A DNA stretch of 64,000 nt, taken from assembly GCA_958430865.1 (NCBI GenBank), contig CAUDNR010004400.1, positions 74,702 through 138,701 on the forward strand, in the 5' to 3' direction. A program made the position numbers and the translations under genes. Shown one piece after another: positions 1 through 64,000 of this stretch (its first letter is position 1; each line of letters opens with the position of its first letter). Below the pieces are notes generated by a model that saw only the letters and a program-made list of their open reading frames with translations, was not told the DNA's origin and searched no databases. This stretch comes from Entrophospora sp. SA101 (lineage: Eukaryota; Glomeromycota; Glomeromycetes; Entrophosporales; Entrophosporaceae).

Positions 1-1560
1 TAATTAATAACAATATTCATTTATATATATGAAAAGTACCTTCATGATGTTTGGACCACGAGCACATATTTCACCTTCTTCATTAATTCCAAGTTCTATC
101 AGAAAAATTGATTATTTAGTTTTGAAGAATTAAATTAAATTATTGTTATTGCTTCTTATTACCTATTTCGCTTTCACCAATAAATTTTATTTCAACATTT
201 GCCACAATAAGCCCAGATGATCCTAAAAAAGAAAATATTATTATTTATTTCTTTTTTTTTGATGAAATCATTCAAAACATAATTTTTATATTACCAATTA
301 CAACATCATCAGTTCTAGCCAATGTAATTATTGGTGTAGCTTCAGTAAGTCCATAACCTTGCTTAAGAGGTATTTTCTCGAATTTGTCGTTGAACTTCTT
401 GCTCAACTTTTTGCACAATGGAGCAGCACCACTTAAAAAAAAATTTAAACTTGATAAATCATATTTGTCAACAACTGGGTTATTAACCAGTTGAAGCACA
501 ATTGATGGAACTATATATCCAAGATTTATCTTATGATCTTGTATTGCTTGACAAATTAAATCTATATCATAATCAGGAACTGATAAGACTATTGCTGTTG
601 CTCCCTATTAAATGTAAAAAATTTGAGAAATTTTATTTTTAAAAAAAAAAAAAAATAACAAATAGTAAAGACTTACGCAATAAAGTACTTGATGTATCAT
701 CATGTTTAATGCAAAAATATGATAGAATGGCTGTGAAAACAAAAAATCATTATTGTAATCATAATTGTAATCATGATCGTAACCTAATTTAATCTTACCA
801 ATGCTCCCAAGAATACAAGATCAGAATTGAATTCCTCGAAATGATGAATTTGTTCAAGATTAGCAACCATATTATAATGTGTGGTCTCAACGCCTTTTCG
901 TTTGCCAGTTGTACCAGAACTATAACACAAATAAGCAACTGTTGATTTGACTTTCTCTTCAGTTGTATAATGAATAATTGCTGAGTCATCATCATCCTTG
1001 TATAGGCTGGTGAATGTCCTAATGCCATCTTCAGAGACTTCCTCTTTATCTAATACAAAGATTTTGGAAGTTGGTATATCTACGTTGTTTGCAGCTTTTA
1101 AAACAGTGGGTAAGGTTGACGAATGTGCAACAATGATTGATGCTTTGGAATCAGATAATTGATATCTTAATTCCTCAACTTTATAATTAGGATTAGGTGT
1201 TGTAACAGTTCCACCTGAAAAAAAAGTGCAAAGGATGAATTTATTGCTAAAAAATGCAAGTTAATGATTAATTAAATAATTACCAAATGCAATGGTTCCT
1301 AATAATGCAATAGGAAAATGGATGTGATTTGGAGAAACAATCGCCAAAACTTCTCCAGGTTTAAATCCAATTGATTTTAATCCACTGGCAAACTTTCGAG
1401 TAGAACTTTTAAGTTCACCAAAAGTAACTTCTTTACGAGTTGATCCATCAATATAAATTGGTTTAGTATCAGGAATAGAATTAGGATTACTGGTTACATG
1501 ATGATAAATATCAAGATGTGGAATCTTTAGATCAGGTGATTTAGATTTAAATATACCCAT
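1..1560 (-). CDS. 4-coumarate-CoA-ligase-like acyl-CoA synthetase, copy A (3' end outside window)
   Basis: ANL-superfamily adenylating enzyme that would activate an aryl or fatty carboxylic acid with ATP and load it on CoA. Exons read from GT..AG borders: 1284-1560, 799-1214, 677-730, 295-604, 163-222, 40-95; the last junction runs off the window. Spliced, this gives 391 codons. The AMP-binding P-loop is seen as [19 protein letters not shown], followed by the LPFYHIFALN segment and the A5 motif [11 protein letters not shown]. The start is the only ATG opening the conserved N-terminus MGIFKSKSPDLKIPH. It is paralogous to 10248-12554, with the same exon borders and near-identical short introns. 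The C-terminal lid domain lies outside the window. Substrate cannot be told; '4CL-like' is a family label. Confidence 0.88.
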
Positions 1561-3240
1561 ATTTTCGTTAATTTTGTAAAATAGGATTTCTCACAAAGGC
1601 AGACATTATATAAATATTTGTGTGAATGAATGTTAAAGAACATTTCGTTTTTTTTTTGAAGAACGAAGTTGAAATGATTACGACTGGATTTAAACCAGTT
1701 TTGGTATTTAAATTGTCAACCCAATACTGGAATGCCCAGATAAATACAATGCAAAATGCAAATAATGCAAGTGAATTAGCTGCTTTTCCCAGTAAGATCT
1801 TCCTTCGTTCTTTCCGCTTTTTACACGTGAATTTCCCTTAAAAGCAAATGTATATTCTGTGCACCCTACCATAATACTAACTATACAATAAAAAAATATT
1901 TATTTAGAATGGTTTAATTTCCTTCTTACGCACGCGCCAGATGGTAATGGACACTCGATTTTATCTAATTGGCAAAAAATTTCAGCTTGAGAACTTTTCG
2001 TATTCCGCCCTTATCATTTAATGCAAACTTTTTGAATTTTTTTTCACATGTATGGTTTTATATAGTGTTATTAGATTGTTCATACAAATGCAATGCTTGC
2101 AGTCCTTGGAGATTTATGGATGCAATATTAATATAAAAATTAACAGGTCAAATAAAAAATAGCCGTGGAAAAACCTTAGGTATGGAAATGATTTTCAATG
2201 AAGTAGTAAGATCTACGTTGCACGTATATATTTGAGTGCAAAGACAAAAGGTGTTTTTTCACTCTATTGTAAATAATGCAAATATTACCAATAAAAAAAA
2301 AAAACAGTTTAAACTCCATATTTTTGTATTTAATTAAATATGCATGTGTATCGAAAATCCCATTAACAATTGACCGTTTTGTTCATATTCATTGAATATT
2401 ATTTCTATAAAACTCCGTGCCCCAGACTTTTCACGTGATTTTTAGGAAAATTTTACTTTTTAATATTAATGTCCTTCAATTTTTGTCACTATGTGATAAA
2501 TGTGATAAGAAGAATGTTTTGAAAATTAAGTGGTATGTATGAACTAATTGAAGGCAAACGAACGAAGAAACAAAAAACCAAAATGATGAAGAAACAGGAG
2601 GTGTGAGTGAAAAGTTTAAAGGTGAGGATAGTGGATAAGAAAGTGAGGATGATGGTGAAAATTTAAAGGCGAGTGGGATGATAATAAGTTAACATTAAGT
2701 TTGTCGTGTCGTGTTTAATCGTTATAATGAACATAAAATTAGATTAATAAGTAGCCGTTATGTCACTAATTTAATTTAATTCTTTTATAGCTTCAATAAG
2801 GTAAGCAAACAAAGAAAATTGTTCTTTACGCAATCTCACTTTTGAGTTTATATATACCTTCTTATTAATTAATAATAAGGTTTATAATACTATTTGAAGG
2901 CAGAAATTCTTTCTAGTTCTAATTAACTTTTTTTTTGAAATAATTTTGCAACAAGTAAATTAGCAATACAATATATCAATATAAATAAATGTATTCTGTA
3001 AACTTGTACATGCAATTATATATTTAAGTTGTGGGCTGATATATGTAAATGTATATAAATTGCAGGTTTATCTGTTATATATATATATATATTATATACT
3101 TCCTATTACTATAACTATCTGGATGCAATTTTTTGAAAATTCTGCTAAATAATAAAAATACCATTTTTAGTAGTAATGCCAGCTGATAAAAAAACCTTAG
3201 GTCAAATTAATTATATACGTAGATAAAAAAAAACATTCAA
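1561..3240. other. intergenic, no gene recognised
   Basis: AT-rich sequence upstream of acyl-CoA synthetase copy A. Only short ORFs without recognisable similarity are present. Nothing else is supported. Confidence 0.5.
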
Positions 3241-3377
3241 CTTACGTCTGGAATTTGATGCAGAATTTAGTGCCATAGACACTTAGTTGAGATGGGTCCA
3301 TCCGCATTACTTGGGATGTCAAAAGAAAAAAACATACATTTGCTCCCCAAAATACAATACTCGTAATAGGATAAAAG
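3241..3377. repeat. dispersed repeat, copy 1 (partner at 5814-5941)
   Basis: About 135 bp beginning TTACGTCTGGAAT and ending near AGGATAAAA, clearly similar to 5814-5941. The shared blocks are the GCAGAATT..GGCATG/GCCATAGACA, GGGTCCA and ACATACATTTGCTC segments. Both copies lie near TTAGCCGGCTAA palindromes (3467-3478 here), so they are probably parts of one dispersed element. Its class is not recognisable. Confidence 0.6.
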
Positions 3378-3500
3378 ATATAATAAGGAAAGCAAAAGTA
3401 ATAACGACGGCGAATTAGAATATATTATTAATACAATAATAGCAACAGTAAATTTGATCCAAGTTCTTAGCCGGCTAAGCCATTCAAGCCAGCTCATATC

Positions 3501-4345
3501 GCTAATTTTTAGCTTAAGTTTGTGTGAATATATATGCAAGTTTTAATTTCTTTGCCATTAAAAAAATTTATAAAGGTTGGTTTGATGAATTGGAATTACT
3601 AAATACAAACATACATATTTACACCACGTTTTCACCTTTTGACAAAGTTATCAAAGCCTTAGAGCTCAAAAGACTTTTATTTTTTAGCATATCTATCCCA
3701 CAAAGCTTGAATTATCTTTAGAAAAAGAACATCAATGCCTCAATATTTAAAAACAATGATGTCGATAATTGGACCGCCTTTTTTCTTTGCATTCACTGTT
3801 TGTTCATGATAGTATAAATTTTTTTTATTTTTCTGGCCCATCGTACTTAATTAAATAAGTCAGAAGCAGTATTCCTAATATCATTCTATTTTACGAATAT
3901 TTAAATAACAATTTATTTATTATGAATATTCGAATTTTAACATTATATGTTTATAGATTCTCATAAATGCATTAGATACGTGAAATACGTGAGTGAATTG
4001 CTAAATCAAGATTATAAATATTATTATTTGTTTCATGTTAAATTTATAAAATTTTTAATTTGTTTACAATCGACAAATTTCTTATCCAATAACAATTTTA
4101 TTATAAATATTAATATTAATAGAAAGGGATCCGGACACTTTCTCACCTCACAATACTATAATATCCATTCCAAAATAATAATGATTACGAGTGTCCAAAA
4201 TAATTTCGAAATGAATTTAAAATTCGAATATTTTGATTACAGTATCAAGTTTTAAATTTGATAATGAAGGATTTATTGATAACTTTGGAAACTCCCTTCG
4301 CCTATCTTTTAATCGTTCATAAGGAATTCGTAGATAATCATCAAT
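3501..4345. other. intergenic, no gene recognised
   Basis: AT-rich. Short ORFs here have no recognisable domain and biased AT-driven composition. No feature supported. Confidence 0.45.
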
Positions 4346-5458
4346 CAATGTTGTGATCCTAAATCCTTTTGGCTTCCCGAAACAGTTTCGGTAAGCTAAA
4401 ACTGTCTAGTTTGGGTTTCTGGTTACAAACCTAAAACTTACCCGAAACCTAAACCCACATTCGAAACCTAAACCATATCCGAAACCTAAAAATTACCCAA
4501 AACTTAAATCCATATCCAAAACCTAACTACCCTCGAAAATTCAAACCAATAATTCCGCTTATTATTTATTTAAATTTGAGAAATGCAACTCAATTTATAT
4601 TTCTATTTGTGTTCAGGGCAACGAGGTAATGGTGAATCCATCGATACAGAATCAGATATTGATCTTGACGATTATGAATATTATGATAACCATAATAGAG
4701 ATATAGATTTTCTAATAGAAGACTACATGGATTTAAAACAATTCTTTATTTAATTATGAAGGTGGTAACAAAAATGAAATTGATATAAGTGTAGAGAATA
4801 TTTATAACATAATGAAAATTATGAATATAACTCCAACGATTTGGTTTCCAATTTTTTTTGATGTGACATGTGAAAATGATATTAATACTGCAAAAAGAAA
4901 AAAAAAATTAATTATGAATGTGATACTGATGAGGAAGATTTGGATTGTAATTCACATAATTTAGGTTTGATAATGAAGACAGAAATTGCAACGTAAATAA
5001 TAATGATGAAATTCAAAGTTCTGAAGAAATTAATGATGGTGTTTGAAAATAAAATAATAACAATTAGATTAAATTAGAATAAATTTTTAAAATTTTAAAT
5101 CCATCTAAAAAAATTCTTGAAATAAAATCAATTGGTAATATTTTGCAATAAAAACAAAATAATTTTGACATAAAAAATAGTTCAGAAAATAAAAATAATT
5201 TGTTGGTATAAAGTTTGTGATTTGGTATAAAATTAGTTTTAGTAAGGGTTTTGGTAAGAATTTAGGTTTCGGGTTAGGGTTTAGTTTTTTGTGTTTCGGT
5301 ATAAAATTAGTTTCAGTATGGGTTTTGGTAAGAGTTTAGGTTTCGGGTAAGGGTTTAGGTTTCGGGAAGGTTTAGGATTTTAAAAACTCCCTAAACTAAT
5401 TTAGGGAGATTTTGGTTTCGGGTTTTCCCTCAACTCAGAGTTTAGGGTCACAACATTG
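4346..5458. mobile_element. non-autonomous TIR element with telomere-like subterminal repeats
   Basis: The ends are inverted repeats: CAATGTTGTGATCCTAAA at 4346 and its complement TTTAGGGTCACAACATTG ending at 5458, with one small mismatch or indel. Inside each end is an array of degenerate CCCGAAACCTAAA units (about 4376-4545) and GGTTTAGGTTTCGGG units in opposite orientation (about 5225-5440). The core has a decayed acidic ORF-like stretch at about 4620-4755 with no domain I can name. The inverted arrays point to a cut-and-paste DNA transposon derivative. No clear target-site duplication could be read. Confidence 0.6.
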
Positions 5459-5530
5459 GGCGAGGCTGTGTTCAAAATCACATTAATATACTTATACTTA
5501 AATCTAGTGATGTTAGCCGTTTAAAAATCC

Positions 5531-5779
5531 TTAGCCGGCTAAGCCGTTTACTACCTAAATTGGTAATTCTATTTCTATAACCAGAAGGTAATACGGAAAT
5601 CTATTACCAAATTTAGAAATTATGTATGCAGATTATTAGCCGGCTAACATCACTACTTAAATCATTTAAAAGAGATCCATTAGTTGACAATAATAATACC
5701 TGTTCCGATCCTTCTTTAGCACATAATAATAAAAGTAAGTTATATCATTTTCTAAACTTGGGTGATGTTAGCCGGCTTA
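5531..5779. repeat. cluster of TTAGCCGGCTAA palindromes
   Basis: The perfect 12-bp palindrome TTAGCCGGCTAA occurs at 5531-5542 and 5636-5647, a near copy at 5768-5779, and another at 3467-3478. Such a GC-rich palindrome is unlikely by chance in this AT-rich background. It seems to travel with the dispersed repeat at 3241-3377 and 5814-5941 and may be the end of a small transposon-derived repeat. Confidence 0.5.
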
Positions 5780-5813
5780 GCCGCCTAAAAAAAAAATTTC
5801 TTAACATTCATTT

Positions 5814-5941
5814 TTACGTCTGGAATCTTAGTGCAGAATTCAATGGCATGGACATTTAGTTGATATGGGTCCACCTAAATTACTTAGAATGACAAAAAAA
5901 ACATACATTTGCTCAAAAAGCAATATCATAGCAGGATAAAA
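5814..5941. repeat. dispersed repeat, copy 2 (partner at 3241-3377)
   Basis: Same order of blocks as 3241-3377: TTACGTCTGGAAT, GCAGAATT, GGGTCCA, ACATACATTTGCTC, AGGATAAAA. It has diverged by substitutions and small indels. It lies just after the TTAGCCGG palindrome cluster. Confidence 0.6.
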
Positions 5942-5949
5942 ATCATATT

Positions 5950-6105
5950 TTAATTCGAATTATTCGTTCTATTCGAATTATTCGTTCTATTCGAATTATT
6001 CGTTCTATTCGAATTATTTGTTCTATTCGTATTATTCTTTTTATTTGAATTATTCGTTTGATTTGAATTATTCGTTTTATTCGTTTATTCGAATAAAACT
6101 TTTAA
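5950..6105. repeat. tandem repeat, ~18-bp unit ATTCGAATTATTCGTTCT
   Basis: Head-to-tail copies of an 18-bp unit (ATTCGAATTATTCGTTCT and variants), decaying to the right. A short run of GATCAAGTCATTTGCTAAGC-like repeats follows at about 6260-6355. Minisatellite type; no function suggested. Confidence 0.75.
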
Positions 6106-6433
6106 TATAATTCGAATACTCAAATTCATAATGAATAAAACAAATAATTTGAACCATTAAAGGCGAAATATTATAGTAAAAATAGTAAATAATCGTAATA
6201 ATAATAACGATAGTAGTAGTAATAATAATACCGGAAAGCTTAGTATTAGTACCAGCGATTTATTTTGATCAAGCCATTTGCTAAGCGATCAAGTTATTTG
6301 CTAAGCGATCTATTTGATCAAGTCATTTCCTAAGCGATTTATTTGGCTAAGCCATTCATTGTTCGCATTACTACACTTAGTCACACGGGGATGCGAAAGA
6401 AATGAAATAAGAAATATAATAAATAAATAAAGA

Positions 6434-6441
6434 TATAAATA
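6434..6441 (+). promoter_or_regulatory. possible TATA box of the micro-exon gene
   Basis: TATAAATA about 170 bases upstream of the ATG at 6609. In such AT-rich DNA this is weak evidence and the transcription start is unknown. Confidence 0.2.
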
Positions 6442-6608
6442 AAGTAAATAGAAATCAGCTTTAATCTTAATTCCAATAAATAACTGCATACAATTTGAAA
6501 AACAAAATTCGCTTTCATTTTTTTTATAAATACTCTTACAATAATCCCATACAATTTGAAAATCAAGAAAAAGTGAAAACTTGACAAAAATTATCTGAAT
6601 AAATCAAA

Positions 6609-8366
6609 ATGAATTTCAATATTTCTCTTCTCTTTTTGATTATCTTTGCTGTTGTAGCTTTAGCAAGCCCAATTCATAACAATAATTTGGTGAAGCGAGG
6701 TATTTCATTTATTATTATATTTACTATTACAATAATATATTGTTTTTGAAAAAATACTAACTGTTGGCTTTCATTTTATTTTAAATAATAAATAGGCCCG
6801 TAAGTATTTTTGCACTATTATTACACTCAATATCATTGTTTTGAAAAAATATTAATTATTGGTTTTCATTTTATTCTAAATAATAAATAGTGGTGTAAGT
6901 ATTTTTGTACTATTATTACAGTCAATATCATTGTTTTTGAAAACATATTAACTGTTGGTTTTCATTTTATTTTTAAATAATAAATAGTGTGTGAGTGTTT
7001 TTATCATTTCATTATTAATATCATTGATTTTTTGAAAATATTAACTGTTGATTTTCATTTTATCTTAAATAATGAATAGAATGTGAGTATTCTCATCATT
7101 TCACTATTATTACAGTCAATAACATTGTTTTTGAAAAAATATTAACTGTTTGATTTTTGCTTTATCTTAAATAATAAATATAGGAAGTAAGTATTTCCAT
7201 CATTTTACTATTATTACAATCAATATCATTGTTTTTGAAAAATATTAACTGTTAATTTTCATTTTATTTTAAATAATAAATAGCCCGTAAGTATTTTTAT
7301 CATTTCACAGTCAATATCATTGTTTTTGAAAACATATTAACTGTTGATTTTCGTTTTATCTTAAATAATAATAAATAGAGTGTAAGTATTCTCATCATTT
7401 ACTATTGTGACAGTCAATATCATTGTTTTTGAAAACATATTAACTGTTAATTTTTGTTTTATTTTAAATAATAAATAGTGTGTGGGTATTTTTATCATTT
7501 CATTATTATTACAGTCAATATCATTGTTTTTGAAAAAATACTAACTGTTGATTTTCATTTTATTTTAAATAATGGGTAGTGGGTAAGTATTTTCATCATT
7601 TCACTATTGTTACAGTCAATATCATTGTTTTTGAAAACATACTAACTGTTGATTTTCATTTTATTTTAAATAATAAATAGCAAGTAAGTATTCTCATCAT
7701 TTTACTATTATTACACTCAATATCATTGTTTTTGAAAACATACTAACTGTTGATTTTTGTAAATAATGGGTAGCGGGTAAGTATTTTTATCATTTCATTA
7801 TTATTACAGTCAATATCATTGTTTTTGAAAAAATACTAACTGTTGATTTTCATTGTATTTTAAATAATAAATAGCCTGTAAGTATTATTATCATTTCACT
7901 ATTGTTACAGTCAATATCATTGTTTTTGAAAACATATTAACTGTTGATTTTCATTTTATTTTAAATAATGGGTAGCCTGTAAGTATTTTCATCATTTCAC
8001 TATTGTTAAAGTCAATATCATTGTTTTGAAAAAATACTAACTGTTGATTTTCATTTTATTTTAAATAATGGGTAGCGGGTAAGTATTCTCATCATTTCAC
8101 TATTGTTACAGTCAATATCATTGTTTTTGAAAACATACTAACTGTTGATTTTGTTTTATCTTAAATAATGGGTAGTGGGTAAGTATTTTTATTGTTTGCT
8201 ATTATTACAGTTGAAAAATATTAACTGTTTGGTTTTCATTTTATTTTAAATAATGAATACAGGATGTAAGTATTCTCATCATTTCACTATTGTTACCATT
8301 GTTTTTGTAAACATATTAACTGTTGGTTGATTTTCATTTTATTTTAAATAGAAATAGAGTAAATAA
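6609..8366 (+). CDS. secreted Kex2-type peptide precursor made of single-codon micro-exons
   Basis: Exon 1 (6609-6699) encodes the signal peptide MNFNISLLFLIIFAVVALA, the propeptide SPIHNNNLVKR with a Kex2-type KR, and the first base of Gly. Micro-exons bounded by AG and GTAAGT/GTGAGT/GTGGGT follow: 6796-6799 GCCC, 6891-6894 TGGT, 6988-6990 TGT, 7080-7082 AAT, 7184-7186 GAA, 7284-7286 CCC, 7379-7381 AGT, 7479-7481 TGT, 7580-7582 TGG, 7681-7683 CAA, 7774-7776 CGG, 7875-7877 CCT, 7976-7978 CCT, 8076-8078 CGG, 8176-8178 TGG, 8263-8265 GAT. The last exon starts at 8352 (K, stop 8355-8357) or 8358 (SK, stop 8364-8366). Phases agree: 91+4+4 = 33 codons, then whole codons, so the mature part reads GPGCNEPSCWQRPPRWD plus K or SK. 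Precursor about 48-49 residues, two Cys four residues apart. Exons and peptide are inferred from splice signals; role unknown, possibly a secreted signal. Confidence 0.72.
6700..8357 (+). repeat. 17-unit tandem intron array (84-101 nt units) carrying the micro-exons
   Basis: Each unit has a donor GTAAGTATT-like end, a TTACAGTCAATATCATTG core, TTTTTGAAAA, a branch site TA(C/T)TAACTGTT, a TTTTCATTTTATTTTAAATAA tract and an AATAAATAG or AATGGGTAG acceptor. TA(C/T)TAAC is present in 16 of 17 introns; exact TACTAAC in 7; the second intron has a decayed form. Intron lengths in order: 96, 91, 93, 89, 101, 97, 92, 97, 98, 98, 90, 98, 98, 97, 97, 84, 86 (or 92). Introns are near-identical whereas the 3-4 nt between them differ. 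One intron counted (7583-7680) is 20% GC, but the micro-exons total 29 G/C in 50 bases. The array arose by tandem duplication of intron plus micro-exon. Confidence 0.9.
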
Positions 8367-8857
8367 AAGCTGTATTTGCTCTTTGGCTCTTTGATAACTT
8401 CATTTATCTCTTTAACTTTTTTTACTTTCATCTTATATTTATCTTTATTTTTTATTGTTGTTTATAATTTTTACGTTGCTTAAGATTCATGCAAACTATA
8501 ATGTTTATATTATAACATAGGAAGCGAGAATAAATATAAACAGTTCATACACAATAAGTGTTTATTATAATTTGAAAAGATTTATATGTGTCAATTTAAA
8601 TGGGAATGAAAATGAATAAAGTTACATCCAGTGTGCGGGCGCGCGTGTTACATTAAGGGTGGCCAATAATCTATTATGGTGCATGTCCATCTATAAATGT
8701 CAATAGTAATACATATCTAAACTCGATAATTCGGACATTTATTCATATTATAAAGTACTTTAAATAATTGATTGCTGCATCCGACTTATCGAATTTAGAT
8801 GTAGATTTTTCCAATATTTTTTATATTATGCAAAGTGCAAAGAAAATTTTGTACATA
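8367..8857. other. intergenic / 3' flank of the micro-exon gene
   Basis: Probably includes the 3' UTR and polyadenylation region of the micro-exon gene. A short GC-rich GTGCGGGCGCGCGTG stretch at about 8633 is the only notable feature. Confidence 0.4.
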
Positions 8858-9319
8858 CAGTCAAAGCTCTCTATAACGAACCTCCAAAAACCCGAACTGC
8901 TCTCTATAATGAACTAAGGTGTTGGTCCCGATTTTTTGTTAATTAATTTTGCTCTGTATAACGAACTTTATAATTAAATTCTTTATTCTGTATAATGAAC
9001 TGCTTTTGAAAAATCATATGACAAATTTAAATATAAAATGGCGCTCTCTATACCGAACACAAAAATTGACATAAAAAAAAATTTATTATTATTATTATTT
9101 GATACAAAGTATATTATACCGATTTCTTTCTTTAACTATAACGAAATACAAGCGATAAGAATACAATTGTTTATTAATTGATTGTTTACACACTACGTCT
9201 CTTTTGTTAAATCATTAATAAAAATAAAGAAAATAAATTAAAATACCAATTTTAGTTAAATATATAAAATATCCGTGTGCATTTTTTTTTTTAAAAAATA
9301 TATTTTAAAATTCAATCAA

Positions 9320-9487
9320 ATGTCAACTAAAAGAATAACTACTTTGACAGCTTTACAAAAGAAAGAAATATGTTTGTCGAAACAAAGGGATTCGAATATT
9401 TCTAACGTTGAACTTGCAGATATTTATAATGTTGGAAAATCTACAGTAACTGAGATTTTAAAAGAGGTTAATGTGCAATTTTCATAA
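9320..9487 (+). pseudogene. pogo/Tigger transposase fragment, helix-turn-helix N-terminus
   Basis: A 55-residue ORF starting MSTKRITTLTALQKKEIC and containing NVELADIYNVGKSTVTEIL. This is the layout of the CENP-B/Psq-type helix-turn-helix at the N-terminus of pogo-family transposases. The ORF ends about 70 bases before the nested MITE. No DDE catalytic domain follows, so it is a truncated remnant. Confidence 0.7.
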
Positions 9488-9554
9488 TTATATTACGATC
9501 ACATGACTATAAACGTGATGATTGATCGACACTTTCTTTATTATTATTATTATA

Positions 9555-9738
9555 CAGTGAACCCTTGTTTCAACGAGGTATAATTAAATTTTTGATACAA
9601 CGAATTTTTTAAAAACGTTGTTACACATTATGAAAACATGTAAAATTCGTTGAAACGCGATTAGTAACCTTGTTTCAACGAATGTTGAATAAAATTTTCT
9701 TATATGTCCAGCAACTTCGTTGAAACAAGGGCAGACTG
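9555..9738. mobile_element. MITE nested inside the pogo-type element
   Basis: TA-flanked 184-bp element with inverted ends CAGTGAACCCTTGTTTCAACGA and TCGTTGAAACAAGGGCAGACTG, and internal GTTGAAAC..GTTTCAACG repeats. TA duplications lie at 9553-9554 and 9739-9740. The same family occurs at 43818-43998. Confidence 0.75.
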
Positions 9739-9808
9739 TATAGTGAACGCTCTCTACAACGAACCCCCTGTCCCGAGAATTTTTGTTCGTTATAGAGAGT
9801 TTTGACTG

Positions 9809-10247
9809 TATTCTAATTCAATTGAGGCCACATTTTTCACAACATAATAATAAAAAAGATCAACGATCGATTTTGTCACATGTGATAAAACGAATGTCCA
9901 CTATGCTCAAGTTCACATAGGCTTCATTTTCACGCACAACAGTTCTAAATAATTCAATTATGAAAAAGTAACCTGGTATGTGGCGTATCACGAATAACTT
10001 TACAATGTTTGAATTTTCGCCATTTGCTCTAAATAAGTCGCCTTTATGATACTAATAAATCCGAGTATGAAACTTGTGCATATGACATTCAAAAAATAAC
10101 ATTGTTATGCCAAGATCTCATTGGATCTCAAAAAATGTGTTTATTATATATTATAATATTAATAAAAATGTTCAAATGAACATTACACACAATAGTAACA
10201 GGCTATTTATAGAGTGATATAAAAAAAAATATATTTATACAGTTTCT
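9809..10247. other. intergenic between transposon and acyl-CoA synthetase copy B
   Basis: AT-rich, 3' flank of copy B. No gene or repeat recognised. Confidence 0.4.
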
Positions 10248-12554
10248 TTAAAGATTATCAGGACGAACCCATTCACTTTTAAGTCGTTCTCTCAAATCTT
10301 TTCTCAAAATTTTGCCGGAAGCGCTTTTAGGTATCTTATCAATAATGTAGACACCACCACGTAGTCGCATATGGTGAGCAACTTTTTCAGCCACGTAATC
10401 TTGAATGGATTTTTTAATTTGTTGGTGATCACTGGCGGCTGGATTTACTAGTTCGACATAAGCAACTGGTAATTCTGTAGCGTCTTGTTCTGAATATATG
10501 CCAACTACACCTGCATCGGAAATTATAGGGTTGGAAAGTAGAACTGATTCAAGTTCTGCAGGTGCAACTTGATGGCCCTAAAAAAATTTGAGGTGATGAT
10601 GAAAGGTGATGGTGATGAATAAGGGGATGAGGAATCAATTGATTAAAATTTATTTTAATTAACAAGTAAAAAAAAGAAAGATTGCAGACCTTATACTTGA
10701 TAAGTTCTTTTACACGATCAACCAAGAAAACATTCCCTTTTTACAATAATAATAATAAACATGTCAATTAAAAATAAAAGAAAATATTTTACATAACATT
10801 ATATGATAAATAACAATTTACCATTTTCATCAATATAACCAAGATCTCCAGTATGAAAAAATCCATCTTTATCCATACATTCTTTAGTGGCTTTTTCATT
10901 ATTAAGATAACCCTATTTTTTTGGAGGCTTTAGTCAAAGTAAATTAATTAACAATATTCATATATATATATATATGTATATGATTGGTACCTTCATGATG
11001 TTTGGACCACGAGCACATATTTCACCTTCTTCATTAACTCCAAGTTCTATCAAAAAAATTAATTATTTAGTTTTGAAGAATTAAATTAAATTATTGTTAT
11101 TACTTCTTATTACCTTTTCCATTTTCATCAATAAATTTTATCTCAACATTTGCTATAATAATTCCAGATGACCCTAAAAAAGAAAATATTATTATTTATT
11201 TCTTTTTTTCTGATGAAATAATTCAAAACATAATTTTTTATATTACCAATTACAACATCATCAGTTTTACCCAATGTAAGCACTGGTGTAGTTTCAGTAA
11301 GTCCATAACCTTGCTTAAGAGGTATTTTCTTGAATTTGTCGTTGAACATCTTACTCAACTCTTTGCTCAATGGAGCAGCACCGCTTACAATAAATTTTAA
11401 ACTTGATAAATCATATTTGTCAACAACTGGGTTTTTAACCAGTTGAAGCAAAATCGGCGGAACTATATATCCAAGATTTATTTTATAATCTTGTATTGTT
11501 TGACAAAATGAATTTATATCAAATTTTGATAAAAGTATTGCTGACGCTCCCTATTATTTATAATAAAAAAGTTTCATGAGAAGGAAGTTTTTTTAAAGAA
11601 ACAAAATATTTTATTGAAAACTTACACTATAAGCTACTTGATGCAGAGTAATGTTCAATGCATATATATGAAAAAGTGGCTGTAATGAAATAAGATAAAA
11701 TATCATCATCAAACTCATAATCACGATTATGATAAATCATGAATCACAATCATCGTAATTATTATTATCCAATCTCACCAATATTCCCAAGAAGACAAGA
11801 TCAGGAGTGAATTTCTCGAAATGATATACTTGTTCAAGATTAGCAATCATATTATAATGTGTGGTCTCAACACCTTTTTGTCTGCCAGTTGTACCAGAAC
11901 TATAACACAAATAGGCAGTAGTTGATTTGACTTTTTCTTCGGTTGTATAATGAATAATTGCTGAATCATCATCATCCTTGTATAGACTGGTGAATGGTTT
12001 AATGCCATTTTCAAGGTCTTCCTTTTCATCAAATACAAAGATCCTGGAAGTTGGTATTTTTACATTTTTTGCAGCTTCCAATACAGTAGGTAATAGTAAT
12101 GGATGTGCAATGATGACTGATGCTCTGGAGTCGGATAGTTGATGTGTTAATTCATGAGCTTTATAACCAGAATTAGCTAATGTAACAATTCCACCTGAAA
12201 AAAAAAAATTTTGCAAAAAATTGAAAATTTTTTTGTGGACAATAAATAAACTAGTTATTGATTAATTAATTAAATACCAGATGCAATGACTCCAAATAAC
12301 GCAATAGGATAATGGATGTGATTCAGGGAAACAATTGCCAAAACTTCTCCAGGTTTAAATCCAATTGATTTTAATCCACTGGCAACCTTTCGAGTATAAC
12401 TTTTAAATTCACCAAAAGTGATTTTTTCGTTAGTCAACCCATCAATGAAAATTGGTTTAGTATCAGGAATGGAATTAGGATTACTGGTCACATGATGATA
12501 AACATCAACATATGGGATTTTTAGATCAGGGAGTTTAGATTTAAATATAACCAT
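10248..12554 (-). CDS. 4-coumarate-CoA-ligase-like acyl-CoA synthetase, copy B (complete)
   Basis: Nine exons by GT..AG borders: 12278-12554, 11779-12194, 11626-11679, 11247-11550, 11114-11173, 10991-11046, 10822-10912, 10690-10736, 10248-10577. They join in frame to 544 residues, the normal size of 4CL-like ligases. Motifs in order: P-loop [29 protein letters not shown]5 [27 protein letters not shown], the ATP/ribose-binding [16 protein letters not shown], hinge [21 protein letters not shown], and the A10 lysine in [15 protein letters not shown]. All catalytic elements are present. The C-terminus PDNL is not a canonical peroxisomal SKL. It activates a carboxylate as acyl-AMP, then acyl-CoA. 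Close paralogue of copy A, with conserved intron sequence pointing to a fairly recent tandem duplication. Confidence 0.93.
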
Positions 12555-12916
12555 ATTTTTGTTGTTGGTTTAGATTTGTTAAATTTTGTATATATTTATT
12601 TTTTAAAAAAAAAAAAAAAAAAAAATGATAATATTGACATTATATATATATATTAAATTTTCCTAGAATCTAGAATATAAGCGGAGAAAAAAACCGGTTT
12701 TTCCATAAAAAGGATGACAATAACGGATCTCGCTTTAAAATTTACAGTGTTTATTATTATTAAGTTATTATATATATGTGTGTGTGTGTACACACATGTA
12801 TATATATATCTATTAATACTACTATATAATAATATACAAAAAAAAAAAAAGAATATTCTATTTATAATATTAATTAATTACAATGATAATTATAATATGA
12901 TAACAATAATATTATA
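12555..12916. other. intergenic between copy B and the receptor gene
   Basis: Promoter side of copy B and 3' side of the receptor gene. It contains a poly-A tract (about 12605-12624) and TATATA/TGTGTG microsatellites (about 12640-12820). No gene seen. Confidence 0.5.
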
Positions 12917-14821
12917 TTAATACGCAGACGTCTCATTAACGGAATCTAAAGATTCAATTGAAGAAGATGAAAGAGTTCTTTGGTGATGTCGATTATGTTG
13001 ATGTAGATGAATATTGATTGTATTTTGTGATAAAGATGATGATGTTGTTGTTGGAGCATGTAATAAATCATTACCATAGCTATTTTTGTAACTATTATTA
13101 ATTTTGTTAATGTCAACATTATTATTATTGTTATTAATGTTATAATTGATCAGTGTAGTTGAACTAGATCTATTATGAGATGATTTATTGATTATTGGAG
13201 GATGTAATATGGTAATCATTGAAGGCGATGAAGAAGAAGAATAGTGGTGTTGTTGTTGTTGTGATTGTTGTGATTTAATTGATTCTTTTAGTTGACTTTT
13301 TCGTAGTTTTTGTTGTTTTAATCGAGATTTTTGTTGTTTGTCAAGTAGGAAACTACGTACAAACCATTTCATAAATTTACTCTTACTTAGGATTGGTGAT
13401 GATGATTTTTGTAGTGGTGTTATTGGGGGTAATGTTAATGATGAATTTCTAAAAGTTCTATTAAGGTTGGTGTTAGGTGGTGCAATTGAAATTTCAGTTA
13501 ATATTGGTGATGATTGGGGTTGAATTTTATTATTATTAAAATTATTATTAATGTTGTTGTTAATGTTGTCATTATTATTAGTGATATTACCAATACTATT
13601 AAAAGATGCAGCTGTCGTTGCAGTTGCTGGTGTATTTGACGGAAACCTAAATTCTGATGGTGACAATGGTGGACTATTTAAAGAGACAGTTGCTTTGCTA
13701 TTATCGTCGTCGAACGGCTTCACAAAGCCATAACTATCCACCAAAACTCTTTTATACCTTCTAAAACCATTATGTAAAGCTGGATCGAATACGAATGCAA
13801 AAAAATTAAAAATTCCAGGAGAACATGTTCCAATAATTGACCAAAAAATTATAGCCTGAGGCTCGGTTCGATTTTTTTTGTGCACTGAAGTATAAATAAG
13901 TTCCACCAAGATACCGCTTACATTGAGCAAAGGTATTAACGCATAAAGAGAAATACGACTAACCAATTTTAACAATAATAATTTTTTGTGTCTGGCTTTT
14001 ACTGATAAGGTTTTATTGCTTTTTGAAGATTGTATGACTTCTGCCAATTGACGATGTTCAAAGATCAATTTACACACCACAATCATCAAAACCGTTGTAC
14101 AATAAATCATTGATATTGTTATTGGAATGAAAAATGTTAAAATTGACCACCATCTTGTTGCCTCGGAATAACCTTCTCTGTATAAACAATCAATGACATC
14201 AATGTCAAAGCCAAATCTATTATAGACTAGCGGTGGTATGTTTATAATTAATGCTGTTAGAAACGCTACCGGAACATACCATCTATCTGAAAATCTTGAA
14301 ACTTTTCTTCTGTGAAGAAAAACAACCTGCAATCACCAAGAAAATAAATTTTTTTGCTATTAATAATTTGTAATAATACTAAAAAATCAATATTTACGCT
14401 AACAATAATTCTAATTACCTGTAGATTGAATGCAATCATAACAGTTAGAAATAAATATAACTGAGGGAAAAAAACTCATTCCAAATCCAATAGCAGTGCA
14501 TAATGTACCATCTACAGGAATCCATAGCGTGTACGCCAACACAGTTCCACCATTTAACATATCCACAAAGGAAATCATTGCAGTCAACCTCAATGATACA
14601 CGATCGACCAACTTTCTATCATAAAGCCACATAATGGTCATGATAAATAATACCAAGAAACCACATGAAATACTTATAATGCTTAGATAAAAATTTAATT
14701 TGTCGTAAGTTGCTTCTAATCGAAAATGTTCAATGTCCTGTGTAAACTCTGGATTCACACCGTAATCTACGTAAGGGGCATTTGGATCAGTGTTTGGGTC
14801 ATAACTAGTATCATTACTCAT
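12917..14821 (-). CDS. seven-transmembrane G-protein-coupled receptor, frame broken by one base
   Basis: Two exons: 14419-14821 and 12917-14326 (intron 92 nt). Seven hydrophobic spans are readable: NFYLSIISISCGFLVLFIM, LTAMISFVDMLNGGTVLAYT, the QLYLFLTVMIAFNLQ span, VPVAFLTALIINIPPLVY, WSILTFFIPITISMIYCTTV, ISLYALIPLLNVSGILVELI and IIFWSIIGTCSPGIFNFFAF. Cys in GTLCTA and DCLYRE could form the usual extracellular disulfide. A long Asn/Gln/Ser-rich tail of about 250 residues follows. The topology fits fungal cAMP-receptor/Git3-like GPCRs for nutrient or signal sensing. The frame slips inside TM3 at a 7-base A run (14468-14474 on the plus strand); one base fewer would give a continuous protein of about 603 residues. 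This may be an assembly error or a real lesion. Confidence 0.85.
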
Positions 14822-17800
14822 TATGAATAATAAATATGAGTAACTAAATTATTTCTTCTTTTTCTTCTTTTCATAAACAAAAAAAATAAATATAATTGAT
14901 ATTATTTTACGATTATATTTATATGATGACAAAATAATGATTATGGTAATAAAAATTTAAAGTAGAATTGAAGTGATTTGACCTGCAATAAGGTGAAGAA
15001 AGAAGAAAGGGGAATCGGTGGGAAAAAAAGAATGTGTTGTATTTATAGTAAAATTTTTTTTGCAATTACTTTTTCTTTTTAATTTTATTAAAGCTTGTTT
15101 ACTAAAAAAGAAAAAAGAAAAAGGTTGCGAAAAAAAAAACAAAAAACCAAAAAATAAAAAAAAAATTTTGATGCGGTTTTTTTTCATATTATAATGGTTT
15201 TTATTTATACATCTTGTTATATTATTCTAGTTCACACATTGTTGATTTATACAAATAACAATTGAAAAATAATATTAATATATTTATTTAAATTGACCTA
15301 AATAATCGACATTTATGTATTATATTAAATCTATCAAACTTTTTTGGCAAACAATGAGGGTTCTTTCTTTTACCGATTTGGAATCCACAGTTAGAAGTTA
15401 CACAAACTTAAAAAAACCTCATTTTTTGGTGACATTGTTTGGATCAATATTACAATATATATTGTATGCGGTTTAAAAATATAATATGTTCTCATACAAA
15501 TGAGTTTTTTTTATCGACAACAGCAAAACTAAAAAAATAGACACACATTCAAAATTAAATGCATAAAATAATCATTTGTCCTAATTTATTAATTAGCCGA
15601 TAATGCGCAAATTGTTATTTTATTTATTTAAAACTATTACTTTATTTGGGAATCGTTAGTTCAATGGTGCATTGATATGATAAAAAAGAGAGATATAATG
15701 AAAAAATTCTATCCTACCAATCAAGTTGTACTGTAACCAGCAACAACACAACAGATGCTACAGATAGGTAGAATGAAAAAGTAAAATAAGGCAATTAGAA
15801 TGAAGTAAAAGTCGTGTTGTCATTTAGATGAGATAATGCAAATCATAATGTTATTACCCGGGTGTTTAAGAAATTAATCAAAATTCCCTGTTATAAGGTG
15901 TGAAATGATCGTAATAGTGATTGGTTTACGGGATATGATCGGTTTACGAATGTTTCAATATTATCCGGTTATAACATTTACAATATGCAATTTTTCGTAA
16001 AACAATGTTAATATTTGTGATATCTTATTAAAAAAACCTTGGCATTCACAGTATCAATTATGCTATTCATAGTTAGTCTTTTTTTATCATTTAATTTTAA
16101 ATTAATATTACAAAAATCGTCAACCTTATCAGATAAATCGAACCGCCCAATTAAGTTTATAATGATGTGAAACTTTAACAAAGAAAATTCGTTTGCCTAT
16201 GTTCAATGAACAATAGCAATATTAAGTGTTAACACAACAATGATACGAACAAAAAACGGTTATTTATATCATTATTCTTCATTTTACTCATCAAAAAATA
16301 AATAAATAAATAATTTATAGAGTGGTTTCTATTATTTTCCTAGAAAAGAACTTAGAAAGTCAAAACTAGGTATCAATTGGTGGAAAATTAATTAGTTTAA
16401 ATAAGAATCAAAAAGAAAAATATTTCGTGGAAAGACTTTTTGGTTAATTACTGCGGGCTAATATACGTGTGTATCACGAAATCCTATCTATGGCGTTGAG
16501 GATTATGTGTGTATATATATATATATAAGGACATGGATTTGATGTATAAAACAATAAATTTTAATATATATCATCGCATATTGATTTGAACCATTTTTCT
16601 TAGGTTAATCCAAAATGGTGGATAGTTGCAATTCGTATGGTGTATAGTGTTATTAGATTAGAAATCCAATTGCATCGAGAAAGGGAAGTGGGAATTTAAT
16701 ATAGGCATTGTAAATGAATCATCTAATGAATGTACCTGAAAACAACATTCATATTAATATAGAGAATACAGATATTGAAAATGATTTAATTTATACTGGA
16801 AACAATGATGCCTTAAATAAAGTAAAATATAGGCATCAATGTAATCCATTATGACTTGTCAATTTAAAAGAACAAAAAAGACCAATCACAAATCACATAT
16901 TTGTATAAAATAAAGAAAATAATAAAAAAATACTTCTGCCGAATCTTATTTGCCTAGAAAAGTTAGAGCTAACCAACTATATGATCAATCTGTTTTTTAT
17001 TATATGTATTTATGTTTTGTTAAAAAAAAAAATCCGTATATTTGTCATCGGAATTTCCAGTACTAGTACTAATCGTTAAAATGTTGACTAAAGGTAGTTT
17101 TTTACCAAGGGTTATTTTGATGATTTAGTCAAAGTATAAATCCTAGACGGAAGTAAAATCTTATTTTTTTTCCTTTATCTAATCTAATATTTAATTTGAC
17201 CTAGATTGCTTTACATCCCATCAATTCTAGATAAAAAGGTAATTGCCATTGTAATTAGAGTGTGTATAGCATATGAACTATATCTGAATACATCATATGA
17301 CCATCCCTATCGATGAAAGCATATTGAGCATACTTAGAATTAAGCAGAGCAAGTTCTTTAAAAAATGTTTTGTTTGAATATGAGAGATCGGAGAAAGTTA
17401 GTTAATCATGATGGATTGGAAATTTAATGTAAAATGTACTTTTTAATTAAAAAAAAAAACATACTAGACGAAATAAAATGAAGAATCTTTATATATTTAT
17501 TTCAACCAATTTGTTGACTTCATTGTTCAAAATATGCTTTTGAGCGTCAAATTTATTTGTTCAATATTTCGTTGTTCATTCATACATACTAGATCCTGTT
17601 TTTTGTTACGATTGGTTTATTTTGATTCAAAATTAAGTAAAACAACAACATCATCCTGATAAATGGCATTATTAATAAATGGCCATTGCATTATATCACT
17701 CAAGTCTCGAGGGTCACATACACCTTAGCCTTTTTCTTGCGAAATTGATGGCTAGAATAAAGTATTTATAAAATATTTGTCAAATAATTAATAATTATAA

Positions 17801-19162
17801 TATTATTAACAAATTATTGCATCGCTTACTGTTCCTGATTATATATTAACAATCATAAATTCAAACTATTTGTATCCGCTTCCTTGATAAAATAAATTGA
17901 GAGAGATCATTTGTAATAATCATTATCATTGTAGAATCGTTCTTGAACAATTAACTAACAATTGAAACCATTTTGTGGTAATCTGGTCAATCAAAATTCT
18001 TTTCGATGCCATCCATAATTTGTTGACCGTTGTTGGTTTAACTGTTGCTTTAGTTGCTCCCAGTATAACTTGAGCAATTGTGCTATAATCGAGGCAGTGT
18101 TAAAATTCTATTCATAAATACTTGTCTCTCAGCATATAAATTCAAACATGCTGCCTTCATGCCTTATTTTTGTAAATATTCATCTTGCAACTCCCTATAT
18201 ACTGTCAATGAACCGCAGAGTGAGGTCTGATTACAAATTGCGATCCATATTCGTATAGTTGTTTTTTTTCTTTTCTCGTTAAATCAGGAGAATATATTAC
18301 CATTTAAAAAAATTGAAGCTTTGTTGATAATTAATTATATAGAAACGAAGTTGTTTCAGATATGAATAACTTAAAGAGACAATGTGAACTTTAAATATTC
18401 ATCATGACATGATAATTGCGAAAACATGAATTCATCTTCAATTGGTAAGACCTGGTGTAAACAGTTCTAGTAGCTTTAGAAAATTTTACATAAATAAATT
18501 TTCAGCTGCGAATAAAAGGTAGAGGTGTTTTTATTTTTAGTATATACATTCTTTAAAAAGACAGTTCTTTAAAAAATAGATATTTGGGGAGCGATAAGCG
18601 AAAATACAGGAGACGAGGTTCTTGACAATGAACAACGATTGAAAAGAATCAGGAGTTCAATAAAATTGAGGTAAGCCTATCTATTTAGAACTTCGAATCA
18701 GTTATAATAAATTTGTTATCGTTATTTTTTTAAATAATTTAATAAATTCTTCTTGAAGTTGATTGTATTGTTATGTCCAAAATCAAGGGATCTGAAAATA
18801 ATGAGGATGATGAAAATGGATGGTATTTATAAAGTTTTAACTGAATTCAATCCGAAAGATGTGATTTTCGGTTTAGTTTCGATTTTTCAAGAGCACTAGA
18901 AAAGATGAAAGAAATTGCGCCAAAATTGAGTTACAAGTTGTTTTCATTCCAGCCTAGCGCACTCATTCATACTATATTCAAATATTGTAGGAGAAATTAG
19001 ATAATAAATTATATTTGCAAAAAAAAACCACAAAAAGGAATGTTGTCATAAAAAATTAATTTTTTTTAAAATAAATATTAAAAAGTTAAAACGTCCTTTA
19101 ATAATTTATATAAGTTATTAGCATCAGACAGAAAAGAATTAGCAATTAAAATTTATAATGAA
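14822..19162. other. 4.3-kb gene-poor region
   Basis: No ORF longer than about 76 codons and no domain recognised on either strand. A 46-codon ORF at about 16713-16853 and AT microsatellites (16508-16530) are the only structure noticed. The part just before 19162 resembles 21330-21410 (shared ATAAATATTAAAAAGTTAAAA followed by TTTA..), which suggests the kinase 5' flank was duplicated. Confidence 0.5.
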
Positions 19163-20608
19163 ATGCATAGTATTGCTTATTCTGCTTTTCCGGTTGTTGC
19201 TGACAATGAAAATTATAAAAGTTATTTTTTACAATTAGTCAAAGAAAACAAAGAACTATTAGAAAATGAAAAGGAATATTGTAGCAAAAGGTTTGTTTAT
19301 AATTTCGAATTAAACAATGCAATTCATAAACTTGGTAAACCAAGAGAATGCAATAATTGTAAAGCAGAAAGATACTCTGATAAATATTGTGAAAAGTGTG
19401 TTAGTCTACACTTACAGAGCCTTTTTAGTACTTGGACATCTGGAAATGAGATAATTGATAGTTTTATTCAAGAATGTCAACAGCTTTCATCTCTTCCGCA
19501 GCATATTATAGAATGGATACCTTATGAGCAATTTTATGATATAAAAAAGTTAACAGAGGGTGGATTCAGTTCTATTTATACTGCTACATGGACAAGAGGA
19601 TCTATTGATGATTATGGTGAAAATAAAAAGGAGTTTAATTATTTTGGAGTTGAGCAAGTAGTATTAAAATCATTAAATAATTCAAGTAATCCAGGAAAAC
19701 CTTTTTTTGATGAGGTAATTGTTCTTATTTAAAATAAACCATTTATTTTATTTTAAATTAACTAACTTTATTTATATAATTAATTTCAGGCATTGAATTA
19801 TTGTAAAATCAAATCAGAAATGATTGTTCCTTGTTTTGGTATAACTAAATTCCCAGAAAATGGAAATTATGCAATGGTTCTTAGTTATTCATCAGAGGGA
19901 AATTTAAGAGATTATATAAAAAAAAATCATTATAATTTAACATTAAAAGATAGAGCTAATATTTTTATGGGTTTATGCGAATCATTATATCGTATACATT
20001 CAAAAGATTTAATTCATTGTGATTTACATAGTGGTAATATATTAATGCAAGGAGGTAGTTGTTATATCACAGATTTAGGATTATGTGGACCAGTTGAATC
20101 ATCAAATAAAATTTATGGAATTGTACCTTATATTGCACCTGAGCTATTTGGTGGCAAAATTAATGTGAAATACACAAAAGAAACTGATGTTTATAGCATT
20201 GGGATGTTAATGTGGGAAATATTTGCAGGACATCCACCATTTGATGATACAGCACATGATTTTCATTTGCAATTAAAAATATGTGAAGGTTTACGACTAC
20301 CAATATTACCAGGAATGCCTGATGATTATGTACAAATGATGCAAAGGTGTTGGGATGTGGATCCATCAAAAAGACCAACTATTGAAGAGCTTTGGGATTT
20401 TGCTGATAGTCAATTAAAGGAAATTTATGAAGCAAAAAATTTTAATGAAACTAGCAGTGGTGGTGGTGATGACAGCAATAATTCACAACAAATTCACAAA
20501 TCACATCCATTAGCATACCATACAAGCAGAATATTAAATGATGTAAATGATGAATTTGCTAAATTGAATTTAAAAAGTAATGATAGTTTATTAAATTATG
20601 AAATATAA
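19163..20608 (+). CDS. TKL-type protein kinase with HCD instead of HRD
   Basis: Two exons, 19163-19714 and 19790-20608, joining in phase 0 to 456 residues. The N-terminus has a Cys-pair segment (CNNCKAERYSDKYCEKC), a common lead-in in AM-fungal kinases. Kinase motifs: glycine loop EGGFSSIYTATW, Lys in QVVLKSL, catalytic loop LIHCDLHSGNIL, metal-binding DLG, APE in IAPELFGG, and RPTIEELWDF near the end. The HRD arginine is replaced by Cys, and DFG reads DLG. The catalytic Asp and the Asn of SGN are kept, so it may be active but unlike activation-loop-regulated kinases. A Ser/Asn-rich tail follows. It belongs to the hugely expanded Rhizophagus-type TKL set; substrate unknown. Confidence 0.88.
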
Positions 20609-21416
20609 TTTTAATAAGGTAAGTTAAATGGTTAGCTAATTAATTGAAATTTATTAATTACAATGATAATAGTAGTTGATAAGGTTAAAGTTAGAGAATT
20701 GGGTGAATTGTTGATGGGTAGATAGTCACTATTTATTAATTATTTTTTCATGTGTAAATTTTTAAAACAAATTTTATTTTTAATAAATTTTATATATCCC
20801 ATTAAAACCTTTGTTGGTCATAATGTATTTTACAACATTCTGATATTAATCATAAATGAAATAGATCTTTCAAGTGACTCTGTAAGCGAATGCGAATGTA
20901 TACAAACCATCATGTTTTTTAGTGAGTGATGATATTATTGAGGAAAGGAGGAGGATGACGAGAACAAGGGAGCTGATGTCGAAGCTAACATAAAATTGGA
21001 TTCTAGTATGCATTTCTCAACTTGGAAAGTTAGCATCAAATATATATTAAACAATGGGCCCAACAACAAGGATTTAAGAAAAATTTGAAAAAACAAACTT
21101 TTGTTTGAAGGTACCAAAAAAAAAAGAGAAAACATCTAAATCACAAAAGACAAACTGTAATTGGCATTTAAATAATAATCCAATGGGATGTCCACCAGCA
21201 ATATGAGGGGTCTGAGGACCCTGGCCAAAATTGAGTTTTTTGCGCATATTAAGATTCGTGTGCTTATAAAATTATACTAGATTTTTTAAACTTATTTTGT
21301 GCGGGTGTGCAGAAAACAAAGGCTTTATTACTTATTTTAAAAAATAAATATTAAAAAGTTAAAATGACCTTTACTGATTTATTAACACAAGGCAGAATAG
21401 AATTAGTATGGTTGGC
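20609..21416. other. intergenic, no gene recognised
   Basis: 3' flank of the kinase gene. 21330-21410 repeats part of that gene's 5' flank (18950-19150), suggesting that a duplicated kinase unit begins here and is now decayed. Confidence 0.4.
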
Positions 21417-21809
21417 TCGGTCTAAAGACCTCCTGTTGCTGCGCCACGTGCTCAAATTTCAAAAATGCAAAATTTTTTAAAAAAATGGTTACACGTGATT
21501 TTGGTTAAAAAACTATTTTCCTTACTGCCAAATTTAGATATGATGGTCGAGTATTAGGCTAAATTTAGGAATGATAATCAAAAGCTAGTCTAAATTTAGC
21601 AATGATCCTAGAGTTCAAATTTCTCATGAGCATAGTAAAGTACATGTTTTAAAAAAGAATAGAACTCTATAATAAATAATTTTTTGGAGAAAATCTTTTC
21701 ATTACATTAAAAGTAGAAACCTATTTTACCAATTAATAAGGCTATTTTTTAAAATGTAGGACAGAAAATGACTTCTATACTTTTAAAATTTGCGAGGTCT
21801 TTAGACCGA
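21417..21809. mobile_element. MITE-like element with 16-bp perfect inverted ends
   Basis: TCGGTCTAAAGACCTC (21417-21432) is exactly inverted as GAGGTCTTTAGACCGA (21794-21809). The sequence just inside the left end (CCACGTGCTCAAATTTCAAAAA..CACGTGATTTT) resembles 30450-30530, the flank of the DDE transposase remnant, so it may be a non-autonomous relative. No coding content. Confidence 0.55.
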
Positions 21810-22264
21810 ATTTGTGAATTCCGAAATTAAAATAGAAAAGTTGATTGGTGGGGCCAGTCTGTACGATCTTCGATTCCATACTTTTGTTTCATACAGAGCA
21901 TTTTTTACTACAGAGGCGCAGATGTACGGAATACGGAACCTCTATAGACTCCTTTTACTTCTGCTAAATCAATTAAAAAGAATGGAACGTTAGAACACAC
22001 TGATTGTCACAATCCTAGAGTTTATGCCTTATTTACTCCACGTGTAAAAGATGCAGTAGTCAGTACTACATGATTGGATTGGAAGATAATTCCATCTACT
22101 GAGACCAATAACGGTTATGATGATTACCTTATGAATGTACCATTTTGGGCCTTTGGTAAAGAAAAAATAGAGAAATATTAATGATCCGAGTAAAAAAATA
22201 AATAGAACTTATTTACAATGTTGATGATTTAAAAAAAATATATAAGCAAAAATCAATCATCAGG

Positions 22265-22600
22265 ATCTCTTAATAGTGGAATGGATTACGAAAGATGCCT
22301 GTACTGCACCAGGATTAGAACTCATACAATGAGCTATTTATAGGAGAGTAAGACCAGGACTTTCCAAGAATGCACCGAGTTTTTATATTTGAATTGGCAT
22401 ATTAATATGGGTGTATGGATGCTAATCCAAATAAACGTCCACCGCTAAATGAATATTTGATATCTGAAATAAATAACGCTATTATTCTGAAGAGCAACTT
22501 GATCAATTAGAAAGGTTTTCAATGAAATGGAAAATTGATGATGTTAATCCCAATTACTATAATTCACCCAAATGCCCATTTATCAAGCTATAAATTACAA
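22265..22600 (+). pseudogene. decayed kinase C-terminal fragment
   Basis: In shifting frames one can read RPGLSKNAPSF, then NPNKRPP, then EEQLDQLERFSMKWKIDDVNPNYYNSPKCPF. This is the end of a TKL kinase domain (N-P-x-K-R-P motif) and its tail. Multiple stops and frameshifts break it. Together with the duplicated 5' flank at 21330 this suggests a dead kinase copy with a MITE inserted in it. Confidence 0.55.
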
Positions 22601-23214
22601 TTATAATGACAAGTATTGCAAGATTTATTATTTATTTACTTCCCACATCAATCAAGTTATCCGTTAATATAATTTCATTTTTAAATTCTTTTTGAAATTA
22701 ATTTCTTTAATCTTATCCCACTTTTATCTATTGATTGATTCATTATCACGGGTCCATCCTCGAGTTAATGATTATGGATCACATGCTTGAGAACACGAAA
22801 TTTTTTTGTTGTTTGTTACAAGAGGGACATTCTTTTTTGCATCATCTTTAATATTAATAGAAATTGCTATAATAATTATTATTATTCACAGTATAGCATT
22901 ATAGTATATAATACATACATTGTGTACTAATATTACAGTCGTTCGTGCAACTTACGGTTAAATTAGCGCATAATAATAATAATAATTAAAGTATTTACGG
23001 ATAATGTTTATAGAGAAATTGCGAATCTCCAAAAGAGGTCAAAAAGAAGGGAATTCTAAAATAATTATCGTTTTTTCTATCCAAAAAATTTATCCTTTGC
23101 ATGTATGATTTTTTTTTTGAAATTATATATAATAAAAATAATAAAAATCAATACATTTTAGTTTAAAAAATTAAAACATCGAATCAGCAACTTAAAATTT
23201 TAGTTAATTGAAAA
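22601..23214. other. intergenic, promoter side of the SIP3-like gene
   Basis: AT-rich with short TATT/AATA runs. No gene seen. It should contain the promoter of the gene starting at 23215. Confidence 0.4.
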
Positions 23215-25884
23215 ATGGAAATACATGTAAATCCACCTTTACCAACAGAAACTATTTTTATTAACCTTAATCTCGATGAAGCCATTAACGACACACCCAA
23301 ATTTCGTGTAAATGTTAGAAGGTTTGAGGAACAGGTTGATCATTTTGAAAAATGGTTAGAACTTTATTTAAAATCATTAAAACATTTTATAGAAGAGTCT
23401 ATCAGTAAGTGATTTGTTTTTTAATGTTCTCCAATTCCATAAAAATACTTGACAAAAGCAATCAGTAAAATCCTTATCTTTAAATTTTTAAAGAATTTAT
23501 TGAGGCGAGTAATGTTTTGGCCAAACGTTCAATACCTTCTTCATCAGAAGATGCATTATTAGGTATGTATGTACAATTATGATCTGTAATAACAATATTA
23601 TTATCGATGCAATCAATTGATTTTGGATCGTTTCCATCCCTTCAATATCATTAGATCACGATTTCACACTTCCTGCAGCTAGAATCTTTGCAGATACATT
23701 TCAAACAACCTTAGCATTTAAACAAAAATTAGTAACTATGCTAATAATATTTAATTAATTAATTTATTCTTATATTAATTATTATTATTATTATTACTAA
23801 CTAACAAAGAATAATAATAATAATCTTTAGGTTAATGATATTGATGAAAAACTTATACAGCCTTTATTGCATTTTACAAAAACTGATCTTAAAGATTTTA
23901 AAGTATATGATTATTGCAATAACATTATTAATGATAATGGTATATTTTATCAGTAAAAAAAAAATAATATTAAATTGTATTTTAATTAGGACGCACGTAG
24001 AAATTATGATCGTGCACTTGAACGTTATGAATCAATGTTGGCAAAATACACATCTCAATCTAAAAATAAAGAAGCAAGTGCATTACGTGAAGTTTGTATC
24101 CGTTTCTCTACATTAATCTTAAATTATAGATATAATAAATATTTGAGATTTAATTTTTTTAATTTTTAATTTTTAGGATGCTTTTCAATTATTTGAAGTC
24201 AGAAAAACTTACATAAGGGTATTATTAGATTATACCTTGAAAGCAATACATTTCAGAACAACTCTGGATCATTTATTAATGGAACAGGTTATTGTCGCCA
24301 TTACCATCATTACCATTACTGCTGCTATTATTCTTTTAATAATTACTAGGTTTTTAGTCGATTTGTTAATTTAATGATTGTTTAAATTACTATTTTTTAG
24401 TATTTGAATGGAACTTCTGCTCATTTAGAATTTCATGAAGCTAGCTTAACTGTTTACAAAAGTACCGAGAACCGATCAGAAAGATTGAAGGGTTGGCTAT
24501 GGGAGGTAAATCCACTATTTGTTGTTGTTATATAATAACTATTATTTAGAATAATAATATTAATAATGGTTTTAATTATAAGAACAAAAAAGCATGCGAG
24601 CAACAAATGCCGCGCCTTTTAAATCAAAGAAAGAAAGTAGAAGAAGTTTGTATACCCATTTAATATTTTATTTTTATCTTGCTTCGTACGTCACTTCATT
24701 TCTAATAAATATATATATATATATTTGATTTATATATTTAGGATGCAATAAATATTAATAAACCACAGAGAAAATTAACAAAATACACAGACAGTAGTAA
24801 TTTCACATTAATGAATAATCAACAAATTAATGAGACATCAATACAGCCAAATCGTCCTCCTTCAATAGATCTTCCTTCTCCCTCAATAATGCCATCAAAA
24901 CAAGGCTATCTTTTCATGAGAACTCCTTCAGGGAAGAATACATGGACCAGAAAATATTTGTATTTGAAAGATGGTATGATTTGGTGGTCTTCGATTGTAC
25001 ACGGTAAACATCGAAGCATCTCGGTGGGAGAAAGTGAGAAGATTGATGTACTCTTATGTGAAACTAGAATAGATACTTCTCAGGATAGAAGGTTCTGCTT
25101 TGAAATTGTCTATGGTGCTAAACAGTAAGTTTTACATTTATAATTAACCCATCAAATCTTCAAAATAAATATTATCATGCATATACTAAACCTTTCATTT
25201 TTGAAAATATCAAGAACCACGTGGTTACTACAAGCTGAAACAGAAGAGGAACTAAAAGAATGGATTAACGTATTTGAGTCAGCAAAACGTTACGCATTCC
25301 GTACTTCCAACGATCTTTCTACTATTTCTACTGCTACTACTACTACTTCTTCCTCTTCTTCTTCAACATTAACAACAACATCAGCTTCTACCATATCTCA
25401 TAAAGAACAAAAAGATGAGAATAGTATTAAAAATGAAGAAGATGTTGTAAAGCAAGATGATTCAAATAAATCTTTATCATCGAACACAGTAGAAAATAAC
25501 AATATTACAGAAAAATCTTCAACCGACACAAAACCTGCCGCGCATCATAATACTCTTACTACACCATCTCCTACTTTCGGCGCTGATTCATCGTCTATGT
25601 CAACAACAAAAAAAAGAGCTGCTTCTATATCCACTGCAGTTCCCACACGACCTCCTTTAGCAGTAACACCACATCACAGTTATTCAACATCTTCTAAAAT
25701 ATTATTGTCAGCTACAGCTGCAGCTGCATCAACAGCGGCGACAACAGCAACAACACCAACACCTTCAAATAATAACAATGATGATGATAGTAATGATAAT
25801 AATAATAACAACAACAACAGCAACAATGACAATAATAATAATAATAATAACAACAACAACAATAACAACAACAACAACAACAAT

Positions 25885-25920
<36 letters not shown>

Positions 25921-28900
25921 AATACAACAAGTTCAAATAACAATGTAAATTCACAGTCTTTATCAGGCGACAAGAATGCTACTACTCCATCAGCAAATCA
26001 ACAGCACTTTTGGGGTACTATACAATGGGCATTACCTGCAGTAAATTTAATCATGAACACTGTTAATGGATCTGAAGGTGAAGATGGAGATGTTAATGCG
26101 GGAAGAAGAGGATCATCTTCTGCACTAAGCAAAGGCGGAAGGTCTCGTAGCGTTGGTGGACCTGTCGGTTTTGGCGTTGATGGTTCTATCGCAGTATATC
26201 CACAATCTTTATTGTTGCATAATGTGCAACTTCATTTGTTTTTCCAGGAAATGCTTGAAACTGAATTTGTGTTAGATGGTATGTAGTATGATGTGCATAT
26301 CATTTCGAAAAGAAATATGGTATTAATTAATTTCTAATTAAATGTCTTGTAAATATAATTCTAGTTTATCAATGTGCATGGCAAAAAGATGATACATTAT
26401 TGAAAGGCCGAGTTTATCTTACCCAAGATAGATTTTATTTTTACTCTTTGATAATGAGCGTTGTTAATATGGTATTTGTTATATGGTTTTAATTTCTTAA
26501 TTTGTCTTGAAAATATATTATTGTTTATTAATTTTAAATGAATTTCAAAGTTTTCAATAAGATGGAAAGATATAAAGTTCATTAAGCCAATTAATTCCGA
26601 TTTCCAACAAGTTTTGGAAATTTCAGTAAAAAATGAGGAAAATAAGGTAAATACATTTTTCTTTCCAAATTTCATTATCAGTGATATTATTATTTATATA
26701 ATAATCGATGACTTCATATAAAAAAATTTAGTATATTGTAAAGTCATTTTTTGATACAAGATCAACATTTTCTGACAAAATTAATTTAATATGGAAACTT
26801 GCAATCGATGAAAAGGTATGACAGAATATTATAAAAAACGCAAATATGCAAATTCATATATGTTATTAATAATTATATCTTTAATCCTTTTTGGTGATAA
26901 ACCAGCAAAAGACATTGCAAGAAAAGTTTAATTCTGTCTGGAATATCAAGAGTGCACCAAAATCAAAAATAGAGGGTTATAAATTAACTTTAAATAATGA
27001 TAATAATATTGCTACTTCTACTGCTAACAATAACGCAAGTGATAGTTTAAAAAATGTCACGTCACAATTAGAAAAATTGATTTCTCCTCAAGATTTCAAT
27101 AAAAATATTAACAATAATAGTTTGGAGAATAGCACTAATAACGATAGTCAAAATAAAGAAAAATCGTATGTTTATTTCCTTTTTCAATTTTTTATGATTA
27201 CAAGTAAATAAAATTGCAATTTGCTAATTTTCCGTTTCACTTTTATCTTTATAACAATAATAATTTGGACAAAAAAAAAAAAAAAAAAAAGGACCAAAGA
27301 AAAATTGACATTATCAACAAATGTTTCAGCGTCAGCGGAAGGTAAGAAACAAAAATTTAAACAAACAAAATACATACTTTAATTAATATTTATGAAAACA
27401 TATGTTACTCTAGACGAAGATCTACCTTCAAATATTCCTCAACCAAGAGGACCAATCAGATGTGCTTGTACAAATCATCTTGAAAAGTTAGAGGCAGAAA
27501 TTGAATATCCAGTTTCTGCTAAAAAACTATTTGATATGATATTTGATGAGAAAAGTACTTTGTGGTCAAGACTACATCATAAAAAAGGCAATATCTTACA
27601 ACATAGTGGTCCTTGGGTTATTGATAATAGTGGTGAGGGGGAAAGAAAAAGAGAATTCAGATATATTATACCAATCAATAATCCAGCTGGTAAGGTATTT
27701 TAAAACTATGATTGAAAATTTCGATATTAATTATATCTTATAATTAACATTCTCACTCGTTATCTATTGTTAGCAAAAGTTAAAGAATCTGAATGTGTAG
27801 ATGTACAAGTGTGTCAAAAAAGAGAAGAGTATTTGTAAGTGTATTAAATTATTTGTTTGACACAAAATTTTATCTATCTATATATTTATCTATTTATTAA
27901 TTATTTCTATAATAAACATCAGATGTTATTCTGTTTTAATATATACAAAAACTTTATCAACTCCATATAATAACGATTCATATAAGCCGATGTCCAACTT
28001 TTGTATTACGTATGTAAGCAAGACATCGTGTAAACTTACAATTCACATTGGTGTTAAGTTTAATAAATCATCAGTGGTTAAAGGTAATTTAAATTTTGAA
28101 TTTTAATATTAATAATAATCTGTTATTTACCTATTATTATTATATTACTAGCTTCTATAAAAAAATCAGCCATGACAGGCTTATCAGAGACAATAGTTGA
28201 TATACTTACAATATTGAATATTGACGTTGCACAACGCAAGAGCATAGTTTCGACTGTTTCGCCAATAAGACAACTTAATCATAGTTTAAGACGTCGTAGT
28301 CATCATCACCGTCATAAGTCACGCACAAATTCTCACACAAGAACAGGTGCAAGTGGTGAAGACGCTAATTTTAATGATACTGCTACTATTGACAACGATA
28401 ACAGCAATAATAATAATAATTCAACTTTTATATCTAAACTGCATTCTCTAAGATCTGGAAAATTTAATAATAATCAGCAATCAATAATTGAAGGACAACA
28501 AAAAGGATTTATATATGGAATCATTTCTATTATAATCGAAACTATTTCAAATGTTTCATTAATCGGATTACTAGGAGCATTTTTATCTTTCTCTATATTA
28601 TTTAATATATATATTTACACATCACTTAGCAATAAATATTCCGTGGCTCATACTACTCCTCTTTCTTTTTCATCGCCTTCTTCAACATTATTATCACAAA
28701 CGATACCAACACCTACTATAACAATGACAAATGGAAAAATTAGTACTAATGATGAAAGCAACAATGATAACAACAACAACAACAACAATAATAATTATTA
28801 TATACCAGCAATATTTCTTAGAGATATTGAAGAAGGAATTTTCAATCATAGTGCAGGATTTATTGATGGAAGAATTGATATTACAAGGTAAAAATTTCAA

Positions 28901-29452
28901 TCAAACTTGAATAATTTTTATTTCCTCGTCCTCATCACCAATCAATTAACTGATTCATATGTTGTCTATTAAATAATTAGTCGTAAACAATTCCTTGAAA
29001 CACGTATTCATAATCCACCGTATCCGTGGTTACTTGTTTCACATAGAAAATTATCAACTGAAATAGCAAATTCTCGTAAAAGATTAGGAATACTGAGATA
29101 TGATTTATTATTAACATTCCAAATGGTAAATACCATCGATAAGAAATTATTAGAAATAGAATACGTCAATTGGTTGTTAGACGAAAGAGCCAAATGTAAC
29201 AAAGCAAAATGGATGTTAATAAAAGATGAAATGTTTTTCGATGATCTTCAATCACCAAAAGGAGAGGCGGAATCTAGAAGTAACAATAATGGTGATAGTG
29301 AAGATGTTAATGTGGATGATGCAACAACAACGAGAACAAACAAAGATGATTCATATTATAGATTAAGAAGATTCAAATATGAAAATGAATTCAAATCGGT
29401 TATGAGATATTGTTATGATGTCAGAAAACAAATCGAAGGATTTTCTAGATAA
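23215..29452 (+). CDS. SIP3/LAM-type BAR-PH-GRAM-VASt lipid-transfer protein
   Basis: Twenty exons: 23215-23404, 23494-23562, 23655-23731, 23831-23902, 23990-24091, 24177-24287, 24401-24505, 24583-24645, 24742-25124, 25215-26278, 26365-26471, 26551-26646, 26732-26815, 26906-27165, 27292-27341, 27414-27689, 27774-27834, 27923-28083, 28152-28887, 28981-29452. They join in frame to 1512 residues. Order: BAR-like helical region (exons 1-8), PH domain (KQGYLFMRTPSGKNTWTRKY to LLQAETEEELKEWINVFESA), Ser/Thr linker with a long Asn run (about 25790-25925), GRAM domain (VYQCAWQKDDTLLKGRVYLT), VASt domain (LEAEIEYPVSAKKLFDMIF onward) and a transmembrane helix near ISNVSLIGLLGAFLSFSI. Yeast relatives (Sip3/Lam3, Ysp1/Lam1) are ER-anchored sterol transporters at ER-plasma-membrane contacts. 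Exon 15 uses an unusual acceptor after a 20-A run. Confidence 0.9.
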
Positions 29453-30585
29453 ATTGATCCTTCCATTTTTATTAATTGGGATGGGTTTGGCGATTGCGGA
29501 TATTAATAACTACATATTAGCTTATTAATGTATATATTTATTCCTCTTGTAAAATATTAAAATAAATTTATTATTTGATTTGTAATTGTATTAGAATTGT
29601 GTAATATGAAGATTATTCAACATTGTAATTCCAACTCTTGCAAATTCATACATTAATAATTTTATAAAGAATCCCCAAAGTTACATATTAATAAGGGATC
29701 ATAACAACAATAGAAAACTCGTGATTGATTCCATATAGAAGATTGGGCCTTCCGATGGATTTATTATCACTAATATTTAGATTATCATTGATGTTATTAT
29801 GTACACTACTGCTAATACTACTGCTACTATAATTGCTATTAATATCACTGTTATCTACATCATCATTAACAACAATACTATTATTATCAATCAGATTTCT
29901 ATTCATTATTAATTTTATTAATTATGTTATTTTTTTTAGTTATAATAATCCTATTATTGCTGCTTCTACTAGTACTATTTATAATATTGTAAAATTTCAA
30001 ATCCGTGTATCAAATCAAAATCATGTATTTTTCCGCAAAAAACATCCGCAAATTTGCGCAGCATCATGAAAATATCCAAATTTATTGGTGGATTGGGTGG
30101 TGTTATCCTTATTTAGAAATTGATTTGGCGATTTGCGGATGATTATTAACAAATCGGGTTTTAAAAATATCTTGACTTTCTAATAATAAACTTGAACTTC
30201 ACTATTAAGATAAAAAGAAACTACAACATTTAAGCTTTCTAACCATATATTTTTATATCTGAGAACGCTCCCTATATAAAGCTATGGCTATTTAAAAGTA
30301 GTGGTGCTTTTTCACTTCAAAGTTGTGATTATCTACCAATATTGCTTTAAAAGACTTGATAGTAACAGACAAGGTGTAGAATACTTTAAGCTTTCATATG
30401 GTTATTACTTTATGGAGGGTATTGGTTAATAAGTTTTGGAGCGGCTCCCACGCGCTGAAATTTCAAAAAATTGTTTTCCCAATTTTTTTCAAAAACGCGG
30501 GTTTTTTTGTAAAAATCACATGATCAGTTTAAATTTTTTTTAAAAAACCAATCAAACTAAATTTCCAAACTTAAAAAACTGTAAA
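29453..30585. other. intergenic with ATT/AAT simple repeats
   Basis: 3' flank of the SIP3-like gene. Low-complexity ACT/AAT stretches at 29800-29990 create spurious Ser/Asn or Ile/Leu ORFs. 30450-30530 is probably the left flank of the DDE element that follows. No gene seen. Confidence 0.45.
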
Positions 30586-31374
30586 ATGCCTTACCCATCC
30601 AAGCACAAAAGTCAATTAAAGGATGCGAGAACACAAATTGGAAAAAAGAGTATGTTCTAGAATTAAATTACATAAATATCTTGTAAATAAAATTTTAATA
30701 TCATTTATGTTATTGAAAGGTGATGATGAATTATTGTTCAATGATGTTATTGTAGCTTCTGATGCTTTGTTAGTAAATAGAATGAATTTGAACCCAGGTG
30801 GTATACAGCCTAAAATGAGAACAATAACAATGAGAGATGGCACCATTCAGGAATGGTGTTTGAAGATGGCACTCCTAAAGGTATGAGAGTAGTTTTAGAA
30901 GAAAGAAATTTGTGGAAAGAAGGATTAAAAAGATTTGCCATGATTGTAAAAATAATATTAATGTTCAACAAAGAAATGATTGTTATGCATCAAAGATACT
31001 TTATTTGGAGCATGATTTTGCTTCCCAAAAATCTCTACTTACTGAAATAATTGAGAATGCTGGTCACAAGGTAATTTTTTATCCAAAATTTCATTGTGAA
31101 TTGAATTTTATTGAAATGTTTTGGGGAGCAGCCAAACAATACACCAGACAAAACTGTAACTACTCATTCAAAGGTCTTAAGAAAACAATATCAGAAGCAT
31201 TGGAATCTGTTCTTTTATTGAAAATAAGAAAATTTGCTAGAAAAACACAAATATATATGTGCTTATAGAATAGGTTTAACAGGCAAACAAGCTTTGTTTG
31301 TTGTAAAAAAGTATAAACCTCATAGATGTGTGCCTGTTTCAGTTACAGATGAATTGGATATCATGAACATTTAA
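30586..31374 (+). pseudogene. DDE-type transposase remnant
   Basis: Starts as MPYPSKHKSQLKDARTQI, then breaks frame. Later pieces read MVFEDGTPKGMRVVLEERN, KICHDCKNNIN, then LEHDFASQKSLLTEIIENAGH, YPKFHCELNFIEMFWGAAK and finally KPHRCVPVSVTDELDIMNI with the stop at 31372. The YPKFHCELN-IE-WG segment is typical of a DDE transposase family very common in mycorrhizal fungi. Several frameshifts and stops make it non-functional. Confidence 0.75.
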
Positions 31375-32331
31375 TAAATTTTACATGTCACGTGATTTGT
31401 CTTCAATTTTGCCAAGAATTACCTAAAATGGAAAGTGCTCAAATTTCATGAACATACGTAACAGAGGAACGGGACCACCCTGGTTTGTGCAAAAGTGCGA
31501 GGAACGGCACCTCATACTCAGCGACCTTATAGGGGACGGCATCCTTAAGGAAACTCTCTTGCATGAGTGGAGGAACGGCACCCACCTGAGCTGCACATGT
31601 ACTATAAATAAAAAATAAAAATTTATGTTATACTTGATTTACAAGTAATGTTGCAATCTGCCGAACTGTCTCGTCTGTTTCTGCATTATTAATTATGAAT
31701 TTAAGTGCATTACAAATCTTTTATGCCATATTGAGAATAGTTCATTTGTACTTTTATTTTCTTTCATGATGAATAGCCTCATTGTCCTTGAAAAATCATC
31801 AAATGACCATTTTGCAGGTGTGGTATTTTGGAAGTATTCTGAAATGGAAATATCTAAAAAAAGTTGCAAACATTGTTATTATAAATAAACTATCTACAAA
31901 AAATTAATCTTCCAAAAAATGTACATGAAACACGTAAACTTTTTTTAATTACAAAGACAACGCTTACCAATTACATCCATAAAAGTAAGATTATTACCAG
32001 TGTTATTCGAATCCAAGTCAAAATTTGATGTTTTGTCTGTCATTTTTTGAAGGGAAATGAAATATTAGATGTTATTGAATCAGTCATTGTGTAAACATTA
32101 TTATTAGTAACGCGTCTGACACATTTTTTATTCGTCAAAGGTTGGGTTACACGATCAAAGATCTGCGTCATTTCAATACGGTGCAGATCATCTATAATCA
32201 TTAATTGCTTATAGTAGCAATTGGTCAACTTCAAAATACTAAAACAAAAAAAATTTATATCATTTTAAAAAATTTAACCGATAAGTTTTATTGTTCATGA
32301 CTCAAGCTTCAAAACTTATCGGCTGGTTTTT
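31375..32331. other. intergenic up to the assembly gap
   Basis: Probably holds the right flank of the DDE element (AAGTGCTCAAATTTCATG at about 31433 and a GGAACGG..-rich stretch at 31460-31600). No gene supported. Confidence 0.4.
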
Positions 32332-32341
32332 NNNNNNNNNN
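32332..32341. other. assembly gap (10 N)
   Basis: Ten undetermined bases joining two contigs; the true distance is unknown. The order of features across this point rests on scaffolding. Confidence 0.99.
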
Positions 32342-32422
32342 TATTTTTATTCATTTATTAGTATCTATACTAGTTTCAAAAATAATTTTGAACTTTTAAA
32401 GGCAATTATAACATGATGGTCA

Positions 32423-32505
32423 AACCCGAGTCAATTAAATCATGACCCGACCCGACCCGTTCGAGTCAACCCGCGGGTTGACTCGGGTTGACCCGACTCG
32501 TTTCG
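32423..32505. repeat. GC-rich CCCGA/GGGTTGAC repeat with 24-bp palindrome
   Basis: Short CCCGA units are followed by a perfect 24-bp palindrome at 32462-32485, whose half-site is CGAGTCAACCCG, then more GGGTTGACCCGACTCG. It is far richer in G+C than its surroundings and starts about 80 bases after the assembly gap. It is probably a dispersed repeat end. Confidence 0.6.
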
Positions 32506-33253
32506 GAGCTCTACCTATTACTGTAATTCACAGATTATCAGATCGTAACAGGATCTTGGATTATTATAAATGAGGTAACATCCAGAATTTTTACCCTTTA
32601 AGCATAAAGTATAAGACATGTGACCAAAAAAATATTCAATGTATTTTTATCTAAAGAACTAAAAAAATCATATTAATACAGTCGTTTGATCACTAATTCT
32701 TAATAAACATATATCTGAATTTAAATATTATTATTATTTCCAAAAACATTTATTTGAAAAAATAAATAGTATTAGTATTAGAAAATTTACCTATGGAAAA
32801 GGATACAAAACTTTATATATATATCAATTATGATTAGCCCTTGCCTATTTTTCTATTTTACAATTTTTTGCTTTACCCATAATTTCATGGATCAAATCAT
32901 ATCATATAACAAACAGGAATTTTTGTTACTGACCTATCTATGAAGTTTGCAGGTCCTAATGTAACAATCATTAATAGGGGGTCGATAATAGGGTATATCT
33001 ATTAGTAGTCAACGATTTATTAGGGGACCAAAAATTTCGTATATATAATAATAACAATTTTTTTTTCAAAAATATTATAATCAGTTAAATCAATTAATTG
33101 GTAAAATTTAATTTCATTAAAGTCGACATCTTAAAAATTTTTAATATTTGGGTCAAATTGTGTTCTTTTTTCTAATGTTATTGTAAACCTTAGGGTCAAG
33201 TTATATAATTTTGGTCTGGGTCAAATCATTTAACAGGAATTTTTGTTACTAAC

Positions 33254-33620
33254 CTATATATGAAGTTTGCGGGGTCTTGTTGCATCTCTTGGACCATTGA
33301 CAATTAAAGGCATAGTAATATGTGGTCCTAAAATCAGTTTTCCATTCGGATATAGATTTATTATTATATTACGTGATATTATTATTATTTTTGATGCATC
33401 TAATAGCTCTTGTATGACCTCGAAGGATGTGTGTGCAGATGCCATTTAAAATATTCCGTACTCGAATAGTTCTATCAGCAGATGCTATATTTCCGAAAAA
33501 TTGTATCGCGCACACAGTATCATCATGTCCTTTGAGGTTGAAAATCAATTTCCCAGTTTCAATAATATCTATATAAAAGGTTTTCTCAGAACCAATCTCG
33601 AAACAATTTACGGCTTTCAT
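33254..33620 (-). pseudogene. WD40-repeat protein fragment
   Basis: Reads LKGHDDTVCAIQFFGNIASADRTIRVRN..GICTHILRGHTRAI: two consecutive WD40 blades with the GH and dipeptide positions, as in F-box/WD substrate adaptors. No complete gene surrounds it and the frame shifts near 33440. Nearby, 32925-32950 and 33235-33270 are repeats of each other (TTTTGTTACT..CCTAT..TGAAGTTTGC), suggesting rearrangement. Gene fragment. Confidence 0.55.
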
Positions 33621-35020
33621 AACTTATCTATTGTGAGCTTTAAATGATAATTGTTCAAATGTTCAGATTTCCAATTTTTACAAATAATATAATGTTGGTA
33701 ATAAATTTTTTGTGGGGATTATCATCATCTTATTAACGATTGATCCTTGTTATCAGTATAAAATCCATCGAATAATAATAATTTTTTCCATATTGACGAA
33801 TTTCTATTGATGAATATCGCTCATTTCTTACATACTCTTAATGCTCTACAGATGCTCATTGGATTCAAGAGCTCCACTATTTGTAAATTCAACTCGATGG
33901 TGAGTTTTTCAATGAGATTATATCTTTCTGTTCTAAAATCTGCATGTCTTTGAAGAATCTATAGATACATGTTTTGTTTTGTAAGTAAAATCTTCATTAT
34001 TTACATTAATGAATTATAGATTATATAACACTAACAGTATGTCACTTGTTTGTTTCTGAAGACTCATTTGATTTTTCTTTAATTTAAGGTAATTTTCTCT
34101 TAAACAACTAGAGTGACGACAACTGGCGATAATCGTCATTCTTTTTAATGAATAACAACACTTACCCATGTTATACTTTTTCTTTTTCTTGGTTTCGTTT
34201 TTTTTTTTTTCTTTGGGAGCCATTTTTATTTAAGATGTGTTTAAAAAAAACCAATTTATGACAAAACGTGAATGTTGTTGTTTGGTATGGCGTGGCTCTG
34301 AAGACATATTAATAACCAACCAGGGGTAATATATATGTTTTTTTAGTTATTATAAATATTATAATGGAATCAAAACATGGAGTAGAACTTGCTGGGTAAT
34401 TATAAGGTTCTTGATGATGAACGATTATTATTGTTTTTGCTCTTCGTAATCAATAATAATATTATAAATATATTAATTACAGCACACCGTTGAAAAAGAA
34501 ACATTTCGATATGCGACGTTTGATTATAAATATCAAAGATGTTGTTAGTTGATGATCTTTCAAATCTCGGATCAAATTCATTTCCTAACGTCAAATTGTT
34601 ACTATATTTCTGTTGCTCTTTTAAATGAAGGCTCTTTAGTAAGTGAGACCATTTTCTCGTTATTGATAGCAGTCTTCCCGATAATGGAAAAAGTATCTCC
34701 TATTCATGATTTTATTTTTTGGATCATTAAAAAAATAATCTTTGAAGAAGTAGGTAGGTGTATTCAATAAGTCAATAACACCAACTACTACACCTTGAAA
34801 ACAATAGCTATTATTACTCAAACCACTAGATTATTTTAAGTCTTTGGAGTATCATTATTATTGTTACGAGCAGACATATGATTTTTATATATATAGTAAT
34901 AGTAATAGAGGTAGTTTTATGTAACAGCTAAATTTCGTCAACTGAAAGGCAATAAATGGAAAGAAGCTGAGAACAACAACTTAGTGAAAGTAACGTGTTG
35001 TTTTATGTAACATTTGTTAT
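33621..35020. other. intergenic, no gene recognised
   Basis: Short ORFs on both strands, some Lys-rich, lack recognisable domains. No supported feature. Confidence 0.4.
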
Positions 35021-35430
35021 ATGAATTTTGTAGAAAATCTTTTAAAAAGAGAACATAGGAGAGTAAAAACCACAGATGCGGAAGGGGAAGAGGAAGAGGT
35101 AAGTGAAAAGGTCCTATATACGATTTTGATGAAATATGAAGATTGCTCCAAGAAATAGAACCAAGCTTGAAGGGGTTTTTTGTCCAACTCTATTTAACAG
35201 CTCGACCATTTGAATGTAATGAACAAATAATGGACCATATGAAGAGATTAATGGTGGTGTTCATGTGTTATCTTCTTGTTTTATTAAATAATGCAAAAAT
35301 TAACTCTTTTAATTTCGACCTTGCATTCTATTTAGACTTGGTAGATACAAGTCTTGGAGCAACTACAACATCAGGAGCAGTAGATCGTAAAAAGAAGCAA
35401 GTTGCAGATGAACATGAGAAATATGTATAG
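35021..35430 (+). pseudogene. broken ORF of unknown repeated family
   Basis: Two overlapping frames. The first is MNFVENLLKREHRRVKTTDAE with an acidic stretch; the second contains EIEPSLKGFFVQLYLTARPF, then MKRLMVVFMCYLLVLLNNAKI and FDLAFYLDLVDTSLGATTT. The register change at about 35140 and the stop at 35430 look like decay of a longer ORF. It resembles transposon-associated ORFs seen in many copies in Rhizophagus genomes, but I cannot name a domain. Confidence 0.4.
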
Positions 35431-37393
35431 AATGCACTTACAAAAAGCACATTCATGTTGAATGTTGACGATTATCATAGATTCATGTCCAGAGACAATC
35501 TGATACTATCAGCATATCAGGCACAAAATCAGTATCCTTTAATTATTAAAACTTTGTTATTCCTAGAAAACCATCCACAAACATTTTTTGCAATTACGTA
35601 TATTGTGATTCACTAATTATACTAATTTGAATAATTGTAGTGTACTCACGTTATCACAATCATTGTCTACAAATGTGTCAATCTAATTTTTGATATCTTG
35701 GACTTATCTTCAAGTCGAAATCAAAAAAAATGTCAAATACTAAAAGAAAGTATAACGAAAATATTAAATGAAAATCAATTTATCGAAAATAACGAAAATA
35801 CAGTTGATGATGATTCGGGTAATCTTGAATCAGCAGCAGAAACAATGGAAATTTTATTAGAACATGCAAAAAAAATTTTTTGGGTTGTAAATTTTTATTT
35901 TTATTAAATAAATTTGCTTGATTTTTCATACATTGTTCATTTTTCGTCTCAATCACGTATCTTAAATTAGTTGTGTTTACAATCATTTCATCGACACTCA
36001 TTATATTAAGGTTATTTTGATTATATCGAGGGATATGGTCAAGAGAAGAGTTAGGAAGAGAGTTATTCTTCAAAAACCAACCCTTTAAATACATTTTCGA
36101 GTAGTACAATTTAATTTATTAGACTATTTCAATGGTTACTTCCAACTTCTTAAATTCGTTAACGAAACAATTGTTGGTGAAGTGATTGTTGACAAAATGA
36201 ATCAAACCCATATTTATTTCTACGTTATCAAATTCACAATTTTAATTGGTCAATCAACAAATTGCATGGGTTAAAAATTTGTGTTCCCTCCTGTTAATTT
36301 TGTGTTACCACTCGAGAAAAAAACCACTAATAACTAATGTTCACTTTAAAAACAATTATTGGTCCAGAGTTATTTATTACATATTTACTTTTAAAATTTT
36401 CAAGTTTAGAAAACAAATGATCCACAACCAGTAATTTTTTTTAAAATTATCTCGATAAACTAGTGCCAAAAGCTATGAGTATTAGTGTTATTATCTATTA
36501 TCACACTTAATGCGCTTATTTTTAATACAAATAAAACTTTTTACCAAGAAACAAGCAAATATAGGTTATGAATCGCTTTATCTGGTAATTGTAATTGTAG
36601 AGATAGAATTTGAAAAAAATCTTCATATTAATATAGTTAACATGTGTAATTATAATAATAATAACGTAAAAATCCATTGAGTGTAGCAAATGAAATTATG
36701 TGATTTAAAATTATGTAAATGGCCAACTAGTTAGCTTAAATGTGGAGTTGTTTACCAGAATTTTTTCCGATATCATCATTTATTGTCGCTCAGATTGATT
36801 CAAAAAGCAAGTTTGAGAATAACGTGTCTGTAAAAGAGAAATCCAATTGTTTCAGTCTGCTTGCGTGAGTGTGTTGTGATAAAATAAATGTATTAATGAA
36901 ATTAATGAGATTTGAATCCATAGTTAATAAATTAGAAGGGGTGCAAATAAATTCAAAGAACTTTTTTTACCGTTACACGAATGTGATTATTGTTATGTTC
37001 CAAATTCTTTCTCAAATTCTTTTTGCATTCATTTTTATTATGAAAACAAAGAGGCAAGGCAAAAGATGATCATCACCTGACGAAACCAAACGAATCAAAA
37101 ATCGGAATCCTTATTGTGGTATTTGAATTCCGTCATAAATAACCCAATTTCTTCTTTATGATGATCAAACCCAACGAGGAGACGAATAATGTGAATTTTC
37201 CCAAGAAAAATTTAGTACAATGTAACTCCTTAACTTTTTTTGGTTTGGCTTTAAAACAATTTATATGGCTCATTATAATCTGATCGGAAATAATAAACAT
37301 AGTTTAGTATTAGTATTGGTATACAAATCAATTGGTATATATATATATATATATCATGCAATGTTGTTTTCAAATTTTCTAAAAAAAAAAAAT
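35431..37393. other. intergenic, promoter side of the BTB-TLDc gene
   Basis: No recognisable gene. The last 100 bases contain a TA microsatellite (37337-37355) and a poly-A run just before the ATG at 37394. Confidence 0.45.
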
Positions 37394-40300
37394 ATGGAAG
37401 CCAACATTACGAAAACACATCTTAATCAATTAATTCCTCCGATTAATAATAACAATGTTACTACCACCATCAACAACTCCTCCAATGACGAACCACCTTC
37501 ACCAAATATTTTTGCACGTGACATGGAATGGTTACTTGAATCAAGTAATAATCATAATATAGTGATACATGTTGGAAGAGACATGTTTGAACGTAAGACT
37601 TTTAAAGCTCACTCAAACATTTTGAGTGCAAGGTCATTATATTATAGATCAGTATTATCAAGTAGTCACCTTGTTAGTTTACGTGATAATAATATTAATA
37701 GTAATAAATCTATCACCAATAATAATGGTAGTAGTAGTAATAGTGATTTAAATACTAAATATATTGAATGGTATCAAACAAATGTTTCACCAAATGCTTT
37801 TGAAGCCATGTTAAAGTAAGTGTGTATATATATATTTTTTTTTTATTTTTTTTTGTTAATTACTATTTTCATTCAATTATTTCAAAAAAAAAAATTATAT
37901 ATATATATATAGATACATATATACAGGAGTATTGACTATTAGTAAGAATACAGGAACATTAGAAGTAATTGATTATTTACTGGCAGCAGATGCATTATGG
38001 CTTAATTATCTGATAGAACATTTACAAATTTATTTGATAGAGCATAGAAAAGATTGGATCAAAGATAATTTCACTATAATTTTTCAACTAATTCATTCAA
38101 ATCCAACAACATTCAAGAAACTACAAAATTATTCATATCAGGAATTATATAATAGTCCACAATTAATCTTTGATTCGCCTAAATTTGTCACGCTGGATGA
38201 ACGATTAATTTTGTTATTGTTGAATGATGATAATTTGGTGATTGATCAACTTAAATTATGGAAAAAATTATTAGAATGGGGAGTTCATCAAAATAATAAT
38301 ATTAATCATGATGCTGTTGGTGTAATTAGTAATAACGTTAATGATAAACTTAAATTGGATTTGTCAAAAGATGATTTCTTGGCATTAAAAAAAAGATTAG
38401 AGAATTTGATTCCATTAATTAAATTTAACAAAATAAAATATGAAGATTTTCAGAATAATGTCATGCCTTACAAATTCTTATTTCAGTAAGTATTTGAAAA
38501 TTTTAAAAAATATTTCATTTTATACATGTTAATTTTAACAATTATTTTTTAATTATATTTTTAGATTGGAGATTTATAATGATATCGAAAACTATTATCA
38601 TCATATTTTAAAGAACGTTTCTTCCATCAACAACTACGAAGATGATCTTTCTCTGAATAGAAGTAAATTATTACATCTTTCAAAATTAAGTTTATCAAAA
38701 CGTAACAAAAAATCTCTCTCTATTACAACAAATGGCACAAATATCAAACCATCTTCTTCTAATAGTAGTTCATTAGAAATTTCACCAAATTTATTGTCGT
38801 TGATATTTGAAAAATCTGGAAAAACAATTATCAATATAGATACTTACAAAAATACTGATGCTGATGATATTGTTAACACAAATATAGATAATAATAATAA
38901 CCAGAATAATCAAAATAATCATACGAATTCTTCATCTACTTCTCCTCCCTTGCGATCTCCCTTTCCTTTAGAACATTTTCCAATGCCTCCTCCAATTTCA
39001 TTCCAACAATTACATCAACAAAGTCACGATCCAATTAATATTAATCAACAACAACAACAACAACAAAATATTCAAGATAAACATAATCCTCCATTACCAA
39101 TCTCAAAAAATAGAAAATCACAAAAATCATTTGAAATTGACATTAATGATTATTATTACGATAATGATAATGATGATAAAATTTCAATATTTTTCAATTC
39201 ATCGTCAGCGTCATCATCTTCAAATAAATCACTTCCTATTATTAGAACTAATCAAAATAATAATCAAAATAATAATCAAAATAACAATCAAAATAATGCC
39301 AAGACTTTTGCCACATTATTCAATAATTCTATACAAAGATTTACAAAAAGTGATGATGTAAAATTAAAATCTTCAAAAGCAAGAATATATCAATCCGCTA
39401 TATCAATTTCGCCGCCAATTTCTGTTTCTTCCACAGTAAATTTCCATAACATGAAGTTAATATCAACTTCAAATACTCTTGATCAATCACATCCATTATC
39501 ACCGTCTTCGCCACCTCTCTCACCTCCAATAATACTCCCACCTCTTCAATCAATACCAAAACACAAACCTCCAGATCAACAAACCTCTCCAAACCAACAA
39601 AACTTTTCTAATAATAATAATAATAATAATATACCTAATGATCATAACCTTCAACCGTCTTTTTCGAATAATAATAATAGTAATAGTAGTAAACCTAATT
39701 CTCCCTCCTCTCCACCATTCGCTACTAATAATAAAGAAACCAATTCTCTTTTGCCAGAATTACCAATTAATAATAATGATAATAGTAGTAAACCCAACTC
39801 TCCTCAAACGCCAACGCCATCTTCATATCCAACGCCAACGCCAACGCCGCTAACACCAACGACACCATCACCACTACAACAACATACATTATTTGAAACT
39901 AATAGTAGTAGTATACCTCATTCACCACAATCACAGCAATTATCTTTTAATGATAGTATTAGTAGACCTAATCCACCACAATTACCGCCATTCTTTTCTA
40001 TTGATAGTAGTATGCCAAATTCGCCATCTCCGCCATCTCCGACATCTCCGACATCTCCGCCACCATTTCCTTCTTCATTATTTACTAAACCCAATTCACC
40101 AACTTCAACTAACAAGAATCCGCAGTCTCCTTTACCATTATCTCTTAACAGATCAATCTCACCTCCACCTACTCCCTCATTGATGTCAGCACAAAATCAA
40201 ATATACAATCACTCAAATTCAAAAATAGAAATCAAAGTTCATCAAGAACTATTGTCTTCATCATCAAAAATAACAACAAAAACAGAACACAAATATAAAT

Positions 40301-41034
40301 ATCCAAGATCTATAATAATTGATTATAAGCATTTAACTTTAGTTTCTGATTGGATAGATCATAGAGATTTGAGTGATAATGATGGTAATGGTAACAATAC
40401 TAGTAATACTAATAATAATAGTAATAATGGTAGCAGTAGTAATGGTATTAATCATGAAAATATTGCTTACGAATTATACCGATGCTCTTATAAATTTAAA
40501 TTGTTGATGCGAGCTACTAGTCATGGATTTAGCGATAAAAAGTTTCACAAACGATGTGATGAAGTTGGTCCGACTGTCACATTTATCAAATTGAAAGGTG
40601 TTAGTGGATTAATTGGTGGATATAATCCATTGAATTGGAAATCTAACCGGCTTAGAAATTTTGAAAATTGCCCCGACAGTTTCATATTCTCGTTACCATC
40701 AATAATCATTAATAATAATGATGATAACAGTAGTGTTGGTGGTGGTGATGCAGTAGCGGTAGAAAACCATCACAACAATAATGATAACAATAATCCTAAT
40801 TATAAAATTACATCGCCAATAATAAGTAGAGTAACGTTAGCAAAATATGCAATAAATAATCATATTTCTAATGGCCCATCGTTTGGTACAACTGATATAA
40901 TAATCAAAAATAATTTGTGCAGATGTTTAATGGAATGTTACACCTATGGAGTTTTACCGGATGAATTGATTAAGAATAAACTTGATTTTGAAATTGAGGA
41001 ATATGAAGTTTATTTAATAAAGAATAAAATCTAG
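37394..41034 (+). CDS. BTB-TLDc domain protein with long disordered insert
   Basis: Three exons: 37394-37815, 37913-38485, 38565-41034, joining in frame to 1154 residues. The exon 1/2 junction yields the classic BTB ending EAMLKYIYTGVL. Domains: BTB/POZ (about residues 45-165; DMEWLLESSNNHNIVIHVG, KAHSNILSARSLYYRSVL), a BACK-like helical region (about 180-335), then about 500 residues of Pro/Ser/Asn/Gln-rich low complexity (SPPPTP-type repeats). A TLDc domain follows (ELYRCSYKFKLLMRATSHGFSDKKFHKRCDE, FIKLKGVSGLIGGYNPLNW, SFGTTDIII, CYTYGV). Many AM-fungal BTB proteins share the BTB-BACK-TLDc plan and may be Cul3 adaptors. The central disordered insert is unusually long. ATG at 37394 is preferred over in-frame upstream ATGs in low-complexity sequence. 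Confidence 0.88.
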
Positions 41035-41105
41035 AGATATTTATTATTATTAGAAAAGGTTTAAATTTCATTATTTTTTACAAAAAAATTCAAATTCAAA
41101 ATATC

Positions 41106-41591
41106 TTATGATTTTATTTCAGTGTTTGCTGGTGTGATGGTTGTGGTGGCAGAAGTATTAGTGTTAGTTGAAGTTGAAGAACTTGAATTTGATTCGGTGC
41201 AATTATACAGGTCTTCCAATTCATTAATACAGTTTTCTGGTGTTGTTTCATTTTTTATTAAGCAATTCTCATACGCGATAATAACTTTATTGCACTTTTG
41301 TTTTAATGATTTAAGCTCCGGTATACTATATATCAGAGGATTAGTTGTGGTGATAAACGACGTGATAACGAATTGTGGTGACAAGTGATAATAGTTGTAA
41401 TAATAGTCATTCATTATTAATATTAATTATTAATTATTAAATAAATACCTTTCTTCCGAACATTTATTCAATTCTTTCCTTTGCTGATCACAAATCGAAT
41501 TCCAATTATTTGGATGATTTTCGACGCATCTTTGATATTTTTCAAGTTGTTGGCCACAATGAGTTAATACTTGAACAAGTGTTGAATTCAT
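41106..41591 (-). CDS. quadruple-CX9C intermembrane-space protein, CHCHD5/Mix14-like
   Basis: Two exons, 41449-41591 and 41106-41325 (intron 123 nt), giving 120 residues. Four CX9C motifs form two CHCH hairpins: CGQQLEKYQRC with CDQQRKELNKC, and CNKVIIAYENC with CINELEDLYNC, linked by SEESIPELKSLKQK. The arrangement, including the NHPNNWNSIC segment, matches human CHCHD5 and yeast Mix14, small mitochondrial intermembrane-space proteins imported and oxidised by the Mia40 relay. A Ser/Thr/Asn-rich tail follows. The intron falls between the two hairpins. It is convergent with the BTB-TLDc gene, only 71 bases apart, so the 3' UTRs probably overlap. Confidence 0.87.
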
Positions 41592-41749
41592 AATATATAT
41601 TTTTGATAAAGAAAATCTTGATGTCGATCAATTTGTTGAAAATCTAATTTTTTGATATTTACCAAAGTTCATTCATTCTCTAACTTATAGCATTCTTGTA
41701 ACATACATTCCATTTTAATTGGGCATTGCTTTTTACAAGTGGCTGTCAT

Positions 41750-41885
41750 ACTTGGAGTTTGGATCCAAATATCCATTGCTTATTAAATTTCATAGGTGTC
41801 TGTCTGCTAGTAAAAAGTATAAGCAGATATCTTGACATCTGGTTAAATTTAATAATAAAACAGATAATGGATCCAAACACTAGCC
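41750..41885. repeat. imperfect hairpin / possible MITE
   Basis: GTTTGGATCCAAATATCCATTGCTTATTAAATTT-like sequence at about 41757 is imperfectly inverted at about 41845-41882 (AATTTAATAATAAAACAGATAATGGATCCAAAC, read on the opposite strand). The arms surround a short loop. No TA duplication established. Confidence 0.4.
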
Positions 41886-42465
41886 ATACTTGAATGATTT
41901 ATTTTTGCCACTTATTCTGTAATTTTTTAATTATTTAATATTCTCCATATAAATAGAGTAGTTAATCAATCTGAAAGCATAAATTCAATAGAGGCTAATT
42001 CTTTCTTTCAATTTTTATTACAAAGAGTTATATAATGTGTTAATAGTTTGGTGAACTGCTAGGAATAGCCTTTTGTTCATATTAAATTTTTATAACTTTT
42101 TGAATATATTTATAAAAATATTTTTATACTATAATATATAAAACATTTATAGCAATTACATTTTCAAAAAAAGGCTAAAACAATTTTATTAGGTCCTTAC
42201 ATGCTTTGATGCATTTAAAGGAAACTTTGGCATACATTTTTTAAAATCATTAAAATCTTCAAAGGGTTTAACATAGAGATTGGACCCAGGTTGGGTCCAA
42301 CCGGGTCATGAAAATTACCACCTGGGTGGGACGTCTGATTTATAATTTAATTTTTTTTACATTTCATATGTATTATCAACATTTTTAATACAGATTATCC
42401 AATATCTTATAAATAATGATTTTATCAACAATATTGTTAGAGTTGTCTTGTTACATATTAATATA

Positions 42466-43608
42466 CAGTGTGTTGCGAAAAAAATTGCGCATAAATAAAA
42501 ACATATATCTCAACAATCACGCATTGAAATTAGATAAAAATAGATTCATTTGAAAGCCCATTATTTATTTTATTAGATGCAAAAAAAATTAATAGGAAAT
42601 TCTATCCATTTTTTTGTAATATTAATTCACAACAATTTTTCATAGATTTAATTAAATTTTGTACAGTTTCTTGGGGGATTTTATCCCATTCTTCAACCAT
42701 AAATTGTTTCAACTCACTAGTATTTCCTGGCATTCTTCTTTCTACATTATTTTTTACGATCTGCCACATATTTTCAATGGGATTCAGATCAGGACTGTTG
42801 GATGGCCAGTCTAAAACATGAATATTATTTTGGGATAAAAAGTTTTTTGCAACACGCGAAGTGTGCTTAGGATCATTATCTTGCTGCAAATGCCAGTTTC
42901 TACCATACAGCTGTTGAGCAGCAGGAAGAAGCTGGTTTTGAAAATATTCACATAAAAAGGATCATCCATTATTTCTGTAAAGCAAAACAAGGGGGTTTTG
43001 CCATTCAATGAAATTCCACCCCAAGCCATTACCTTTTGTCATGATTTTGGTAATCTTCTAACTGGTCTTTCTCCATTTTTATACCATCTTGAAATTTTAT
43101 TGCGAAATAAATCGAAGGCAGTCTCGTCTGTAAAAATGGTATAATCCCAGTCATCATTCAAATGAGTTTGTGCCCATGTTTTTCGAGCATCAATATGACT
43201 AATGGTAAGCATTGGGGTGGAAAGTGGTATGGCACTATTATACCCTTTTTTGCCATGTGTCACCAGATATTAGTATGTGAAATAGATATATTATGTGTAT
43301 CTTGAATTCGAACTGCAAGTTGGCGTGTTTTAATGCAGAGTTATGGTGAACTAATTGCCCGATTGGCCGCGAAACTGTTTGTGTAACCTTATAACGGCGA
43401 CCATTACGCCAATATGTTTAATAGTACCTTTTTCTTTGAGTTTTTTGATATTGTACTGAATGGTACGAAGGGAGATCTTTGTTTTTTCATGTATTTCTTT
43501 GGCAGTACAAATTCCATTTAGCCAGCAATGTAGAATTGTTTGACGTTGCGCCTCAAGTTCTTTATTGACCATGTTTGCAACCCTGTGAGCACTTTGTAGA
43601 CGTACCAT
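42466..43608 (-). mobile_element. Tc1-like transposon with broken transposase
   Basis: Minus-strand transposase remnant in four frame pieces (43351-43608, 43039-43263, 42811-43029, 42602-42889). The N-terminal part has a helix-turn-helix (LNGICTAKEIHEKTKISLRTIQ). DDE signatures are recognisable in TDETAFDLF, QQDNDPKHTS and DWPSNSPDLNPIENMW, a D..D34E pattern of Tc1 type. The left terminus is TA followed by CAGTGTGTTGCGAAAAAAATTGCGC (from 42466). No matching right terminus was found, so that end seems lost or too diverged. Frameshifts near 43270, 43035 and 42850 make it inactive. Confidence 0.85.
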
Positions 43609-43817
43609 GATATTGCGTTCAAGAAATTGAAGGCAAATTTTTGAAATGTGATTATCTCGAAAAATAGGCGAAGTTCAATGCTGTACTAGAACTTATACAA
43701 AACAATCTGCTTGATACACTCATGAGTGAGTAGTGTATGATGAAAAGTATGATCGGCTTGAAAAGCTTTTTGAAAAAAAAAAAATCGATATTTAACAAAA
43801 TTTAAACAAACCGTATA

Positions 43818-43998
43818 CAGTCAAACCTCGTTTTCAACGAATCTGTGGGGACACATAAGAAAATTACATCTAAAATTTATTACTATTATACCAAAATTAC
43901 ATATCGCGTTTCAGCGAATGGTTTTACATGCGAAGCAAAGATTTTGAAAAATTCGTTTGAAACATTTAATTATAACTCGTTGAAACGAGATTTGACCG
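43818..43998. mobile_element. MITE, same family as 9555-9738
   Basis: 181 bp with ends CAGTCAAACCTCGTTTTCAACGAA and CTCGTTGAAACGAGATTTGACCG, flanked by TA at 43816-43817 and 43999-44000. Internal GTTTCAGCGAA and TTCGTTTGAAAC repeats match the style of the nested MITE at 9555. Confidence 0.72.
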
Positions 43999-44174
43999 TA
44001 TAATATATATATATATCTATATGAGTTCTCAAAGTTATTTTCTTAAACCATTTCTAAACTAATTTCCAATTGGTTTTTATTACTATTACTATTACTATTA
44101 GTAATTTTACGAATAATAAATTTGAGACATTACCTATATTTAACAATATTTAACAATAAAGAATATCATTAAAA

Positions 44175-44570
44175 CTTGTGGTTTATACTAAAAATTCACA
44201 TACTGTTGAATTTTTGGCGAATGAAATCGAGCACATATTATCTATGAATAACATAGAAAAATTTACTGATCTTGTTACTGATGGTGCTGGAAACGTCAAA
44301 GTAGCAAGACAAATGATTAATCAAAAACATCCAAATATATTAAATTTAAAGATGCATTCCATAAATCTAATGACCAAATATATTATAAACTAAATGGGAT
44401 ATGATGTTCTTCATAACTGTTCAAAAATTATTTCATTTTTTAAGTATTGAATGAAGCAATAAAAAAATTTGAGATGTGGGAATTAAAGCATACATAAAAA
44501 CACATTGGTCCTCGGCTTGGGATTGTTTATATTCTGTTAAACGATTGGAGGGTTGCTTTGTCTGGATAAA
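44175..44570 (+). pseudogene. hAT-type transposase (DUF659-like) fragment
   Basis: Reads SHTVEFLANEIEHIL, FTDLVTDGAGNVKVARQMINQKHPNILNLKMHSINL, then after a frame change THWSSAWDCLYSVKRLEGC. The VTDGAGN and W-S-A-W-D blocks are characteristic of hAT/DUF659 transposases. Stops at 44391 and beyond show it is a remnant. Confidence 0.65.
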
Positions 44571-46655
44571 ACTTTGACATTATACTACATTAAAATCACT
44601 CTTTTTTTCATGGATTATTTAGACGACCCTTCTATCATTACTAATAGAGAATAGTACGAATTAGAAATTTTTTGCTGATGTAAAAATTTTATAAGATATT
44701 CTGAAACTCGTCGTAGAGTGTCGTATTGATGCCACATTCAAAATAGAGGTTGGCACCGCGCAAAAATTCTTTAACCGGTTAATTTAGTCACGTGGAATTT
44801 TTTAACTGGTAAATTCGATCATTCATTACTTACAAAATAATCACGCATCTGTCGAATTTTATTATTATACACTTAATAGATGCTAAATGATTACAGTAAC
44901 ACCTCGCCACAGCGGATTCATGGTTCCGGCCAAAAAAATCCGTTATTAACACTCATAAAAATTTGCTCAAAACCCGTAACACTGCTTTTTTCCTTACTTG
45001 GGATAGATTGTATGATTTTGGTTTTGATCTACCATTTTTTTTTGTTTGCCTATTGATGCAATTTTTAATAAAATAGATAATTTCATGCTGCCCCTAAAAA
45101 AAATGTAAAAAAGGGTGCATTGATTTTGCTTTTTTACGTTGCATTCGAATTTGAGGGTTGAAGTACATAGTGCTGAAATGGTCTTCTATACATGATTCAG
45201 CTTTACACGTTACATTTGAAATGCGAGGTGTCTATATATATATTCGTTCGGAGTATCAACATTAGCCAGTCATATTTTTTTTTCGTTGCGTTGAGCAAAA
45301 AATTTATTTATTAAAAAATTACATCATATACAAAGGGAAATTGTTTACGGGCTTAATAAATTTAACAAAAGATCCTTCGCAAAGAAGAACCCTCATCCGA
45401 ATTAAAAGTTATTTACGAATTTCGATTGTTAAAAAAATCAACCAAGATTTTTTTTTCCTAATTAAAAAAAGAGATATTTTTATCCTGATCTTTTCCTTGT
45501 GGATCAATTAAATTAAGTCTATCGCTGTAGAAGGAATTTGCATGATACGGCGATATAAAAATAACCACAATCACGTATCGTTTTTGGTAAACGAAAATAT
45601 TTTTGTTCAAATTTCAATTTGCAAGTCAGTGCATTCAAATTGTTAAAATATAAATATTACTATTACTCTCAAAAATTCATTTAGAAAGGAACCGTACGTA
45701 ACACAGCAACTTTTCTTTTATGCATGTAACCACCCACATTCATTAAAAACAAAAGTCGAATTTTATATTTTATATTTTTATATATATTATTATTATTATT
45801 ATTAGTATTAGGGTGTATTCGAAATGTTTGAACGAAATTATTATCGAAACAAACCTATTTCGTCATCATGTGTGCTTTTTAGTCGACATGAAAATTAAGT
45901 TCATTCGTTATATATAATAGACAAGATTTTGTTCCCAGCTTGCCTGCCTTAACTGAGAAATTATGAAATAAATAAAATTAATAATATTTTCGTTTTGTAG
46001 ATTATCACCTTGTAACGCCTTGTGTTATAAATAATTATTCACGGTACCCACAGCCACATAAGAATCTTGCTATTACTATAGTCCATTTTGTGACAAGGTT
46101 TGGATTTCTATTATGAGTACAAACTCCAGATTGACTGAAAGTTATATTAATACAGAAAATTATCAAACAACTTACTCCTTGATTATGAATACAACGAGAC
46201 TTTAAATTGTGATCTAATAATAAATTATAAATGAAAATAAAATAGTCTAACAAAAGAACTTCATGCATTATTCAAAAAGGTTAATATCAAAGAAAATTAA
46301 TGGTCATGTAAAAATTTTTCCGTTGTGCGATAAACATCTATAACCAAAACAACCTACCAATAAAGTATATAGGAAAGTTAATGTGAAGTTAATATTAATA
46401 GCAGTGACAAAATGATCATTTTGTTGAGTTCTACCCTGTATAAAAAATATTACGCATAAAAAATTTGCTAATGTAACTAATTTCCAGTTTCCATGTTTTT
46501 CATATTGTACTTGTATTATTCACAACAAATAACATCTTCATTTTGATATTATTACTATAGTTGTTGTAAAATTTTCATTTGACGGTTATGGGAAGGAGTT
46601 TTGTATTTATGAGTATCCTTATAAAAGGCAAAAATAATAACCCTTGTTTCAAATC
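44571..46655. other. intergenic, no gene recognised
   Basis: AT-rich. 44895-44960 (CAGTAACACCTCGCCACAGCGGA) has the look of a transposon end, but no inverted partner was found. The rest is featureless. Confidence 0.4.
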
Positions 46656-47560
46656 GGAAATAGCAAAAGCAGCAGGTTTTATTTACAATACAATACAGAA
46701 TGTTGGTGAATAATGCAAAGAAACTGGCTAAACTTGCGGATAGACTTAATCTGCACGAAAAAACTCATATTGCTTATGAGGAGCTTCTTAAACATTAGGC
46801 GTAGAATTGATAAGGATCGCTTTAAAGTTCAAAATATAATCCTTTAAAAACAACGGCTAAATGCACCCAGATAAGTTTTTCTAGTAATTTCTCGTTTTCC
46901 TTCTTTTATTCTGTTCTAGCATTCATAAAGGATAACCCAATACAATATGATCTCGACAGCGCTCGAAGTAATTTAATGTTAGAAGGATCATTTAATGACG
47001 TAATGAATTTAATTTTTTAATTAATCAACAATTCTCTTTATCGGTAGTGATTTGGGTCATTCGTTATGCGAACTATTTCATTCTAACTTTTAATTTTTCA
47101 GAACTCGCCTAATGCATGAAAAAAGTTTGCAGGTAGATATTTTTCTTGGCAAATTCAAAAAAAAATTTTTTTTTTTAATATTTCATAGAAAGTTGTCATT
47201 TTAATACATTTATAACTGTGTCAACTATCAGCATCCACAAAACCAACATCCACAATATCAACCTCAACAGTATCAACCTTGACAACATCAACCTCAACAA
47301 AACCTAGATCGATAAGATCAACCTCAAACAAATATCCCGATCAACAATATTCCCTTCAACAATATTCATCCCAACAATCTCCATTTCAACAACAAATTAC
47401 CTTCGGAAATCCACAACCCAAACCACGACGATCCATTCAACTTTTTTTAATACTGATTTCATTAATATCAGAACCAATTGCACAACCTGATATTTTTCCA
47501 TTTATTTTATTATTAAGAATATATTTAACCTTTTTTTTTGTAAATAAAAATACATATCTA
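46656..47560 (+). pseudogene. degenerate copy of the 48615 coiled-coil/PQQY gene
   Basis: Parallel along its length to 48615-49576. The first-exon ATG is lost (GGAAATAGCAAAAGCAGCAGG instead of ATGGAAATAGCCGCAGC). One extra base occurs before TTAGGCGTAGAATTGAT (about 46795), the exon 2 and exon 3 equivalents (about 46920 and 47100) are recognisable, and the QPQQ-rich tail has a TGA at about 47280. It retains the acceptor CTATCAG before the tail exon, which the better copy lacks. Confidence 0.7.
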
Positions 47561-48614
47561 TAATCTTTAAGTATATTAGAACAAAGTATAGCAATAGTAC
47601 AATTTCTATGGTATTCCACTAGCCAAATTGGAAACTATACACACAGTGAATCTCGATTTTTAGTGCCCAAGAAATTTATCCGCTAAATCAAAATATTAAT
47701 ATCCGTAAAAACAAGAAATATGGAATTAGCGGATTTTATTATTATTATAAACGTGATACCCGTTATATAAAAATCGTATATATTAATAACAAATAAATTT
47801 AACAATTCCAAAACTTGATTGTTGCCTGTAAAATGAAGAAAAGAAACATATAACCATATTTGGTTATATATGTAAGAACCAAAAAGAAATGATGCAAAGA
47901 ATAATTAAAGAAACTCACGAGCATTTCAATAAAAGATAAACAAATGACAAATTGAAAATAAAATAAAATAACATTTATTGACCTAGGAATATCACAAATT
48001 TTAAGGAATACATAATAGAAATCACAAAAAATCATAGAAAGGCAATCAATATACAAAGAAATTTGGAATGATTGGATACTTTATAAAATATGGCAGCAGT
48101 TGGAAAGATTTTTGCGCAGGTGGAGGTGACAATACTGGCAGTTTGTCACTTTGTTCTTGATGAAGTTTAGTGGCATGCCTAAACTGAATATTATAAACAA
48201 TAATCAGACTAAATGGAAGGAAAAAGTCAACCCAAACGGGTTATAATTTATTACGAGGGTAGTAAACATTGTAACATAATTACATCGTTGCATTGTTAAA
48301 AAAAAAAAAAACAAAAATAATTTGCCCAAATAAAGCAAGTAGGTTAATGTTAAAGCCCCGTGTAAAGAATATTGTGCAAAATTATTAAATTTATTTATAA
48401 ACATTTTTGCTGATGTAATTAAATCTATTTTTACATACTGTATTCGTATTATTTCACAAAAAAGCTCGTTTCATTTTGTTATTATTATTGTTGTTGTTGT
48501 TATTGTAAAGTTTCACTAATGGTCATGGGAGTGAATTTACACTTATAGATAGATATCTTTATAAATAAAAGACAAAATAACAACCTTCCTCAGATTAAAT
48601 AAAATCAATAAAAA
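47561..48614. other. intergenic between tandem copies
   Basis: AT-rich with a poly-A/T run near 48298-48310. Promoter side of the 48615 gene: its last 130 bases resemble the flank of copy A. No gene seen. Confidence 0.4.
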
Positions 48615-49576
48615 ATGGAAATAGCCGCAGCAAGTTTTGTTTATGGTAGGATAAAGGATTCTTCCAATGTCAAGAGTCAATACACGATGTTGTTGAGTAA
48701 TGTAGACCAAATGATTAAACTTGTGGAAAAACTTAATGCGCAACAAAAAGCTCCTGCTACTTATGAGAAACTACTAAACCTTAGGCGTAGAATTGATAGG
48801 GATTGGTATGAAGTTCAAAATAATCGTTTAAAAACAATGGCTAATTGCAATCAGGTAAGTTTGTCTATATATATCTGAATTTTGTATAATGATTTCTCAT
48901 TTTCTTCCCTTTCTTCTGTTCTAGCATTCAGAAAGGATAACCCAATATAAAAATGACATCGAAAATGTCCGAAATCAATTAATGTTAGAAGTATCACTTA
49001 GTAACGTAATGAATTTATTTTTTTAATTTAATCAATAATTCTCTTTATCAGTAGTGATCTTTACATGAACTATTTCATTCTAACTTTTCAATTTTTTTCA
49101 GAATTCGTCTCAAACGCACGAAAGAAGTTTGCAGGTAAATATTATTACGTTTGATTTCTTGGAAAATTAAAAAAAAAATTTTTTTTAATGGAAAATTTGT
49201 CATTTTAATATCATCCACAAAACCAAACCATCCACAATATCACCATCCACAATATCAACCTCAACAGTATCAACCTCAACCTCGACAATATCAACCTCAA
49301 CAATATTCAAACCAACCCCCGCCATATCAACAACATTCCCATCAACAATATTCATCCCAACTCTATGCACCTCAACCATATTCACCTCAACAAAATAACC
49401 AATTCCAGCAGCCCATGTACCAACAACAACAAACTATTACCTTCGGAAACCCATACCCCAACAACAACGATCCATTCAACATCCCTTTTTTAAAAAGCGG
49501 GGTTACCATCACCACCCCATCATTCCTCAACAATAACCAAGGTTTATTTCAACAACCACAAATTAGATTTCACTAG
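48615..49576 (+). CDS. coiled-coil protein with PQQY-rich tail, function unknown
   Basis: Exons 48615-48854, 48925-49005 and 49102-49134 join in phase 0 (MEIAAASFVYGRIKDSSN.. ..MLEVSLSN, NSSQTHERSLQ). The first 110 residues are helical and probably coiled-coil (VDQMIKLVEKLNAQQKAP, LRRRIDRDWYEVQ). The tail is Gln/Pro/Tyr-rich with QPQQYQ repeats and ends QGLFQQPQIRFH (stop 49574-49576). The tail acceptor is unclear: the AG used in copy A is deleted here. The nearest in-phase AG lies inside the repeat (exon from 49268), giving about 220 residues. No domain recognised; the repetitive tail could be prion-like or an assembly surface. Confidence 0.55.
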
Positions 49577-50189
49577 TTGGTAAACGCAGAGTATAAAATT
49601 TTATACTTGCATTATTTTTTTAATACTGCTTGCCCAAAAAATTCACACTATAAAAACTATTATATATTAATGGACTTTTTGAATTCGAACTTTTTATATT
49701 AAATTTATAAACTAATGTCAGTTTGTACCTTAGTTTCTCACATATATATATATTAATTTCATAAAAATTTATCGGTTTGTAAATCTTTCCTTCTGGCAAA
49801 GAAATAAATAAACTTAATATCGAAGATCTACGTTGGAGCCGACTGCACAACATGATACCTTCCCATTTATTTTATTATTACTGTATTAAGAATATTTAGA
49901 CCTTTTTTTTATCAATAAAAGAGAACAAAAAATTACATACCTATAATCTTTAAGTATATTAGAACAAGGAAAATATTATATACAATGATTTTTAGCAAAT
50001 TTCTATATATTTCAGTGGACATGACTAACCAAATTGGAAACAATGCATATAATTGATGAATAAATATTAATGATCAACAAGGAATATCATTATAAAAGCC
50101 GAACCTTTTCCTCAATCGTTAAAGACAAAGAAATTTTACTCAAATAAACAGACTAAAAATGACTAGAATTGAGTTATTTCCAATAAAAC
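49577..50189. other. intergenic, no gene recognised
   Basis: AT-rich. The stretch at 49865-50000 (CCATTTATTTTATTATTA..CTATAATCTTTAAGTATATTAGAACAA) is a diverged repeat of 47500-47580, the 3' flank of copy A, showing that whole gene units were duplicated. Confidence 0.45.
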
Positions 50190-50350
50190 GATGGATGAAT
50201 TCAACCCAATATTAAGAGCCAATACAAAATGTTGACAAAACAAATAGCTAAACTTGCATATAAACTTAATCTACATCAAAAAGCTCCTATGGCTTATGAA
50301 GAGTTTCAAAGATTGATCAGAAATTCGGAATCATTTTTAAAAGGTAAAGT
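50190..50350 (+). pseudogene. third, truncated copy of the 48615 gene family
   Basis: Sequence AGAGCCAATACAAAATGTTG.. followed by AAACTTAATCTACATCAAAAAGCTCCTATGGCTTATGAAGAG parallels exon 1 of 48615. It has stops and no tail exon. It is immediately upstream of the CBP20 gene. Confidence 0.6.
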
Positions 50351-50630
50351 TTGAGTCTGCTTTAATAATTAAATCAATGAATCGGTGAAATGATTGATAT
50401 ATTTCATAGTGGGAAATTGATCCAAAGATTATATATATTTTTTTTTTTTGCTTTTTATGGGTTCAAAAAAAAATGATGTTCATTTTGCACATGACTATTT
50501 ACAATAATTACGTAATAGTAAATTAGCCGCTGCTGTTTCGCATAAAATAATAGAATTGGAGGTTAAACCATAATCGCGTTATTTCACTTTTTTATAATAT
50601 TAACATTATATTTAATTCATATTCGCTACA

Positions 50631-51682
50631 ATGTCTAATATCGTTCTTCCTCTTTGTGTTCCTTCTTCATACAAAGATCAGCAATACCATGTACTTTCAA
50701 AAATTATTTTTTCCTCTCTTTATTAAAATTTTCAATTAAATTTTTTTTACTAAATCTGAAAAAAATTATTTTTAAATTAGGGATCTACTGTAGAACTTAG
50801 CAAAGATCTAGCCAATAGTACAACCTTGTATGTTGGAAATTTATCATTTTATACAACAGAAGAACAGATCTATGAACTATTTTCAAAAGCAGGAGAAATC
50901 AAAAGGATAATTATGGGATTGGATAAATTTCAAAAAACACCTTGTGGTTTTTGTTTTGTTGAGTAAGTTAGGATTTTTTTATTTTTTAAGGGGAAAAAAA
51001 AAATTTACTTAATATTAATCATTGAAATTTTTTTTTTTGTGGTTGTTTTTGTTTTGTGAAGGTACTATTCACATAAAGATGCATTAGATTGTATGAAATA
51101 TATTAATAGTACTAAATTAGATGAAAGAATCATTAGAACAGATTTAGATCCTGGGTATAAAGATGGAAGACAATTTGGAAGAGGCAGATCTGGCGGTCAG
51201 GTATAATATATTTACATATAATGCATTATAGGAATTATTTGTTTATTCATGTAAACAATGTAATATATTGTATAAATAATAAATATAGGTTAGAGATGAG
51301 TATAGACAAGATTATGATACAGGGCGTGGTGGATGGGGACATTTTCGTGCAAAGCAAGAAGCAGAACGTGCAAAAAGACAAAAAGAAGAATATGAAGCCA
51401 TTACTTCTATTCCTACAGGTGCTGGTGAATACAAAGGCAAAGGTAATCAATTATAGAGTGAATATTGATATTTGAATTTGAAATTAAATATTATAATATT
51501 ATTTGTTGATCAAATCCTTTTGCTGTTATTGTTGTTATGATGAATATTTAGGAACTACATCAAGGAAACGTGAAAGAGATAGTGATGATCAAGGGCATGA
51601 AAATCAACCTCGTGAAAAGAACCCACGCTTTAGAGAAGACAAATCAGATGATGAGGAGGATAGAATGCAAACTGATGTTTAA
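50631..51682 (+). CDS. CBC2: nuclear cap-binding protein subunit 2 (CBP20)
   Basis: Five exons: 50631-50690, 50781-50962, 51062-51200, 51289-51442, 51552-51682, in frame, 221 residues. It is a close match to the CBP20 consensus: the [11 protein letters not shown] lead-in carrying the cap-stacking Tyr, RRM with RNP2 [10 protein letters not shown] and RNP1 CGFCFVEYY, then [35 protein letters not shown], the conserved C-terminal cap-binding segment. The rest is an Arg/Lys/Glu-rich tail ending MQTDV. With CBP80 it binds the m7G cap of nuclear RNA and supports splicing, export and 3' processing. A single-copy housekeeping gene and the best taxon-independent anchor here. Confidence 0.96.
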
Positions 51683-54600
51683 TATTGTAATGATAATTAT
51701 TTTTTTTTTTTTTTGGATGATCAATCTTATTGAAAACATTTTATTAATAGTTAATCCATTTTATCAAAATGAAATATTGCAGGTTTACCAATTACAATGA
51801 ATCAATGAGATGTTCTTTTAAAAAAAGAAAATTATATAGATTATAAATAAAAAGAGCAATAATTTAATTTAATAATTAATAATTAATTTACCACTTTCAA
51901 ATAAGCAAACTAATTAGCTACTACAAAAAATTCTTCTACGATACTTTAGATGAAATAAAAGAGCATGGGTTTAGATCATGGCTAGGGCGATACTATTCAC
52001 ACAAATAAATTTTTCTACAATCTCTGCAAAGAAACCAAGCTTCTACTAATGTTCGCTGATGTGACTTGCATTCCATAATTAATCTTTCAGATATACATAC
52101 ATACTTTCCCAAAAAAAATTATTTTCACTTTCTTGAGTATTAGCTTAAACAATATTACTTTCCAGCAACCAACCATCTAACATTTTCATTATTAGAAGAA
52201 ACATTTGAGATTCCAAAAAAAAATTTTATTTCTCAAAAAAAAAAAAACCATGTATGTACAATATTAGTATATACATAATGAGCATTGGTGACTTTTTTAA
52301 ACTCCGTCATTTAAAATTAACTACTGGTATATAAAACAATGATAATAGATTTTTGAAACAGTTCCTTTGAAAATGAAATAATAAAATAAATCTGGTGATG
52401 ATTACAGGTGTCAGATTTAATAGAATTTTCCCATCACAAACATATGGTCAAGTGCTCTTAACACACTTCAGCATCATGGAATTTTTTCCACAGTTTGAAG
52501 CACTCCACATGTTAGAAGGCTTTTTGAGTTGATGAAACTCCCCTTATCTTCCTCTCAAACCAGGCTTGGCTATTATATTACAGTATTGATTGCTGATGAG
52601 ATAAAATCAGTGACGGCAACTTAGGAAGTTGCAACCTGGATTGCTGTTTTGTTAGGGCACACTTACTAAATTTCTTAGATGAAATAAATGATATATAGTG
52701 TTTGTTTTCAATTACCTTAATTACCATTTGAACTTTCTTTTGCATCATGAAGTCAAGATCCTATTTTGTAGACTTGGCAAAAGCCTGTGTCTCCTGCCTA
52801 AAATTTAAAATCAAACCAAAAAAAAACAGACGCGTTTTTTCTAAAGCGCGTATTAATATGCACTTATTGTATCACAGCCACATGAAGATTATGTAAGATT
52901 GTGTTTTGATTCGGTAGTTTTGTCAATTTATTATTATTACAATAATATATACATAAATTATTACAATAATAAATAATTAATTAATTAATTGTTTTTATAC
53001 TAGTTAGATAATTGTTGACGCATCATTGATTGAAATAATTAAAGGAATGTATAATGCAGGTTGTATATAGAAGTGTCATTTTGTAAAGGTATAATTGATG
53101 AAAGATTCACAGTAGAGATTCTACAAACGTTTATTATACCAATCGGGATGTAATGTGTAACATTGTATGATTACATCATATACTCCATTAATTACATATC
53201 ATTCTAAAAATTTATCTGTGAATAATAATTACTTGCAACAAAATAATAATTCTTTAACACAAACTAGTGGCTGTAATTAATTTCACGTAATCTATTAAAA
53301 AATATGTGCTTGTAAATTTTGAATGTAAATGTATACTAATACTGTCTATACAAAAAAATTAGTGATACATTAATTCGGGGCTTTAGAATATCCCGAGCAT
53401 CAATAAGGATAAACTCATTATTATATAACTTTAATTTGAACTAACAAATGTCGTCTACCTCCGATGTTTGAGCAGATCCTCCAAGGAGGTGCATAAAGAA
53501 GTGGATATTGTAGAGCAACCGAAAACCAGTCATTCTTTCATTTTCTTCTCTTTTATCATCCTGCATTTTTGTTTGTTTATAGAAGTATTCCGTTTAGTGA
53601 AATATTTAATCAATATAAAGAATTTGACAATTACTATGCTTTTGTCAAAAACTTGTTTACAGAGAATGGGTAATTATATACAGCAAAAGAGCTCCCAATT
53701 TTCTCGTATCAAGGCAAATGCTCAACGAAGAAAATTCTCATCCATCAAAAAAACCCAAGTTCCCAAAGAATAAAAAAGATCAATTCTTCTTTTTTGTATT
53801 TCTAATTCGCATAATAATTTCTTTTTAAATTACTATTGAGGGCGCGTTACAAAGGAAAGGGGCTAGCTAGAGTCGATCGTTTATGGCCCCACGTTTTATT
53901 TCCCACAAACCATTCGTTAATTACTCACACAGAATATTTTTAAATACAAAAAAATAAAATTTTTACAACTTCCACGCGCGATATTTGATGATGCTATTAT
54001 ATACTATATTTCTTTTTATTATTCTTTATTCTTTAAATTCATAAAGTATTGGCTAAATAAATTACATCACAAATTTAAAATTGTAAATAAAAAAATAGAG
54101 TAATTGTTCCTCCGAATATTAAATCCAAGATATTACTATGCTTATGTATCAGATTTAATAGAACAATCCCTTCATGCGACCCTCACCATTAATCCTCGTG
54201 GCAGGGACAAGACAATCTTTGGGTCAAGAAGTTAAAATAATATGGAAAGTTAATCACCATCCATCCACCAAGAGTGATTTTGATCTTGAGAATTTTCAAT
54301 GTATTAAAAATAAAATTTTTGTAATGAATTAATTTCTTATCTTGCTGCTACATAAAGACTAATCTGCTTGCATATTATATCAATATTTCAAATGCATAAT
54401 TTCCTTCGATGAAACAAAGGAACCAAAGAATGGCGGGAAGCTCGTTAAATGATAACAAACATCATAAATATTTAAATTGACCATTACTGCATTTATGGCT
54501 TTTTCTTCTTAATGCCAGAGATTTGGATGACATGCATTTGAAGCTTTAACAGGTTCTTCAAAAACAAAGGTGATTTTTCATTGCATCATATTTTAAATAT

Positions 54601-54865
54601 TTTAAAGAAAAAAATCAAATGTCAGATTTTCATTATTTGTTAATTTTTTTAATTTCAAAATACAATATAAATAATTTTTTATTTAATTAGTAATATACTA
54701 TATAAAATTAATAAAAATAATTAAAATAATTAATAATTAAAATATATAAACATTCTTTAAATATTGTTTTTTTTTAAAAAAAAATTTACAGATATACTCA
54801 AAAATAATCTTTAATTCTAAACCTTCTTTAACAATTAATAATAATTTGTTAATATTCAAAATTAT
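51683..54865. other. 3.2-kb region without recognised genes
   Basis: A 101-codon ORF at 53468-53773 has a hydrophobic stretch and a basic end (MGNYIQQKSSQFSRIKANAQRRKF). It lacks a recognisable domain or convincing start context, so I leave it uncalled. 52430-52700 is less AT-rich and non-coding; a structured RNA there cannot be ruled out, but I see no diagnostic boxes. Confidence 0.45.
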
Positions 54866-57800
54866 TTAAAAATGTTTATGATGTTCTAATTTACCAATAT
54901 CATGTTTTCCATCACAACATTGTCTTACATTTTCTAAATCTTCGTCATCACTATCAACATCATCATTATGATTATGATGGTTATGGTTATGATGATGTGA
55001 TTCAATAGGCGAAGTTGGTGACGAATATGCTGCTGCTCCTGTTCCTGTACCGTCTCTTCTAAATATTGATTGAAGTTTACTAAAACTAGATTTTTTCTTT
55101 ATTTCTCTAATATTATTGTCGCCATTCTGGTTCGAATTATTAATATTGAGATTTCTTGCATCTGATTGACCATCCCATGCTTCTATATTCGTCTTTGTGG
55201 TTTTATTACCACCAGGTGATGATGGTATTGATGATTGTTGTTGTTGTTGTTGCTGATGTTGTTGTTGTTGATTTGTTAATTGATTTTGTTGTCCAGGTGC
55301 AGCAGCACCATTTTGCATCGAATCTTCAGGCCTTTGTAATAAGTAATTTAACGCCTAAAAATTTATGTAAAATAATGGTCACACTTTTATTATACATGCT
55401 TATGCTAGCACAAAGAATCGTATTTAATAGTATGAAATTTTTACCTGGAACCAATATTCATGTCTTTCTTTTGATTGAGCTGTGAATTTTAATTCACGTT
55501 CTGGAGTTTTAATAATTAAACTCATATGATGTAAACCTGGAGGTGATGGGTTATGATCTACTACTTGTCTAACAGACTCAATATATGCTAATAATAAAAT
55601 TAGAATTTGAAATAACATTATTAATATTTTAATATACTTGTTTACAATTTCAATTCCAAATAATAATAAAGATGATTACCAAAATAAGACATTCCACTTT
55701 TAATTTTGGGATCAATTGGTTCATTGTTTCCAGGATCCTTACTACTCCAATATAATGTTTTTGTATAAGGATGTACCCAGAAGAATCTTTTATGTCTTTT
55801 TTCTGATATACCAGCACCAAAATTACGTCTAGTGTACTTCCATAGATATTCACCGATCATAGTTTGAGTTATAGCATGAATGATTGTCGGATCTGTTCCT
55901 GGTGTGGGACCAACAATCGGACTAGTTCCATTTGTATCCATATAGGAGGCATCGGATCTACGTTTTTGGTCAGATGAAGTTGATGTAGTGCTAACTGTTG
56001 ATATAGAGTCAGAACTTGGCGATCGTTGATGTAAAGTATTTGGATCATTTACATTATTGTTGTTATTAGAATTTGAATCGTTTTGCTTGGAATTGTCTGA
56101 ATCTTGCAATGGATGATTTGGTAATTGAGGAGATCCCGCTTGTTGCCCAAAACTTACAGTTAATGGACGTTTTGGTTGATTATTGTTATTTTGTGATTTG
56201 TTTGCTGGGGAACTTAAATCCAATGTAAATCGATTTTTATCATTATTATTACCGATCATACTATTAATACTATTAGTACGACTATTGTTACTAGTATTAT
56301 CATTTAATTGATTTGATTGACGAATACTCGACACGTCACTCTTTGAATTTTCATAAGCCATAGTATCACGTTCACCAAATGTGAATTTTCCTGTGTTGAA
56401 GGTACACATCGAGTCAGTTTTAGATGATGTTGATATGGTTGGAACAGGTTCGATTACTTTATCTGTTTGTACTGAAATATCCCTGAATACTTTCTTTGGT
56501 AACGGTGGCAATGCTTCTTCAGGAATGATGATTGAATGTTTTTTATTTAATAATGGCGAAATACTTGATTCACGTTTTGAGAATTTTTTAGATTCTCGTC
56601 TGGAATTGGTAGAAGCTCTTTTAGAACCAAACTCAATGTCATCGGGTTCGTTGGCGGAAGCAAACGAATCTACTGATGAAACGTCATCGTTATCATCATC
56701 AAGATATAATTTCGGATTCTTTTTAATAAAATTAACATTTAGTTCCTCTTCTTCACTTTCTTGTTGCTCCTTCTTCTGTTCTTCATTCTCATCTTTAGTT
56801 AGATTATTAGTTTCATTCTCTTTTTCATCTGTAGATGATGTTGTTGGTGTTGATTTTATTGGTGATGTTGGTGTGCTGACGCCTTCTTTATCAACAGAAT
56901 CAATTATTTGTTTTGAAATATCATCATATTCACTTATACGTTTGCGAACAATTGAATCTCTACTGTTTGAGTCACGAATTGATTGAGATTCGTTTGAAAG
57001 TATTTCAACAATTGAATCGGGTTCTTCTGATAATATTTGACGAGAAATTCTGGAAAATCTGGATGATCGGGATGATCGGGATGATTGAGAAGTTGTAAAT
57101 TGTTCATCAGATTTTGTCAAATTATTTAATGCTTCAGCTCTAGCAGCAGCAACCTCGCCATCTTTAGTATCATATTCTTCATCTGACTCCCCAGGAACTA
57201 TGTCCTCATCAATTCTACTTGACATTATGGAACTTCTTACTGAACCTCTGCTCTTAACACCAGATTTCCAACCATGAGGTCTAAACATATCAGACGAAGG
57301 ACGGTTATTTTTATTGATATCATCATAGCCCATTTCACCATTAGCACCATTGGGAAAAATCATTGATTGGTCATCATCAGCACCGTAAACACCATTGACT
57401 ACACCATTGTCACCAAAACCTTCTTCCATCAAAGTTTCATGGTTACGAACAGATCTATTACTCGCAGATGATGAACGCTTGAAACGACTGCTTGAACGAC
57501 GATTTTTGAACATGCCGGAATTGATGGAGGTAGGATCATGAAATTCAGTTTCATATCTCATCATTTCAATTAATTCTTGACTTTCGGCCAATAATTTTTT
57601 AAGTTCATATTTTTCACTTTTTTCTTTTTGCAAGTTTGCTCTGAGATTACCGACCATACGGTTAGAGATATTAAGAGCTTTCAAAGTCTCGAGTTCGATA
57701 TTTAAATTTTTACCCATTAATGATTTATGAATGCTATTTCTACCGTCCTCAAGTTCAGAAGAATTGTCATTTGAGAAATTTTGTGAATTTTCATCATCAT

Positions 57801-59103
57801 CACCATCATCACCATCATCATTTGAGATGCTATTATTATTCAAGTTAGACTTTTGATCTGGATTACGTTTATTACGTAGGCTTCTTGCAACCATCAAATT
57901 ATCTAATTTACTTTTTAATTCCTCGATGGTTTTACTCATATCATTTTTTTCACGATTGACAGCGCTGATATGTCTACGGTTATTGGCCATATCTTGATCA
58001 TGGCGATTTTTCAAAGTTTCAAAATTGTTCGTTAATACTTCTTCTTTATCTTTGAGTTGTTCTATTACATCAGTAGCAATAGCTAACGCTCTTTCCAATT
58101 TTTGATAGTCGCTATGTGATTTTGTGAATTGACTTTGAAGTTCAATTACTTGAGAATTTAAATCTTGTCTTGACAATTCAAGGTTCCAATTTTCTTCTTT
58201 ATATTGTTCTATATTTTTATATATTTATGTTAGCATTTTTTATAAACATTATTAACAAACTCCCCCTTCATGTGAACAAATAATTTCACCAAATATGTTT
58301 GTTTATTTACCTTCATTTTCTTCTTTGGCACGAAGTTGTTTATTAAGTAATTCAATATTTCTTTCTAATTCACTTTTATCAGTTTCAAGTTCCTTTATCC
58401 TCTCCTCTTTTTCTTGTAACAATGCTTGTAAACGTCTGACCTCCACCAATAAACCTTGACCTATCTCAGTGGCAAATTCGATATCTTTTGTTCTGCCTTT
58501 TTGTCTTGACATATCGCGTCTACGCGAGGATGCTGTTACGGCAGGTGTATCATTTTGAGATGATCCTGACGAATCAATCCCGCCATTAACATCGCCATTA
58601 CCCTAAATACACACACATATATATATATATATGCGTGTTAATATATATATACAGATATATATATTTATGGAATCATCCCTTGATCAACTTACCGAGTTTA
58701 ATAAACCTTTAGCGCCCAAGAAAACTTTTGCAGTATTTGCATCTAAATTCTTTGCTTCACGCTCAAGTTCATCCAATTTATTTTTCAACTCTAAAGGTAC
58801 CTCGTCACCTTCAGTCTGATTCAACTCATTAATTCGTTGTTCCAATTCAGCCTGTTGTTTTACAAGTGCAGCACCTAACTCGGCCGTCATTTGTATTTGA
58901 TCGGCTTGTTCGTTAAATTGTTCCAACAATTGTTTTTTTAATTGCGTTACTGACACGCTGTTATTTAAAGATCTCCGTTTTGGCGATGAGGTTGCAGCAG
59001 CAGCCGTGGATGAAACATAAATGTCTTGAGTTGAACCATCATGTGAAAGTGTTATATGTGGTGTTGTTGGTGATGATGAATTATTATCGGCTATTTCTGT
59101 CAT
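54866..59103 (-). CDS. Num1/Mcp5/ApsA-type cortical PH-domain protein
   Basis: Five exons: 58693-59103, 58311-58602, 55680-58208, 55445-55587, 54866-55354, in frame, 1287 residues. The N-terminal third is coiled coil (LKKQLLEQFNEQADQIQMTAELG, LLVEVRRLQALLQEKEERIKELE, LERALAIATDVIEQLKDKE). A Ser/Asn/Glu-rich disordered middle follows, then a C-terminal PH domain beginning HAITQTMIGEYLWKYTRRNF with KRFFWVHPYTKTLYWSSKDP and LIIKTPERELKFTAQSKERHEYWFQAL. That PH type (Mcp5_PH) is specific to fungal cortical anchors that hold dynein, and in yeast mitochondria, at the plasma membrane. A His-rich tail closes the protein. Inferred role: nuclear migration and positioning in coenocytic hyphae. Confidence 0.9.
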
Positions 59104-59157
59104 CTTTTTCTTTTCTCGCTTTTTATTTAATCAAAAAGAGAAAATGGAGAGAAATAT

Positions 59158-59192
<35 letters not shown>

Positions 59193-59852
59193 TATACTAT
59201 TATTAAAAAAATTCTAAAATTAAAAAATTAAAAAAAAAAAACTTTAATGTGCAATATTTATAATTTGAACATTATTTTCTATAAAAATAAATCTTTTTCT
59301 TAGATAACAAATAAGTTATAGCTAAAAAAAGAGTGAACTAATAATAATATAAAACTTTATAGTATAATGTTTTTATTATTATAGTAATAATAAACAGTAT
59401 ATGTGACCAAATGGAAAAAAGAAAGGATGAAGATGGAAGGAGATGAAAGAAAGGGAAATAAAAGGAAGGAATATAAAGGGGGGAAGTAATGTTTAAACGT
59501 AAATAAATAAATGTAAATGCGAAGCTTTAGAGATAAAATATCTAGAAAAAAAATTTTAAAAGAATGTAAAATGAGAATAATTGACGGGAGAGCAGTGACT
59601 GTTTTTTGTGAAAAATAAACATGAAGTATACAATAATATATATTATGCACGCGTGTATGCAGTTGTGTTACTTCTTTTTTTTCCAAATAAAAAATTTTAA
59701 TTAATTTTTGTTATTATTATTTGTTTATTTATTTCACGTGATTAATGTTGTTTAAATAAAATTCAATATATAAATGGATGATTATAAATATAATAAATAT
59801 GTATAATATAAATAAATATTTACAAATAAGAATATTTAACAAGAATATTTAA
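59104..59852. other. intergenic with (TTTA)n microsatellite
   Basis: Promoter side of the Num1-like gene and 3' side of the subtilase. A TTTA tetranucleotide run spans 59157-59193. No gene seen. Confidence 0.55.
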
Positions 59853-62723
59853 TTATATATCTCTATTTATTACTATTATTGGAGATCGCCAACGATCATA
59901 TTGATTTGGATTATTTACATCGCCAAAAGGTCTCAATTCCTCAAGAATTAACTGATACCGACCATTTGGTAGCTTACGTCTAACGTTATTTTGATTATTT
60001 ACAGCAACCGTCCCATCCCATTTTAACTCAGTGAATCGGTTCGTATATTCATTATTCTCATTATTTGAAGTGCGAGATGTATAGGTATCGATAAACACAG
60101 TTTCCAAAATATTTTCGTTCGCCACAGCGGCATACAAGACCCAACGTGACGTACCAAGATTGGATCTGAAATAGACCTTCGGTATATGATCATAATCATC
60201 TTGGAATGTATAGGTTGCTTCATCAGTCTCGTTGTACAATTCATCAAAATCAGGTGATAACAAGAATGGTGACGTAGGATTACTTGAAATTAGATTCATT
60301 GTAGTCAAATTTCCCTTTAATCCCTGATAGGGTACGCTGTAAGTTTCATGATTACATTCATCATTGACGATTATGAATCCTGAATATAATCCAAATTCGC
60401 TTGGCAATAATTGTGAAGGCTCTTTGATTCTTATTTGGATTGATTTTGTTTCTCTTGGACGTAATTTGATTGTATTTTTATGAAATGTCACTTTAGCATA
60501 AAATTTATTGATCAACATATCTCCAGTATTAACAATAGTATCATTGAAGAAACCTCTAACGGATCCGGCTGGTAAATGATCCAATGTGATTTTCATTGTT
60601 TTATGACTGAAATTTGTCAAGCTAATTGTTGCTGTACCAGTGAATCTGACTGTATCATTCAGCGATAATTTTCCTGGTGTTATATAAAGTTTGGTATTTA
60701 ACGCTCTCTCAAGATTAATTAATCCGCCTCCTTGCTTGGTGACTGGCAGAACGATTTTATTTTTATGGTTTCCATCATTTGAAGATTTATATGGTTCCGC
60801 AGTATAAATCAGAATATTTTTTAAAATGAGTGGATCAATATTGATTTTGTTGTGTGGATTTTTTCTAAAATTTTCCAAGTATAAAGCGACAAGACCTGAG
60901 GTATAAGCGGCAGCGGCAGATGTACCAGAGAAAGTTCCATAGGAACCAAATTCCACAGGTAACGTGCTGAATATTTTACCACCGGGAGCCATTATTTCCG
61001 GCTTAATATCTAATTCAAAAGTGGGACCCCAAGAACTTGTATCAACAGGATTATTACCTTCTATGTCATTGAAAACAGCCGTTTTATTGGGGAATGTTAC
61101 TCTCAATCGTCGATTGTGATTGTAGTAATATTGGTTGCGTCTGATTTTTTTGCTATGTTGGAATTGTTTTATTAGATATTCACCGTCATTTTTGGAGATT
61201 ATTGCAATTGGTACACTAGATGAACTAATGGCTGGTTTAAAAGGGCCTGTTACATTGAAGTAGAAGATGGCACCTAGTGCACCAGCCGTTTGAGCATTTG
61301 TAATTTTATCGTCAAAGAAACATCCACCTCGTCTTATCAATGCCAATTTTCCAGTAAGATTTTTAGCAATTGGATTACAAGCATCATCTACTGGATCTTT
61401 AGCATCACTGGTTGGGACAATCTCTAATGGACCATCAAGGTCGAATTTCAATCCCACACGTCTTGTAAAATAAGCAATCTTTTTCTTTGGTTGAGTACTT
61501 GGCACCAAGTAATTTGTAATGAATTTGAAATTATTTACAGAACCAACGGTTATAACATCTTTTCCAGAGTCGGGAGATCCACTACTAAAAAGTCCACTAA
61601 AACCATCATTAGGAGCAGCAGTAATTACATAAAATCCTTTTTTTACCAAGTTAGAGGCGGCTACAGCACTTGGATTTTCAGGCCAACCATCAAATGAAAC
61701 TCCAAGTGACATATTTATTATGTCCATTCCATCATTCTCAGCCAATTCCATTGCTTTAATGATCAGATCATCTCCTGTGTCTCCAAAACAATCTGTTACT
61801 CTATAAACACCAAGGATTGCTAATAATTATTTTATTTTTGGAAGGAGGAAAAATATTAATTAACCAATTGAAATAATTTACAGGATTTAATAATCGAAAG
61901 ATTTTATTTTTACCTTTAGGAGCAACACCTGTAAAATGTGTTGTCGAATCGTTTGCGCCAATAATTCCACTTATGTAAGTTCCATGACCATCACAAGGTT
62001 CAAATGGGTCATCATCAGCAACAGGATCTTCACTATTACCACTTCCTATGAGATCTTTACCAAATTGAATCCTACATCCAGCTGTTTTAAAACAACCACC
62101 AAATGCTGGGTGTTTATAATCAATGCCTCCATCAATAATTCCAACCTTTTGTGAAAGAATATTTTTAGAAGAAAATTAAAATATGAAACATTAAAAATAT
62201 TAAAGGAAAAAGAATTTTTATTTAAATACCTTTATGCCATTTCCAGTTAATCCTAATCTGTTTTTAGCATATGATGCACCAGTTACATCATCAGAAAAGA
62301 AAGATCTTATATTATATTTGTTCTAACAAATTAAAAAATTTTATAGAAATTAATCACTTTATTAATTAACAAGATTTTCAGAAAAATTTAACTTACAACT
62401 CGCCAAACAGCATTGACATTAGGTAAATCAGAGATTGTATTGATATCACTAGCATTATTCAATTTGATCGACACAGCTTGTAATATATTTAACTTTTGAC
62501 GAATTGTGTATTGTATTCCTTTTTCGTCGATTTGACTTAAAAGAATCGCCAAAGATTCATTTCCTGTACCAGTATGTTGTACAATAAAAACATTATTCAT
62601 AACCTTAGATCCACTCGTCGGTGAATTCACAATTACACTTGATGTTTGACATATCGCAAAGCTAAAGATTAATAATGCCAAGATTATTATCATTGATGAT
62701 AACAATTTTGATAAATTCTTCAT
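59853..62723 (-). CDS. secreted subtilisin-like serine protease with PA domain
   Basis: Four exons: 62397-62723, 62230-62322, 61914-62145, 59853-61819, in frame, 872 residues. Start chosen at 62723 so that MKNLSKLLSSMIIILALLIF opens a clean signal peptide; an in-frame ATG at 62753 would add 10 residues. An I9-like propeptide (VFIVQHTGTGNESLAILLS) comes first. The S8 triad is intact: Asp in IIDGGIDYKHPAF, His in DGHGTYISGI, Ser in SGTSAAAAYTSG; the oxyanion Asn lies in ITAAPNDG. A PA domain (CNPIAKNLTGKLALIRRGGC) is inserted between His and Ser, and a C-terminal Fn3-like region follows. This is the layout of large secreted fungal subtilases. Role: extracellular protein breakdown or host-interface proteolysis; targets unknown. 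Confidence 0.92.
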
Positions 62724-63594
62724 ATTTTTATTTCTAAAATGTTTCTTTAACAAATCTATCTATAAATATAATTTCTAATAATACAATTTTCTAATAAACA
62801 ATAAAATTCTAAATAAAAATCTATCAATTGGAAAGGTAAAAAAAAGAGAAATAAAAAAATATTTTCAGTTTTTACAAAAAAAAAAAAAATAATAATATCT
62901 ATATATATATATATACAAGTCTCATTGAAAAAAAGAAAATTCCACGCCAATTTACAACTTTGGAAGAAATCTCGAAAGTTAATATAATAATCTAATATGG
63001 GAAATCTTTTGACGCCTTTTAAAAAAGAAATGGATATTGTGTGACGATTATGAACAATGCCCAGAAAAAAAACTTGCTATGATGAAATCATATCGTATCA
63101 TTTTTTTTTTATACTTGCTATTGTATGTAAATTTTTGACATTATTTGTTTATTGTATCACATAATGACATACCTACTTTGAATTAATCCAATAATTGATT
63201 TAAAAATGCATAACGACGAAATGAGGTTTTATTATTCTATCATCATTCATTATACAATGGACCAATATAATTACATGGTTAGTGAAGGGAAAGTTATTAT
63301 CATCACCCCGCCTTCGACTAAATTTAGAAAACAATAATGACACATTTTGAAAATAAAAAACGATACTAATTTACTTAATATAGTTTGATTGATTGTGTTA
63401 CCGTACATTCCGAGTAAACTATAGAAACTATTTTTTTTTAACAATTTGGGAAATTTTATTGGAAAACCCTTTTTAATTATGCAGGGCAACTAAACATAAA
63501 AAAAGCACTAATAAAATGAAGGTAACATCATTTTATCCCTGTTTGAATTTTTGAAACCTAATACTAATTTTAGTAAGTGTTAATATTTAAAATG
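62724..63594. other. intergenic, promoter side of the subtilase
   Basis: AT-rich with a poly-A run and TA microsatellite at 62878-62915. No gene recognised. Confidence 0.5.
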
Positions 63595-63950
63595 GTCGTT
63601 TCCAAAATTTTAATTTTATTAATTAAAATTCATTTTAAATATATTATTAATTAAAATTCATTTTAAATATATTATTAAAATTCATTTTTAAATATTTTAT
63701 TATTATTATTTCAATTAAAATTCATTTTAAATATATCATTATTATTTCAATTAAAATTCATTTTAAATATATTATTATTATTTCAATTAAAATTCATTAT
63801 TATTATTTCAATTAAAATTCATTTTAAATATATTATTATTATTTCAACTAAAATTCATTTTAAATATATTATTATTATTTCAATTAAAATTCATTTTATT
63901 TCATTTAAATAATAATTAAATATTACTTGAACGGTTAAAATTCATTTTTT
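63595..63950. repeat. AT-rich tandem repeat, unit AATTAAAATTCATTTTAAATATATTATTATTATTTC
   Basis: Roughly ten imperfect head-to-tail copies of a 25-37 bp unit built from ATTAAAATTCATTTTAAATATAT (shown in part) plus TTATTATTATTTC. Unit length varies by loss of internal blocks. Unlike the 6.7-8.4 kb array there are no GTAAGT donors or paired AG acceptors, so this is an ordinary minisatellite. Confidence 0.85.
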
Positions 63951-64000
63951 TTTATTTAATTTTAAATAATCAAATCAATTGACCATCTTTTTTATATTGT

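Follow-up and report, generated by a model that had tools for sequence, protein, structure and literature searches.

The gene at positions 6609 to 8366 of the window, by which we mean the whole stretch of 64,000 nucleotides analysed here, very probably belongs to a large family of genes for secreted peptides, whose mature product is spelled out with one exon for each amino acid. A preliminary description of this locus had arrived at the same architecture, but understated the case: there is a gene family, its arrays reach 36 single-codon exons (the longest run of 3-nt exons in the splice-site parse, in locus L067), and some exons are only 1 nt long.

Parsing of the window gene gives an exon 1 of 91 nt, 16 micro-exons (two of 4 nt followed by 14 of 3 nt, in the order of Table 1) and a last exon carrying the stop, and thereby reproduces the coordinates, the first exon and the series of micro-exons described before. 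All 16 micro-exons stand between an upstream AG and a downstream GTRRGT, as had been stated, and the donor of intron 1 is GTATTT. TAYTAAC was counted in 16 of the 17 introns, the same number as before; the exception is intron 2 with TATTAAT, a weaker branch site. The branch-to-acceptor distance is 27-38 nt, and 34-38 nt in 16 of the 17 introns when the best site is counted. The consensus columns of acceptor, branch site and donor are also seen across the family, and in this respect the micro-exons are of the spliceosomal kind. As 91 + 4 + 4 nt add up to 99 nt, the 3-nt exons of the window are in phase 0, and none of the 14 is a stop, so that the frame closes on whole codons as first reported.

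The predicted product is MNFNISLLFLIIFAVVALASPIHNNNLVKR followed by GPGCNEPSCWQRPPRWD, and the core of the predicted mature peptide is GCNEPSCWQRPPRWD, with or without a leading GP and a trailing (S)K. The last acceptor is ambiguous, since AG ends at 8351, 8357 or 8359, which leads to K and stop, SK and stop or directly to the stop. An immediate stop in the last exon, as originally claimed, therefore holds in the sense that the stop lies at the start of this exon or at most two codons from it, with three acceptors to choose from. The trailing (S)K is uncertain because the last exon of the relatives L069 and L072 begins with TAA.

Table 1. Features of the single-codon-exon gene in the window, with positions counted from the first letter of the window.
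Feature	Position	Strand	Basis
Candidate TATA box TATAAATA	6525..6532	+	sequence; 84 nt upstream of ATG
Exon 1, 91 nt: predicted signal peptide, short pro-region, KR, first base of next codon	6609..6699	+	parse; exon-1 family
Tandem array of ~100-nt units, one intron and one micro-exon per unit	6725..8296	+	Tandem Repeats Finder, periods 101, 194, 295
Exon 2, GCCC, 4 nt; Gly completed, Pro begun	6796..6799	+	splice-site parse
Exon 3, TGGT, 4 nt; Pro completed, then Gly; phase 0 restored	6891..6894	+	splice-site parse
Single-codon exon TGT (Cys)	6988..6990	+	parse
Single-codon exon AAT (Asn)	7080..7082	+	parse
Single-codon exon GAA (Glu)	7184..7186	+	parse
Single-codon exon CCC (Pro)	7284..7286	+	parse
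Single-codon exon AGT (Ser); internal alternative acceptor would leave 1 nt	7379..7381	+	parse
Single-codon exon TGT (Cys)	7479..7481	+	parse
Single-codon exon TGG (Trp)	7580..7582	+	parse
Single-codon exon CAA (Gln)	7681..7683	+	parse
Single-codon exon CGG (Arg)	7774..7776	+	parse
Single-codon exon CCT (Pro)	7875..7877	+	parse
Single-codon exon CCT (Pro)	7976..7978	+	parse
Single-codon exon CGG (Arg)	8076..8078	+	parse
Single-codon exon TGG (Trp)	8176..8178	+	parse
Single-codon exon GAT (Asp)	8263..8265	+	parse
Last exon: stop at start or at most 2 codons in, then 3' UTR	8352..8620; start 8352, 8358 or 8360	+	parse; candidate AATAAA 8615-8620

To the window gene belongs a family spread over the genome (101.3 Mb), presumably that of a Rhizophagus-like arbuscular mycorrhizal fungus. 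With the database protein P0002 (see below) as query, a protein search located exon 1 at 57 places (E ≤ 10), of which 43 have E ≤ 0.001 and 55 are without internal stop; all 57 candidates were scored. Neighbouring pairs of 3-nt exons, searched for as a pattern with consensus flanks, have 291 matches in the genome versus 0 for the reversed control pattern. With 301-nt DNA queries taken from the array and from the exon-1 region, at least 396 and at least 584 genome matches were obtained, respectively. In view of the 57 exon-1 places and of the adjacent-exon matches against the empty control, chance or assembly error was rejected as an explanation.

Thirty stretches (20 + 6 + 3 + 1) were examined as loci. 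The splice-site parse, a dynamic-programming procedure that uses no coding information and mildly favours 3-nt exons in its scoring, was applied to 26 loci and the window, with loosened donor and acceptor cut-offs, as stricter ones missed many loci. With it, a closed frame was obtained in only 17 of the 27 loci. The ten others (L052, L054, L061, L062, L063, L064, L065, L066, L068 and L070) have terminal exons that are longer with an internal stop or were mis-split, lack a recognisable array, or have a weakened site or an exon 1 that is out of frame, and L062, L065, L066, L068 and L075 look decayed. Many loci of the family are recent duplicates and so not independent. Exons 2 and 3 have sizes of 4+4, 4+1, 1+1 or 4+7 nt, exon 2 being of 1 or 4 nt and exon 3 of 1, 4 or 7 nt, and the sum of exons 1, 2 and 3 is divisible by 3 in 22 of the 24 loci with three parsed exons (exceptions L065 and L066). 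Of 26 loci tested, 20 have a TATAAATR motif in the 150 nt upstream.

In-frame exons 1 have a hydrophobic N-terminus by eye, and the products are putatively secreted. For 25 of the 27 parsed loci (L065 and L066 were left out) the residues after the signal region of exon 1 were listed: the dibasic Kex2-type site KR is present in 22, and MR, SR and ER in the remaining three. XP follows the Kex2-type site in 15 of these 25 loci, several of which are duplicates. The peptides themselves are highly unlike one another, as illustrated by L056 (SVNCEADCNFPGCYPGCDELCPQASLKFLAEL), L060 (IPVFRRRPYDYDWDYDDCEQC), L067 (NPGVCWACGGCISCCCAECCTKEELAALRAALREKFLAEL), L069 (VPVPPGGVHEEGGEISGG) and L072 (DPYPFGKK).

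A stop-free run of 14 codons, as in the window, has a chance of about 0.38 at the rate of 0.067 stop per codon given by intron composition. As this is not rare, the window alone is unfit as proof, and the proof rests in the family. Because the scoring of the splice-site parse favours 3-nt exons mildly, the length and stop statistics were redone on 29 loci with a local rule that has neither coding information nor a preference for 3 nt; L048, a copy of the window, and L062, in which no array was found, were dropped before this count. The local rule yielded 497 micro-exons, 353 of them unique with their flanks (305 of 3 nt, 25 of 4 nt and 8 of 1 nt), and intron lengths that vary over 34 values (mean 95.8, sd 7.6). 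L076 and L077 were excluded from the codon count because exon 1 places their 3-nt exons in another phase. In the 296 unique 3-nt exons counted, window included, 35 codons are used and no stop occurs, whereas the positional composition of these exons predicts 10.7 TAA or TGA (P 2e-5) and intron composition predicts 19.5. After stricter removal of duplicates 213 3-nt exons were left, still without a stop, and the splice-site parse version likewise has none in 233 unique 3-nt exons.

The reading frame was tested on runs of 3-nt exons from 17 hand-chosen representative loci with duplicated units kept; some of these loci still share parts (L053/L056 and L065/L066). Stops were found in 0 of 321 triplets in frame, compared with 12 of 301 and 66 of 301 in the two shifted frames. 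In addition, the unique 3-nt exons have a G+C content of 0.40 versus 0.20 in their flanks. No 3-nt exon among the 296 ends in AG, and Lys, Glu and Gln are encoded by AAA, GAA and CAA in 50 of 50 cases; in eight ORFs of the window 9-21% of the codons for these amino acids end in AG, and their absence from the 3-nt exons has a P of 8e-5. The lack of AAG, GAG and CAG is expected if a second AG beside the acceptor is harmful.

To locate the variation, units within the same array were compared pairwise in 17 loci, the representatives of the frame test with the same partial overlap. In 1457 of 3426 pairs, no more than 6 of the 40 flanking bases differ. Exon positions 1, 2 and 3 differ in 0.63, 0.66 and 0.46 of these close-flank pairs, while 36 of the 40 flanking positions differ in at most 0.13 and four in 0.32-0.39; within a repeat that is otherwise conserved, the codon varies most. 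Whole units are gained and lost as well: L060 has one CGG unit more than L057-L059, L049-L051 differ by absent units, and in L067 four units, with identical 75-nt flanks, have been duplicated to give the AALR repeat. L061 and L065, L053 and L074, and L056 and L067 have blocks of 5-10 codons in common, which points to exchange between loci. Identical 75-nt flanks are shared by nine within-locus pairs, of which four, all in L067, differ in the codon. These four represent a single comparison (GCT versus CGT) repeated through the four-unit duplication, and are thin evidence for a targeted codon change.

The window peptide as query had no protein match in the protein collection. A profile search of the same collection retrieved P0001 and P0002 only. 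In P0001 (654-base contig) exon 1 runs on into the family intron 1, as expected of unspliced DNA. P0002 (1024-base contig) has a near-identical exon 1, which continues from the predicted donor with RLPTVWCWDEQWAQWYDCRDPYVSE and without read-through into the intron. This tail of 25 residues contains Trp, Asp and Cys, and its composition gives a log ratio of 30.4 nats in favour of codon-exons, for which the mean is 29.3 (sd 7.8); none of 20000 simulated intron-like 25-mers reached the score of P0002. Three codon-trio patterns of P0002 had no match in this genome. Therefore P0002 is, as far as tested, no exact transcript of a locus present here, and its source may be another strain or species, or an intron-poor relative. 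Judged from its sequence, P0002 is likeliest to be the spliced transcript of a relative, and even an intron-poor relative as source would still confirm the kind of protein. As the protein of a relative, P0002 strongly suggests splicing of single-codon exons there, and for the window gene their inclusion in mRNA is predicted. The proposal that the mature peptide is spelled by single-codon exons is thus supported by the family, by the frame, stop and codon tests and by P0002, with the (S)K at its end left in doubt.

In the mechanism that we propose, exon 1 would provide the signal peptide, a short pro-region and the Kex2-type KR site, and exons 2 and 3 (often 4 + 4 nt) would contribute the first residues, often an X-Pro of the STE13-type-trimmed kind. 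Nearly each later residue would come from a 3-nt exon within a ~100-nt unit that has a strong, near-identical intron (GTRRGT ... TAYTAAC ... AATAG), and the last exon would supply the stop. The introns are probably recognised by intron definition and taken out one by one; the strong donors, the TAYTAAC-type branch site and, in the window, the distance from branch site to acceptor fit such a mode, and for the 1-nt exon of Arabidopsis the authors, in the account consulted, likewise prefer intron definition, with the introns removed in steps (PMC4674806). Duplication, loss and exchange of units would add, remove and swap residues with the frame intact. The processed products may act as variable signal or effector peptides.

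Other explanations have to be weighed against this one. The array could be a non-coding minisatellite within one long intron, across which exon 1 is spliced directly to the last exon, the AG...GT sites being relics or decoys. The array is indeed a tandem repeat, and such small exons are thought, according to the discussion in PMC4674806, to hinder spliceosome binding. However, a non-coding array does not account for 296 unique 3-nt exons without a stop and the strong frame signal, for an exact 3-nt length beside introns of variable length, for hypervariable codons in conserved flanks or for the tail of P0002, and we consider this explanation highly improbable. The broken appearance of other members suggests that the family was once active and that the window copy is a relic without expression, but this is unlikely for a gene that is intact in exon 1, all 17 introns, frame, TATA-like box and stop. 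Moreover, a second copy on contig C774 is 100% identical to the window gene in both 301-nt queries and is parsed identically.

If the peptide is encoded by the array, the exons might still be included combinatorially, so that any donor can be joined to any later acceptor and every gene gives rise to a library of variant peptides. Splice sites are near-identical along the arrays, and the 3-nt exons are symmetric and can be skipped without loss of frame. Against this, exons 2 and 3 often have 4 nt, so that skipping either of them breaks the frame, and a preference for the full-length product is suggested by orderly peptides, for example TKEELAALRAALREKFLAEL of L067, which by eye looks amphipathic; combinatorial inclusion is therefore possible, but doubtful. 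The contrast between near-saturated codon positions and conserved flanks could also result from a mutation process aimed at the 3-nt exon, instead of selection on codons with homogenisation of introns, and the L067 comparison in the identical-flank pairs would agree with this. But the use of codons, with no stops and no AG ends, shows selection, and diversifying selection together with repeat homogenisation suffices, which makes a targeted process very unlikely.

Coming back to the peptide genes with one residue per exon, we tentatively suggest that they serve a residue-by-residue diversification. Each amino acid would be an exon cassette, and editing of genomic units combined with frame-neutral skipping would generate a library, with up to 2^14 in-frame peptides for the window gene, for host- or self-recognition. 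Were this so, a symbiotic fungus would gain a large and fast-changing set of recognition peptides. If the architecture itself is true, the spliceosome removes 17 introns in the window gene and 39 in L067 (as parsed) from almost exonless transcripts, and does so at dozens of places in a single genome. How isolated exons of 1 or 3 nt are spliced is already puzzling, and the arrays would challenge ideas on a minimal exon. They would also allow intron definition and the order and fidelity of splicing to be tested in a natural system, and would offer a route for peptide evolution by insertion, deletion and shuffling of whole residues. Standard annotation and read mapping are often blind to exons of such size, and a whole class of secreted peptides would go unnoticed by them in a fungus of an ecologically central kind.

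The preliminary description knew of no tandem series of single-codon exons, and none was reported either among the matches listed by a literature search, which did not extend to preprints and most subscription papers. The nearest known systems found are schistosome micro-exon genes, aphid bicycle genes and isolated tiny exons, and none of them, in the parts consulted, has a peptide encoded with one exon per residue. For the schistosome micro-exon genes (MEGs), about 80% of the coding sequence in symmetric exons of 6-36 bp is taken as the criterion. As far as the consulted part of PMC5825161 goes, they have secreted or exposed products, most of their coding sequence in short symmetric exons, fast turnover and variation in splicing; the genes described here share short symmetric exons and fast turnover, and may share secretion and variable splicing. 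However, MEG exons have 6-36 bp, whereas the exons here are of one codon, belong to homologous tandem units and are found in a fungus. In the window gene, 50 of the 141 coding nt before the last exon are in micro-exons, with sizes of 3-4 nt, which differs from the MEG-type 80% in 6-36 bp symmetric exons. Aphid bicycle genes are comparable as putative effectors that evolve fast and have numerous unusually small exons sharing one phase, but nearly all their internal exons are given as phase 2 in the sections consulted (PMC9168663), whereas the 3-nt exons here are in phase 0 with introns in a tandem array.

Isolated exons of 1 or 3 nt, as reported for Arabidopsis APC11 (PMC4674806), Fusarium CYP621A (PMC12940212) and Drosophila homothorax (PMC7392893), show that such splicing is possible; in these accounts, as consulted, they are single exons in ordinary genes, unlike a series that spells a peptide. 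Precursors of KEPs and alpha-pheromones have a signal peptide, KR and then an XP or XA dipeptide, and Rhizophagus irregularis is reported to be rich in Kex2-processed repeat proteins (both from the consulted part of PMC6339444). The putative signal peptide and the KR of the present family, with XP in part of the loci, agree with these processing signals, those of R. irregularis included. KEPs, as described there, consist of repeated peptide motifs between Kex2 sites, whereas the window gene has one non-repeated peptide and one site, the repetition being in the introns; the other parsed peptides are alike in this by eye. What sets the arrangement apart is that gene structure here has the codon as its unit; on a stricter reading it could be an extreme variant of micro-exon genes.

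Some arrays contain unusual parts. In the 3' array parts of L049, L054, L056 and L063 there are exonless units AG|GTAAGT or AG|GCAAGT, some with GC donors. Such units at the ends of some arrays resemble zero-nucleotide recursive splice sites, which are described, in the portion of the source consulted, for very long introns (PMC13149111), whereas the units here are tandem and of ~100 nt, some with GC donors. At the 3' end of L053 a stretch with many GGTATATACC repeats breaks up the array and may be an inserted element. L077 (C200:30780-33000) and L076 (C997:17950-18656) form a remote subfamily, in which exon 1 ends differently, the donor GTAAGT follows directly after basic residues and the 3-nt exons are apparently in another phase. 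L077 has an ambiguous second exon and contains a TGA triplet that, in the phase implied by exon 1, does not form a codon. Contig C65 carries many arrays, and C139, C167 and C487, which are absent from the exon-1 places, have adjacent pairs of 3-nt exons; other signal peptides may use the same single-codon architecture on these four contigs.

In the surroundings of the peptide gene, about eight copies of the 18-nt repeat ATTCGAATTATTCGTTCT are located at 5953-6091, ~500 nt upstream (Tandem Repeats Finder). Two pieces of AMP-binding enzymes on the minus strand flank the gene at 784-1260 and 11737-12261 and are alike by eye, which suggests a local duplication. About 4 kb downstream, at 12917-14848 on the minus strand, pieces resembling a multi-pass membrane receptor were recognised by eye, with a Pfam match to the STE3 pheromone receptor at E 0.08, below the cut-off. 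A weak match to the DDE_3 transposase, also below the Pfam cut-off, lies at 30879-31268 on the plus strand.
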